From Himantopus leucocephalus (Eukaryota; Chordata; Aves; Charadriiformes; Recurvirostridae), in the NCBI GenBank assembly GCA_003993805.1, contig RSEF01000003.1:111928847-111992846 (forward strand): a stretch of DNA of 64,000 nt, in the 5' to 3' direction. The translations under genes were made by a program, and so were the position numbers. A model generated the notes under the pieces. That model saw only the letters and a program-made list of their open reading frames with translations. It searched no databases and was not told the DNA's origin. This document shows, piece by piece, positions 1 through 64,000 of the stretch. Each line of letters opens with the position of its first letter. Position 1 is the stretch's first letter.

Positions 1-952
1 TACGTTGCCGCACATACACAGGTATTTAGTTGTTTCTATATTGAAGCAAGTCCAGGAAAGAGACTGTCATTGAAGCTCAGAGGTTTTAATTTTCCCATAT
101 ATTTTCAAATGTGAGAAAAGTTATTCAAGCTCTTTTATAATATTAGACTTGTTGCAGGTAACTTACAAGTATGTTTTTAAAAGCTAAATCTTGTTTCCTT
201 CTTAGCTGTGCTTTCCATTTATTTCCCTTGTATCCTGGAATATTGTGATCGAAGATGAGACCACTTTGGGTTTTTGGTGTTGATTTACAAAAAGCCAGTG
301 TTGACTGAAGAGTGCAATTACTTCCCAACTCAGAGAAGATCTGGTTTGCATTGGCAGGGTTTCATTCATAATATTGTCTGACATAAACCCAGTTATTTCT
401 TTCCATTAAGTGGAAAACTTGAAAAATAGATCAGTTTCCACTGTAGTTCCACAGGTATTTTATGCAACTTTCATCATTTTCCATTCTTTCCAAGCTAACC
501 CTAAATTAAGCTAGGTCAGTTTATGCTTTTCCTGGATTGAAAGTAATGCAGTTGTTCTTAAAGGACTACCCTAAAAAAATTCCAGAAAAACAGTCTATCC
601 CTCTCTTTCTCAGGTTTTATGTACTCCCATCTTCTTTCACTGGCTGTCCTGCGGTCAGGTGATGAAATGGGTCTTTGAGTTTGATTTGCAGCCTCATGAT
701 GACAATTAGCTCTAACAGAGTGCAAGGTCACTGCATTTGCAGTGCATATTTGCTGCATACTCCATTTTTTGAATGAAATAAGTCAATGATCTGGACAGGT
801 ACTAGTGTATTAGGACTTGAACCTGAAGTTATTCTTGTTACACTTTATTTTTGTCTTTCCTATGTAAAGTAAATGTAGTTTGAGAGAGCTGTTGATCTTT
901 CGTTGGCTGAGTTCTTAGGATCTACTTTTTCATCCAGTTCTACCACATTTTA

Positions 953-955
<3 letters not shown>

Positions 956-983
<28 letters not shown>
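956..983. repeat. Poly-A tract, 28 bp
   Basis: An uninterrupted run of A is followed 12 bases later by a single undetermined base at 996. No retroelement body is recognisable on either side, so this may be a simple homopolymer and not the tail of an insertion. Its length is probably unreliable in the assembly. Confidence 0.85.
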
Positions 984-988
<5 letters not shown>

Positions 989-3900
989 CTAGATTNCATA
1001 TCCACAAGCTGTCAAAACAATGACCCTGAGTCCATTTACAATCATAGCAATTTGACTCTGTGTGGAAAAATATTAATTTGTCAATAGGCCTATGTGTCTG
1101 CTTCCTCCCTTGTGGAAGCAAGCAAAGTAAATATTGCTCTCTCCCTTTTGTAGGCAATAACAGCAAAACATAAAGTATGTATAGCAACTTCTCTCCTGTT
1201 TCAGGTTAGTTTAACCTAGGGGGAGGTTCATACAATAATAAACCAACATTAGAACCCATCTTTGTAGCTAAAGATCCCACTCCTTAAACCAGCAAAACTA
1301 AAAAATCAACTTTATGGAATTAAAGAAATCAGAATGAAATAACCAACTTTTATGTTTATCCAATATTTTACAGGTTAGGAATGGGATAAACCTACTAAAT
1401 CATTCTCCCAAGACAAACTTTTTTCTGGAATATTTTGACCAATGCATTTTCCAATCCAGTTGTAAAAAGCTATTGATGATGTGCAATTTCCTGTAGCAGA
1501 TCTATTATTAGCCCAGGATATATCACAGCCAGGAAAATCTTATGATTTCTCTTTTGCTCAATAGGATATTTTTTTCCAAAAAAGACCTCCAGCAAATGTT
1601 CAGTGTTAGAGTTAAATGGAGTTATACACCATTTTTTTATTTATTTAGTCTAGTCTTTTTTTTCCCCTCTTTTTTTTTTTCCCCCAAATGTGAAAGCAAA
1701 CAAGTGAAAAACAAAATCAAACGTGCTGGATATAAGCACAAGTCTTTTTCTTCACTGATATTCTTTGTCTGAAATGCATACAATCCTGCTATGCTTCTCT
1801 GGTTGCTCTTGACTTCCTTTTATTTATGTGTGATTGGATAAGTATGAACGAGAATCAACACCCGCTGCTCTTTATTATTTGTATAACACCAACACTATGG
1901 GAGATATCTTGCAAAAAGTGTCATCATATCTTTGGCTGCAGAGGGTGGCAAAAAGAAGTAATGGAGCCTTGACAGGTTTGTTAGGATTGTATGCTCAGAT
2001 ACAGAAAGTACAGCAAGACTTTCCCTGCAGGAAATTCCCTATGTTGGCCAGGGATAGAAATACAGTAGGAAAAGCCTAGAAAAGGGAGTGTTGCAATGTG
2101 TGTACATAAATATATATCCGTTAGGGAATTAGAAATCACTGTGATGGGAGTGCTTAGAAGATTGTTAAATCAGTCCAGTTTAAATCAAAGCTTTGCTGAA
2201 TGAGTTCATTCATTAACAGTGCACAAGCTAATGGTTAGTTCTTACACATTATCAATCATCAACATACAAAACTATTAGTCTTCAGTACCTATATCCTAAA
2301 TTAAAGATGAGTGCACAGTACCACAGCCATATGGTTAACACTGATGGCTACAGCCACTGATGACCTTGGTAGCTGAGATCAGACCTCCAAGCTCATTGAT
2401 TAGAGAAGTCAGAATTGAGTCAGACTTATCTTCTTTCATCTCCTGACATTTTTGCTATTGCCCCCTTCCCAAAAGGAGCAATCTCATCTGCCTTATCTGC
2501 TCCTGACACTGCTTACCTTGGTTTTAGGTTTTGCCAGTCATCTTTCCTGTATTCAGCAGGATGTTCTGTTTGCAATAACTTGAGCTTTCCTTCTCTGTTG
2601 TTTAGCAAATGATCATCATTTGGATGTCTCTTACCAGCAACTACCTTCATCTTTCTTTGCCCCTTTGGTGGGCACATAGCTTAAATATTATGTAAAATGT
2701 CTATATGTTGTGTCTGTTTGTGCCATCACAGTGCTCAAAAATACTTCTCTAATTGTTCTGGTCACATTATTTCAGAATGCTTATGTTCAGGTTCAAAGCA
2801 AACTAATATTGATTATATTCTGATCAGATATCTGTTTTGGCTACAAAGGTTTGGCCCCCAGATAGATGGGAAGAAGTATTAATCTCATAATCTGACCTAA
2901 GATTCCCTACTTGGGATGTCCAGAAGGGATATAACCAAAGACCTAAATTCATCTCACCCAAAATTTACTTGCTCATTGAAAGGCCTGAGACAGGATCTTA
3001 ACTTCCTAAGTCCTGTTCAGTAGTGCTAAGAGCAATCTGGAACCAGTTGCTCTCTAGCAAAGAAAGCGATGATGGTTAGGCTTCCTACAAAGACAGCTGA
3101 GTGAAGAGAGTAAAATTACATGAGGTGAACTCAGATCTAGGGTCTTAATCATGTTCTACCAATTTTTTTTTATAGAGCTAAGCAAACTTTGAAGCAGAAG
3201 CAATTATTTCTTAAACAATAATAACTGTATTACAAAGCTTCAAAGAGCTCAAGGCATGTTTTTTAGAAGATGTACAATGTTGTAAATATTGCTGTTAGTT
3301 TACCATTTCATATCTAATAAAAATCCCTGTGTCTTATCTGGCAATTTATGATGTGAAGGGAGAAAGAAAAGGGTCTTTATGTGGCTACTACACTCTTTAA
3401 AGTAATTTTATGGTGCTCTCAGAAAGTTATCCGTTCTACCAACAGAGAAATGAATCATGAATAATGGGTAAGCACCTTTGTGCTGTTTACAGGCTTTCAG
3501 ACTTTAAAGTTTACATCCTGGTAAGCCAGTATATCAATTTAATTAGGTGCTTTGAGTAATTTACCCAAGTAAGTTGTTTGGTGATAAGTCTTTAGTCCTC
3601 AATCTTCTTCTGATTAGAAGGATGATTAATTTTCAGTTGCTTAAAAAGCCTTCAGCGACAAAGTATCCAACCACAGTTTTTGCTGATGTTCCCTTTTCCA
3701 TTTGTATTCTGAGCATGGGAAGTAGGTGGAGATGAGCTGCCTGACATTTTGTTTGTTGGAATATATTCAGTATTCCATAATTGCAAAATTTCCTCATGTC
3801 ATGCTTCAAGGATGGGCAGTTTTATGTTATTCCCGGGTTTGATGATATGCCAGTTGGTACAGCTCAGTGCATTTTTGAGCACTGTAAAATTGGAGTTCAT

Positions 3901-4373
3901 GGAACAACTGGCTTTCATTTCAGTCCTTCCCTTCTCATAGCCTGTTGCTTTCTCCTTGGTGTTCTGCAGTTCAATCTTTATGTGAAATTGTACTTCTGCC
4001 TTTTGTAACACTCCCCCCCCTCCCCCCATCATATAATCTCTCCATTAATAATTGTGGATTTAAAGCCTCTGTTCCCTCTTGCTCTCCCTGGAGGAATAAA
4101 CACCTGCTACTTTTCCACCCTCTGCCCGCTTTGTTTCTTAATGTTGGAATTACAGCAGTTGTTTCCTGCTGCCCAAGAAGCAGGAGTTGCAGCCTGAAAA
4201 ATCCAGGAAAGCTGATAAAAAAGCAAAAATCAGGCCTCTGGCTTGTGGAGACCATGCATTTCACCCTAAAAGGGTTTTTGGAGGGTGTCAGCCAGAGAAC
4301 TGCCTTCTGCTTTGAAGGAAAAAGCTACCTTCAGACTACCAAGGCTTTCTTTCCTGGTTTGAAACGTCTGTGA

Positions 4374-4561
4374 CCACGCCGTGCTCCAGCCACGCTTGCT
4401 GGCACCAATGGTGTATTTGCACGCCGGGCAGCCGTGCCGCATATCACAGCTATTGGCCAGCAGTGTGTGTAGCACTTTGCAACTCAACATGGAAGATGCC
4501 CGTTCTGGGGGATCTGAGGTGCTCTTGCTGTGCAGGCCGCTCTCAACACGTGACGGTAAGT
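4374..4561 (+). promoter_or_regulatory. CpG-rich patch with a consensus splice donor
   Basis: About 185 bp that is visibly richer in G+C and CpG than the surrounding few kilobases; I count roughly ten CpGs in a region otherwise nearly free of them. It contains a palindromic CACGTG E-box at about 4547-4552 and ends in a perfect donor consensus, ACG|GTAAGT, at 4553-4561. An open frame of 60 codons (4381-4563, plus) runs through it but resembles no known protein. It could be a first exon of a non-coding transcript, a small CpG island or an old GC-rich repeat. No TATA box or matching acceptor was established. Confidence 0.22.
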
Positions 4562-6060
4562 GATGCCAGGGGAGAGGGGTTATCTCACCCATCTTCTTCA
4601 CTGTCAGTCAGAAAGTAATAACCAAGAGTTAAGGTCTTTGCATTTTAAAAATAACGTGAGGAAGAATACTGCTAAAGCCCAAGCGTCACGGTCCTGTCAC
4701 TTTTCTCAGGGCAGAAAAAAATCTCTCAGAAGTTCCTCTTTTGAGTTATACTCAGGTCCAGTAATTTTAAGTCATAAAAGTTTATAATATATTTTTATAC
4801 ACTGACTAGACTGGCTCTTATTTCATGCACCGCATTTTAGCTGAACCAGATTAATTTAACCCATGTTTGTGGCTGGCCATATTTTAGATTGCCTTCAGGA
4901 TGCTACTTTACCAGATTTAAGTCAGCAGTGAATCACAAGCAAACTTTGCTCGGGCATTACTTAGCTTGCCCTCAGGTTAGTGGCACTGCTTAGAAATGTG
5001 TCTTAAAGAAAGTTGCCTAAAATGCTAGCTTGAGCATTTTTAACTTCTCTTCTTTGTATAATAATGCTCTAGGCTTAAAGCAGTAATTACACAGAGTAGA
5101 AATACCTGCTGCCATGCTCATTTTCTGTACATGTGCAACAGTGGAAGCTCTGTGAATCCGCTTGGGATTTTGTAATTTATTATTTATTTGGGGGCACTTA
5201 GTCTTAACACTCACTGTGTACCCTCCCCCCCCTTCTGTCTTTTTAGTTAATTCTCCCTATTTCCTTGTGTCCCACAAGTTCCCTGTGACCTCCTTTCCCC
5301 CTCCCTCCTCTATCTGTTATTTCTTTTCCTCCTCTGCTAAGCTTTGTCTTTCTGTTTTCCTGTTACCTTCCCTGCCCTTAATTTTGGTCAGATATTGCAG
5401 TTGATACAAACCTGGTGTTTCCAGAATGAAAAACTGGCAAGAAGAATGCCTCTTCCCTCCGTTGTACCCCCATTAACTAATGAAAGAGGAGAGGGAATTA
5501 GCCAGGCCACTAAATATGAAAGCTATTTCAGAATAGTCGGTATTTTTACTTATCTAATCCAGAAGATACTGCTGCTGTGGGAGAGAGACAACTGTGATTT
5601 TAGAATACAGTGAGTGTAATGATGACATAACATCTTTGCTAAGCTTTGCCAAACAATCCCTCATTACATTTTCCTCTCATTTACTGTGTTTATCGTGGCA
5701 TGCAGAGCATGGAAGAGGATTTGCCTGATTTAACGTCAGCAAATCCATTGGGATCAAAACACTGCTATCCAGTGTTTTGCTAGTTTCAAGCAGGTCATGG
5801 TGAGTTAAACTACATGAGCAGTCTCCTCGATCGCCTATGGTTTAGGCTGTTCCCTGTAAAGGAAACCATATATAGAATAGGCTTTGTTTAGCAATACGTT
5901 TCAGAAACATCCTGCTTTCTGTACCTTATCTGAGCACATACTCGCAAGTATATACAAAAAACTGACTTTGCATTAATCCAATACTTTCTCTCAATAAAGA
6001 AGCAAAAAATATAAAAGCATATACATAATGCATAATCCTTATGCATTAAGATATACCACA

Positions 6061-6385
6061 GTCACAGAATCATGGAATCACAAGGTAATTCACCTTGGAA
6101 GAGACCTCAACAAGATCAGCTATGAGGTCAGAGCAGATTGTTCTGGGCTTTGTATTGAAAACCCACAAGGATGAAGACTTCACAGTCCCTCTGGGCAACC
6201 CTAAGTAAAAAAATGCGGAAAATACCAAAAGTTTTTCCCTGTGTTGAATCTGAACTTCTGTTGTTTCAGTTTATGTTCGCTGTCTCCTGTCCTCATATCA
6301 TGCCCTACTGTGAAAAGCCTGGATCCATCGTCTACCTTTTCTACAGAGCTGTCCCCCAACTCCAGGCTGGGTAGGTGCAAGGAGT
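6061..6385 (-). mobile_element. CR1 LINE, 3' portion, minus strand
   Basis: The plus strand begins with the reverse complement of a CR1 3' terminus (cacagaatcatggaatcac), followed by a 'ccttggaagagacctcaa' block and the 'cacagtccctctgggcaacc' block, both typical of inverted avian CR1 tails. Similarity continues to about 6380, where it meets a CR1 in the opposite orientation. The copy is truncated, with no intact coding frame, and the wording of the blocks suggests a different CR1 subfamily from the copy at 9072-10087. The 6385 boundary is approximate. Confidence 0.85.
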
Positions 6386-6401
6386 TATTCCTTCCCAAAT
6401 T

Positions 6402-6774
6402 TCCAGTCTGTTTAATATCTTCAATATCTCTAACAATGATCTGGATGAGGGGCTCAAGTGCACCCTCAGTAAGTTTGCAGATGATACTAAGTTGGGCTAG
6501 AGTGTTGATCTGCTTGAGGGTAGGATGGCGCTACAGAGGGATNNNNNNNNNNNNNNNNNNNNNNNNNNNNNNNNNNNNNNNNNNNNNNNNNNNNNNNNNN
6601 NNNNNNNNNNNNNNNNNNNNNNNNNNNNNNNNNNNNNNNNNNTTTAAAAGACATGTAGATGTGGTGCTGAGGGACACAGTTTAGTAGTGGTCTTGGCAGT
6701 GCTAGGCTAATGGTTGGATTTGATGATCTTAAGGGTCTTTTCCAACCTAAACAATTCTATGGTTCTAAATGCAG
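6402..6774 (+). mobile_element. CR1 LINE fragment with reverse transcriptase motif, interrupted by a gap
   Basis: From about 6402 the plus strand translates as the CR1 reverse-transcriptase region around motif C. The segment LDEGLKCTLSKFADDTKLG is visible and keeps the catalytic FADD. Sequence is lost in the 100-N gap at 6543-6642. It resumes in the CR1 3' end and terminates with the usual 'ccaacctaaacaattctatggttct' block, here about 6745-6770. More than 100 bp must separate motif C from the 3' end in an intact CR1, so the gap length is not real. The element lies head-to-head with the minus-strand CR1 just upstream. Confidence 0.88.
6543..6642. other. Assembly gap of exactly 100 N
   Basis: One hundred undetermined bases. 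The flanks are CR1 reverse-transcriptase sequence on the left and CR1 3' end on the right. Compared with the uninterrupted CR1 at 40310-42530, several hundred bases should lie here, so 100 looks like a placeholder length. Confidence 0.97.
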
Positions 6775-8412
6775 TTCTTCTGCACTTTTATTTGGGTCTT
6801 CTTCCATAATGGGGATGAATATTTCTTCTTAATCTCTTAAACAGAGCCATAACATCTTCTCATGACTGTGCTTACCTTGTTGTAACCCAGTTCTCATCTG
6901 CTACTAGATTTTGCAAAACATGTCATGACTGATTACTCAAGTTCCTTGTGGTTCTCTGTCTAGGACTTTGCACAAACAAATCTGAATATTTCTCATGTGC
7001 ATTTCTTTTTAGTGAGTAAATTTTCTCTTTCTCGTCTTTTCCCTAGTACCATGATCATTAATCTTTTCTGGTCTTCAGACTCTTTATTTTAAAATGTGTT
7101 GTTTTCTTTTCTTTCATGACCAGCCAACTCTTCAAAGTCAACGCTTCTTCACATTTCAAAAATCTCTCATAAGAAAGGGGAAAAAAGTCTTGTGACAACC
7201 TTTCTGACATTATAATTTTTAAAAAAATATTTATTACTTTAAAGCTCACTTTTCCCTTCACCTGTTGTCCTAGTTCATTTCCACAGTCAGCTGAATGATA
7301 TGGGAAAAAGTATCTCTATTCCTTCAAATCTTTCTGCCAACATTGTCCTTCTCAAAATAGCACAGAGAAAGAAGAATGGCTACAAATTTCTTTTTTTTTT
7401 AATTTTAATTGCACATTCATAACTTTGGAAAACATGTTGGACGTTACAGTGGTGGCAAGGGTAAAAGCCTGTCCAAAGGGCTCTGCAAGTGTTCGGGCTC
7501 TGTTTTCAGTTGTGGTTAGTGCAACCATAATGTACTGACTACACCACTGGCATTCAGTAGAAGCAATAAATAATTATTTTTTTTTAATAATACACTTTTC
7601 TGATCCATGAACAAAAAAAGCCTCTCTGCTCCATGTTATTTCCCTTCTTTGATAGACATCCCTTCTGTTTTTTATAACGTTGCTCTTACAGAAACAATAG
7701 GGTTTCTACCAACTCTGATCTACAGCTAAACAAAAAGTTCACCAGTTCTGCTACACTTTCTATTTCTTCATAGCAGGTTCATGTCTTTGTATAGCCTTGA
7801 CACTTTCACTTATCTGAATCAAATCTGTCAGCAGAGTTAATCTCCTCTCCTTCAGTGATTTACATTTGGCTTTGATTCAGATTTAGTTTGTGCTCCCTAC
7901 TCTTCTGATAATGCTATTAATTTTTAGTTATGCTCATCACTGCTGCTGCCAGTGTAAATTTACCCTACAGTCTACAAAGTGAGACTAGTACTATGATCCT
8001 GGTGCCAGCCTGTTACTTGGGTGTCAGGAGGCAGAGGAGAAGGGGAAAATACAAGATGAGAATATTTTTTTTCCTCCATAAAAAGTAGTGTTAAAAAAAC
8101 CCATAAAAGCCTAAGGCCATATCCCATTCTATAAAGGGTTCCCTGAGGATTTCCCTGCTTGTGGTAAATTACATTATTGTGTGGTAAGCCATAAAGGAGC
8201 AAAGGGGTGAAGAACAGTGATTGCTGCTCATTGCTTTGTCTCACTTTTCCTTGTACCGCCAGCAAGAATCAGAAGACAGACTCTAAGATTCAAGAGAATT
8301 GCTAAATTATTGTATTGCCTGTAGAGTTTGTTTGCTGCACCAGGTGATTTGTAGAATCAATGCTAATAAATAAAGTTCTGCTCCTTGATTACTCTAACCT
8401 ATGTGAGAGTTC

Positions 8413-8843
8413 ACTCTCAATTTAAAAGGAAATAAAGACGTGGTCATAGACAAAAAGGTCAGTCGACCAATTTTATTTAAAATAGTGCAACAAGGCTTTG
8501 CAACCAGGAGAACTGCTGCAAGACAGTAACAGACAATTACTCTGCCAAACAAAACAGAAGCAAGGAAAGAAGTCAATTTGTTTACAAAGTAAGGGATGTG
8601 ACCATCCTGCAATAAAGTCTCTTTCCAGCAATAGCTTAAAGTGATAAAGCTTAGAAACTGTGAAAAAGCTTAGGAACATTTAGAGCAGAAAGAGGACAAA
8701 TTAAATCCCAGCAATTTGTAGTGCAATATTATTATATTTTGTTAAAATTCAAGTACTTAACTTATTTTTGCTATAATCTAAAAACATCAAAAGACAAATG
8801 CTAAACAATGAATGCCCTGAACTCTCAATTTAAAAGGAAATAA
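8413..8843. repeat. Exact 23-bp direct repeat, 385 bp apart, second copy ending at an N
   Basis: The same 23 bases (beginning actctcaatt, ending aggaaataa) occur at 8413-8435 and 8821-8843. The second copy is followed immediately by an undetermined base (8844) and an A-rich stretch. A target-site duplication is possible, but the usual arrangement (site, insert, poly-A, site) is not met because the A-run follows the second copy. A contig-join artefact at the N fits at least as well. Confidence 0.8.
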
Positions 8844-8844
8844 N

Positions 8845-8900
8845 AAAAAAAAAAAAAAAACCAAATAAAAACCAAACCAAAACAATCAAACAAAAAAAAA
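8845..8900. repeat. A-rich low-complexity tract
   Basis: Poly-A followed by (CCAAA)-like and (CAAA)-like runs, directly after the undetermined base at 8844. No retroelement body is recognisable immediately upstream, so I annotate only low complexity. Confidence 0.8.
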
Positions 8901-9071
8901 CCCCTAAACCGAGACAGTGGATAGCCAAAAAGTTTCCAAAGATGTTTACATTAGTATCTGTAGGAAGAGAGAAAAATAAATAGAAAAACAAAACTTCCCA
9001 GTGCAGGGTTGCTTGTTATTTACTAGGTCACATTTATCCTTTTCTTTGAAAAAGCACTTATGTGACTCCTG

Positions 9072-10087
9072 GAATCATAGAATGGTTACAGTTGGAAGGG
9101 ACCTTAAAGATAATCTAGTTCCAACCCCCCTGCCATGGGCAGGAACACCTTTCACTAGACCAGGTTACTCAAAGTCCCATGCAGCCTGGCCTTGAACGCT
9201 TCCAGGGGTGGGACCTCCACAACTTCTCTGGGCAACCTGTTCCAGCGCCTTACCACCCTCCCAGTACAGAAATTCTTCCTTATAGCTCGTCTAAATCTAC
9301 TGTCTTTCAGTTTAAAACTGTTACCCCTTCTCTTATCTCTACGCTCCCTGCTAAAGAGTCCCTCTCTAACTTTTCTGTAGGCCCCCTTTAAGTACTGAAA
9401 GGATGCAATAAGGTCTCCCCAGAGCCTTCTCTTCTCCACGGTGAACAACCCCAGCTCTCTCAGCCTGTCCTCATAGGAGAGGTGCTCCAGCCCTCTCATC
9501 ATCTTCGTGGCCCTCATCAGGACTCGCTCCAACAAGTCCATGTCCTTCTTATGTTGGGGACCTCAGAGTAGTCCAGGTGGGGTCTCACCAGAGCGGGGTA
9601 GAGGGGCAGAATCACCTCCCTTGACCTGCTGGCCACACTTCTTTTGATGCAGCACAGGATACAGTTGCCTTTCTGGGCTATAAGCATACATTGCCAACTC
9701 TTGTTGAGCTTCTTATTCACCAACGCCCCGAAATCCTTCTCAGCAAGGCTATTCTCAATCCATTCTCCACCCAACCTGTATTTGTGTTTGGGATTGCCCC
9801 AACCCATGTGCAGGACCTTGCGCTTGGCCTCTTTGAACTTCATGAGGTTTACACAGGCCCACTTCTCAAGCCTGTCCATGTCCCTCTGGATGGCATTCCT
9901 TCCCTCCAGCGTGTTGACTGCTCAACAGAGCTTGGTGTCATCAGAAAACTTGCTGAGCGTGCACTCAATCCCACTGTCCATGTTGCCGACAAAGATGTTA
10001 AATAGTACTGGTCTCAGTACTGACCTCTGTGGAACGCCACTTATCACTGGTCGCCACTTGGACATAGAGCCGTTGACCACAACTCAG
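9072..10087 (-). mobile_element. CR1 LINE, 5'-truncated ~1.0-kb copy, minus strand
   Basis: The plus strand opens with the inverted CR1 terminus (aatcatagaatggttac) and the 'ttggaagggaccttaaagat' block. It then reads backwards through the ORF2 C-terminal domain into the reverse-transcriptase region, ending near 10087 in the block just N-terminal of motif C. CR1 copies are normally 5'-truncated and lack long target-site duplications, and this one fits that pattern. It is moderately decayed and belongs to the same general subfamily as the copy at 40310-42530, whose C-terminal sequence it resembles closely. Confidence 0.95.
9155..10060 (-). pseudogene. Decayed CR1 ORF2 (reverse transcriptase and C-terminal region)
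   Basis: Read on the minus strand, the region carries the end of the reverse transcriptase with motif C still as FSDDTKL (both aspartates kept), then the CR1 thumb/C-terminal segments: NLMKFKEAKRKVLHMGWGNP, HKYRLGGEWIENS, a block ending VILPLYPALVRPHLDY and LSYEDRLRELGLF. Two open segments, 9517-9879 and 9155-9541, lie in different frames, so there is a frameshift near 9540-9570, apparently with a small deletion in the block after PHLDY. The endonuclease domain and the N-terminal part of the RT are absent. It cannot encode a working protein. Identity as CR1 ORF2 is firm; subfamily is not assigned. Confidence 0.92.
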
Positions 10088-10326
10088 GCTCATATACCAA
10101 GATATAAAACATTGTCTGACTACAGTCCCACGATTATCAATACTGCCAAACTACTTGAGCAATCTCTAGCTCATTTGGACCTCATTTTGATAATCCAAAC
10201 CAATTTCCAGGCACAGTGCCACGAGCTGGCACAGGTCAGTTGACTCCCTGATTCCGACATATGTATGCATGTGGTCATCCTGGTTTAAATCCTAGGCAAT
10301 GTACTGGCATGACTAAGATCTCATGG

Positions 10327-10885
10327 TGTACTGGGTCAGGCTGGGATGGAGTTAACTTTGTTCTATGTGGTGCTGTTCTTTTTTTTTGTGACTAAAACAG
10401 TGTTGATAACACTAGTGTTTTGAATATTGCTGAGCAGTACTTGCACAGTGTCAAGGCTTTCTCTTTTTTGCACTCTGCCCCCTCAACAAATAGGTTGGGG
10501 ACGCACAATAAGTTGAGAGGGGACACAACAAGGACAGTTGACCCAAGCTCACCAAAGGGATATTCCATGCCATATAATGTCATGCTCAGCAAGAAAATAA
10601 TAGGAGAGAGGTTTTGGGGGGGAAACTGGTGGGGCATCATTCTCCTTGAGAGAGGTAGCGAGTCATCGACTTTGCATCACTTGTTTTATTCTCTTGCTCT
10701 TTTTTTTTCTTTTCCTCTTTCTCCTTCCTTCACTTATTAATCTATTTTTTTCCTGACACATGAGGTCTTTTTTGCTTTTGCTCTTCCTGTCCACTGCTTT
10801 TGCTCTTCCATATCCCACTGCAGGAGACACGGAGTGAGCAAGCAGCTATATGGTGCTTAGCTGCTGGCTGGGGCCAGCCCACAAC
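10327..10885 (+). mobile_element. Solo LTR of an avian endogenous retrovirus, family 1 (~560 bp)
   Basis: The sequence begins TGTACTGGGTCAGG and ends GGGGCCAGCCCACAACA, giving TG...CA termini. Inside, in order, are the 'ggctgggatggagttaac' block, the 'gttgataacact' block, a 'ttgacccaagctcaccaaa' block, 'gggatattccatgccatata' and the terminal 'gtgcttagctgctggctgg' block. Each has a counterpart in the LTR at 23941-24490, which is nearly the same length (550 bp). No internal retroviral sequence follows, so it is a solo LTR. The expected 5-bp flanking duplication is poor (CATGG versus TAAGG), implying age or an inexact boundary. The family resembles ERVL-type LTRs widespread in birds; the subfamily is uncertain. 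Confidence 0.88.
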
Positions 10886-12284
10886 ATAAGGCCATAGAAC
10901 AGGGTCTAGTACAGCTAGTTTGCCAGTGGATGTAGCCTCAGTCATCTTGTTATTCACTAGTACATAAATCCATTTTTAATCCCTGGTCATCTTCTGCTGA
11001 TAAGTTTTGGTTTAGAAAAGCGTTTCTGGCTATTCATTAAGTTATTAATGCAGAAACATTTTCAGAAAAAGCATGGGATCAATAGAATCAATTATTATAA
11101 TTAACTGGAAAAGAAAAGAATGACAAGTGATCTCACACTGCAGCAAGGCATATTTCGGGTGCTTATTAGGAAAGTTTTTATCTCAGGATGGAGTTTACTG
11201 TCAATAACAATAAGGAAATCAGTCTGAATATCAACATTGCTTCAGACTTTTAAGGATACATTTTAATGGTAAAATTTGATGCAGCAAATGGTCTGTCAGC
11301 ACACCCTAGTCAGTACTACACAACCACAACTCTGCTGGAAGTTCTTCTATCCTGGCACAAAGGGTTTTTTCCTAGCATGGATGGTGGTATTGCTGTTTGC
11401 CAGTTTTCTTGCATGACCTTGGACTCACCAGGCACCCATTCATAAGATCCCTACTTTAAAAATACTTTAATAGCATTTTGGGGAAAGATGGTGAAGTGCA
11501 GAGTTATTATGATGATGGAAGCTGTATACTTTCTAAAGTGATTGTTTTTCTATTTGACTTTGACTTCTTTTTTCCCCCTGAACTATCCTGAATTCATTTC
11601 TAAGGCATTGCTTTGTTGAAGTCACTGGGAGTTTTGCTTGCACAGGCTCTAGATGACTGAGTAGGCTCTGTGAGTGATGAGGGACTGTTCAGAAATTAGT
11701 TCTGAGCCATGTCATTATGCTGAATATCATCCAAACTCAAGGCTACGACTGACTCACTAGATTTGTGGAACATTTTTTTGCCGTGGTACAATGCAGCATT
11801 TACATTCAAGCCACAGCTCTTGCTGTCACTCTACTTTAACCACATTGTATCATGTTATGTTATTTTGAGAAAATGTAGTATGATTGTTCAGATATTCAAG
11901 GTCTTAATAAGCAACTGATTCAGTACAAACCATTAAAATGTGTACTGTATAATGGAGGGACATGACATTGGTGAATTGTTTCCTTTTAAATCATTAACTG
12001 TCCATTAGTGAGACAGTTTAATTAAAGCTTTAAAAGGCTAAGCTATTGCTAAGAACTAGTAAAGAATGACAGTCATATGGAGGTGGATCTGAAGCAAAAT
12101 ATTTGCAAGACATATGAGGTCCAGAGAATATGCTCATCTGATCCTTGAGTTTCTCAACTTTTTCCTCCCAAAAGGCACTATCAACCCTCCAGCTGCCTGC
12201 TGTCAGCTGGTGCCAAAGTATTTAGCACACGGGGCATCATCATCTGTCCAGCTGGAAGAAGTAGAAGAAAGTAAATTTTTTAAT
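10886..12284. other. Unique non-coding DNA
   Basis: AT-rich sequence with no recognisable gene, RNA or repeat. A 105-codon frame at 12114-12431 straddles the boundary with the next CR1, and only its distal part has an origin I recognise (CR1). Confidence 0.65.
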
Positions 12285-12720
12285 CAGCCTCTACTAGGCC
12301 CTGGTGAGACCCATCTTGGAGCTCCAGGTCCAGTTCTGGGCTCCCCAATACAAGAGAAATATGGACATACAGGAGCGAGTCCAGCAAAGGACCACAAAAA
12401 GATGATTAAGGGCTTGGAGCATCTGATATGAAAGGGGAGGCTGAGAAAGCTGTGACTCTTCAGCCTGGAGAAGAGAAGGCTGACCTTATCAATGTGTATA
12501 AATGCCTGATGGGACAGTAAAGACGATGGAGAAAGCAGTCAAATACTGGCACAGGTTGCTCAGAGAGCTTGTGGACTCTCCATCCTTGAAGATATTCAAA
12601 TGTGACTGGATGTTATCCTTGACAACCTGTTGGGCAGCTGAGCCTGCTCTGGGTAGTGGTGTTGGACTGTGTGATCTCCAGAGGTGCCCTCCAGCCTCAG
12701 TGTTTCTGTGATTCTTTGAT
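12285..12720 (+). mobile_element. CR1 LINE, 5'-truncated 3' end, plus strand
   Basis: Starts in the conserved 'ccctggtgagacccatcttg' block that encodes the LVRP segment of CR1 ORF2. It runs through the 'cagcctggagaagagaaggc' and 'gttgctcagagagcttgtgg' blocks and ends with 'cagtgtttctgtgattctt', a normal CR1 3' terminus. Several indels and stops break the frame. About 435 bp long and probably one of the older copies here, with visibly more mismatches than the copy at 40310-42530. Confidence 0.92.
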
Positions 12721-15700
12721 TATTAATGCAAAAGACTTTCTCAATATCTGTGTAACAGCTTCCCAGCTGCATCGTAAAAGTGCCTTAGCCATCCTTCTCT
12801 CCTGTGTATATCTATTTAATCACTACTTAGAACATTAATAAAAACTATTAAAAAAAATGAACCTATCTAACTGCTGAAAGGGCTGTGAGCTATGAATTCA
12901 GTTCCTACTGCTTAAAAGAAGTTCTGGACAGATATCAAGAAAATGTAGTACTTTTTTCACCAGCATAATGTGGATATACACAGTGCCTGAAATGGAATGT
13001 CCATTTCTGGTGAGGAGAAAGTAATACTTCTATCCTTGCTTTCCCTGCCACAGAAGAGCACCAGTTTATGTCAATTGTGCTGATGGCTTTTGTGTTACAG
13101 ATACCTGTCTACTCTGTGCCAGAGAGACATCAACTCGTTTTAATTAAATTTTCTCTAGGGGGAGTTTAGTGGAGCAGAATGTAATTACCCAGCTAGGAAT
13201 TTTGTAAGAACATTGAAATTAACATCCTCTGCTCTGGTTAAAAGTGCCACCAGATGTTTAATGAAACAAAATGGTCAGGGACCTCTGTTTTGCTTTTCAT
13301 CTAAAACACAGTACTTCATGCTAAGTCACAAGTACTGATTCAGTGAGGAAAGTGTTAACTAATGAACAACAAACACCACATTCATTTTTGTCCCAGTACA
13401 GCATCTTCTTGACTCATTTGTGAGAGGTAAGTAACTTCACATTTAAAGGTAGCTGAACATGAACACAATCATGACAACTATAAGGTTTTAGGGTTTTCTT
13501 GTGAGAAAACTGTGATCATTTTTTAGTCATTTTTGTTTCTCCAAAGAAATTCTTTCACACAAGGGGATGATCGTCTCTACAGTTGGAATTGATGAAAGAA
13601 AAGTAAATCTGCTTCCCCACTGAAAGAGAAAAGTGAGGGTTTTGGTTTTTTTTTTCAGAATTCATTTATGTATGTATCTATAGTTAACTTGGGCTGCAGC
13701 TTCAGTTGCAAATTGATTTACCTAATGTAATTTTCTTTATGCATCTGCAGTTGGACAGTAATATATAAACTAGGCAACGTACATGCCGAGTAATTCCGTC
13801 TCTCAGTGCCAATGCAAGGTGTCACTAGAAATCAGGGGAATCAAGTTCAGCAAGGAGTTCAGTCTAAAACAGACCAGAAGTTGCTGCAAAATACTTGGGA
13901 AATGTCCAGCTGCTCATGTCTGTCTTTGTGTTTTTTACTTTGGGACCGTGAATTCAACATGAGCTTCAAAGGGCACACTGAAATTTAGCAGGCCAAACGT
14001 ATTAGCAGAGCTCAGATTGCTGGGATGAACTGGTAACAGCATTTTTTGCTTTGTAAGACTTCCTTGCCACAGCAAATTTGTGGCACCACCCTTCCAAAGT
14101 CAGATCAGACAAGACAGTGTCATGGCTTTGGCAGGTTGGAGCCACATAAATACAGAAAAATGTACCTTCTTGTCAGGTTGGAACTCAACATTTAGCCCAT
14201 GAATTTTGGGAAAGGGAAGAACTATGTGGTAACCAAGTGTTCTAGGCTGTGAAGTTTGGACCGTTAGGTTGCATACAGTTCTGCACTGGCTTTTCTCAAT
14301 CGCCAAACCAATGCAATTATTGGGGTTTGGGGCTCCCTCTCACTTTTTGGGAAGTGTTTCACCTCTAAGACTAAAATGTAAAGAAGGAAGAAACAGCAAT
14401 GAAGTTTGTCAGAGTAGGAAAAAGGAAGGAGTTGAGCATCCTTTTTTGTTAGTCTGTTTTTCCGGACCTGGAAATGAACAGAATTTAGGTTAAGATCAAG
14501 TCAAGTGCTTCACTTACCCTGTCAGCACTGCATGTATAGCAGTAAGAAGCGCAAATTTTTGGCTCCAGAAGTCATCCCAGTTCTTTGAGACCATTAAGAA
14601 GAATTATTCAGAAAGTCAGGCACTTCCCTGAGGACTGAGGTTCCCGACTATTGAGGAATCCCAGATATAAGACAAGAAGATCCCCACCTTTCTTGTCCTG
14701 TTTCCTATACAATATGCACATCCATAGAAGCGTTTGGCAGGATCTAGGCCCCTGTTAATTTCACGCTAACTTAAACACATAAAGCCATAAGGGACAGATG
14801 TATTTTTTCTGTGACTTCTGATCTTTCACAAGGGATCCAAAGATCCTTTACCCTTAGCACATTCTTTAAGTGCTTGAGTTAGATGCATTACTGGAGTTAG
14901 AAATTTTCAATGTAATTGAGGCACAGATTGTAATCAATTACTATTAATTCCTATATCAACATTAGGAAGGGCAAAAGGAATATACACTTTTCTAATAATT
15001 TTTCTAAACTTAATTAGTTCTACCTGTACTGGCAAATATTGAAGCTTTAATGAAATTTCTGACAGATTCCTCCAAGCTGCTAGGCAATTTAGAAGAAGTG
15101 AGAGAGGGAAGATAGAGAGAGACATGGAAAATAAGAGATACCATTTCTGAGCAATAGACTTACAAAACATGTCTGGCAAAGAGATTATCAATAAACAGAA
15201 GGTATTTTAATACTGACAAAACATTCAAAAGATGCAGTTTATATTGCTGATAAGTAGCAGTACTCCATCTCTTTCTTCCCTCTCCATCTAACTTCTCTGT
15301 ATATCGTCAATAGCTGAACTCTTCAGTCCTTTATATTCAAATGAATGTTTCCCACCAAAATATTCATTCAAATGGGAATGGTAGTGATTTTCAGATTCTC
15401 ACAGGCAGAGTGGAAACAGAAAGATAAATGACTTTCTCACATTACTTCGGTGTTATTGTTATCATATATTGTGTGATGTTCCCTCATTATCTGTCGGTAC
15501 ACAAATCCAAGCAATGCATAATTTCTGAACCAAAAGTAAAATAGCAAAACATTTCTCAAGATGTTTTCAGCATTTTTAGATTTAGATGAAGAGAAAAATG
15601 TGCCTAACCCTGGCTGACAGTAGACATTAAAATTCTGAACACGTACATAAGCTTGAGGTACCTGAGCAGACAAGCAGCCAGATTCTCTACTGAGATCTGG

Positions 15701-18209
15701 TCCTTTTGTTCCACTCAGGCCATGTAGAAGGGAGACATTCTGAATTTAAACAGCCATAGAGGGATACCATTGCTGATAGAGGGATAGCATGGTGGTCTCT
15801 GCACTAATAAATACCTCCATCCATACTGAATAATGCTATTTTTTGAGAGTAAGGAGATGGTAGCAAAGCAGAGTTCCCCTGAACCTATTTCCTGCTCTCA
15901 CAGCCTAGACCACCTTGGCACATACACTTAGGTTTTGTAAACCAGCTCTCAAAGTGAAAGAACTCATCTGCTGCAGAAAGAAATCTATTTCAATACAATT
16001 CCTAAGCTGAAGTTTTCTCTTCCTTTCAGCACGGAAAATGTAGATTCATTCGTGTGAGAAGGTGTGGGTGAAAAAGAACAAGAATAATGTAAGGTTAGGA
16101 GATTTCTGAAGTAGATGATACTTTTAATTGCTTATATTGTAAGCAAATGAAATGAGATATAGGAAACCTAAGAAATATATAACAGAGGCAATTCTTTCAT
16201 CTCAGTTTATGTGGTTGCTGAAGCACAGGCAGGTGTTTCATCTTCCAGATTTTTCAGAAAGATATATATAGTTAGATCTTTGGTATCTGATAGAGATACA
16301 GTTCATTTAATTTAGATTTATACCTATGTTTTGGGCCTCTAGTGAGTCACTATTCCTAAAACCTACATTCTTTATAAAGTCAGAGAAGAAAGTAAATGCA
16401 TTTCAGGACCCCAGAGGAGGAACTTGTTTGCCTAAATCTGAATTTAAGCAAAAAGTTTAGATGGCAAACCTACCAGAATTCCTTCTACAGACTTCCATCT
16501 TTTGTCACTGTTGTACATGTCTGGTTTTGTGAGTTTGTGTCTTTGTGTATGTACACTTATTTACAATTCCCAACCTAAACAGAAATCTTTGATTTGAGAC
16601 TGTATTTCAGTTTTCATGTTGTTTCTCATAATTTCAGATTTCTTTTCCCCAACACTTCAGTCATGGAGTGGCATGAGTGGCAGAATCCAGCTCTTGGATG
16701 AACTTCGCTGAAGATGAATGCCTGTAAAAAGCAAAGCTCTACTTGTGCCCACATATGTACCCAAATCAATCCAGATATAGAGACCAATACATGTGCATCT
16801 CTAGGACCTTTTAAAAGTCTGCCTCCAAAAGGCACAATTCTCTCCATTTAACTCCAGACAAGGCAGATGAGAATGTCGAGAGAGGTATTTACCAAGCTTT
16901 TACCTCATAAAGGAGTTAGACACTATATTGAAGGAAATTAGCTTATAGGTTTCCAGAAGATGCAGTCTCTGGAGCTAGTTTAGACTGCAAACACGTCACC
17001 CTCAGTTCTCCCATAGCCACACCAAGAAGACAAACACTGATGTAACAAGGAATGTCCTAATAAATAATGCTGAAGTGACACGTGTGTAGGGGTTCACATG
17101 TCACAGAAGAATCTTACTTGATCCTACACAGATCAGTAGCTCCTGAACTCACTCCTAAATGACTTTTTGTGTTTATATTCTACCTCCATCCTGGTGTGCA
17201 ATATGTGTTAGGTTGACTGAGGATGACATGCTTACAATGAAACACTTTCTATTTGGCTTCAAAAAGAGCTGCAAAAATGTTAAATGCTAGACATGCCATT
17301 TTTCTGAATTCTTTGGGCTACTTTTAGCAGTGTTGTTCTGCTTTCTTCCTACTAAACTATGTAAATACCAGAAATAATTACCTCTGTTTTCATGGGTTTC
17401 CTATCTGTCTTTGGAGAAAATTAAGTACGTACCATAGCAGGTCTCTGCTTCTGAAGAAACTGCCAGTGTAGTTGTTCTAAAGCAAAGAAACAGGGGAGAT
17501 CAAACCAATTAGACTAGAAGATCGGTTCAGATGAATAACCTTAACTTAAGCTCATCCCTCAAATCTGGTGCACTGGTGAGTTCTAAGTTAGGAACCTAAT
17601 TACCTGAATTCCTTCAGTAGAAGTTAACAGATAAGTACTTCTGGAAAGCCATTTCACACACCTAAGATGTGAATTGCCTTTATAAGTGCCCTCTGTAAAG
17701 ACAGCCTAAGGGACTAGCTTTTTCAGGTAACTAATAATGTCTGGTCGATAATGTAGTCTTGGCTGTAATCCTCAGATATCCAGCTGTGCCCTTTTTTTTT
17801 CTTTCTTTTTTTTTNTTTTTTTTTCTTTTTTTTTTTTTTTTTTTTGCTTTTATTTCATTTTACTGCTTTACCAGTTTCTAATCTATAAAAGAATTTTAAC
17901 TTTCATCTGTAATTACTTAGGCATCTAAATCGTATAGCTTGAGAGGGACTTTGGAACTCCCCAAAAAACGTATAAAGTGCTTATGACTGCAATTGCATCT
18001 TAAACTGTGAGATTGCCCTTCATCTGTTTTGCTTTCTGTGACTTTTCTTTTTTCCCTCTGGAAAGGTCCAAAAATCATGGTGGATCAGGTCCAAAATTTT
18101 AGAGGGAAAAGAATAATGAAAAAAAACAGGAGGTGTTTTCTGTCGTTACTGCTGCATGGTTTATAATTTTCTTTTTAAATCTTAATTTCAGCAAATGTTC
18201 CAGGTGTTG
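12721..18209. other. Unique AT-rich non-coding DNA
   Basis: About 5.5 kb without a recognisable gene or well-preserved transposon. Short local features are a near-duplicate of ATAGAGGGATA at about 15757-15788 and the T-rich tract at 17791-17845. All open frames are short (under 90 codons) and lack protein character. Confidence 0.65.
17791..17845. repeat. T-rich tract with an undetermined base
   Basis: A run of T with scattered C, containing one N at 17815. The true length is likely uncertain. No adjoining retroelement body is seen that would make this an inverted poly-A tail. Confidence 0.85.
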
Positions 18210-18279
18210 TGTCCTGGTTTGATGTGGAGTAAAGCATCTGTCATTCATCTCAGTGGCCAGTCTGGCCCAAACCATGACA
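18210..18279 (+). mobile_element. Internally deleted LTR remnant, family 2 (70 bp)
   Basis: Begins TGTCCTGGTTTGATG and ends CAGTCTGGCCCAAACCATGACA-like sequence, so it has TG...CA termini within only 70 bp. The last 50 bp align by eye with the end of the 475-bp LTR at 39635-40109: 'gtaaagcatctgtcattcat' corresponds to 'ttaaaagagagcatctttca', and the shared terminal block is 'gtggcca..c..gcc.aaaccatg.ca'. Nearly the whole LTR interior is missing while both ends persist. Flanking 5-mers (TGTTG and TCCTG) do not match, so no target-site duplication can be claimed. Confidence 0.72.
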
Positions 18280-21200
18280 TCCTGAAATGATTTTGAATGA
18301 CCTTTACTGTCCCTGGATATCCCTTTTCAAAGCTATTGATCCTCCCAAGCTAAAAGTGATTTACAAAAAGACCTTCCAGAGTACTTTAAGTGTTGTCTAT
18401 TGGCCACATTGCAGGGCAAAATATCAAAAACAGCCTCTCCAAGTATTTTCTGGTATCTATGCCCAGACTGCATAAGCACAGAACATTTGAAACTGAAACT
18501 TAAAAATCATTCATTTGAATTTAAAAAAGTTAAAATTTAAAAGAATTAAGATTTTTGGATTTGTCGTGCTTCAGGCTATAAGGAAATCCATAATTAATTG
18601 TGATTAGAATGAAAACTCTTTGTGGGTAGGTTATTGCATAATTGAATTTTCTGAGGGGTCTGGCCTACAGTTCTGAATTCTATCACGAGGCTGGCAGGAC
18701 ACAGGCCTTATGGGTTATTGGGCCAATTTTATATTACTTTTGTTAAGTTCTGAAATTTCCGTTTCTAACCTGAGACATACTGAAAGGAAAACTGTGCTAC
18801 AGGTCCCCTAAGCTGTGTGTCCCTGAACAGGATATCCACCATATCAGCCAGCAACAGAGTATCCAAATTCAAATACATCTCCCAGAGTCTCAGTTTTACA
18901 AGTAACACTTAAAGTGGTAACAGTTAATTCTTACATCTGACAGTCTTCATGGACTTTCATTTTCCCCACAATCTTATACTTCAGACTAATTCAATTTATC
19001 TTGTCCATTTTACTCAAACAACTGAAACAGATCTATGGTAAATTAATGTGCTATAGATAATTTGGAATGCAGTGCAAGAATTCAATGCACACCAGCACTA
19101 CTGTATTACCTAAGGATATAAGATTTTAATTTAAAAAGTTAAAGGTCCATAAATCACATTCTATCTACACTTGTCAATGTTTCTGACAACCTATTTTAAC
19201 ATCTAGAATTATTTCCTTCTTTATCACATAAGAGAGATTTTAGTTTAACTTCACTTTACCCTAAAAAGTAAAGAGGGAGCCTAAAGTAATTGGAAAAAGG
19301 AGAAGACTGTTGAAGAAAAGGAAAAGAAGCAGCGGGTACTTACTGAAGACATTCCCAAAATATGGTGGGGGTATTCTTTGGTGAGACAGAAATGACTGAT
19401 AAACAATCAAGTGAATTAGGAATGAGAAAATAACCTCTTTGATGTACTTTTTATTACTTAGTGTATGCAGATGAGGCTAAGACACCGGGGAGGCAGGATT
19501 GAGAATGCGTGTCAGGCTGCACGGCAGAAGATAGCTGGTGACATCTACAGCACTCTGACAACCTAAGTTTGGGAAAGTCTGCTATATATTTCAAAGTTTG
19601 GGGGGAAAGTGGTCACCTTATTCCAACTTGGGTATGTAAACAGGGATTACAAGTGACTCTAGCAGAACGAAAATGTATGAACAGACAAATTAACATCTAT
19701 TCTGAATCAAATCTGGAAGGTAGTCAAGGTTTATTATGTTGTTCTTCCTATCTCAAGGGCATACTTTAAAGCCTACAACAAGCTTTGTGTTGCCGTGGCT
19801 ATCCTTCTAACAGCCATAGAAAATAGCTAGTTCAAAGCCACATTGTAGATGTCTCCGATACATGACAGTCAAAGAGTCTTGGTATATCGAGCAAATTGTT
19901 ACAAAGGGTAACAAACAGGGAGTTGAGGTGTGGGAATTTCACATAAGGAAACAGTAATTCATAAGAAAAATGCTTTTTCTTAACTGTTTGGGGCTAGGGT
20001 CTCAGGAAGTGAAAAGATGAAAGAACAGCCTTTCCAGTTACGCTCCATGACACTAAAAGGAAGTCCAGTCTTCAGTATCTTTTACACTTTGATTCATGTG
20101 TCACTAAAATACGCTCGCACATAGTACCAGGATTGTAGGAAGCTTTCATGACACCCGAGAGAAGATTTCACAATAGTGTTACTATTCAGTCCACTTGCCA
20201 TGCATCCTCTCTCAGCGCATCCTCTCTTAACATCCTATGCACCTTCCTGCAGCCCAACACCATGAATTCTCCCACTAGCTCATGCCAAATGTGGTTGTCA
20301 GGGAATTTCTCTTAGTTCCAACCACACCTGGGAGGAATGTGTTTATCCCAAGCAAGAGGTAAAAATATCTTTCAGCTTTTGAACCAATTTGTTCCCTTTT
20401 TGTATTAAACACTCCAACTGTGAACTATTAAAAGCCCTCTGTCTCCCAAATCCAACCCTTCCTGTGCAGGTTTATTTCTTGGCTTTGTCCTCAGCTTTGG
20501 GAAGAATAAGCAGAACAGCTGTACGCTTCCGCCACTTTGTATTTGTGCGTTTCCCCATTCGGTATCCTGTCTCAGAGGAGTTTGTGCAGGCATGCCCCTC
20601 ATACTATTTCTGGGATTTTGAATACTAAGAAGTGGGAGGAAAGACAAAAACATCAGAAACTGAGAGGTACTTCTCTACTGAATGTCTCCAGGCATTAATG
20701 TTTCCAATGCAATAAAGTGCTGGAAGCTAAGTAGCCAACTAACCAAAGATGCAAATTCAATGCAGTTAATATACCAAGATTTTAACAATACATATATCAA
20801 AATGAATGCCAAAGGAAATAACAATAACTAAATTAGTCATGTTTTTAACTTACCATTTATACGAACCACTGTTCATTACAGTTTGAAAAGCAAAGTATAA
20901 TTACACCAAATGCATGATGGTAAGTACTTTTTTCACAAAGCGTACCCTTTCGCACGGATTATTTTCCACTGAATTCTTTTTATGATGGGATTTATCCCAC
21001 CTTATTTCAGCTTTTTGAAACTGGGCAGCTAATTTTAGCCAGCTGAAGAGAAGGGGAGGTACTTTCAGCAAGCAATTTTTTCCACCTATTTAGGATGTTA
21101 TGAATTGGCATTCTACCATTACACTGCTAAAATCTCTTCAAACGTGCTGAATGGAGAGAAATTAAGCTAATTTAATCTCTCATATATATATATAAAAATG

Positions 21201-23885
21201 CATCAAATTCTTCTACATTTTTACTGGTACTTTTTTTGTTCCTTTTAGGGCAGGGGTAGAGCTCCTAACGGAAGTTGATGATGGCCTCACTGTGGTTGTT
21301 GTTCTGCTTCCATGTAACTTTGCTGAAGTAAGGATTTTTCTCATTAAAGGGAACAGAATTTTGTATTTTCTTCCTCAACACTCAAGTCTGTGTCAATTAC
21401 AAAATTGACCTTCAGAAATTCAAAAATTCTACTCACTTTTTCCCCTCCTGAAGTTCATGTTATAAATGTATTTCACTTGAAATTAAAAACTATTTATTTG
21501 CAGTTTCAAGCTGTTGGATTTCATTGGGACTCCAACGTCAAAAAGCTCAATCTTGCATTTTCTCCCTTTGAAATAACATACCCAGTGTGATCAAGCCACC
21601 TCTCATCATTCTTGTAGATAATTTAAATAGCCTGAGCTTTTTAGCAGGTCTGTAACTCTTTTCTCCAGCTCCTGAATGTTTTATGGGATTCTTTTCAGAA
21701 TTTTCTTTATTTTTTTCAGTAGCCTGTTTAAAACATGATCATAGCTGACCAGAATTTTTTAGTTTTGCTTCAGAAATGTCTTCTACATAAAGAGTTATGA
21801 AATTATATATATTGTAGACACAGCCTTGGCTGATGAAATGTCTAGCATTGCACTTTTTTATCTAATGTAGATGATTTTTCTTGGGTTTTTTTTCCCTTTT
21901 ATATATTCCCTGTTTACTAAGCGGGCTGTATAAATCTACTCTGTGTTCTCTTCCTTCCCTGCCTGCACGCCTTTGCTTCAATGACTGTCTCCCACTCATA
22001 ATAGCAAAATTTCCCTCAACATTTAAATACATTGTTTTTTCTTAGCTTTGGTATTGTTAACAGTAATGATCTGCTCTCTTGGTCAGATCAGGTACTTCAC
22101 ATGTGTCCAAAAATAAGCGTACTGTGAAGCTTGTGTAAATAAATGTTTCTTGATGTTGAGACTGTCACCCAATAATCTCTCATGCAATAATACACAAAAA
22201 AAAATCAGCTTTGATCATTTCCATTCTATCAATATATATCTAGGATTCTCTCCATGATGGGTCTGTTCCAGTGCTGGTCTCTTTGTTGTGCTCCTACGTC
22301 TTCTTGGCTCGTGGTAACCTGATCTTCTCATTTTACCTGTGTGTGTTAGCTGTTTGTTTTTGATATTTGATCTCTGAGTTGATCACAGGATTACTTTATT
22401 TTTGCTTCTATTTTACTTTCCAGAGGAGGGAACAAAAAGAAGATAATGGATAGAGGGTACTGTACCCAGGTCAGAACATTGTCAAAAGTAATGATGTCCA
22501 CCTGCTCAGATCACTGGAATTCACTTAATTCTCATCCACCTTTGTGGAATAATGTGTCCTGCAATATGTTGCAATAAATATTACAACAATTTGCGAATCA
22601 GTGACCCATATCAGGATGAAAGTCATCTCACTAAATAGTTGAGTAAAGGTAGACATGTTCCCCATTAGCCATTTAAGTTCCTCATGCAATATTTGAAGAC
22701 AAAGAGGACAGCATATCACTTGATGTAATTCAGATCACCTTCCTTACGTGTCTGTTTCAGAAGGGGATGAATAATTGTCCAAGACATCTGTATTCTCTAT
22801 AAAAAGAGCCTCACTGATCACCTTACTTTGGACACAGACTTTTAAATTGTTAACTGCAGTCCTGCTGACTGATACTCATAGTTGTAGCCTTCAAGTAAGA
22901 TTTCTGCTTAGCAAATGATCCACGTATTTCCTTCCTGAAATTATTTTAACTCACTCTGAAACAGAGACACAAGTTTTTCAAAGATTTGTCCTGTTAACCT
23001 AATTAATGCAATTACCATTTTCATCCTGACTACTGACATCAAGGCATAGAGTCGAATACTCTACAGAACAGTTCATTGAGGTATACTAACCAGCCTATTT
23101 TCATTTATTCAGCATTAGTAAGCACCTTTTTATTGGGTTGTGCTGTCTGTGGTCAGTGATCATGTAGTTAAAAATAAGCGACTCATTCACAACTCAAAAG
23201 AAAACCAAGGTTAAATAAGTATTCTCTGCTCTGAATTGGCCTCTGTGTAAGTTGTAGTCAACCTAAAGAAATGACAATAAATTATGGATGTGTAAAACGT
23301 TTGTTGACATTCCAAACCTAGTTAACTGTTAATCATTTCAGCAAACCTGTTGGCTTGCTTTGCATTCCAGTTCAACTACATGTATTAGAATTTCCCTAAG
23401 CATGCTATGTCTTCACAGGCTAATTTATTTTTATGAAGATCCCAGGGACACCGAAGACATTTTGCTGAACTTTGTTAATACAACTTGCTGTCAACCTGGT
23501 GCATTAATGAAAATATTTCCACCTTTCTGATATGCTACCGACATTTAATTTCAAAAGCACAATTAATATATGCAATGTTATTGTGTCTCTCTCTTTTGTA
23601 AGCCAGTAAACACTAACTTGGGATTTATTAACTGCTAAAAGCAGTAGACGTTCAATCAATACAGTATACTTCTGGCATGTGAATGTGGCAAGAGCGTAAT
23701 CAATCTTTTGGGTGAAATGTAAAACTTAAATCCTGACCATCTGAGATGATAAAGATCTTAGAACATGGTTTTGTTGTGTGGGGTTTTTTTTCTGTTTGTT
23801 TGTGTTGGGTTGGGTTTTGTTGTTGCATTTTTTTTCGTGAAGAAACAGCTAAACAACTCCATATATTGCTCACATTTTGCATGGC
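18280..23885. other. Unique AT-rich non-coding DNA
   Basis: About 5.6 kb with no recognisable gene or transposon body. Contains a short (TA)n run at 21183-21194 and a T/G-rich stretch at about 23767-23840. A 79-codon plus-strand frame near 20389-20628 and its minus-strand counterpart are mutually overlapping and not protein-like. Confidence 0.65.
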
Positions 23886-23942
23886 AAAATACCATAGCCA
23901 CATGAAAATACTATGGCCACAACAAAATACCATGGCCACATG
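23886..23942. repeat. 19-bp x 3 tandem repeat abutting the LTR
   Basis: Three contiguous 19-bp units at 23886-23904, 23905-23923 and 23924-23942. The third reads AAAATACCATGGCCACATG; the first differs from it at one position and the second at three. The last two bases of the third unit are the TG of the LTR that starts at 23941, so the array runs flush into the insertion. The composite probably inserted into, or at the edge of, a pre-existing minisatellite. Confidence 0.9.
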
Positions 23943-24490
23943 TCATGGTTTCAGTTGTAATAGAGTTACCTTTCTTGCTAGCAGCTGGTATAGTGCTATG
24001 TTTTGGATTTGGGATGGGAAATAGTGCTGGTGCACACTGGTGTTTTTGGTTTTTGCTAAGCAGTCAAGGCCTTTTCTGCTCCTCATCCCACCCCACCAGC
24101 AAGTTGGGAGCAGATACAGCTGACCCCAACTGTTCAAAGGGATATTCCATACTATGTGATGTCATGCTCAGTATATAAAGCTGGGGGAAGAAGAAGGAAG
24201 GGGAGGCATTTGGAGTGAAGGCACTTGTCTTCCCAAGTAACTGCTATGTATGATGGAGCCCTGCTTCCCTGGACATGGCTGAACACCTGTCTGACGATGG
24301 GAAGCAGTGAATGAATTCCTTGTTCTGCTATGCTTGTGTGCATATCTTTTGTTCTACATATTAAACTGTCTTTATCTCAATCCATGAGTTTTTTCTCAGT
24401 TTTACTCTTCTGATTCTCTCCCCCACCCCATCTTGGGGGAGTGGGTGAGTGGCTGTGTGGTGCTTGGTTGTGGCTGGGCTTAAACCACGA
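23941..24490 (+). mobile_element. Full-length LTR, family 1, left arm of the composite
   Basis: Begins TGTCATGGTTTCAGTTG and ends GGGCTTAAACCACGA, about 550 bp, co-linear with the solo LTR at 10327-10885. Regulatory parts are still visible: a TATA-like TATATAAA at 24172-24179 just after 'gtgatgtcatgctcag', and an ATTAAA polyadenylation signal at 24360-24365. The downstream 'cccccaccccatcttggggg' hairpin-like block and the 'ggtgcttggttgtggctggg' block complete the U5 end. The canonical final CA is not clear: the LTR runs directly into tRNA-derived sequence at about 24491. No coding capacity. Confidence 0.9.
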
Positions 24491-24555
24491 AAATCCAACA
24501 TAGCCACAACCCTGAGATTGAGAGTCTTATGCTCTACCGACTGAGCTAGCTGGGT
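24491..24555 (-). pseudogene. tRNA-Lys(CTT)-like sequence, antisense, at the primer-binding-site position
   Basis: On the minus strand, from 24555 down, the sequence reads through an acceptor-like ACCCAG, a D arm with TAGCTCAGTCGGTAGAGCAT, an anticodon arm with loop CTCTCAA and then CAGGGTTGTGG. This matches vertebrate tRNA-Lys-CTT with about two mismatches over 41 nt. One mismatch changes the anticodon position from CTT to CTC. The T arm is damaged by a deletion of roughly nine bases and internal box B is lost, although box A is intact. Location and orientation (complement of the tRNA directly after U5) match a retroviral primer-binding site, but it spans the entire tRNA, not 18 nt. It is not a functional tRNA gene. 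Confidence 0.82.
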
Positions 24556-24592
24556 GAGAGGTCCCGGGTTCGCATCCTGGACAAGCTCTCCA
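24552..24592 (+). pseudogene. tRNA-Pro 3' half, sense, fused to the tRNA-Lys 5' end
   Basis: The plus strand reads GGGTGAGAGGTCCCGGGTTC followed by GCATCCTGGACAAGCTC. This corresponds to vertebrate tRNA-Pro from the 3' side of the anticodon loop through the variable region, T arm (box B-like GGTTCGCATCC) and acceptor 3' strand. CCA follows at 24590-24592, one base displaced from where the encoded tRNA would end. The 5' half (acceptor, D arm, anticodon) is missing. Read on the minus strand this is TGG plus the complement of tRNA-Pro, exactly what a proline primer-binding site would be downstream of the inverted LTR, again extended well past 18 nt. It overlaps the tRNA-Lys match by the shared GGGT. 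Confidence 0.8.
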
Positions 24593-24798
24593 AAAAGGAC
24601 ATTGTGGTTGTGGACTTCTTGTTCACTCCCAGCCTACTCACTGGCAGGGCAGGATGAGGAGCAGAAAAGGCCTTGACTGCTAAGAAACAACCAAACACCA
24701 GTGCGCTGTCAACACTATTTCCCATCCCAGATCCGACACATAACACTATACAAGCTGCTAGTAAGAAAATTAGCCCTATCCCAACAGAAACCATGAGG
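24593..24798 (-). mobile_element. Inverted LTR fragment, family 1, right arm of the composite
   Basis: On the minus strand from about 24798 the sequence reads CTCATGGTTTCTGTTGGGAT and follows the first ~175 bp of the family-1 LTR, including 'gggatgggaaatagtg' and the 17-base block AGTCAAGGCCTTTTCTG, which is identical to the left arm. It then jumps to a short CCACAACCACAATGTCC segment that may be the last few LTR bases, and reaches TTTTTGG and the proline primer-site sequence. Most of R/U5 is therefore deleted. By eye the arm differs from the left arm at roughly 15% of positions. The outer terminus has lost its canonical CA (CCATGAGG instead of CCATGACA). Confidence 0.87.
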
Positions 24799-27332
24799 CC
24801 ACGTTACTCAGGATCTCCCACTTGAATTCACCGTCTCCTGCCATTTGAAGTAGAGTAAAGCCTTTGCTGGCTGCAGCATTTTAGAAGTTTGTAGTTGTCT
24901 CTACTGGATAGTTACCAGACAGCATTTGGGTGGCCTGACACTCCATCCTCTAGGAGTCAACAGAATGTAAACAGTAGTTAGCAGATTATATTGTGTCAAG
25001 CCACATTTGGAAACCTGTTTTCTTCCTAAATTCCCACTGTGTTTTCAGCATCGGAATCTCCAGCTTTTTTTTCTCTTTAAAATCTAGCATTGTTATCTGG
25101 CTTTAAATAGCATGAGAATCCTCTGTAAGAAAATAAGCTAAATAAATACGACATTTTGGTATAAACATAAAACATTGTTTCTTTCTGTGCTTTGGTTACC
25201 ATAGGTTGGAAATGATATTTCAAAAAACCCATTAATGTTCCATATTACAAAATGTAAGATGTTAAACGTTCATTTTCTGGAAGATAATATTTTATTGCAT
25301 ATGATTATTTTAAAATGGCTTTTATCTGCAGATTGAATAAATATCCTACAAACTGAACACTTTGTCCATAAAAGCATGAGATAAGGTTTTTTCTTTTTCT
25401 AAAAAATACTCAACATACAAGAACAAAACCTAAGTCTTTGAAGTCAATATTTGTCAGTGTCTAAAGTAAATTTTGGTGTGGTTTTTTTTTTTTAATTTAA
25501 TCTTAAAATTTAGAACAAGAGATATTTGAAAAAGTCAGCTGTTCAGAGATGAATATGAAAACTGCTAATCTTCTAATGAAAAATACGTTGAGTTGGGTTT
25601 GCTATGTCATGCTACTTAACATTTGGCAGTATCCAGATAATAATGTTGGCCAATAACAGACTCCTACACAAATGCCTCATTGGCTTGAAGTTCGTAGTTT
25701 ACTATTAAAGCTAAGTAAAGCTTTTATTTTTCTAATGCAAAACTAGGCTTTTGACCTAACAATATGCTTAATCATTTGTGTTAAACATCTACTTTCCTGC
25801 AGCATTTAATGATTTCATTGAGAAATTAAAAGCTCTGGTTAGACTGTCTGATCAGAATAATTCACTCACAATGCACCACAGCTAGAGTATATAATACAGC
25901 CCACTCAGAGCCTTATAGAATCAATAAGTGGTTCACTACATGGAAGAATTTAAAAGGACATAGACATGGTAGTATTTTGGCAGAACACCTCTTTCATGAG
26001 CATGTTTTACTGATGAACTTCAAGTTCTTTTCCTTTTGAAAAATAATTATTTTCTATTCTTTCCTCCACATAAAATAAGACTTGCAGGAAAAGACACTGC
26101 TGGTCTACTGGCACAAGCTGTTGAGAACCAGACATCTCTTTTCTTCATCAGCATAATGCCATCTGCCACAGACAGAGATTAAAACTGAGGAAGAAGGAAG
26201 AGAATGACACCAACAGGAAAGATGTTTATTAAATCCCCGGTGATGTCTATTCAGTCTTCTCTAGATCTGGTTAGAAAAACAGTCAGACTGTTCAAAACCT
26301 ATTGGGTTCCTAGAAAAAAAACTGCATTAATTTTCTTTCCCTTAATAATATTACAATTGATCTATGTGTACTTTTGAAGACTAAGAATCTCTAAGGATAT
26401 TGCAAAAAAGTGCATCTAATAACACTTTTGAAATAAGGAACACTGAGTGTTTTGTGTTTCAAATATTTGAGGGCATTATGGAAATATCACTCAGGGCAGG
26501 AAGAATACCAAGAAAACATCAAAACAAAGTATGTAAAAGTCCTCTCACATGTCTATTAAGAAAATAACAGACTGTCACTGTATTTCTGGATTAGCTGCCT
26601 GAATCTAAAATACTAAAACAACAAACACAAGATGTGGTTTCTGTCTATATAAGTTAATGAACACTGTGGAAAAATGAAAACTACTTTGAACTTTTTGCAT
26701 TAAAGTAACACTTACAGGATTTTACTGAAATGGATCCTCACTGAGCTAAAGTATTGCAGAAACACACAGTTAGAAACAGCCCCAGTCCCTTAAAACTTAC
26801 ATCATACACAGAGAAAATAGATTATGAAAGAATGAAAAAAAATTAATTGTTTATTTCTTTACACGTTGTGGATTTGTGCAGGGAAGCAGAAGTAAGAAGT
26901 AAAAGGACTTCCAGTCTTTTCTTACAACTGCTCATTTATAGCAGCAGAGTATAAGTAAAGTTGGTGTTCTCACTGCTACTCTAATATGTGAAGAAAACTG
27001 TTTTAGAATCCCTTCTTGAGCTCTGAGAGTAGGGCTTAGGGCCCCTACAGCCAAAGAGGGGAACTGGGCTGTGAAACCCAAATGGAGGGAAATGCATCTT
27101 AACAAGAAGGAATAATGCAACTAGCAAATCAATACCTCACCCAGACCAGCGTTTCTTTGGGCAGCAACTTGCTTAAGGACACCGCTTTGGTAGGTTCAGT
27201 TCTCCGTGTACACTGTATAGGGAACGCAAGCACCTAACACAGTATGCTGGACTCCCTCTGGGAATCTGGAACATAAATGCTGTGATATAGCCATGGCACT
27301 GCATGGCCATACAGGCACGGTCCCAGGCAATG

Positions 27333-27375
27333 ATGACTTACACAAGGTCACACAGGAGAATTGCAGTAGATTTAG
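27333..27375 (-). repeat. MIR-like SINE relic, minus strand
   Basis: The plus strand contains 'gacttacacaaggtcacaca' followed by 'ggagaattgcagtagattta'. This resembles the inverted MIR core, in which 'acttgcccaaggtcacacag' precedes a variable stretch. Only about 40 bp are convincing, so the call rests on the well-known AAGGTCACAC core. Confidence 0.5.
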
Positions 27376-27566
27376 GCAAAATCATGCCCTGTGACATCTC
27401 TATGGATGAATCCTGCAGTGATCCCACCCATTTAATTGGTGATCCCCTTTCAAACACACATGCCCAGTCATTACCAAAGAAGCTGCTAGCTCCTGTGCCA
27501 CACTAGAAAACAGCACAAACTGAAACAGGAGGAAGGAGAAAACGCTGAAATGAAGAGCTATCGTAA

Positions 27567-27600
27567 CATCATAGATACTAAGACTGGAAGGTCATATAGC
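27567..27600 (-). repeat. Possible very old CR1 3' end
   Basis: The plus strand reads 'catcatagatactaagactg' then 'gaaggtcatatag', reminiscent of the inverted CR1 terminus (atcatagaat...ttggaaggga). The match is short and no CR1 body follows downstream, so it is tentative. Confidence 0.3.
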
Positions 27601-29124
27601 AATATACCTACCAATACTGGAATGATCCCAGGAGTAAGATTCCTCGTGCTTTTTAAACACTATACTATTGCATGTCTGAATACATTTCACTCTCTGAAAG
27701 TTTGGCTTAATACCCAGCTTGAAGCTACCTTTCCTTTTCTTCACACCATTATTTCTAATTTCTATTAAGATTCTTTAAATGAGGCTCTGCTCAAGCTGAG
27801 CAGAAGAGATTATGCTCAGGCTGTGGTCTGTGCTTCAGAAAAGAGGCAGGCTGTAGACGAAAACAGTGGGGGTAGAATATACTGAATTACGTCAGTGACT
27901 TACTGTTTGTCCATTTATCCTACACAGGTTCTTATACCAACTTTGTAGATTTTGCTATTTTAGTTTTGTCTCCAGGGCACTTCTCTTACTCATTCTTCTT
28001 CCTATTCTTTAAATACTATCAAAATGGTCTTTTTCTTTTCAGCCTGAAGACCCTCAAACCAATGAGAAAAAAAAGTAGGCTTTTCTTTTTTCTTTCTTTT
28101 TTTCCCCCTGACAGAATATATTCTTCTCTTTAACTATATTGGCCAACATATTTGCTGCTCTATGACACTCAAGATGAAATATAAAAAACTCACCACATTC
28201 AACTCGATGGGAGTTTTGATATTGATTTTTCTGTAACCAGGATATCAACTGTTAGCCATATCTTTCAGTTTTCTACCCAACACTGAGTGCATGTGAGGTG
28301 AATTATTGTTCTTCTATACATAATACAACATTATTTAGTGGTCATTTAAGAACAAAATCTGCAGACTAAACCCAGGTGTGTATTTACACTAAGTTAGTAA
28401 TTTGTAAGGCCATAGGAAAAATCTTACTCCCTAGCCAAGGTGATATTATTCAGCATAGCTCATCTGGGGCTAATATATCTCTAAAATAACTTATTCATAT
28501 AGCTTGACTCTTTCTCATACTCCTTTGTCACATTTCTGTCTTAAATCATTTATATCATTAATATTTCTTATTTATTGCTGAAAAGTAAGAAAACACAAGT
28601 AATACATAATTTCCATCTCACCTTTAGATGTCTAAATGCCTTTAAAACTGTAGCCCTGATTTATGTGCATTCAAAACTGACAATGGGCATCCTAAAAGGT
28701 TGCTTAATATTCATAGCTATGTACTTGTCAGTTGTTTTTAATGAAAAATCAGAGAAACATGCTATGAAATTCTCCAGTACTTACTGTGGGCAGGGTTTTC
28801 TAAATGTATGTGTTTACATTTGAGCTACTTGTCTGTGTTCTCATTAGCATCACTAAAGAAAGATTGGTATTTCGGAGTATGATTAACCCTTCCTAAAGTT
28901 GGCACTTAGGAAGATTAAGTGGACCATGTCTTAAAATGCCTATCTCTCCGTTAATTTTAAGAGAAACTTGGAACAAGTTCTGAAGTTGAAGCCATCTATG
29001 CTGTGGATATCAATATTATAAGATATGATTCGCAAACAACGTCAATATGGGTGCATGTGTGAACACTTCTGCATGTATGGGTTCGTGTGTAACATCCTAT
29101 AGTTTCAATGGAAGTTTAGTGGTA

Positions 29125-29235
29125 AGATAATGGGATACGGATTCCAATTTCAGTTCGACTTTCTGACATATCATATAGCCTTAAATAACTCCTTACTCCG
29201 CATTTTCCCCAGGGAAAATGGGACAGCACTTTACC
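29125..29235 (+). repeat. MIR-like SINE relic, plus strand
   Basis: The order of blocks follows MIR: 'ggattccaatttcagttcga' (compare 'ggttcgaatcccagctctgc'), then 'atagccttaaataactcctt' (the 'ttgggcaagtcacttaacct' position), then 'cccagggaaaatgggacag' (the 'gtaaaatgggg' position). Each block is strongly degenerate, but the spacing is right. Confidence 0.45.
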
Positions 29236-30969
29236 TTTCTAAATCAGATGTTCTAAGGAAGTGGTTCATAATATGTGTAAAATACTTCTGAGATTTTTGC
29301 ACGGAAGGTTTGGAAAATGTTATGGTATTAACTTGTACTTTCCCTTTTCTGACTTGTGATTCAAGTTTCTCTGCCAAACTCAGCTTAAAAACAATTTTAA
29401 AAAGGAACCAAAGTTTCACTGAAGTGAATAAATCCAGGACTTTAAGTGGTAACAATATCTACAGAATGTGCTGTTTTGGATAAGGCTAAGTGTAAAGAGA
29501 GATGCATTAATGAAAGGAAAACAACTTTTCATGTTCGCTGAACAACAAAATATGCAGTAGGCTCTCCTTTGTGTTTGATTATAAACTTTTTGAGAAGATA
29601 AAGCCTTCTGGCAATACATCAAACCGCCCTGCTTAGTTTCAGTCTAACAACTCCAAACTGAGTACTTCTTTACAACTTCCCTCCACAGTGCTCCTTAGAA
29701 TGTCCTTAGGTTTTCCTCCAGGCAATGGCAGCTATAGTATGTGCTGAAGGATTTGTCACTACAGATATTAATACACCATCAAATAGAGAAATTCTTTTTA
29801 ACTCTGTGTCAAATGCAAAATTATCATCACTAATACAAGAACTTAACAGTGTTCTATTTTTTTTAATCTAATGCATTTTCATTAATGTAGCTCTCTCATC
29901 AAACTTGAGGGAGACTGTAACAGACAAACTATGATGACCTTGGACTGACTCAGCACTGAGCTTTTTAATTTGAATACATAATATTGTCTGGGAATACATA
30001 TTCAAAAAAAAAAGCTAATATGTACTATAGGAATNTTTTTTTTTTTTTACACAATTATGTTTCCAGTCCTAACTAGTATACTAATTTCAAAATTAATTCT
30101 AGACATCTAAATAATGTTTTAGCTGTATATATATATTTAGAGAATGATTCAAACACACAAATTACTAACCAGAATTTAAATTACAGAATTGCAGAATGTA
30201 TCAGTATACTACTCCAAAACTACCACTTTCTATGTTAAAGTCTTTCTGTAAGTCTCCATAGGTGAAACTTAACTGAAATTAGTATATTTAATTAGCTTTG
30301 ACATGAAGATCTCAAAATATCTTTAAAATAGATTTTAATTACTCTTCCACTTCCCTGCACGAAAGGAAAATGGTTTTGTATTCATTTCTATATTAGTATT
30401 CTAAAAGAAGGTTTGAGGGATTTGGTCTTTTCTGTATTGTGGACAAATAAGAAACTGACTGCCAGCCATGTCTTAACCAAAAGATGATACACCCTCTGCC
30501 ATATGTATAGAGTATTTTCTCTTGTTTTTTATGTTACTGTGATCATTTTTATTATTGCTGCTATTATTCACAGCATGTGAGTTTAATCTTGCCTCTTATA
30601 TGCAGCAATACATCTCTTTTTTTTTTCCTTCTTCTAGGAAATTATTCGTGCTCCCTCCTAACACTGCATTCACAAGCGATCTGTAACAGCTTAGAAAACA
30701 GATTTTCAGCTTTAAGCCTGCAGACTAAGAACAGGACAGGATCAGGCTTTAGGCTCCTTTCCTCCACGTTAGCAGCTAAGAAGGTTCCTGTCCTCACAAA
30801 ATGTACAGCCTATCCACTTCAATTGTTTATAAACCTCCAATTTTCTGTCCCTGCACTAAGCCGCGTGGTTTGCAGTGGAAGGATGGCTAAGTGCTGTATA
30901 ATGTCTGCCAGAACAGGCTGGAAACTCTCAGATCATATTTCCTGCAAAGACTCTGCCCCTCGTCTCCAA

Positions 30970-31060
30970 GGTGATTTTGGGCAAGCTATTTTGTCTCATT
31001 CTCCGTAAGACAGAGATAATGACAATGATCTTCCTGTATAAAGAACTTTGATATCTAAGG
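30970..31060 (+). repeat. MIR-like SINE relic, plus strand
   Basis: 'gtgattttgggcaagctatt' is followed by 'ttgtctcattctccgtaaga', 'cagagataatgacaatgatc' and 'aaagaactttgatatct'. This preserves the MIR order of 'gaccttgggcaagtcactta', 'cctcatctgtaaaatgggga', 'taataatacc' and 'aaagcgctttg'. It is the best preserved of the MIR-like fragments here. Confidence 0.6.
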
Positions 31061-33114
31061 CCACAAACCCTGGCAAAAGAAGTTATTAGTATTAATGGAA
31101 TTGATCAAAATTGAGCTTAGAGCCTTACCAGACTGTTTGGCCTGAATTACCACCACTCCATCCCTAACCTTCCCCCGTGCACAGGTGCAAAATCACCCTT
31201 CATAGTTTGGCTATTTTGTGATGCACACAAATTGAGGGATGTGTTGACTGACCAACTTTGTTGTTCATGGAAGCCTGCTATAAGTAAGCCTGACAAAGAA
31301 GTTATTACCAACCTGCCTTTCCAGAAACTTAGAAATTCCTCTAACATCCTACTTTGGGTTTGAAATGTACCTTATTAGTGAATTAGTCTGGAAGGTAAGA
31401 GTAAAATCCTCTTGACCACTTTGAAGTTCTGGAGAAGTGAATGTAACATATACTTTTTCCTCTTTTAAAATACTTTTAAAAAATACCAAAAATCTTTACA
31501 CATGATTTTTTGAGGGAAAAAAAAAAAAAAGAATGCTGTTAGAATTTTGAAACTTCTCTTAGACAAGAACTGTGTAGATTTGAGGTTTGGACTAGAGACT
31601 TATAAAGTAAAAATGCAATCACTGTCACATAAAAACTTGAGACTACTTTCAAATTTTTTACCGGATGTGATGAACCCTCCTGTAGTCAGTCAGTATGAAA
31701 AGAATTTATATTAGATCCCAGTTAATATCTTGGACTGAAATCTTACTGTGCTACCAGCTTTAGGTAAAGAATAAGTAATACATTTCAGAAATTGAGTTGG
31801 TCAAAGAACAAGAATATTTTCCCTAAAAGAGCTTCCAAGTGATTTTCCTATAACATTTTTGAAGAAGCTCCATTGTGATCTTTCTGAACAAGTTCTTGTT
31901 TCATTTTTCTTGTTTTTCTCCAAGGTTTTTTAAAAATAAAAAATGTTATTGTAAATTCCTCTTAAGAGAAAACATTTTCCAAACTAAGTTTTAAGACTTT
32001 TAATTATCTCATTTTTAAAAATAAAATTAGAAAAAGAAAAGTTTTATTCTCAAATACTGATCCTTGTAGAAATAAAATTGTTTTGTTGAAAAAGTCTAAT
32101 TTTATTCACAAACCTAAACCACTTTCTGTTTCATTAACCTGCACCTATTCTTTCTTTAATCTAAGTGCAATCTATCTGATTGTGATAAAAAGACAAAGAC
32201 TTCAAAACTTGCACTGTATTATTGTTGGAACATTGTCTGTTCTGTGTGTAATTACATATATATTTCTTATTTCACCTGTGCAGCAACTTTGTCAAATTCT
32301 TCCATGGTGTAATATCACTAATGTAGCTACGTTTATATGAGTGATGCATTTGGTTTATGGCCTTTACATCTGAATAATCTTTTTAACAAACAGTGCAAAT
32401 CCTGTTCACACACCTTACATACTGTTTAACCACCTGAAAGGAAAATAAAATCTCCTTCTCACCGTAAGTTATTGTCTTTTTTTTTTTCCTTTGCTTTTAT
32501 TTAAGTAACAGCACTAGCACAACAATAAACAAATGTACAGTTTGCAAAGGGCATACACATTCCAATTGCACTTGAACACACAAAATAACATCCTTCTGTT
32601 TCATTCATGAAAAGCATAATCCTGACCCCAATCCCACAAACCCATGAAAGCAAAGATGGAGTTAAGAGGTACGCGTCACCTAAGCCAGCAAAAACTCTCT
32701 TATCAAACCAACAACACAGAACAATAATATTATTTGTTCATTTTAAATACTGGATGATTTCGTTGCAGTTCTAATAGATTTTCTGTACTTCCAGTTGTTT
32801 TTCAACTTCGGCAAAAACATCTTCTCCTGCTTCCATTAAGTAAGCAATAATCTTACAGTCACTGCACAGTAAGAAACAACCTCACAGAACGTGAAATAGG
32901 CCTCCTAGCGAGTACATGGTATTTCCAGGCCCTTTTCTGAATAAAATTCAGCATGGTTTGATGAACAGAGATTTGGCCTAGACTGGGCTTGAAGAACAGT
33001 GTTTCACTCTTGCTTTGGCCACTGATCTTCTATGTAAGAAGGTCGAGCTTTCTTACTTCTGCTTTCCCTTTTCAGACATCCTTTGTCCTCTGTGTGTGAT
33101 CAGGTCTTAAGGTC

Positions 33115-33175
33115 AAGGGCACTGACTGACTCTATGTTTGCACAATATTTAGCACAATAAGGACTTAACCTCAAA
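33115..33175 (+). repeat. Possible old amniote SINE tail
   Basis: 'ctctatgtttgcacaatatt' followed by 'tagcacaataaggacttaac' resembles a widespread sauropsid repeat tail of the form 'gtttgtacagcacctagcac aatggggtcc'. Only this tail is recognisable; the element's family is not assigned. Confidence 0.33.
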
Positions 33176-34589
33176 TAACTTGCAAAGACATGTATATTTA
33201 TCCTTATATATTTGTATTTATCCTTATAATCAAATGATTTGTTCATGTTTGGTCTGGACACATTGTTCAGTTACTGATGATGAACAGAAATACAGAATAG
33301 GATTTCGTCAGATTTGTTATTCTGAGGATAGTCTGTACTCATGTACTCAGCACTAGCAAGGATGAATATTTTATACTTGCAAGCACTTTAATCTAAGAGC
33401 ACGCCTTCACTTGCTAAAATACCGCTTTTATGGTTCACATAAGAACTTAGCTGATACCAAAATGTGGATATTTGGGCATGCTGCACAAGGAGCCTAATGC
33501 CTAGGGAATTTACTTAACTTCTGATGTGAAATAGCCTGCATTTTTAAATCTTACGAACCATCGTCTTTCTTCACAATTTCTAAAGAGAGAGACAAGCCAA
33601 AAGAGCTCTACATCGGTGCAAGGAGCATCTTGTTGGATGGGATCCTGAAGAATAGGTGATTATTGTGATGGGCAGCTGTTTTAAATCCTACAGCGTGAGC
33701 ATAGAGTTAGTAGAAATGTCAATATGAGCTCCATAAAGCAGAATGCCACCAGTGTTCTCATTGAGGGATAGGAAAAGGGAAATGAATTTTTGAAAATAGT
33801 CATAAATAATAAAAAATGGTTGGCCTATAGCATTTTTCTTAAATTAACATGAAGAACTTGAACCCCGTATAAAATGCCTTGAAGAAAACCTGTCCAGTCT
33901 TGAGGGATGGGGGTTTTGATCAGGATAGATCAAGTGTGTGAACAATTTTCAGATGCGTAATTTATTTCCTATTTTGAAAGAAATTGCTTAGCCTTGAAAG
34001 GTTTGTCAGGAGCATTGTCATGTTTTTAAGAGTGTTCAGGGAGTTTATCAGGAAGAAAGCAATACATTTCTAGCAGGTCCCTTCCAAACTAAAATACAAT
34101 TTCATAAAATATTCAGCATCTTTGTGGGCTCATAGTTATACTTATAGGAATCCATTCTCTTAGGATAAGGAACTGAATCTGTTGCATATATAATGAAGCC
34201 ATAGATAATCATGGTCATAACTGAGGGCAGAATCCATCCTTCCTTGCATGAAGCTCTTCTGGGGAACAAAAATGCAAGGAGCTCTGCAGCATGTCAGAGT
34301 TGTTATTTGAATTTATGAGCCAGTCACCAAACCGCAGTGCAGCTCCTGTATAGGCTAGAATAACACTCATGGCGCCTCTAAGCAGGACCTTTGAGCCACG
34401 GAGGCCTTGATTTTGCCTATAAATACTACCACAGCTCTTACTCCTCACCCCTTTACAGACAACTCTCTGGGAACACTCTGTGCTAGTCCCAGGTGCCCAC
34501 CCTGGCTGGCTCAGAAAGCCTTAAACTGTCTGCCTGCAACCTGCCCAAAGAAGGGAGTGAGTCTTGAAAAGAAGAAGTTAGATCACCAG

Positions 34590-34655
34590 AAAACAAAAAA
34601 ACAAAACAAAACAAAACAAACCCAACCCAAAACCAACAACAACAACAACAAAACA
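34590..34655. repeat. (AAAAC)n / (CAA)n microsatellite
   Basis: Runs of AAAAC change into CCCAACCC-like sequence and then (CAA) repeats. Simple low-complexity DNA, probably length-polymorphic. A small retroelement tail is possible, but no body is visible on the 5' side. Confidence 0.88.
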
Positions 34656-35278
34656 CAAGGAAATCTGTGAGGGGAAAAAAGGACCTAATGTGTTTTTGTC
34701 TGGTGCTTGATAAATGTGAGCAACTGCTCATCAGATTGGAGGCAAGGGAGTCCAGCCAGCTCCGCGCTAGACTGTGACCAGATGCACAGCTTTGGGTGAA
34801 TCACTTCCATTCTATTTCCTTTTCTAGTCTTTCATTTACTGATTTTTGGTCAGATGCAGCCTTCATAACTGAAATGCCCAACCTCTGCTGTTAAAAAAAC
34901 CCAAAATGAATGAAGCTTTGGTCCCCAGTAATGTGCTACCAACAATGTCTGTGTCACCTTAGCTGCTGTGCTGTTTCAAGTTCCAGGTCTTGGGCTTTAT
35001 CACCTGCATAGGTACAGCAGTCTGGTGTCACCCATCACCCACCTCTGCTAGGGTTTTCCCCTGGAGGAAGCCAGTGGGTTTCCATCAAACCAGAGACAGA
35101 CAAATAAGGGGTATACTGATTGTGCTGATGCTCAGGGGGGGTTAGACTTTAGTGTGAGGAGAAGTCCAAATAAATATGAGAAGATAAACACTCATCCTGG
35201 TGTACCTGAGTAGTCAGTGAAGGAGGTGGAGGCCCTCAAAGGCTTCCCAGTTGAGCAGAGAACTTCTCCCTTATAATA

Positions 35279-35460
35279 ATCATAGAACAGCCAAGGCTGA
35301 AAGGAACCTTGAAAGATCATCTGGTCCAACCTTTCATGGGAAAGGGACCCTAGATTATCTAATGCTCTGTCCTATTCCATCTTGAAAACCTCCAGCAATG
35401 GAGACTCTGCCTCTCTGGTAAGATAGCTCCGGTGTTCGTGGTACTTTCCTCTTCCCACTG
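35279..35460 (-). mobile_element. CR1 LINE 3' end, minus strand
   Basis: The plus strand opens 'aatcatagaacagccaaggc', then 'tgaaaggaaccttgaaagat' and 'catctggtccaacctttcat', the inverted CR1 terminus. It continues with 'attccatcttgaaaacctcc' and 'agcaatggagactctgcctc'. Recognisable similarity fades by about 35450. Only the non-coding 3' end and a little upstream sequence are present. Confidence 0.88.
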
Positions 35461-37784
35461 ACTGTGTGAGTAAGTCAGGTGTTTTATTTACTGCCTCAGT
35501 ATACGCCCAAAATGTGTATCTCTCTGGGGTGTCCAAGGCTGGATCCCACTATTTTCAAGTCTTCAGAGTAAATATTGTTTCTCAGTATGAATCTGTGCTA
35601 ATAAAATAGAGCTCTGGTTTCATCTAGGTCCCATAGCTATTGCTATAATACAAATAATCAGAAATACAAGATTGAGATTCTCAGAAGGGCTTGTGAAAAT
35701 AGGGTTAAGGCAGTAAAACTTATGTAAAGAATGTCAAATAAGGCAGCCTGAAAATCTGTGAGGAAAATGTTGAAGTAAGTAGAGGTGGTAGAATGGTATA
35801 GGTAGAAAAAAACCCAAATAGTTAACTCTACAAGAGGACAATGTTTGAAGATATGAAACTTTTCCTGCATTTCTCCCTGGCAGATCCCTTCCAATGAGGA
35901 ATATAAATCAAAAAGACCTGATATTTCTTTGTTGATAATTCAATCTTAAAGCTACCACTTTAGAAAAATTCATAAATAGAAGGGTTAGAATAAACATGTA
36001 AAGGTATAGTCACATGGAAATGGAGATTTGTTTTGGAAGGAAATAGCAGAGTGGCATATGGAGTAACGTACAGTGAAATATTTAGCTACGGCATGCTATT
36101 TTTTGAAATCAATGTGCTAAATTATAAAGTAAAAATGAAAACAAAGGAACAGAATAATTTATTTATAGTGTAAGAAACTTATTTTCAATCCACCCATGAG
36201 TGTGTGAAGGTGGCTGCATATAGCTAAGTAGTACTGAGAAATCCTAATAATTCAAAGTAAGATACACATGGAACAGAGACATGAGAAGAAACCTGGCAAT
36301 CCTTTAGGAAAGTCTATAGTTATTATTCATCCAGACACTGGAAATTTTACAAGATGTTTTATACAGTTCTCTATATCATGTAAACATGACCATCTGCCAA
36401 AGATAACCTGCTTTTCCTAAAAATCTACATATCAGTCTAAGATGTAAGAGCGCACAACATATTCATAAAGCAAAATCTCTACTGTGAGAGCAAAAATTTT
36501 ATCTGTGGGAGTGTAGGTGCATACACAGACCNTTTTTTTTTTTTTTTTTTTTAATGTTTACTATTATACAGGCATTACTTGCACACAATTGTGTTACGTG
36601 TCTTCTGAACCTTTAGAAAGTTCATTCCCAGGGAGGGCACAAGGGGATCAAGAGAGATATGTAGGAAGTAAAATTGCACAAAGGAGACAGACGTCATTAA
36701 TCCATCGATCTGACTGCCTGGGTCTGTCTTTCTATGCATTGCTAACTCCCTGGCAGGCTCTAGCCAGGTAGCATAGGAAGTGCTAATGTGATCTGACTCA
36801 AGATCAATACTAACATGGTCTTAGATGCACTGTTTGTGCTTGCCAGAGTACTAGTTTGGAGACAGTACTGGATTATGTTTTACACCTTTTTAGCATCTAA
36901 CAAGCATTCTGGGCCTCTAACAGAAACCAAACACAATTAAGTATCAGAAGCGAGAGAAAGGCTGGAGGACTTGGTGATGTTGTGATAACAGAGTGAACCT
37001 TTGACCTCTGGGTTAATAGCCTAAAACTTGCTTAAATTAGTGATGACAGAGGGCTAAATTCTGCACTGACTTTTACCCTTTAGAGCCTCATGGAAATAAG
37101 AAGGCTTGCAGGAATTCGGGCAGATCTAAAATTTGGTCTTCAAACTGAAAAGCAATTAGAAATGAATTGGGATTCTAAACACTGTGCCTGTGATCAGTTT
37201 AGACACACAGGCACACAGCAAGTGGCACCAGTTGTGTTTGCTAGCAACCTCCGCGGGGATGCTGCGACTGCAGACTTCATCTTCCCCATCTACAAAGAGA
37301 CGTTCCCAGCTGGTGTCACAACCTGTCAGAAGGCAGTGTGGGGTGGTACTGCTGCCATCCACCCTCTGTGTGAGCTGTGAGTAAAGGTCTTCTGTCTCCA
37401 AAAGTGAACCCAGCTCCCTCCAAAAGTGCCAAATCTATCTGACGAACAGAAGGGTCTAAAACAACTTAGAATCATTTAGTGGCTCTAATATCTGTTCACC
37501 GCAGAGATTCAGAGTTACAGCTCCCATTCTAGCTACAGGATGCCATATAGACATTATGGTATGTAGTAATTTCAGATAGCATATTTATACAGAGCCATTT
37601 AAGCTCCCTAAAGCACTTCGTATGTAAGGCATAGACAAGCATCATTTCATTCACCAGCCAAATGAAACCACCCATTCACCTGAAATAATCTTCTGTACTT
37701 AAAGTATGTTAATCTCTGAGGAAAATTAAAAAAAAAAAAAAGCAGGAAAAACTGGAAGAAAGGGCATGAAAAGTGTAGTCCACA
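35461..37784. other. Unique non-coding DNA
   Basis: No recognisable gene or repeat body. A T-run at 36533-36552 follows an undetermined base at 36532. A 96-codon plus frame at 37090-37380 overlaps open minus-strand frames and resembles nothing known. An A-run lies at 37728-37741, just upstream of the CR1. Confidence 0.65.
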
Positions 37785-37796
37785 AAAGGTACAGAA

Positions 37797-39168
37797 ACAG
37801 GTGGTGGAGGAGCCAACGAGGAGAGGTGCACTGCTGGATCTTGTACTAACAAACGAAGAAGGACTGGTTGGGGATGTGACAGTTGGGGGCAGCCTCAGCT
37901 GCAGTGACCTTGACGTGGTGGAGTTCAGGATCCTGCATAGAAGAAGCAGGGCAATAAGTAAGATAACAACCCTGGACTTCAGGAAAGCTGACTTTGGCCT
38001 CTTCAAAGACCTACTTAAGGATTCACATGGGTTAGGGGTCTAGAAGGTAGGGGGGGTCCAAGAGAGCTGGTTAATATTCAAGTACCACTTCCTCCAAGCT
38101 CAAGATTGGTGCACCCCTGTGAGTGAGAAATCAAGCAAAGGAGGCAGGAGACCTGCATGTATAAGCAAGGAGCTTCTGGAAAAACTCAAATGGAAGAAGG
38201 AAGTTTACAGAATATGAAAAAAGGGACTGGCCACTTGAGAAGAATATAGGAACGTTGTCAGAATATGCAGAGATGCAACAAGGAAGGTTAAGTCCTACTT
38301 GGAATTAAATCTTGCAAGGGATGTCAAGGACAACAAGAAGGGCTTCTTCAAGTACATCAGTAGCAAAAGGAAGACTAGGGAAAATGTGGGCCCACTGCTG
38401 AATGAGGTGGGTGCCCTGGTGACAGAGGATACAGAGAAGGCGGAGATCCTGAATGCCTTCTCTGCTTCAGTCTTTACTGCTAAGGCCAGTCCCCAGACCC
38501 TGGAGGTAAGAGAAAAAGTCTGGAGAAAGGAAGACATTCCTTTGGTCGAGAAGGATTAGGTTAGAGATCATTTAGGCAAAGTCAACACCCACAGATCCAT
38601 GGGCCCCGATGGGATGCACCCATGCATGCCGAGGGAGCTGGCAGATGTTACTTCTAAGCCATTCTCCACCATCTTTGAAAGGTCACGGAGTACAGGAGAG
38701 GTGCCTGATGACTGGAGGAAAGCCAATGTCACTCCAGTCTTCAAAAAGGGCAAGAAGGAGGACCCAGGAAACTACAGGCCCATCAGCCTCACCTCCATCC
38801 CTGGGAAGGTGATGGAACAGCTCATTCTAGGTGCCATCTCTAAGCATGTGGAGGAAAAGAAGGTTATCAGGAGCGATCAACATGGATTCATCAAGGGGAA
38901 AACATGCTTGACCAATCTGATAGACTTCTATAATAGCATGACTCGATGGGTGGATGAGGGGAGAGCAGTAGGTAGAGCCTTGACTTCAGCAAGGCTTTTG
39001 NNNNNNNNNNNNNNNNNNNNNNNNNNNNNNNNNNNNNNNNNNNNNNNNNNNNNNNNNNNNNNNNNNNNNNNNNNNNNNNNNNNNNNNNNNNNNNNNNNNN
39101 ATCTCTCTTATGAGGAAAGGTTGAGAGACCTGGGTCTGTTTAGTCTGGAAAAGAGAAGACAGGGGATC
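37797..39168 (+). pseudogene. CR1 ORF2 remnant of copy A (endonuclease end, RT N-terminal half)
   Basis: The first segment (to 38043) gives the end of the APE-type endonuclease: EEPTRRGALLDLVLTNEEGL and a GGSLSCSDLDVVEF block holding the family's conserved S-D-x-x-x-x-EF motif (usually SDHE, here SDLD). A TAG at 38041-38043 ends it. A second segment, 38299-38559, is the linker ([19 protein letters not shown]) and ends in TAG at 38557-38559. The same frame continues into the RT with GPDGMHP, PVFKKGKKEDPGNYRPISLT and the GFIKGKTCLTNL block. The catalytic palm motifs A and C fall in the N gap. After the gap only a LSYEERL C-terminal block remains. At least two in-frame stops make it non-functional. 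Confidence 0.93.
39001..39100. other. Assembly gap of exactly 100 N inside CR1 copy A
   Basis: The left flank encodes the RT just before motif A, and the right flank encodes LSYEER, a block near the ORF2 C-terminus. In copy B the same two landmarks (GRA near 41380 and LSYED near 42113) are about 730 bp apart. The 100-N length is therefore a placeholder for roughly 0.6-0.7 kb of CR1, assuming no deletion. Confidence 0.96.
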
Positions 39169-39634
39169 TGATCAATGCTTATAAATATCTAACGGGCATC
39201 TGTTAAGAGGATGGGGCCAAAATCTTCCCAGTGGTGCCCAACGACAGGACAAGGGGCAATGGGCACAAACTGGAACACAGCTAATTCCAACTGAACATGA
39301 GGAAAAACTTCTTTCCTTTGAGGGTGACAGAGTGCTGGAACAGGCTGCCCAGAGAGCCTGTGGAATCTTCTTATCTGGAGATATTCAAAACCTGCTTGGA
39401 TGCCATCCTGTGCAATCTGCCCTAGGTGAATCTGCTTTAGCAGGGGAGTTAGAAAATTTCTGAAGGTCCCTTCCAACCCCTACTATTCTGTGATTCTGTG
39501 ATTATGTGAAAGATAGGTAACTTAGCTTTGTTTGCTTCCAAGTGCCTTCTGATAGCATGGGAAAAATTCATCTCCAAAGAAAAAAATCCATCAAAATTTG
39601 TGTTGTCTCTGACAAGACTGGGTGTTTTGCTTCC

Positions 39635-40109
39635 TGTCCGGGTCTGAGGTATTTTCTTTTCAGTAATTTTTTACTTTAAAGTAAATCTTTTCTAACTAAA
39701 CACACTTTCTGAAAATAATTTAATATTTTTCAGGCAGAGTCTGCTTCTAGCAGTGATAAGGCCTGATGTTTATAGTTAATACCAAGGAATGGAATGCAGA
39801 GAGGCACTTGCTTATATTTATTGCCTTTGAACCTCATCTGTGAGTTCCTGAATCCAGTTCCTGAGCTCAGATCTTATCTGTCGTGGAGTCCCGTCTGGGA
39901 CTTTCCCAGAGGCTGCTGGTGATGTGATCATCATCCTGGGAGTTCGATACTGGTTTTGTATATATTGTACATTATTTTCTTATTGATATTTTTATCTTTT
40001 CTTTTTAGTTTAATATTGCAATAAAATAGTTTTTGTTTTGGGAAGGGAGAGAGGTTAAAAGAGAGCATCTTTCATTTGTTTAGTGGCCAACCCAGCCTAA
40101 ACCATGGCA
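39635..40109 (+). mobile_element. Solo LTR, family 2 (475 bp), with probable target-site duplication
   Basis: Begins TGTCCGGGTCTGAGG and ends CCAGCCTAAACCATGGCA, giving TG...CA termini. It is flanked by CTTCC (39630-39634) and CTTCT (40110-40114), a 5-bp duplication with one mismatch. A polyadenylation signal AATAAA lies at 40020-40025, after a T-rich stretch, and an AT-rich TATA-like 'gcttatatttattg' lies near 39810. The last ~55 bp match the 70-bp remnant at 18210-18279. No internal sequence or partner LTR is present. It sits between the two CR1 copies without disrupting either. The family is a bird-type ERV LTR; class uncertain. Confidence 0.8.
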
Positions 40110-40309
40110 CTTCTGTGTATTTCTCAGTCCTCTTTCTGATTTTTAAATTATTCAAGGCAGAACACTTTCATGTATTCAGACACTTGAGAAAGTCTGTACT
40201 GTTCAGACTTTCTCTTGGTTTCTTTGGAGCGCAGATGGTCAAAGTGTGTGGACAGAAGTCCTCCTCCAGATCCAGCTAGAAAGATTCCATCCCCACAGGG
40301 ATTCTGGTG

Positions 40310-42337
40310 GAAGCTCAAGGGCAGCCTTGGCTGCAGTGACCATGAAATTATGGAGTTCAAGATCCTTAGGGTGGAGAGGAGTTTGCACAGCAAGCTCATT
40401 ACCCTGGACTTCAAGAGAGTAGACTTTGGCCTCTTCAGGGATCTGCTTGGTAGAGCACCATGGCATGAAGACCTGGAGGGAAGAGAAGCCCAAAAAAACT
40501 GGTCAGTATTCACAGATCAGCTCATCCAAGCTCAGGAGCAATGCACAAAGGGGAAGTCAGGCAAAATCACCACAAGGCCTGCATGGATGAACAAGGACAA
40601 ACTCATACACAAAAAAGAAGCCTACAGAGGGTGGAAGCAAGGACAGGTAGCCAGGAAGGAATACAGAGAAATTCAGAGCATCCAGGGATCAGGTTAGGAA
40701 AGCTAAAGCCAAGACAGAGTTAAATCTGGCCAGGGATGTCAAGGGCAACATGAAAAGTTTCTATAGGTACATCAGTGATAAAAGGAAGACTAGGGAAAAT
40801 GTAGGGCCTCTCTGGAAGGAAACAGGAGACCTGGTCATCCAGGATATGGAGAAGGCTGAGGTACTCAGTGACTGTTTTTGCCTCAGTCTTCAACAGCAAG
40901 TGCTCTAGCCACACCACCTAAGTCACAGAAGGCAAAGGCAGGGACTGGGAGAAAGAAGAACTGCCCACGGTAAGAGCAGGTCAGGTTTGAGACCATCTAA
41001 GGAACCTGAAGGTGCACAAGTCCATGGGACCTGATGAGATGCATCTGCAGGTCCTGAGGGAACTGGCGGATGAAGTTTCCAAACCACTATCCATCATATT
41101 TGAGAAGTCATGGCGGTCCAGTGAAGTCCTACTGACTGGAAAAGGGGAAACACCACCCCCATTTTTAAAAAGGATAAACAGAAGACCCAGGGAACTACAA
41201 GCCGGTCATTCTCATCTCCGTGCACAGCAAGATCATGGAGCCTCCTGGAAATTATACTAAGGAAAATGGAAAATAAGGAAGTGATCAGTGACAGCCAACA
41301 TGGCTTCACTAACGGCAAATCGTGCCTGACAAATTTGGTGGCCTTCTACGATGGGGTTACAGCTTTAGTGGATAAGGGAAGAGCAGCTGACATCATCTAC
41401 CACGACATGTGCAAAGCATTTGACACTGTCCCGCGTGTTATTGTTGTCTCTACATTAGAGACACATGGATTTGGTGGATGGACTACATGGTGGATAAGGA
41501 ATTGGCTGGATGGTCGCACTCATGGCTTGATGTCCAAGTGGTAACCAGTGACAAGTGGCGTTCCTCAGGTGTTGGTATTGGGACCAGCGCTATTTAACAT
41601 CTTTGTCAGCAACATGGGCACTGGGATTGAGTTCACCCTCAGCAAGTATGCCAATGACATCAAGCTGTGTGGAGCAGTTGAGACACTGGAGGGAAGGGAT
41701 GCTATCCGGAAGGACCTGGACAGGCTTGAGAGGTGGGCTCATGCAAATCTCATGAAGTTCAACAAGGTCAAGTGCAAGGTCCTGCAAGTGGGTTGGGGCA
41801 ATCCCAAGCACAAATACAGGTTGGGTGGAGAATGGATTGAGAAAAGCCCTGCTGAAAAGGACTTGGGGGTGTTGGTGTATGAGAAGTTCAACATAAGCCA
41901 GCTATACGCACTTGTAGCCCAGAAAGCCAACGGAATTCTGGACTTCATCAAAAGAATTGTGGCCAGAAGGTCGAAGGAGGTGATTCTGCCCATCTGCTCT
42001 GCTCTGGTGAGACCCCACCCGGAGTAGTACTGTGTCCAGCTCTGTAGCTGTAGCAACTCACCTGTTGGAGTGGGTCCAGAGGAGGGCCACAAAAATGTGC
42101 AGAGGGATGGAACACCTCTCCTATGAGGACAGTATGAGAGAGTTGGTGTTGTTCACCCTGGAGAAGAGAAGGCTCTGGGGAGACCTTATTGTCACCTTTC
42201 AGTACTTAAAGGGGGCCTACAGGAAAGATGGAGAGGAACCCTTTATCAGGGACTGTAGTGATAGGACAAGAGGTAATGGTTTTAAGCCAAAAGAGCGTAG
42301 ACTTAGGCTGGATATAAGGAAGAAATTTTTTCTCTGA
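40310..42337 (+). pseudogene. CR1 ORF2 remnant of copy B (RT with mutated motif C)
   Basis: Protein-like segments fall in three frames. They are endonuclease end and linker (to about 40697), RT start (about 41012-41260), RT palm (41266-41544 and 41548-42027) and C-terminal domain (42032-42337), so several frameshifts are present. Motif A survives as YHDMCKAFDTVP. Motif C reads KYANDIKL, so the first of the two catalytic aspartates (normally FADD) has become asparagine. A TAA at 41542-41544 and a TAG at 42025-42027 add stops. The C-terminal part includes NLMKFNKVKCKVLQVGWGNP, KHKYRLGGEWIEKSPAEKDL and LSYEDSMREL. Non-functional on several independent grounds. Confidence 0.94.
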
Positions 42338-42530
42338 GGGTGGTGAAACACTGGACCAGGTTGCCCAGAGAGGTGGTAAATGCGCCATCACCGGAAACAT
42401 TCCGGGTCAGGTTGGACAGGAATCTGAGTACCTGGTCTAGGGGAAGGTGTCCCTGCTCATTGCAGGGGGGTTAGAACTAGTGATCTTTAAGGTCTCTTCC
42501 AACCCAAACCGTTCTATCATTCTGTGAATT
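40310..42530 (+). mobile_element. CR1 LINE copy B, plus strand, ~2.2 kb
   Basis: The longest uninterrupted CR1 in the window. It begins near the end of the endonuclease (GSLGCSDHEIMEF), continues through linker, reverse transcriptase and C-terminal domain, and ends with 'cttccaacccaaaccgttct' and 'atcattctgtga', a typical CR1 3' terminus. The bases just before 40310 do not resemble CR1, so this is the 5' truncation point. Copy A is truncated slightly further upstream in the same domain. The subfamily resembles the 9072-10087 copy and differs from copy A. Confidence 0.95.
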
Positions 42531-45500
42531 TGCCATCCCCATTGGCTGAACTCAGCTTGAATAGATCAGAGACTTGACATAAGAAATGAGTTGCCAGCAC
42601 TGCTTTTGCGTATGACAACCAGCTGGGAAGAAGTCTTCATTTGCCATGCTGCTAGAAAAATTCACCACCAAAGGACCCCTATCAAGTACACAGACCTATC
42701 ATACTGTGTGCTGTGACATAAGACGGGCAGTTTATTACCCAGAAAAACCTCAGAATTAGACTCACCAGAAGTACTACATGGAAAAAAGAGCATGTGAAAA
42801 TTGTTGTCTGCTGGTTGAAACTACATAACTGCTTATACTTCTGTTTCTTCCCCTGTTATGACTGACTTCAATATCAGCACTTCTCTAATTCTTTTCTGTC
42901 TAAAAAATTGTTACTAGAGATGCTGAGAAACAATTGTTGGGTCTGAGGCAACATGGTATAGCTGTGCTGCTCTTTTTCTTTTTAACAAAGCAAAGGATGT
43001 GTTCAATTTAAAGAATTATTTTTAATGTAAATAAGCAAATGCTGTACATAATCCACACAGCTCTGGAGCTTATGGATAAAAAGTTTGCACAGCACAAGCA
43101 AGGCAGCTTTGTTTCTCTTTAGAGCTCAGGAAGGCGAAGGTCAGACAAATCAGAATATGGAACATTTGGTTCCTCATTGGCCTCCCTGGTGCTTTTTCCT
43201 CTCAGTGCATTTCATTTTCTTGGCAAATGTCTGTGACATATCAGTAAGTCATTTTAACACTTCTTCATGCCCTACTATTTCAGTTTCAAGATCATTAATA
43301 AAACAGCAGCTTGGAAGGTGGCACAACAGGCATTCTAGTATGCTAGCAGGTAGGGTGGCTGTCTGATTTTTTTTTTTCCCAGCTATTAGCATAGCCAGAC
43401 CTCAGTCTCATAAATAAACAGCACATAGTCTACAGAGAGTTTTATATAAAAAAAAATATGCACAGTATGCTTTTCACTGACTGGCTATGTGCTATTGAAC
43501 CATCTATTAGAGAAACTTTACCTTGGAAATTCAGGCCTTATAATATTAAAGTTTTAAAATGAAACCCCCTCAGGCTAGCCCAGCATAAACAATTAGTTGC
43601 TCCCTGTTAAACTCCATATCCATAACAGCCCATTTTGAATGTTTCATAAGGTACACTAAGGGACATCATTAGTATGTGAATTTCTTTTACAAAGATCACA
43701 ATGAGGGCTTTAGGAAGAGAATGCACATATCCAGGGAAGATTGGCAGACAGAACGTCGCAAGCTGCTCGTGCTGAGTCGATTTAGAATCATGTGAAAGCA
43801 TTTGAGCCATTTAACTCTATTTCTTTTGATCCTCAAATCTCTGCCTTCACATAATCTTATGAGTACAGTTTTCTAAACCCAATTTAATATCCTATCTTGA
43901 TATTCCCCACTGGGTCTCTGGATTATTTCTTTAACTGTTTTTTCTTCTTTTCTATTTTCCTTTTTAAACTTTTATGATTTCTTTTTTTTTGGTTCTAATG
44001 TGAAAGCATCTGAAGTTTTTGCCTTTTAACCTATTTGCTTCTGACACAGTTCAGGGGTAACCACCATATAGTAGATTTCCTCATCTATCTTTATAGGCAA
44101 GTTTAATGCTGCTTCTGATTAGCTTCATTGACTGCTGCATCCATGATGCTCTGCTTGAAATAGAATGAAATTCACACCACCTCCTCATTGATTCATAGCT
44201 CAGAATCCAACTCCAAAACTTGAAATCTAAAAAGAGTTTTGCCCCCTTTATGTACGTAAATAAATTCTAGGCATCTTTATAGAAATCTTTACCTACAGAT
44301 AAACCCTAGACTTACTGAAATCAATAGCTGGAATTCTAATAATGCATTGAAAATAAGATCTGGTGAGGAAAAAGTAAATTGAACCTTTGTTGCAATTAGA
44401 TTGAATTAACATCACAGCAGCACAAATCATTTAATTTCAGCTCTATTTCTGAGTGGTAAGGATTGTATTGGAAACAGCAGAAAGATTCAAATACTAAAGG
44501 TTATCGAGGTTTCCAAAATTCACATGCCTAATTGTCATGAGAAAAAGCAGCTAGTGATTCTTCAAAGGACAGAACAGTATTGCCAATGTAAAACACGTTT
44601 GTCTTACTCTGCATGGACTCAGGTAATCACCAAATCCACATGTAATATTTGAGGGCTATAATGTCAGAAACACTTATATCCTGGTCAGTTCAGTCAGGAA
44701 TAACTCCACCCAAGTTCTCTGTTATGTTTTGTAACAGTGCAGATGCCCAAAAGGGAACAAAATAGTTTCTTATCAGTCACAATTCATACTTTTTCAAAGA
44801 AATCAATATGTGATGAAATCTGATGCAGTTTATTGGTGCTACACATCGATGGAAAGCTCCAGTGAGGAGCAAAGCAGAATGCAAAACTTGAAGCTTCTGT
44901 CAGATGTGGTTTTCTGTTGTGTTTATTCGTCACTCATACCCACTTTAATGATTTTGAGTTTATCTACACCATGAGCAGAGCTGTAATACCAATCTAAATA
45001 GTAATTCACAGCTTTTCCTATTTTGGGTTGAAGCTTTGTGTGGACACTTATTTCAACATAAGAGTGCCTTTATATAAATTCAGCTAAATTGGAAAGGAAT
45101 CAACTTTAAGCTATATCAAAATAGGTCACTTAGACTGAAATAATAGTGTCAGCACACAGACTTAAAACAAAATAATGAAGGGTGTGAATAATAGCTGATA
45201 TTTTTATTTGGATTTCATTCAACACAGTGTTTTATAGCATAAGCAACAAGTAAGGGTTATTTTTAAGATAACTGCACTGCTAGTAGGAAATAAAAAATAG
45301 AAAAGTTTTAAAAAAAATCCTGATACTTTAGTTTTTGCAGAGTGGCAGGTAACACTGTTTGATAGCCTGAATTGATCACTGGATCAACAGAAAAATCTAA
45401 CATTAGAAAGAAAAGAAGGCCTGAGGGTCTGAAGTGGAAAGGGGAGATTCCTGATGTGCAGCACAAGAAGTGCAACGCAAACTCATTGCAGAGGTATGAG

Positions 45501-48500
45501 TAATTTATTTAGGCTTTCGATTCCTGCTAAGGTCCCTCTAGTCCCATTGAAAAGTAACTGCAAAATGTATATATAAATGCTGGATCTGTCCCGAGGGGTT
45601 CAATATTAAGCAAATGTTTAGTTCAGTTATACTCAGGAGGATTACTCTCTTGTTTGTAGTTACGACTCTGATTTGCTGAATCAGGGCCAGGAAAATTAGC
45701 ATCTTTTAGAAATAAGTCCTGATTAAACTAACAGAATAATAGCAAAGATCAGGCAGGCTTGGTCTGGCTATTGATCTTATTGGCTTTTATTTTCTTGCAA
45801 TTTCAGGTGATTTTTTTTTTTAATGTCTAGTTGCTGAGAGCTCTTTCAACTATAGTTAGAAAGTAAATTAAATGCCTTACAGATTCTCTATTAATTATTT
45901 TCAATGTAGTAATTTCAAAAGTAGCTTTGTGATACTAGAGTGCACTTTTTAAATTATGCAACACAGCTTCCATATTATAGAAATTTTGGGAACACCAGGG
46001 TGCATATTTTTATTCCTCTGTATGCATAGATAAAAACTGACATTTCCTAAGGGAGTACTTCAGCCAGGGCTACCACAACATTAAATGAGGCTGCAAATTC
46101 ATAATTTATTACTTCAGCTTAAAGAAAATTCTTCAGCGTCCAACATAAATCCACTATACTGAAAGTTAAAGTTTTCTTTTGGTCAGTAAAGAGAAACCTT
46201 AAGAAAAACAGAGTTTTTTTGCATTGCATTTATTGTTGCTTTGTCAAGTTTCATCATTATTTTCTTTTAAAAGTGAATGTTACTCAACTATCAAGTTAGC
46301 AAACAGTGATGGTTTCGATCTCAACTAGTGCAGCATTAATAAAGCCCCCTGTAAACTGTGTTGCATGATTTTACAAACATAAAAATTGACACACAATGGA
46401 TTGCTAGAATAAAATCTACCTCTTAACTAAGTGGCAGATGTCTAGGTGGTTTTGTTTTGGTAGGTTTGGTGGTTTTCTTTTAAATGTTGTAAAATTGTTG
46501 ACATTTGTGTCCTCAAGACTGATTATACTTCAGGAAAAAAGTTTATTGAAAGCAACTTCTGATTTCATCTGTGTATTGAAGAGACAGTAAGAGCTTATAT
46601 GGTAAGAGCATTTAAAATGTCTTTCTGGAAACAATCTAATTTAAGATGATTTGAGAACTGTAGAGAACAGAGGAAACTAGTATAAGTAGCAGAAAACAAG
46701 CAGAAAGGGAGAAAAAAACCAAACCACTCTTCAACTTCCGGGATTGCTGCCGTCCACCTATATGCATGAGTCTCAATGGCCCCAAACAGGATACTTAAGA
46801 TATAGAACAGAATGATCACAGTGTTAAAATTCAAATAAAATACCACACTAATGTTGTAGATCTGAATGGCTCCAAGTCTTCCCAGCTCTGAAAGTAAAAC
46901 TCATTTGTTTAATAAGACCTTCACATGGAAGTGCTTTTTGTCTGTCTGTTAGATTCAGAATAAAGAGAAAAGTAAAAGTGAAAAAAAAAGAAAGAAAAGA
47001 AAAAGTATGGTTACTTGCCATTTGTAAAATTAATCGCTGCTTTAAAAAAAAATATTTCCAAGGAACATGTTCCCCTACTATGTAATGTATTATACAACAG
47101 GCAGGGGCAACGGCTGCTGAAGAGCAACATATCGTTGCGATATTGCTAAGCTGGTTGTAAGAGAAGAAAGAATGATACTAAAGAAATGAAGTCTGCTTAA
47201 AAGCTGATATCAGAAAATGAAAGGCTAAAATGCTGCCTTGAGAAACTGAAGCCTGAGACGGGAAGAAATCACCTAGATCATTGAAGCCAGATCCTTGGAG
47301 TCACGTACATTCATTGCCTCATCCAACTTCAGCCAGCTCATGGCCATAGTTCTAAACGAAGCTAGTTTCTATGGACTGCTACTGTAAACAGAGAGATGCG
47401 AAAATGTAGTGAGGAAGCAGTCTGGAATAAGATAGGTCTTGGAGCCCCAAGTTCCAAGAACTAGCACTCCAAACACACCCCCATCCAGTAAAAGACATCC
47501 CAGCAACTTATAGGTAACTCCAGGGCACCAGGAAAAAGATCAAAGCAGTACAAATGACAGACAGTCTGTGACACCAAAAGGAAAGGAGAGAGCAGCAGTA
47601 TTGCTCATATCCATATTCCTGCAATAACCAATAATTTATCAGGAGAAAAACCCAGCGGGCTCTACGAATACAGAATACACTATTATCTTTAGCTACTGCT
47701 CAGTTCTGAGATCTCACTGTTCAGAGTACTTTAACAATGCCTGAAATAGAGAAAAATCTAGTGCTGATCATCACATATGAAGTAGTAAACATATATATGT
47801 ACAGTAAATATATATATAAAAGTACAGTATATGATAGAGTGAATCAAATTCTAATTTTTATTCTGCTAGTTTTGGGGAAAACTCATTATAAAAAAGAGGA
47901 GGAAGAAGAAGAATAGCTACATATTCAACTTGTTTGACGAGTGGGTTTTTTTACTGACAAAAACAGGTAGAGCTAACTAAAAATAAAAATACCTTTCCTG
48001 GAGAAAAATTCCATTATAACAACACTTAAGGCTTTTTGTTCACTTCTGCCTGAAAGACAATGACAAGGTGAAATACAGAAATTCTCAGCAAAACATAATG
48101 TTTGACGTGAATTATTTTATTTTGTGTGAGATATTTGCTCTGAGCCAGTTCAGCATCAAACATCATCACCTGTGACTCTGCACAGAGCACTGGGAGTTGT
48201 GGTTCAGGTGTCTTTTGCCCCATCTTTTGGCTATAACCTGTGCCACCTTGCTCTACTGTGAGCTATAAGACAATGGAGGTTTCCTACACTGAACTGCCTG
48301 CCTATATTGTTGCCTATATCTCTATATATGACATTTTTCAACCGTATCGTTATGTTCTATCTAAATTAAAATTAGGTGTCCACAAACGAGTTCCCACAAA
48401 TGAGAAAAAAACTATTTATGTGATATCAGCCGAACAAGACTATCAGCTTTAGACTGCAATTTAATCTGCTTCATATTCTCAAGCAAAATTTTTCTGAAGA

Positions 48501-49166
48501 TATTTGACAAAACCCTGAATTGCCTGAGATATCACATTGTTTGACTCTTGCAACAGCTTATATGGTCTTTCAAATTCTGTGGCTTTTTCTTTATCCACAA
48601 AGTTACAGTTATATTTAAAATGCCATTAAATCCAGACAGTGTTTTCTGAGTTAAGCCTTTTCTCATTCTCAATTGCCCTTTCTTTAAAAATGAAGTCTAT
48701 ATCTTTCAAGTTATTAACATTGTCAATATTTTCCTTTTTAGAATAAATGTAGTTTAATTTAAAAATTAGTAACTGTTATCAAAACTTTCTACTTCTTCAC
48801 AACTAGGTTCACAAAAAAAATCACAGTAAAAAGAAAAGTGAATAACCAAATTGATCAATTAAAACTTCAAAAGGCTGAGCAGTGACAACAGTATATGTCA
48901 CTCAGTCATTTTCTGTTTCTTAATTACAATGACAAAACCTCAACAGAGGTTGAGAAAGAGGAAACTATTGATTATCTGTTAGACGAAGACCTTTAAGAGG
49001 CCCTAATAATTTAAACTCTAATTGTAATTTGAGCAAATCTACTTCTTATCTTATTGAAAACAAAGCAAACAAATATGTTTCAGGGCAGCAACTCAATGTC
49101 ATTTTTAGAGACAGGCAAATGGACACAGAGACAATGTTGAGTAAATCAACTATTTATGCTCAGCTC
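42531..49166. other. Unique AT-rich non-coding DNA
   Basis: About 6.6 kb with no recognisable gene or transposon. It includes short A/T runs and the TA-rich patch at 47789-47832. Open frames are all below 100 codons and unremarkable. Confidence 0.65.
47789..47832. repeat. TA-rich microsatellite-like patch
   Basis: Two short (AT)n runs separated by the near-repeat GTACAGTA, with 'tacagtaaatatatatata' and then 'agtacagtatatg'. Simple sequence of no obvious function. Confidence 0.8.
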
Positions 49167-49338
49167 TGCACGGTCTGGCTGGGATGGAGTTAATTTTCAT
49201 CACAGCAGCTTGTATGGTGCTATGTTTTGGATTTGTGACCAAAGCCGTGCTGATAACTCAGGGATGTTAAAACTGGGTGGGGGAGTGAGCAAGAGGTTGT
49301 GTGGAGCTTGGCTGCCAGCTGGGGTTAACCCAAATCAT
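49167..49338 (+). mobile_element. Internally deleted LTR, family 1 (~170 bp)
   Basis: The first ~105 bp follow the family-1 LTR start: 'gtctggctgggatggagtta', then 'gtgctatgttttggatttgt' and 'gctgataactca'. It then jumps to the LTR 3' end with 'ctgggtgggggagtgagcaa' and 'agcttggctgccagctgggg', finishing near GTTAACCCAAATCA. Full-length relatives at 10327 and 23941 are 550-560 bp, so about 390 bp, including TATA and polyadenylation signals, are missing. The terminal TG and CA are both decayed, so boundaries are good to a few bases only. Confidence 0.85.
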
Positions 49339-51426
49339 CAACTCATCTTTCATTATTTTAAGGGTTTGATTATTGTTTATTTTCTTAATTCACTACATTC
49401 CATATATAATATCTGCAAAATACTATCTAAACTAAAGTACTACTGTATCAGATACCAGGCAAATGTGAACAACAGGCAGAAATTCAAAGAAAGCTAATTC
49501 ATCTCATGGGAGATAAGTGTCCCAAGTTTTCCACCCAGAGGGATACATTTTCTGCCCCAGTAAAAAGCTCAAAAATAGCCAAATAGAATAGAGTATGTTG
49601 CAGTAATTCAGGTTACAGTAGCAAAGACATGGATAGCAATGGCAGGCTTCATAGAGAGGAGGAGAGATCACAGACTAAGCAATCCACATGTAATAGAAAG
49701 AACTTTCTTGAGACTAGCACTATTACCTGAGACGTTTTTGTTGACATTATTTCCTCATTCTCCTGTATTTTTATTATGAATATATTTGAAGATGCAGACA
49801 CTAGGTTGTTATAATACTCTCTGCAGTTTAAAGTTTGAGCATTTTCCATTGTACCCTCAACTCTGGCATTTCTGCAAAGTTTTTCCTATCTTTCCAAACA
49901 CGTACTGGCCCAGTTTTAGTCTCTGAAGGTCAGTAGTAGCAATCAGGAATTATACAGCTCAACCTTACAGTGCTAGGAAATGCTAAAACATCCTTTCTCT
50001 TTCTTTCCATTTGAAGTGTCATTATGAAGCATTATTTCCATTTCTTTCATTTTGTTTTAGCTTGCTACAGTCTTCTACTCACATTTAGGGGACACTTTGA
50101 TTTTCTTATAAAATGATTTCGTTTCAAAGATATACCTTCTGTTCACCAGATCTACTACAGAAATATTTGCAGTATCCTTAACTATGTGGAGGCATTCTGC
50201 GTTCAGGCAACTTTTTGTTCTTATCCATCTATTCCTCTACTCATTATCTAAAACAATGTTAGGCAAGCAGTATATTACCTCCACATTTCTGGAGCTGTCC
50301 TCTGAGGTCTCCTCATCTCTTATCACTTATCTAACAACCTAGCAGACAACTTCCACATGTTATTTGAACTATTACAAGCAAACGCATTTCATTCGCTTAG
50401 TTTAAGAGCTAGAACACAAAACACGTTATTTATTTGCCTGGTTTAAGGTATTTCACATAAACATCAGAGTTGGCATTTAGTCAGACTCCAGGGATCGTGT
50501 CTACAAATTAGGTAGCCAAGAGAGGCACTTAATTGGGATTTGGATTATTAGGATAAAATGTGGCCACTGGCAACAGTCCAGATTCCTAACACTTTGCAAT
50601 ATTGTGTCAAAAAAAACCCAAAACAAACAAAACAAAACAAAGTTTAGCCAGTTTTTTAGCATGTATGGAGACAGCTCCAGGACAGCGTGAACAAAACTTT
50701 GCTTTAGAATAGATTTTTCTGATTCAACCAGGACTTGACTTAGACTTATTAAAGTAAATGTAACTAAAGTAAATATCCCTAAGGAACCTAGGAGAAAGAA
50801 GTGTTTACAGTTAAACTTTTAGGTTTCTTTGCCATGATTTTAAAATGCCACATTCGTCAAACACGGCACTGTTTCTTCCTCAGTAATTTGGAAAGGACAG
50901 TAATGATTCATAAAACAAGCTGCTACTAATGCTCTGGAGGGCATAGACGTGTTTTTGGATTAGTCTCGTAATTTCTTCTAGATGAGGCAGATAAGACCTT
51001 AGCTTCTATAGATACCAAATCGGATATTAAACATTAAAGTTGGCAGTAATTTCGTGGCCTACTGTGGGCAATTAAACTGTGGTGCAGGTTTTGTTGACTC
51101 AGTCTCTATACCTTTATTTATTTACATGTGATAATGTTGGTAGATGAAAACAAATCTGGAAAAAATGCCTCCTTCTGAATGAAAAAGTGGAACTAGATCT
51201 GTCTGTTTGACCTTTTGCAAACCTCAGAGGTATTTCAAAATGACGTCAGACAAAATCTCTTAAAATTTGTCACCAATATTCTGTTAATGTGTGTTATAGT
51301 GGAAAAATTGCTCTGCACAATTTTATTTTTTTAAGGGGGAGGGGAGAATGCCAGATTTGCTTAAAATATATTTTCATTATTGAATTCAACATAAATTGTA
51401 GTATTTTAGCATATTGCCTTTATTGA

Positions 51427-51483
51427 GGTGGGGTTTTTTTTATGTGATTTGTTTTTGTTTGTTGTTTTTGTGGGGTTTTTTTA
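51427..51483. repeat. T/G-rich low-complexity patch
   Basis: Runs such as GGGGTTTTTTTT, GTTTTTG and TTGTTTTTG, with the GTGGGGTTTTTTT motif at both ends. Low complexity; no element identified. Confidence 0.8.
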
Positions 51484-52386
51484 CTGGTTCAGTCTGATAT
51501 TAAGCAGTTTCTATTTGAGCTACCACAGGGACTTCGTGAGTGCTGTAATTTAGATGGGTCACATCCTCATTCTCTTTCAGGTCTAGACTAAATTTTCTGT
51601 ATGTATTGTATTTGTTGATGCATAGAAAGTTCCCATTTTTGGCTTCTGACAAACTGAAAAGAAAAAAGTCTTCCACTCAGTTGGCTAGAACTTATACAGC
51701 ATACCAGGGCCACTCAATTTTGGAAACCAGAAACGTTTCATTTTTTCAGCAATGTGTAATAAACATTTTGTTATTTCAGAAATATTTTGGAATATTTTCT
51801 TTCACAAATAATCTTATATATTCATTTTACGTCCATTCTAGGACAAAACCAAATTTTGATGTATGGAACCTCTATATCATATATGTAGACCTCATTATTT
51901 TATAATTATAGGTGTATGAACATTTAGAATGTCAGAGGTCGGTTGCTTGAGGAAGCAACTATTTCTAAGCTTTCCACAATATGTCATGATATTTGAGAGA
52001 AGAAAGGACAGGTACCACCTAGCAGGGAATGCTCTGTAAATCCAGGCCCTCTCTTGCCTTGTGGCATGTTCATATAGCTGTGCCATCTGTTTTAGCATGA
52101 GGCACTGTTGCATTGATATAATGACATCCATAAAGGGAGTTGTTCCCTTATAACTACATAATTAGAAAAAATCACACTGCTAACCAATGTCGTTATACTA
52201 ATACAGGATCAGTGAGTGGGCAGGGTCTACTGAAGCATGAGGCTGCATTTAGATGTGCTCTTTGGGCACAGATGAGTCAAGATAAGAGAAAAGCATTCCC
52301 ATCTTGTTCTCTCCGCTCCCTTATTGCCTCAACAAAGATAATCACCCATCAAATCTGCTAGAAAAAATCCCTGTGTGGCTACCCCT

Positions 52387-52467
52387 TGTCAAAACGATAG
52401 AAGTGAAAACCCAGCGACACTGGGACTCTACTGTCAACAGTGACTGCTGTTTTCTATCATTTTGACA
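52387..52467. other. 81-bp inverted repeat with two internal hairpins
   Basis: Outer arms TGTCAAAACGATAGAA (52387-52402) and TTCTATCATTTTGACA (52452-52467) are complementary over 16 positions with one exception. That exception is C/A on a plus-strand transcript but G-U on a minus-strand one. Inside are two more self-complementary blocks: CCCAG-CGACA-CTGGG (52410-52424) and ACTG-TCAA-CAGT (52430-52441). A minus-strand RNA could therefore form a closed 16-bp stem opening into a three-way junction. No Pol III box, poly-T terminator or known ncRNA family is recognised; it may equally be a short palindromic transposon remnant. Confidence 0.55.
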
Positions 52468-53760
52468 TAAGCAGGTTGGGAGCATAGTTTTGTAGGCAGG
52501 TCTAAGGTAACAGTAGTCCCCAGGTAGGGTGGAGTGATGATCAGTAGCCTCTCAGTCCAGCTCAGGTGCAACCTGTGCATCATGTCTGACCATGGCCTGA
52601 GTGTGTGCTTATCCTCCAGCTGCTGATACAGGTGAAACTTCTGAAGAATTATTTGACTTCCTTTAAATAGACAGGTGAGATCCCAGTAGTGTTGGATCCT
52701 TAGTAACTGAGAACTAAACCAGCACCCAAGTATGGTATGAGTGAGAATTACACTTCTTATGGACAACTGTCAAAACATCCCCTAAAAGGAACTACTTCAT
52801 ACCATCTTCTGCATAATTTTGGACTTTGCCAACCCCTGGAAGACTTTGAAAAGCAGCTGTTCCAGATACTATGTGCTCTTCTATTTGGAATTTTTTTCTC
52901 TTTATTATTGATCTTTTCTTTCCAGTTTCTCTGCTTGTTTGTTTGTCTTTTTCTTTATATATTCTCTTTGACAAACTGCAGCTCTTTTTTCAGTGCATTT
53001 ATTTACTTTGTTTTCTTCCACCTTCCTGTCTATTCTTCATCTCCGCTCTCTTGGAGATAGATGAGAGAATGATCACAGTAAAGTTTGACTCAAATCTTCC
53101 AACGTGCCACAAGTGAGGGGGTTCAAAATCAGGCAAAACTAGCCTGCCCCTTCATGTTTTGAAAAGACACTGAAGCAGTTGAAGTCGACACCTTCAGAAG
53201 AAAATGTTTTAAAAAAAATCCACTGTTTATATTGATAATTATGCCAGGTATAGGACTGTACAGTGTCGATAAAATTATACTGTGTTAGACTCCTGTGATC
53301 TTAAATCCAACTCACTCTCCTGACATGGGCTGACTTTTCAAAAACCAAAAATACTCTTCACATTTCCTAAACATCCAGTACTTCTTAAACCTGGCTTCCT
53401 TTTGTAAATCTTTCTTTTCCTGATGCTTTGTACACCTTTGTAAAGATTTCATTAAAAGAAATAAACATACATACATTATAAAACCCAAACCCCTTCTATT
53501 CATTTCCCTACTACAGCATTCAAGCTCTTTGTGGCACAGTGCCTAGTTTATATTACCAGGACGAGGTTTTTGCAAATGAAACTCTTTCAATTAGTGTTTC
53601 AGGAAGCAATTAAATTGTCTAAAATGTATTAATGAATACATTGAAATCTGGAAGAGTACCCTTTTTCTAATACTTCCATTATTAATGCACCATCTGTTTT
53701 GTTTTGTTCCCTCACTAGTGTACAGTTTCAGTAACCTCATGTCCACAGAAGACAGTATTC

Positions 53761-54312
53761 TCAAAAAGCAAAGCCAAGAAATTTAAGCTGATAATCAGTC
53801 TTAATTATACAGTATACATTCCAAATAATTTTACAGATACAATAATCAAGGATGATTTTTTTTTTCTCTCTTTTATTTAAGTGTTCTGTGTGGCAAAGCA
53901 GCTCTCTGAATAACTGTGGGTTTGATCTTCGTTTTCTTGCAACAATAAAGACAATTAAATATTTGGCTTCAGTATGTGGGGTTATTGCTATAGCAGGCAA
54001 AGAAGCTAACTTTTGCACATGGACGCGTACAATAATTAGGTGTAGGGGCAGTAGAGCTTTCATTAGAGAAAAGACTACAGGCAGCAGATGCATTTGGGGC
54101 ATTATTTGTGTAAAGTACTTGAAAGAATTTGAAGTAATCGAGATAGTGCCATGTGCATCACCATCTGTAGAGAGCATCCATGAAATATCCTGAGGTGATA
54201 ACTTAAAAAGACGTATGAAAAATAGTAATTTATTCAGGCTGCCAGAAGTATTCCTTTCTGTTTTAAGGGTAGGAATCATCCCATTTGACCTCAAACCAAG
54301 CAAAAGCACCAA
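53761..54312 (-). other. Longest non-repeat open frame (183 codons), probably fortuitous
   Basis: The minus strand is open for 183 codons, and the plus strand is also open over 53852-54193 (113 codons), so part of the segment lacks stops on both strands. The minus-strand translation has no signal peptide, convincing domain or repeats, and I recognise no homologue. In DNA this AT-rich such a frame is longer than average but not impossible. Alternatives are a strongly conserved non-coding element, a single-copy exon of unknown type or chance. I see no splice-site or codon-use evidence for a gene. Confidence 0.2.
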
Positions 54313-57300
54313 ATAGTTTCAAATCTGCTCTAAATGGGAGAGATTGCTCACTTGTACCCATGCAGCTCTTTTATGGGGTGAAACAAGATGCAGGGCAAGG
54401 TGCCACACCGGCTGCTGTTACAGTGAGGGCAGAGCAGTTATCGCCCTTTCGCTTCAGTATTGAACTGGTAATTTTTAAGGATCAGAAGCAAATTCAATGT
54501 TTCCAGTCCCACAACAGCTGATCGTGAATATGCGTTTAGTTACGGGGATCCTGACATATTTGCTTCATCTTTGCTGGCTGTATTATGAACACAAATGTTT
54601 ACAGAAGTAGAAGATTGCATGATAAATTTCTGTGGGCCCTCCAGCAGTTTCCACAAAGAGCATGAGGCATATCTGTTGTTTAGAATGGAGGCTCTTTTTT
54701 TAAAATATGAGGCCAGTTGATGGCAAAGGGATTGTGGTGGGATTTCTTTGGAAAGAGCTAGACCTTTGGACATGAAAGAGCCAAAATCTGCACAGCTTCA
54801 GAGAACTAACTACAAAGCACCTTTCAACCCAAGCTTTCAGAAAGGCGAGAGTTGATGTGCATCAGGAAGAGCTGGTGACGAAGGACATTATTTTGTTTTG
54901 ATTGGTACCTCTGGTTGCTTGGGTTTGGTGTCGTGGGGTGGTGGAGAATGAAGTGGTTTACCTTTTTTATGTATTTAAATTATTTCTAGAGCCCACATTT
55001 GAAGTTTTAGTTCTGTTTTCATTAGATTTCTATACAAATAGTAACTAGTCCCATGGCTGTGCAGCATAAGAAGACTGGGAAATGGATTTTTACACTGCAA
55101 GGTTTTTTTAGATGTGCAACAGTTTACTATGCTTTGCTGGTTATTCTGCTGGTTAGTTAACCCCTCTTCTCAGGAATAAAGAAACCAACACATAGATCAT
55201 GTGTGAGCAGATGGAAGGAGTTAACAATCAGTGTGAGGATTTTTTTTGCGCAGATGTGTGACTGAAACAGTGTAGACAACTACAGAGTACAAACCCAAGG
55301 TCCTCAGATTCCGCAGGCTGCACTGTAGTTGTTACCATTTTATCATTTAAAAATTAGCTTGGGTGTGTCCACTCGAGCTGCATTTATGTCCAAGCCCTCT
55401 GAGAAACCTATGGTCTGTTAATTCGTAGGAGCTTGAAGAGCAAAAAAGAAATTGCATTTATGTTCACTTTAAGGAGGCTTTTTATTACCAGAGCAGTGTG
55501 AAGGGATCTAGTATAAAGGAGATTTAGTCCTTAAATTTTAAACATTATATAAAAATTTAAATTAGTCTCTCTTCTTCAGATTGTTGTCATTATGGAAAGG
55601 TCAGAGATGATGAATTGTTTGTTGCCGCTGCAGATATAATGTACTGTACAGTTCTATTATTTGCTGTTGAAGAAAACATGATTTATTGGATAATGTCAGA
55701 AAATATTTGCTCCAGGCCTGCAATATATGAAATATATAGCCTGTATTCAACCATGCTGCTTAAGGGAACTACTGTACAATCCTCTGAGGCTAAAAAGGAA
55801 ATCTTTCAACAAGTCTAAATTATTATTTAGTGATTCATCAACAACACTATGTCTCCAAAATAGTTTTTACAGCTACACATCAAATGCTCTAATTAATAAA
55901 AAATAAATCAAATAAACAAAACATGCACTAAGTGGCGTTTCAAATGCTACTGACCTTTACAGTTGTTTGAGGAGGCATCCTGTACGTTGCAACCACAGTC
56001 ATGTGATGGGAGGCACAGTTAGAAAATCAACAAAAAGCTGTGGCTGCTAATAATAGATAGAAACAAGATGTACATTTAAACACTAACTTGTATAAAAAAT
56101 CTAGGTAGAAACAGTTTCCTCATCTTATTTAAGCATTTTAGATTTAATTTTTATCCATTCCCAAACCAGAATTAAACAGCAGAAATAAACAAAATGCTAA
56201 AAACTTTAAATGTAAAGTAACATTTAGTTTGACTTGAAATTGTTTGCTTAGTTCTGATAACTGGAAAAATACTGCATTTAACTCAAAGTTAAAATCCAGA
56301 AGGTGAATTTAAATCACAAAATTGGAGATATTGGATGAACAGGGAAGGTTTTTTAAAAGACATTAAAGTTAACCACTTTTCTACAAATGTACTCAGTTCC
56401 AGGAAATTGGCCCTTTCTAGCAAATAAGGTGTAGAAAGTGTTGGAACCTGCTTCAGTTATGTGTTCTGGTCCCTAAGTCCAACATTTCATTTCTTATCAT
56501 CAGTGTTTTAGCAATGTCCTAGCAATGGCCATTTTGAAAAACAACATCTTAGTCCAGCCTGTGCCAGGAGACCTTTTTTGAGCAATGGGACATGCAGCCA
56601 TTTTGAAAATGTACAATTTTTCATGAGATGCTCTGAAACAGGTTTCATCCTTCAGCCTCTGCTGCCGAGTTCACCTTCACATATGAAAAATAGGAAGAGT
56701 TATAATTAGCTCAACACAGTTATTTTCAGAGTATCTGGTGCATCATATCTGCTCAACATGAGTGTCTCAAAGAGTGTGGGGAGATGGTGTAAAAAGAAGT
56801 GTAAGGAACACAAGAAGCTGGCAAAACTGGCATGTACATGAACACACACCAAGAAAGGCAGAGAGACATCTTTCCTAGGGTGTCTTTCGAGAATTATGAC
56901 ATCAAATTCTAAAGTGCTTTGCAAAAATGTGGCAAATTCATCTCAGCTGGTAGCTCTGTTAATGTCAGTGGAGTTACAGCAGGAATGAATTTGTTCCAAT
57001 GAAAGCATCACAAGGAGTACACTACTGTTAGACTGTTACATTGGTTATTAACTCGCTTTCCTTTCAGTGCTAAAGAGTATAGCTAAAGCTTCATGGATCT
57101 ATTTTTAAACTATGTAAAGTATTTGCCTCACGGATCAAAGAAATATGAAGCCAAACTTACCATAGCACAGACTCGCGGAAAAATGGGCTAGAATGAAAGA
57201 AATGTCTTTGAAATATTCTAGGGACCCAGCATGAAACCTGGTTAAAGTTGTATAGCTTTCCATTTGAAAGGTCACATTCAGAATTGGCTTATAACTTTGT

Positions 57301-60300
57301 GAGAGGGTTACTTTTCAAGCTGAAATTGTCCATAGTTATTCTCAGTCAAAGATTTTTTTTTAATAATGAGCAAAAAAGGGGCAGTGATTTTTAAAGTTTT
57401 ACTTTTGATTAATTGCCTTCAGTGCATATGAGAGCAGAGACTGAGCAGCTGGTGTGTATCAGTATCAAGAAGGTGAAAAATCTGGTTCAAGCAGATGAGA
57501 AACTTGTCTCCCCAAGTGCGGAGAATGATTTGGGAAGCACTGAAGAGAGTAGGGGCTGTACTGGGTCTGGAGAAGATGAGAATGGTGGCCAAACTTGTGA
57601 ACTTTTTTTAATTATTTTTTTTTTTCCCAAAAAAGTTCCCGTGGCATCCCACTTTCAGTCCCTCCAGAGTGGCTTTTCACTCTTGGAGCCCTCTGAGCAG
57701 TAATAAGTGGTGTGCAGCAAACAAAAACAGGAGCCCTAAACAAAGCCCACCTGTGTTCTCTGTCCTCTCTCAGGACCAGACTTGCACAAGATAACCACTC
57801 AGATCTATGCACAGAAAGAGATCACCTCGGTCCTGTGTGGGTAGTTCCGTTTCTGATATGCTGATTGTAAAGTTTGGATAGAGCCCTGGCTGAGGTTGCT
57901 GAGCTAATTCACAAGCTAACCACTACCCTGACATCTTCTCCCTCTGAAAACATGATGTGTGTTTCCAACCTGAGCTCTAGATTAGGCGTGTGGTGAAAAA
58001 GCACAAGCTAGTGAGGCTCCCACAGCCTGTGCTAGATCCTGAGGCGTCATTCATTCAGGGGTGCATATAGCCAAAACCAAATTTAGGAAAAGGAACTTCT
58101 CCCCAAAGTCCATGAAGGTTATCTGATGGACAGTATCTAGGAAACAAGCCCAGCTGGGGCAGTCCTAAATGAAGATCAGGATCTCTGCCACGATTTGTGT
58201 ATTAACATGATGGAGGTGTTTTATCAGCAGTTGTTGGATGACCTTTGGCCCAAATTGGGAAAGGAGAACACTGCTGTATCAGATGTTGTCCCAGCCCTCC
58301 ATCACCACAGAGAAGCTTTGTCCTCCTTCCCTCCATGGCCTCCCCCTTCCCTAACCCCAGAGACAATGCTGTTCCCACAGCTGCCCTCTGGTTTCTCATG
58401 CTGCTCCTGCAACAGCTGGAAAGACAAGTGGCTTGTGCCCTGGCAGAGGAACTGAAAACGGGCTCTACCGATGAACCAGATGCCTGCTTTGTGGAGTTAC
58501 CCTAGATGAAACCCATCCTGTTCACCTACCAGTGCACATGCAATCTCAGGCTAACACCTCTCCTTCCTTTTCTGCTTAAAATTGTCCTGAATTAGCTGAA
58601 AACAGAGCCCTGCTTTCTGCTCCATCCACCTGAGAGGACAGAGAAAAGCCTGCACAGGTGCCTCCTCAGCATTGCCCATTTCCTGGCACCAGAGAATCCT
58701 ACCCCTCTCCTTGCTGTAGTCTTTTTTGTGTGGAATAAGATGCAGCGGTAAACAAAGAATAAGCTTTGTCTGTTCAAACACGTTAATGACCAACCAGTCA
58801 ATACTATCTTATTCATTTATTAGAAACTGAGAAAATGCCTGTTACCTTTTGAGACCAGAATGCTGCAGGTGGTGGGTTTGTTTGTTTAGTATATAGAAGT
58901 TATCGATCAGAATATTTAGTCAAAAGTTAGAATGCTTATTGTGAACAGTTGCTGAGATTTGTGGTTTTACTGAGCTAATCTAAAGCAAAAATTATTAAAG
59001 TCAGGTCAATAATATGGATTGCTCCCTTCTTTAACATCTTGCTCAAAGAAATACAAATGAATTTATTTATATCCATTTGTAATATAGATTTCTGCTTCCA
59101 TTTCTAATATACTAATGTTTTTTTCTTGTGGGAATTCAACTGCTAGGTCTTTCCTTATCATATTTACTGTCATTAAATATGTTGAATAATTTTGATACAT
59201 AATTCAATGTGTATATGCTGTATACTAGTTTCATAAAATTAGTGTTTAAGGCTCTTCCAAAGTTTTAAAAAACATTTAGAAAGCAGATATGTTATTGGTT
59301 CTTGACTCAGCTTGGGAAATATACTTTCGTATTTCCCAGCAGTATATAAAGCCCCTTTTGCTATATATCACAAACAGATTTCCTCCCCTATACCTTTCTA
59401 GTTTCCTCTGGGAACACGTTGTCTGCATTAGACCTTCACACACTGTAAATCATACCCTATCTTCCTACTGTGTTCTGTTTGTTGCTACAAACAGGAGCCC
59501 CATACTTCCTTTCTTGAAGTCATTTGTACTTTGGTAACCAGCATTTAATGTACGTAATTTCTGTTTGAATAAGCCTATTGCAGCTTGCTTTTATATTACT
59601 GCTCAATTATAAAGCACTCCAAATGCATTATGAAAACTTTGAAGGTACAGAAAATAAAAGGTCATTTGCAAGGAAAACATATACAAAAGGTCACATTTGA
59701 TACTTAGATACGATTGATGCTTTCCTGCATCCCAACTACTCCTCTTTTGAGCCATGGTGCTGTATTGATAAGCACACTTATCTTTCTCTATGGTAAAAAT
59801 GTGCTGCTTTCTAGAATCAGTCAAGTACTACAAAAACTAGTGGGGTCTCCCCAGAGGCATGTCCTCGTGTCTAGTTGTTCATATTTGTGTTTTTCATCTG
59901 TCTCGCACAAGCATAGCGTCCACATTCGGGCACATTCATCACTTCAGCATTAGGAGGCTTATCACTTGCTGTCACAAGGTGATCCACTGACAGATGCTCT
60001 GGCATTTTCATCACCCTCGACACTGTTTCCATTATATCTTGTATAGGTTCTCTGAAGGGAGATGACAAGCACATGTGGAGACAAATTCTTTAAAACACTG
60101 AGTAAACCCCAGTCTTTCTTTTTGAAAAGTATTGAATGTTTCTAGCTTATTTGAAAAGGAGTTGTGCTTTCTGAAGAATTTTGGGTTTGAGTTATTTTGG
60201 TAGCAGGTAGATTGTGGTGGCGGTGAAGCTTCTTATCCATATGCATAAAATAATTACAGTCCTTTTAGAGTATTTTAATTCTTCACACTATATTTATTAC

Positions 60301-60794
60301 AACTCACCAATCTCAAGGCACTTTAAAACATATGCAGTAAATTTCACACAGGCATCCCTTTGTCATGTAATTAAACCAAGTTACAAAGAGCTGAAGGATG
60401 GCACGTCCAAGGTCCTACCATAAATTGGAAAGCCCCTTTCAGCAGATCCATAGTACCTCATTATATCACTAATAAACATATGTGCTGGTTCTTTTTTTTT
60501 CCCCAGAGCACTGGCAGCCAGTCTGGAGTGGTCTGTAGGTGGAAACTCTAGAAAACAATAATGTGGCTTTAGAAATAATACTGTTGCCTATCTCCTTTGT
60601 AATAACCTTTCTTGTTCAAACCCAGCAGAAGAAAAAAATAAAAATTACTTGTGTTGTTATGTGCCTTTTTTTGGTAACTTGAACTATTTACCGTATCTCC
60701 ATTATTTTCCTCTTCTGCAGGGAGGGCATACAAAAACATATTTATTGTACTGTCTATTTTAACTTAACCACAGGGCTGCAGGTTTAATATCTCA

Positions 60795-60875
60795 GCACTT
60801 CACAATCCTCATGTTTACAACATCCATGAGGTAGTAAAGTTCCGCTTGTAGATGGTATTATAAGATTATTTTCAA
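60795..60875 (-). repeat. MIR-like SINE relic, minus strand
   Basis: 'agcacttcacaatcctcatg' followed by 'acaacatccatgaggtagta' and 'gcttgtagatggtatta' resembles the inverted MIR order ('aaagcgctt', 'acaaccctgtgaggtaggta', 'ccattttacagatgagg'). Strongly degenerate. Confidence 0.42.
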
Positions 60876-62472
60876 GGCTGAAAGTGTTTAGAGATTCCTT
60901 GAAATTCTGCTGTGTACATTATAACGTAGACAATCCTTCCTTCATGTACAAGAGCAACAGCAATTATCTCCATAGAAATACTCATTGAAAATCAGAATAT
61001 AACATAATACTATGTATATGCTCCTGTAGGACTGAGTCTGCTCCCTGATTTGCTTGTAAACCACCATAACCATCCCGCATCCTGCACTGTGTTGAAAGGA
61101 AAGTTGTTTTCATGCTAGGGCATTGCTGTTGCCCCTCAGTGTGACGATGTTTGGTGAAGGCAATCTTCAGGCAATACAGGATAGCAATGTCAACACCTGC
61201 GTGCTTAGCCAGCATATGAAAAAGTGCAGAGAGAACAATGTTCACAAGCCGCGAACAGGAAAGCAGCTATCTGGGTGGAAGTGAAAACTATGTCTTTTCT
61301 AATTAGGTCAGAACCGAATGGTTTGAAAAGGTCCCAAAACTACTTTTGCACTTGTAGTTGGTCACTGACGGTGTGCATGGATGTCTGGCAGCGTTTTTAG
61401 TTCAGGCTGGGATATATGACAGTATTTACTGTGGATGAGCATTTTGTGGATCTTGTTTTATACTGTAAACCTGGCAAAAAGAAGGTCCTGAGAGAAGTCC
61501 TTAAAGGAACTATTTGTCCTTTTTCCTATTAAAAAAAAAAATGTGGGTAGTTTTTTTAACATACACTGTGTATGCAAAGGTATTTTTATCTTGGTTTTTA
61601 GGTTAGAGAGGGTTGTTTGTTTTCATCTGGGTTTTGGCTTTTTGAGTTTTCATACTGTTGCTGTTCATTATTTTGAAAAAATGTGGAAATAAACACTTTC
61701 AGACAATTCATGGAGAGCACAACCAAGGCTTCTGTATGTTCCTCCCCCATTTCATTTCTCAAAGACTCCACAGGGTAGGCAAGAACCCAACTTCTGAAAT
61801 TTAGATTTATCACCAAGATGCCTGATCAATAGATCTTTGATCTCAGTAGGACTCTCCCACTGGGAGTTGGACTAGGTGCAGATTTATTTAGAACAAAGCA
61901 GCCTGTGTGTGGCTGTTCCCAGATGACTTTCTGAGTGCTGTACATTTGTAGGGATTAGTTTATAGGCTAGCTAGCTCAACAGATTTTTTTCCCCATGGTT
62001 ATTTCAATGTATCAAGGCATAAGACCAAGACAGTCCAGATATGTCGGATTACACATTCTCTTCTGAATATATTCTCTTGTTTTTCTAGTACATTTTCTGG
62101 GCTAGTTGTGTTTGTTCATTTGTTTAGCTTTATATAGTCGTGTTCTAACATTTGAATTGAGCCAGCAAGGTACTCCTGTTCAAAAGACTTTTGTGAGTAA
62201 GAATGATCACCTGAACAAAACCCACAAAATATTCCAGGTAAAATTCACCCTTTTTAATTATAACTTCTCTGGTAGGCCTGAGAGGCATATATAAATTTTT
62301 TATATGCACAACAACGAGAAGCTTCTTCATGAATGCCATTAGTACAGTTGCTCTCTGCACTTAGGAAAAAAGCAGATTCCCATCTTTAGCGTAACTAAAT
62401 TATATGAGTCTAGTGAGCAGTGATATAAATAACAGCACTGATGTCTTCAAGCATCAACTGACGTTAGACTCG

Positions 62473-62499
62473 ACAGGTTCTAGTAATTGAAGAACCTGT
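62473..62499. other. Perfect 9-bp inverted repeat
   Basis: ACAGGTTCT (62473-62481) and AGAACCTGT (62491-62499) are exact reverse complements separated by nine bases. The half-site AGAACC resembles, but is not, the AGAACA of steroid-receptor elements, and the 9-bp spacing is wrong for a canonical element (3 bp). Function unknown; chance is plausible. Confidence 0.6.
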
Positions 62500-63439
62500 G
62501 ATTGACTTAGCAATGCCTGTGCCACTGTATGTTGCTGTAGAAAGGTTCTTTCTCTGTGTCTGTGATGAGGGGCAGGGGAGTCTAAAGCAAAAGAAGGACA
62601 AAAATGATTTTAATTTGTTAATCTCAAATGTCAGAACCACAGTGACTTTAATCATTGCTCTTTTTAAGGTCCCTCTATTATTCCTGATTTTTCTGCCCAT
62701 ATTTTCCAAAGTCTGAAGTGAAATAAAAAGAGATAATTGGCTTTGTATTGATAGCTGCTTCTCTACTCATTGGTCAATAGCTGATGGGTACTCTTGGATC
62801 TCCAGTGTTCTGTGGGACCTGAAAAGTTTACAGAGCACATGGATAGCTACCACGATGCTTGTGCATCCCTGGAGAACTTATTCTGTAAACATTTGTAATT
62901 GGCTACGCAGCCGTGGTTCAGAGTGTTTGTCACAAAGCAGCATTTATAGGACTCATTTGAATTTATAATATCTAATTTGTGCGTGTTTTTATCAGAAGGA
63001 GAGGGTTTGACATGAGCACAGGGGCAAAATAAGTCATAAATTAGGGCAGTGACTTCTCATAATACTTCAAAATTCCCCTTACTATTCCATTTTTTCTGAC
63101 ACATCATCTCTCCCGGATGCGACGAGAGTGAAGCACCAGCTATGTCTGTCAGCAACAGTGTCTTAAAACCCTGTTAAATGTTCTTGAACAGGAAAGTTTT
63201 AGTGCTTATAACTCGGCGAGCAGGGGAGGAGAGCCGTGTGACCTCCTTCTGTCTGCTGCTCCTCTGATACTAATTTCAGGCTGCTGACTGATTGGCAAGC
63301 CGCAAACCTGTTAGCAAGAGATTTTTAGCTGTGGGATCTGAGACAGGGTTGTTTAATAGTGTCTAGGTCTGAAAATGAATTCCTTCAAAGTTCTGGGAGG
63401 GTTTGGCTTCAATATTCATTTCAGTCCTTTCTGTCAGTG

Positions 63440-63552
63440 GAGGTTTTCAGGAACAGATTACACAGAAGTGTATCAGGAATGGTTAAGGTATAGCAAAGAT
63501 GGTTTCTGAGCACAGGGTTGGAATAGATGATGTCTTCATACGTCTTCCTCAC
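63440..63552 (+). mobile_element. Old CR1 3' end, plus strand
   Basis: 'ggaggttttcaggaacagat', 'tatcaggaatggttaaggta' and 'gcacagggttggaatagatg' followed by 'atgtcttcatacgtcttcc' follow, block for block, the end of an ancient sauropsid CR1 type (aacagattagaca... catctgtcagggatggtcta ... gcagggggttggactagatg). It is clearly more diverged than the avian-type copies elsewhere in the window, so it probably predates them. No coding part remains. Confidence 0.68.
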
Positions 63553-63956
63553 TTATTTTGTAGGTTTGTGATGGTAAACAGATCTGAGCCACAAGATTCT
63601 GATAAAGATGCAAAAAGTAATGATGCTTTGGGCTAAAGGGGAAAGAGTAAATCAGATCTTATGGTCCCATTACATTGTGTAAAATTAGTCTTGGTAAAGA
63701 ATATCCCTACTAATGGACTGAAGCATTTAGTCTGGACCTGCTGGACCTAGATAACACCTTTTCCTTCTTTTTAGTTCCTTAACCTATCAAATACAAACCT
63801 ATCACAGCCTGTGCTTCCTAATGTCTACGTTTCTGATCTTTCCAGTTCCTGGCCTGGTCTGAGAAACCAGAAATGGTCTTTTTACAGGCTTATCTCTGGA
63901 TTAACATTTTCATGATGTAGGAGACTTAAAATGTTCTGACCTTAAAATGTTTCATC

Positions 63957-64000
63957 GCCCTGTACTCGGCACTGGTGAGACCCCATCTCGAGTACTGTGT
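63957..64000 (+). mobile_element. CR1 LINE, beginning of a copy that continues past the window
   Basis: 'tgtactcggcactggtgaga' followed by 'ccccatctcgagtactgtgt' is the CR1 ORF2 block coding for the ALVRPHLEYC-like segment. The start near 63957 is the 5' truncation point. The rest of the C-terminal domain and the 3' end should lie in the next few hundred bases beyond 64000. Confidence 0.9.

Follow-up and report, generated by a model that had tools for sequence, protein, structure and literature searches.

A putative product of aberrant reverse transcription with two U3 ends and two tRNA copies between inverted LTR arms in a bird genome

Scanning a 64,000-nt stretch of avian DNA (here called the window; G000:C161:111928847-111992846 within a 1.1-Gb assembly), we found a composite insert in which two tRNA copies lie between inverted LTR arms of one family, with a U3 sequence at either outer end. 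We consider it probable, at roughly 0.6, that this structure goes back to a single, old event in which an aberrant product of reverse transcription, bearing U3 at each end, was inserted. Modifications of the primer tRNA set the end of plus-strand strong-stop DNA, and a single insertion of an aberrant reverse-transcription product offers the most economical account of the structure.

Results

The order of parts proposed in the first-pass annotation, namely an LTR (+), an antisense tRNA-Lys, a sense tRNA-Pro 3' half and an inverted partial LTR (-), was borne out with corrections. Next to the word CCACA (23936-23940), the presumed left copy of the target duplication, stands an LTR on the plus strand (23941-24490) that is full length from U3 to near its 3' end; it starts with TG, while its terminal CA and the border of the primer site are damaged. 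There follow a copy of tRNA-Lys(CTT) on the minus strand, antisense to the plus strand, that runs to the tRNA 5' end and lacks ~9 nt of the T arm (24495-24554), and, on the plus strand, the 3' half of a tRNA-Pro, which the alignment places at ~nt 40-76 including the CCA (24555-24592). A 22-nt linker (24593-24614, minus strand) then leads into the first ~185 nt of an inverted U3 (24615-24798, minus strand), whose inner border is soft and whose outer two bases read CC, not TG, on its own strand. The right flank begins with CCACG (24799-24803), the presumed second copy of the target duplication. There is no N inside the insert, the nearest ones lying at 17815 and 30035. Each tRNA piece had been described as lying exactly where the primer site of its own arm should be; this holds well for tRNA-Lys but only loosely for tRNA-Pro, because all that can be picked out by eye in the 22 nt of the linker is, at best and on a weak reading, a spacer of 7 nt and an LTR-end word of 8 nt.

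Both tRNA matches far exceed chance. Best local scores within the insert were 72 for tRNA-Lys and 41 for tRNA-Pro, compared with 25 for each in the rest of the window and with maxima of 28 and 27, respectively, in 50 Markov-1 sequences of 64 kb. Over 24504-24554, the antisense tRNA-Lys aligns gap-free to a human tRNA-Lys(CTT) gene with 4 mismatches in 51 positions, and it shows 6 mismatches in 51 (88% identity) to the one intact gene that a pattern search found in this genome (L011). When a 9-nt gap is allowed, the match begins at 24495. The Rfam score of the piece, 28.7 bits, falls just under the gathering score of 29; an Rfam scan of the whole window at the gathering score listed nothing, and ARAGORN found no tRNA gene. 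The copy, which had been called complete, does reach the tRNA 5' end, terminating in a GGG that corresponds to tRNA nt 2-4, but ~9 nt of the T arm are missing, and the word is too strong because the CCA end and the border between LTR and primer site are damaged. The plus arm shows an LTR and then, across this damaged border, a primer site that runs into tRNA-Lys beyond nt 58.

Judged by the genome's own genes reading TGTGAG (L044, L045), the tRNA-Pro piece starts at about nt 40. The GGG at 24552-24554 could, however, be common to both tRNAs as tRNA-Pro nt 35-37, and the start would be nt 35 if this is so and two bases were lost. The two ends that meet at this joint resemble known strong-stop products of tRNA-Lys3 in HIV-1, of which some extend to the tRNA 5' end and others terminate at position 37 (PMC13191261). 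A methylated G37 may be what halted the copying of tRNA-Pro.

Sequence comparison indicates that both arms are ordinary members of one LTR family. A genome search with the plus-strand LTR returned 3023 first-look candidates, of which the best 40 were scored (the window and 39 others), and these 39 other scored copies match it at 76-82%; the family is abundant. We read 27 of the 39 and used them for a tree and alignments. By eye, no primer site follows the LTR end in these 27 copies, and they therefore look like solo LTRs. Eight of them carry, again by eye, an exact 5-bp duplication (L002, L006, L022, L026, L027, L028, L030 and L038), and the target duplication is imperfect or unclear in the remainder. 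TG...CA termini with a 5-bp duplication are thus found in other copies of the family, which, with its 5-bp target duplication, we take to be an ERVL-like ERV.

The inverted arm is 82.4% identical to the plus arm over 165 columns, and the 27 family copies have an average identity of 79.4% (range 62-90%). The tree of the arms and the 27 copies is star-like and weakly supported, which is consistent with the supposition of the first-pass annotation that both arms belong to the same family; the two arms do not group in it, so that a common template is neither shown nor excluded. The branch of the inverted arm (0.14) is longer than that of the plus arm (0.085), and the divergence of the tRNA-Lys copy from the human gene (4/51) and from the genome's gene (6/51) is near the latter value. 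At the inner end of the inverted arm, the match ends at arm base 184-185 (window 24614-24615) in 6 of the 27 alignments and is extended with gaps to arm base 194-203 in the other 21, and it is these differing end points that make the border soft. No R or U5 was recognised in the inverted arm, only the ~185 nt of U3, and no complete U3-R-U5 precedes the tRNA on the Pro side. A candidate 33-nt U5 remnant within this arm was rejected, as it is mostly U3, and the 22-nt linker scored weakly (16-25.5) against the last 90 nt of the 27 LTRs.

Further LTR material related to the insert is present in the window, where a piece at 49184-49332 has its U3 start joined to the LTR end with the middle absent, and another piece lies at 10534-10589. 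Among the LTR copies elsewhere, four (L037, L041, L058 and L062) have a single N at a joint and resemble faulty assembly joins; in L037 and L041, both members of the insert's family, U5 ends are duplicated on both sides of the N.

The two outer ends of the insert are both U3 termini, as the first-pass annotation had proposed: the inverted arm represents the U3 start of the same family as the plus arm, its outer two bases being altered. The flanking words CCACA and CCACG match at 4 of 5 positions, which corresponds in size to the 5-bp duplication known from other copies of the family; the CCACA word also recurs in the left flank within a 19-base spaced repeat. Since the right terminus has CC in place of the expected TG, a second reading of the flanks is a 7-bp match (6/7) with the loss of two terminal bases.

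Across the 1.1-Gb assembly, only the window spanned the centre of the insert, 24484-24632 (three first-look candidates, all three scored), in a search that omits very common words and scores the best candidates only. It had been suggested that the structure, if it recurred, would be a non-autonomous element family; with the centre found once, the idea of such a family finds no support. A tRNA-derived SINE was likewise rejected, given the single copy and the position of the tRNA pieces between LTR arms. Pattern searches of viral contigs gave 0 matches.

Antisense tRNA-Lys stands beside LTR-like ends at four further loci, which suggests that such events can be counted. A genome-wide search for 17 bases of the 5' arm of tRNA-Lys, allowing at most one mismatch, found eight places, and the reversed control word found none. 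Five of the eight lie beside LTR-like ends (the window, which is L015, and L010, L014, L018 and L020); L016 is a tRNA-Lys gene, and L017 and L019 are without tRNA context. On the strand of the antisense tRNA, the LTR end of L010 (the same as L013) is followed by GATTAAT, the Lys primer site and the entire antisense tRNA-Lys, after which comes another LTR terminus, of ~16 nt; the far side of the locus consists of N (C67:20498699-20501473). At L014, L018 and L020, 34 to 66 nt of an LTR terminus pass into an antisense tRNA-Lys that extends to the tRNA 5' end. From this arrangement, minus-strand U5 DNA appears to have jumped onto tRNA-Lys at L014, at a short word common to both, and copied it to the 5' end, and the same may, less certainly, have happened at L018 and L020. 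No target duplication was found at these three loci, and they are therefore not ordinary two-ended integrations.

The reading of these termini as minus-strand U5 rests, for L014 and, through its similarity (83.6%, 9 gaps), for L010, on the full LTRs L059 and L061, in which the piece comes after an ATTAAA signal. The basis is a weaker similarity to window 40104-40075 in the case of L018, and in that of L020 the terminus it shares, together with a weak match to window 18274-18228. A search with the L014 LTR end gave 991 candidates, of which the best 40 were scored; in all 39 other copies the match breaks off at base 67 or 68, the start of the tRNA. The possibility that the tRNA piece is native to this LTR was rejected on these grounds.

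Related elements show other unusual ends. L065 (151-260; G000:C197:30603401-30603510) has an inverted U5 directly before a U5, which leads via the spacer GATTAAT to a primer site for tRNA-Lys; as L065 is a related Lys-primed element, this confirms the spacer and primer site of the L010 kind. The sequence downstream of its primer site is by eye pol-like, and the locus represents an aberrant end structure of a Lys-primed element. Three loci, L060, L063 and L064, have an LTR end like that of L014 joined upstream to unrelated or distant sequence with no N at the joint; these are truncated or internally deleted LTRs and may be integrated short strong-stop-like products.

The corresponding word from tRNA-Pro matched 15 places, comprising three tRNA-Pro genes (L042, L044 and L045), the window and 11 places that lacked tRNA context as judged by eye and by ARAGORN. 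As the control, the pattern reversed, matched at 27 places and thus more often than the pattern itself, the 11 places are at chance level, and no Pro read-through was found elsewhere in the genome among the 15 places. With at most one mismatch, an LTR-end word occurred within 150 bp of 5/8 Lys places versus 2/14 non-window Pro places, and an exact word within 150 bp of 4/8 versus 0/14, on a background of 12 in ~63 kb; this adjacency control is not independent, because the word was picked after the Lys loci had been seen.

Discussion

We propose that plus-strand strong-stop synthesis overran the methyl-A58 stop and copied tRNA-Lys, the putative primer, to its 5' end, while a second strand would have entered tRNA-Pro and stopped in the anticodon arm near position 37. 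The two strands may then have been joined via the short GGG match, either because they annealed and were extended or because a template switch took place, and the resulting product, with U3 at both ends, could have been inserted by integrase through its two U3 termini. The remaining U3, R and U5 of the inverted arm would have been lost by deletion, during copying or later. The proposal draws on the order and orientation of the parts, the flanks matching at 4/5 over the length that eight of the 27 copies duplicate exactly, the single family of the arms, the divergence of tRNA-Lys (4/51) near the plus arm's branch and the tRNA-Lys read-through at four further loci. It is also favoured by the absence of the tRNA piece from all 39 scored relatives of the L014 LTR end, by the presence in L065 of the spacer and Lys primer site of L010, and by the published strong-stop end points at the tRNA 5' end and at position 37 (PMC13191261). 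Against it stand the right terminus, which is CC and not TG, the one mismatch in the duplication, the arms that stay ungrouped in the tree, the Pro read-through seen nowhere else, and L014, L018 and L020, which are without target duplication. The first-pass annotation had modelled the insert as two plus-strand strong-stop DNAs, one primed by each tRNA. The single family, the primer orientation, U3 at both ends and the 4/5 flanks agree with that model, but the Pro arm does not: with neither R nor U5 recognisable in the inverted arm, the strand on the Pro side is not plain strong-stop DNA.

Could the structure have arisen after integration, through two opposite insertions of the same family that were fused by deletion or inversion, with the tRNA sequences as pseudogenes or relics of primer regions? 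The internal deletion of the inverted arm, the internally deleted LTR nearby (49184-49332) and the failure of the arms to group all speak for such a history. Yet an ordinary primer site comprises ~18 nt and does not run to the 5' end of the tRNA, the outer flanks agree at 4/5, both tRNA pieces would have had to land in primer orientation by chance, and separate accidents would have been required at the four other loci where an LTR meets tRNA-Lys; we therefore regard such a rearrangement as unlikely.

We give even less weight to a single nascent strand that switched serially from the LTR to tRNA-Lys, tRNA-Pro and a second viral template, with the tRNAs serving as stray templates and not as primers. 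The tRNA-Pro retains its CCA end and lies towards the inverted arm, as expected of a primer, and tRNA-Lys comes after the LTR end and is oriented like a primer, although L014, and less surely L018 and L020, does resemble minus-strand U5 DNA switching to tRNA-Lys at short shared words. An artefact of assembly is very improbable: faulty joins do seem to occur in this assembly, as at L037 and L041 with their U5 ends duplicated across a single N, but the insert is without N, its arms differ by 18%, its tRNA pieces carry changes of their own, and its flanks match.

For the insertion of an aberrant reverse-transcription product, which we prefer, each half of the proposed event has a precedent; searches of the open-licence literature showed us no report of the combination, two tRNAs between inverted LTR arms with U3 at both ends. 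Reportedly, a Moloney MLV provirus with inverted LTRs, described by Colicelli and Goff in 1988, was integrated through two U3 sequences. As reported, it would share inverted LTRs, U3 at both ends and integration via two U3 ends with our insert, which is a short fossil in the germline and includes two pieces of tRNA. In an HIV provirus in a cell line, a reverse-transcribed tRNA-Gly (67/72 nt) lies beside the 3' LTR (Gurgo and Franchini 2025, PMC12220202). As in the window, a DNA copy of a mature tRNA with its CCA is joined to an LTR; the tRNA-Gly lies outside the LTR, in contrast to the pair of tRNAs that our inverted arms enclose. A review describes over-extended plus-strand strong-stop DNA for HIV-1 and tRNA-Lys3, some products extending to the tRNA 5' end and others terminating at position 37, and states that only products ending at m1A58, psi55 or m5U54 serve as templates (PMC13191261). 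Failure of the tRNA-modification stops is described there from cell or test-tube work with HIV-1, while in the window such products appear to have become fixed in a genome.

More tentatively, bird germlines may record reverse transcriptase overrunning methyl-A58, with strong-stop DNAs of two tRNAs pairing head to head and integrating via two U3 ends, and with Lys-primed minus-strand strong-stop DNA repeatedly jumping onto tRNA-Lys and copying it to its 5' end. If this is true, counting such events across a whole genome would give the natural failure rate of each tRNA modification stop, and germline fossils with defined tRNA end points would tell where reverse transcriptase overran, in which families, and what integrase accepted. 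The window also contains an inverted repeat of ~1 kb with 80% identity, at 9072-10071 and 41524-42522.
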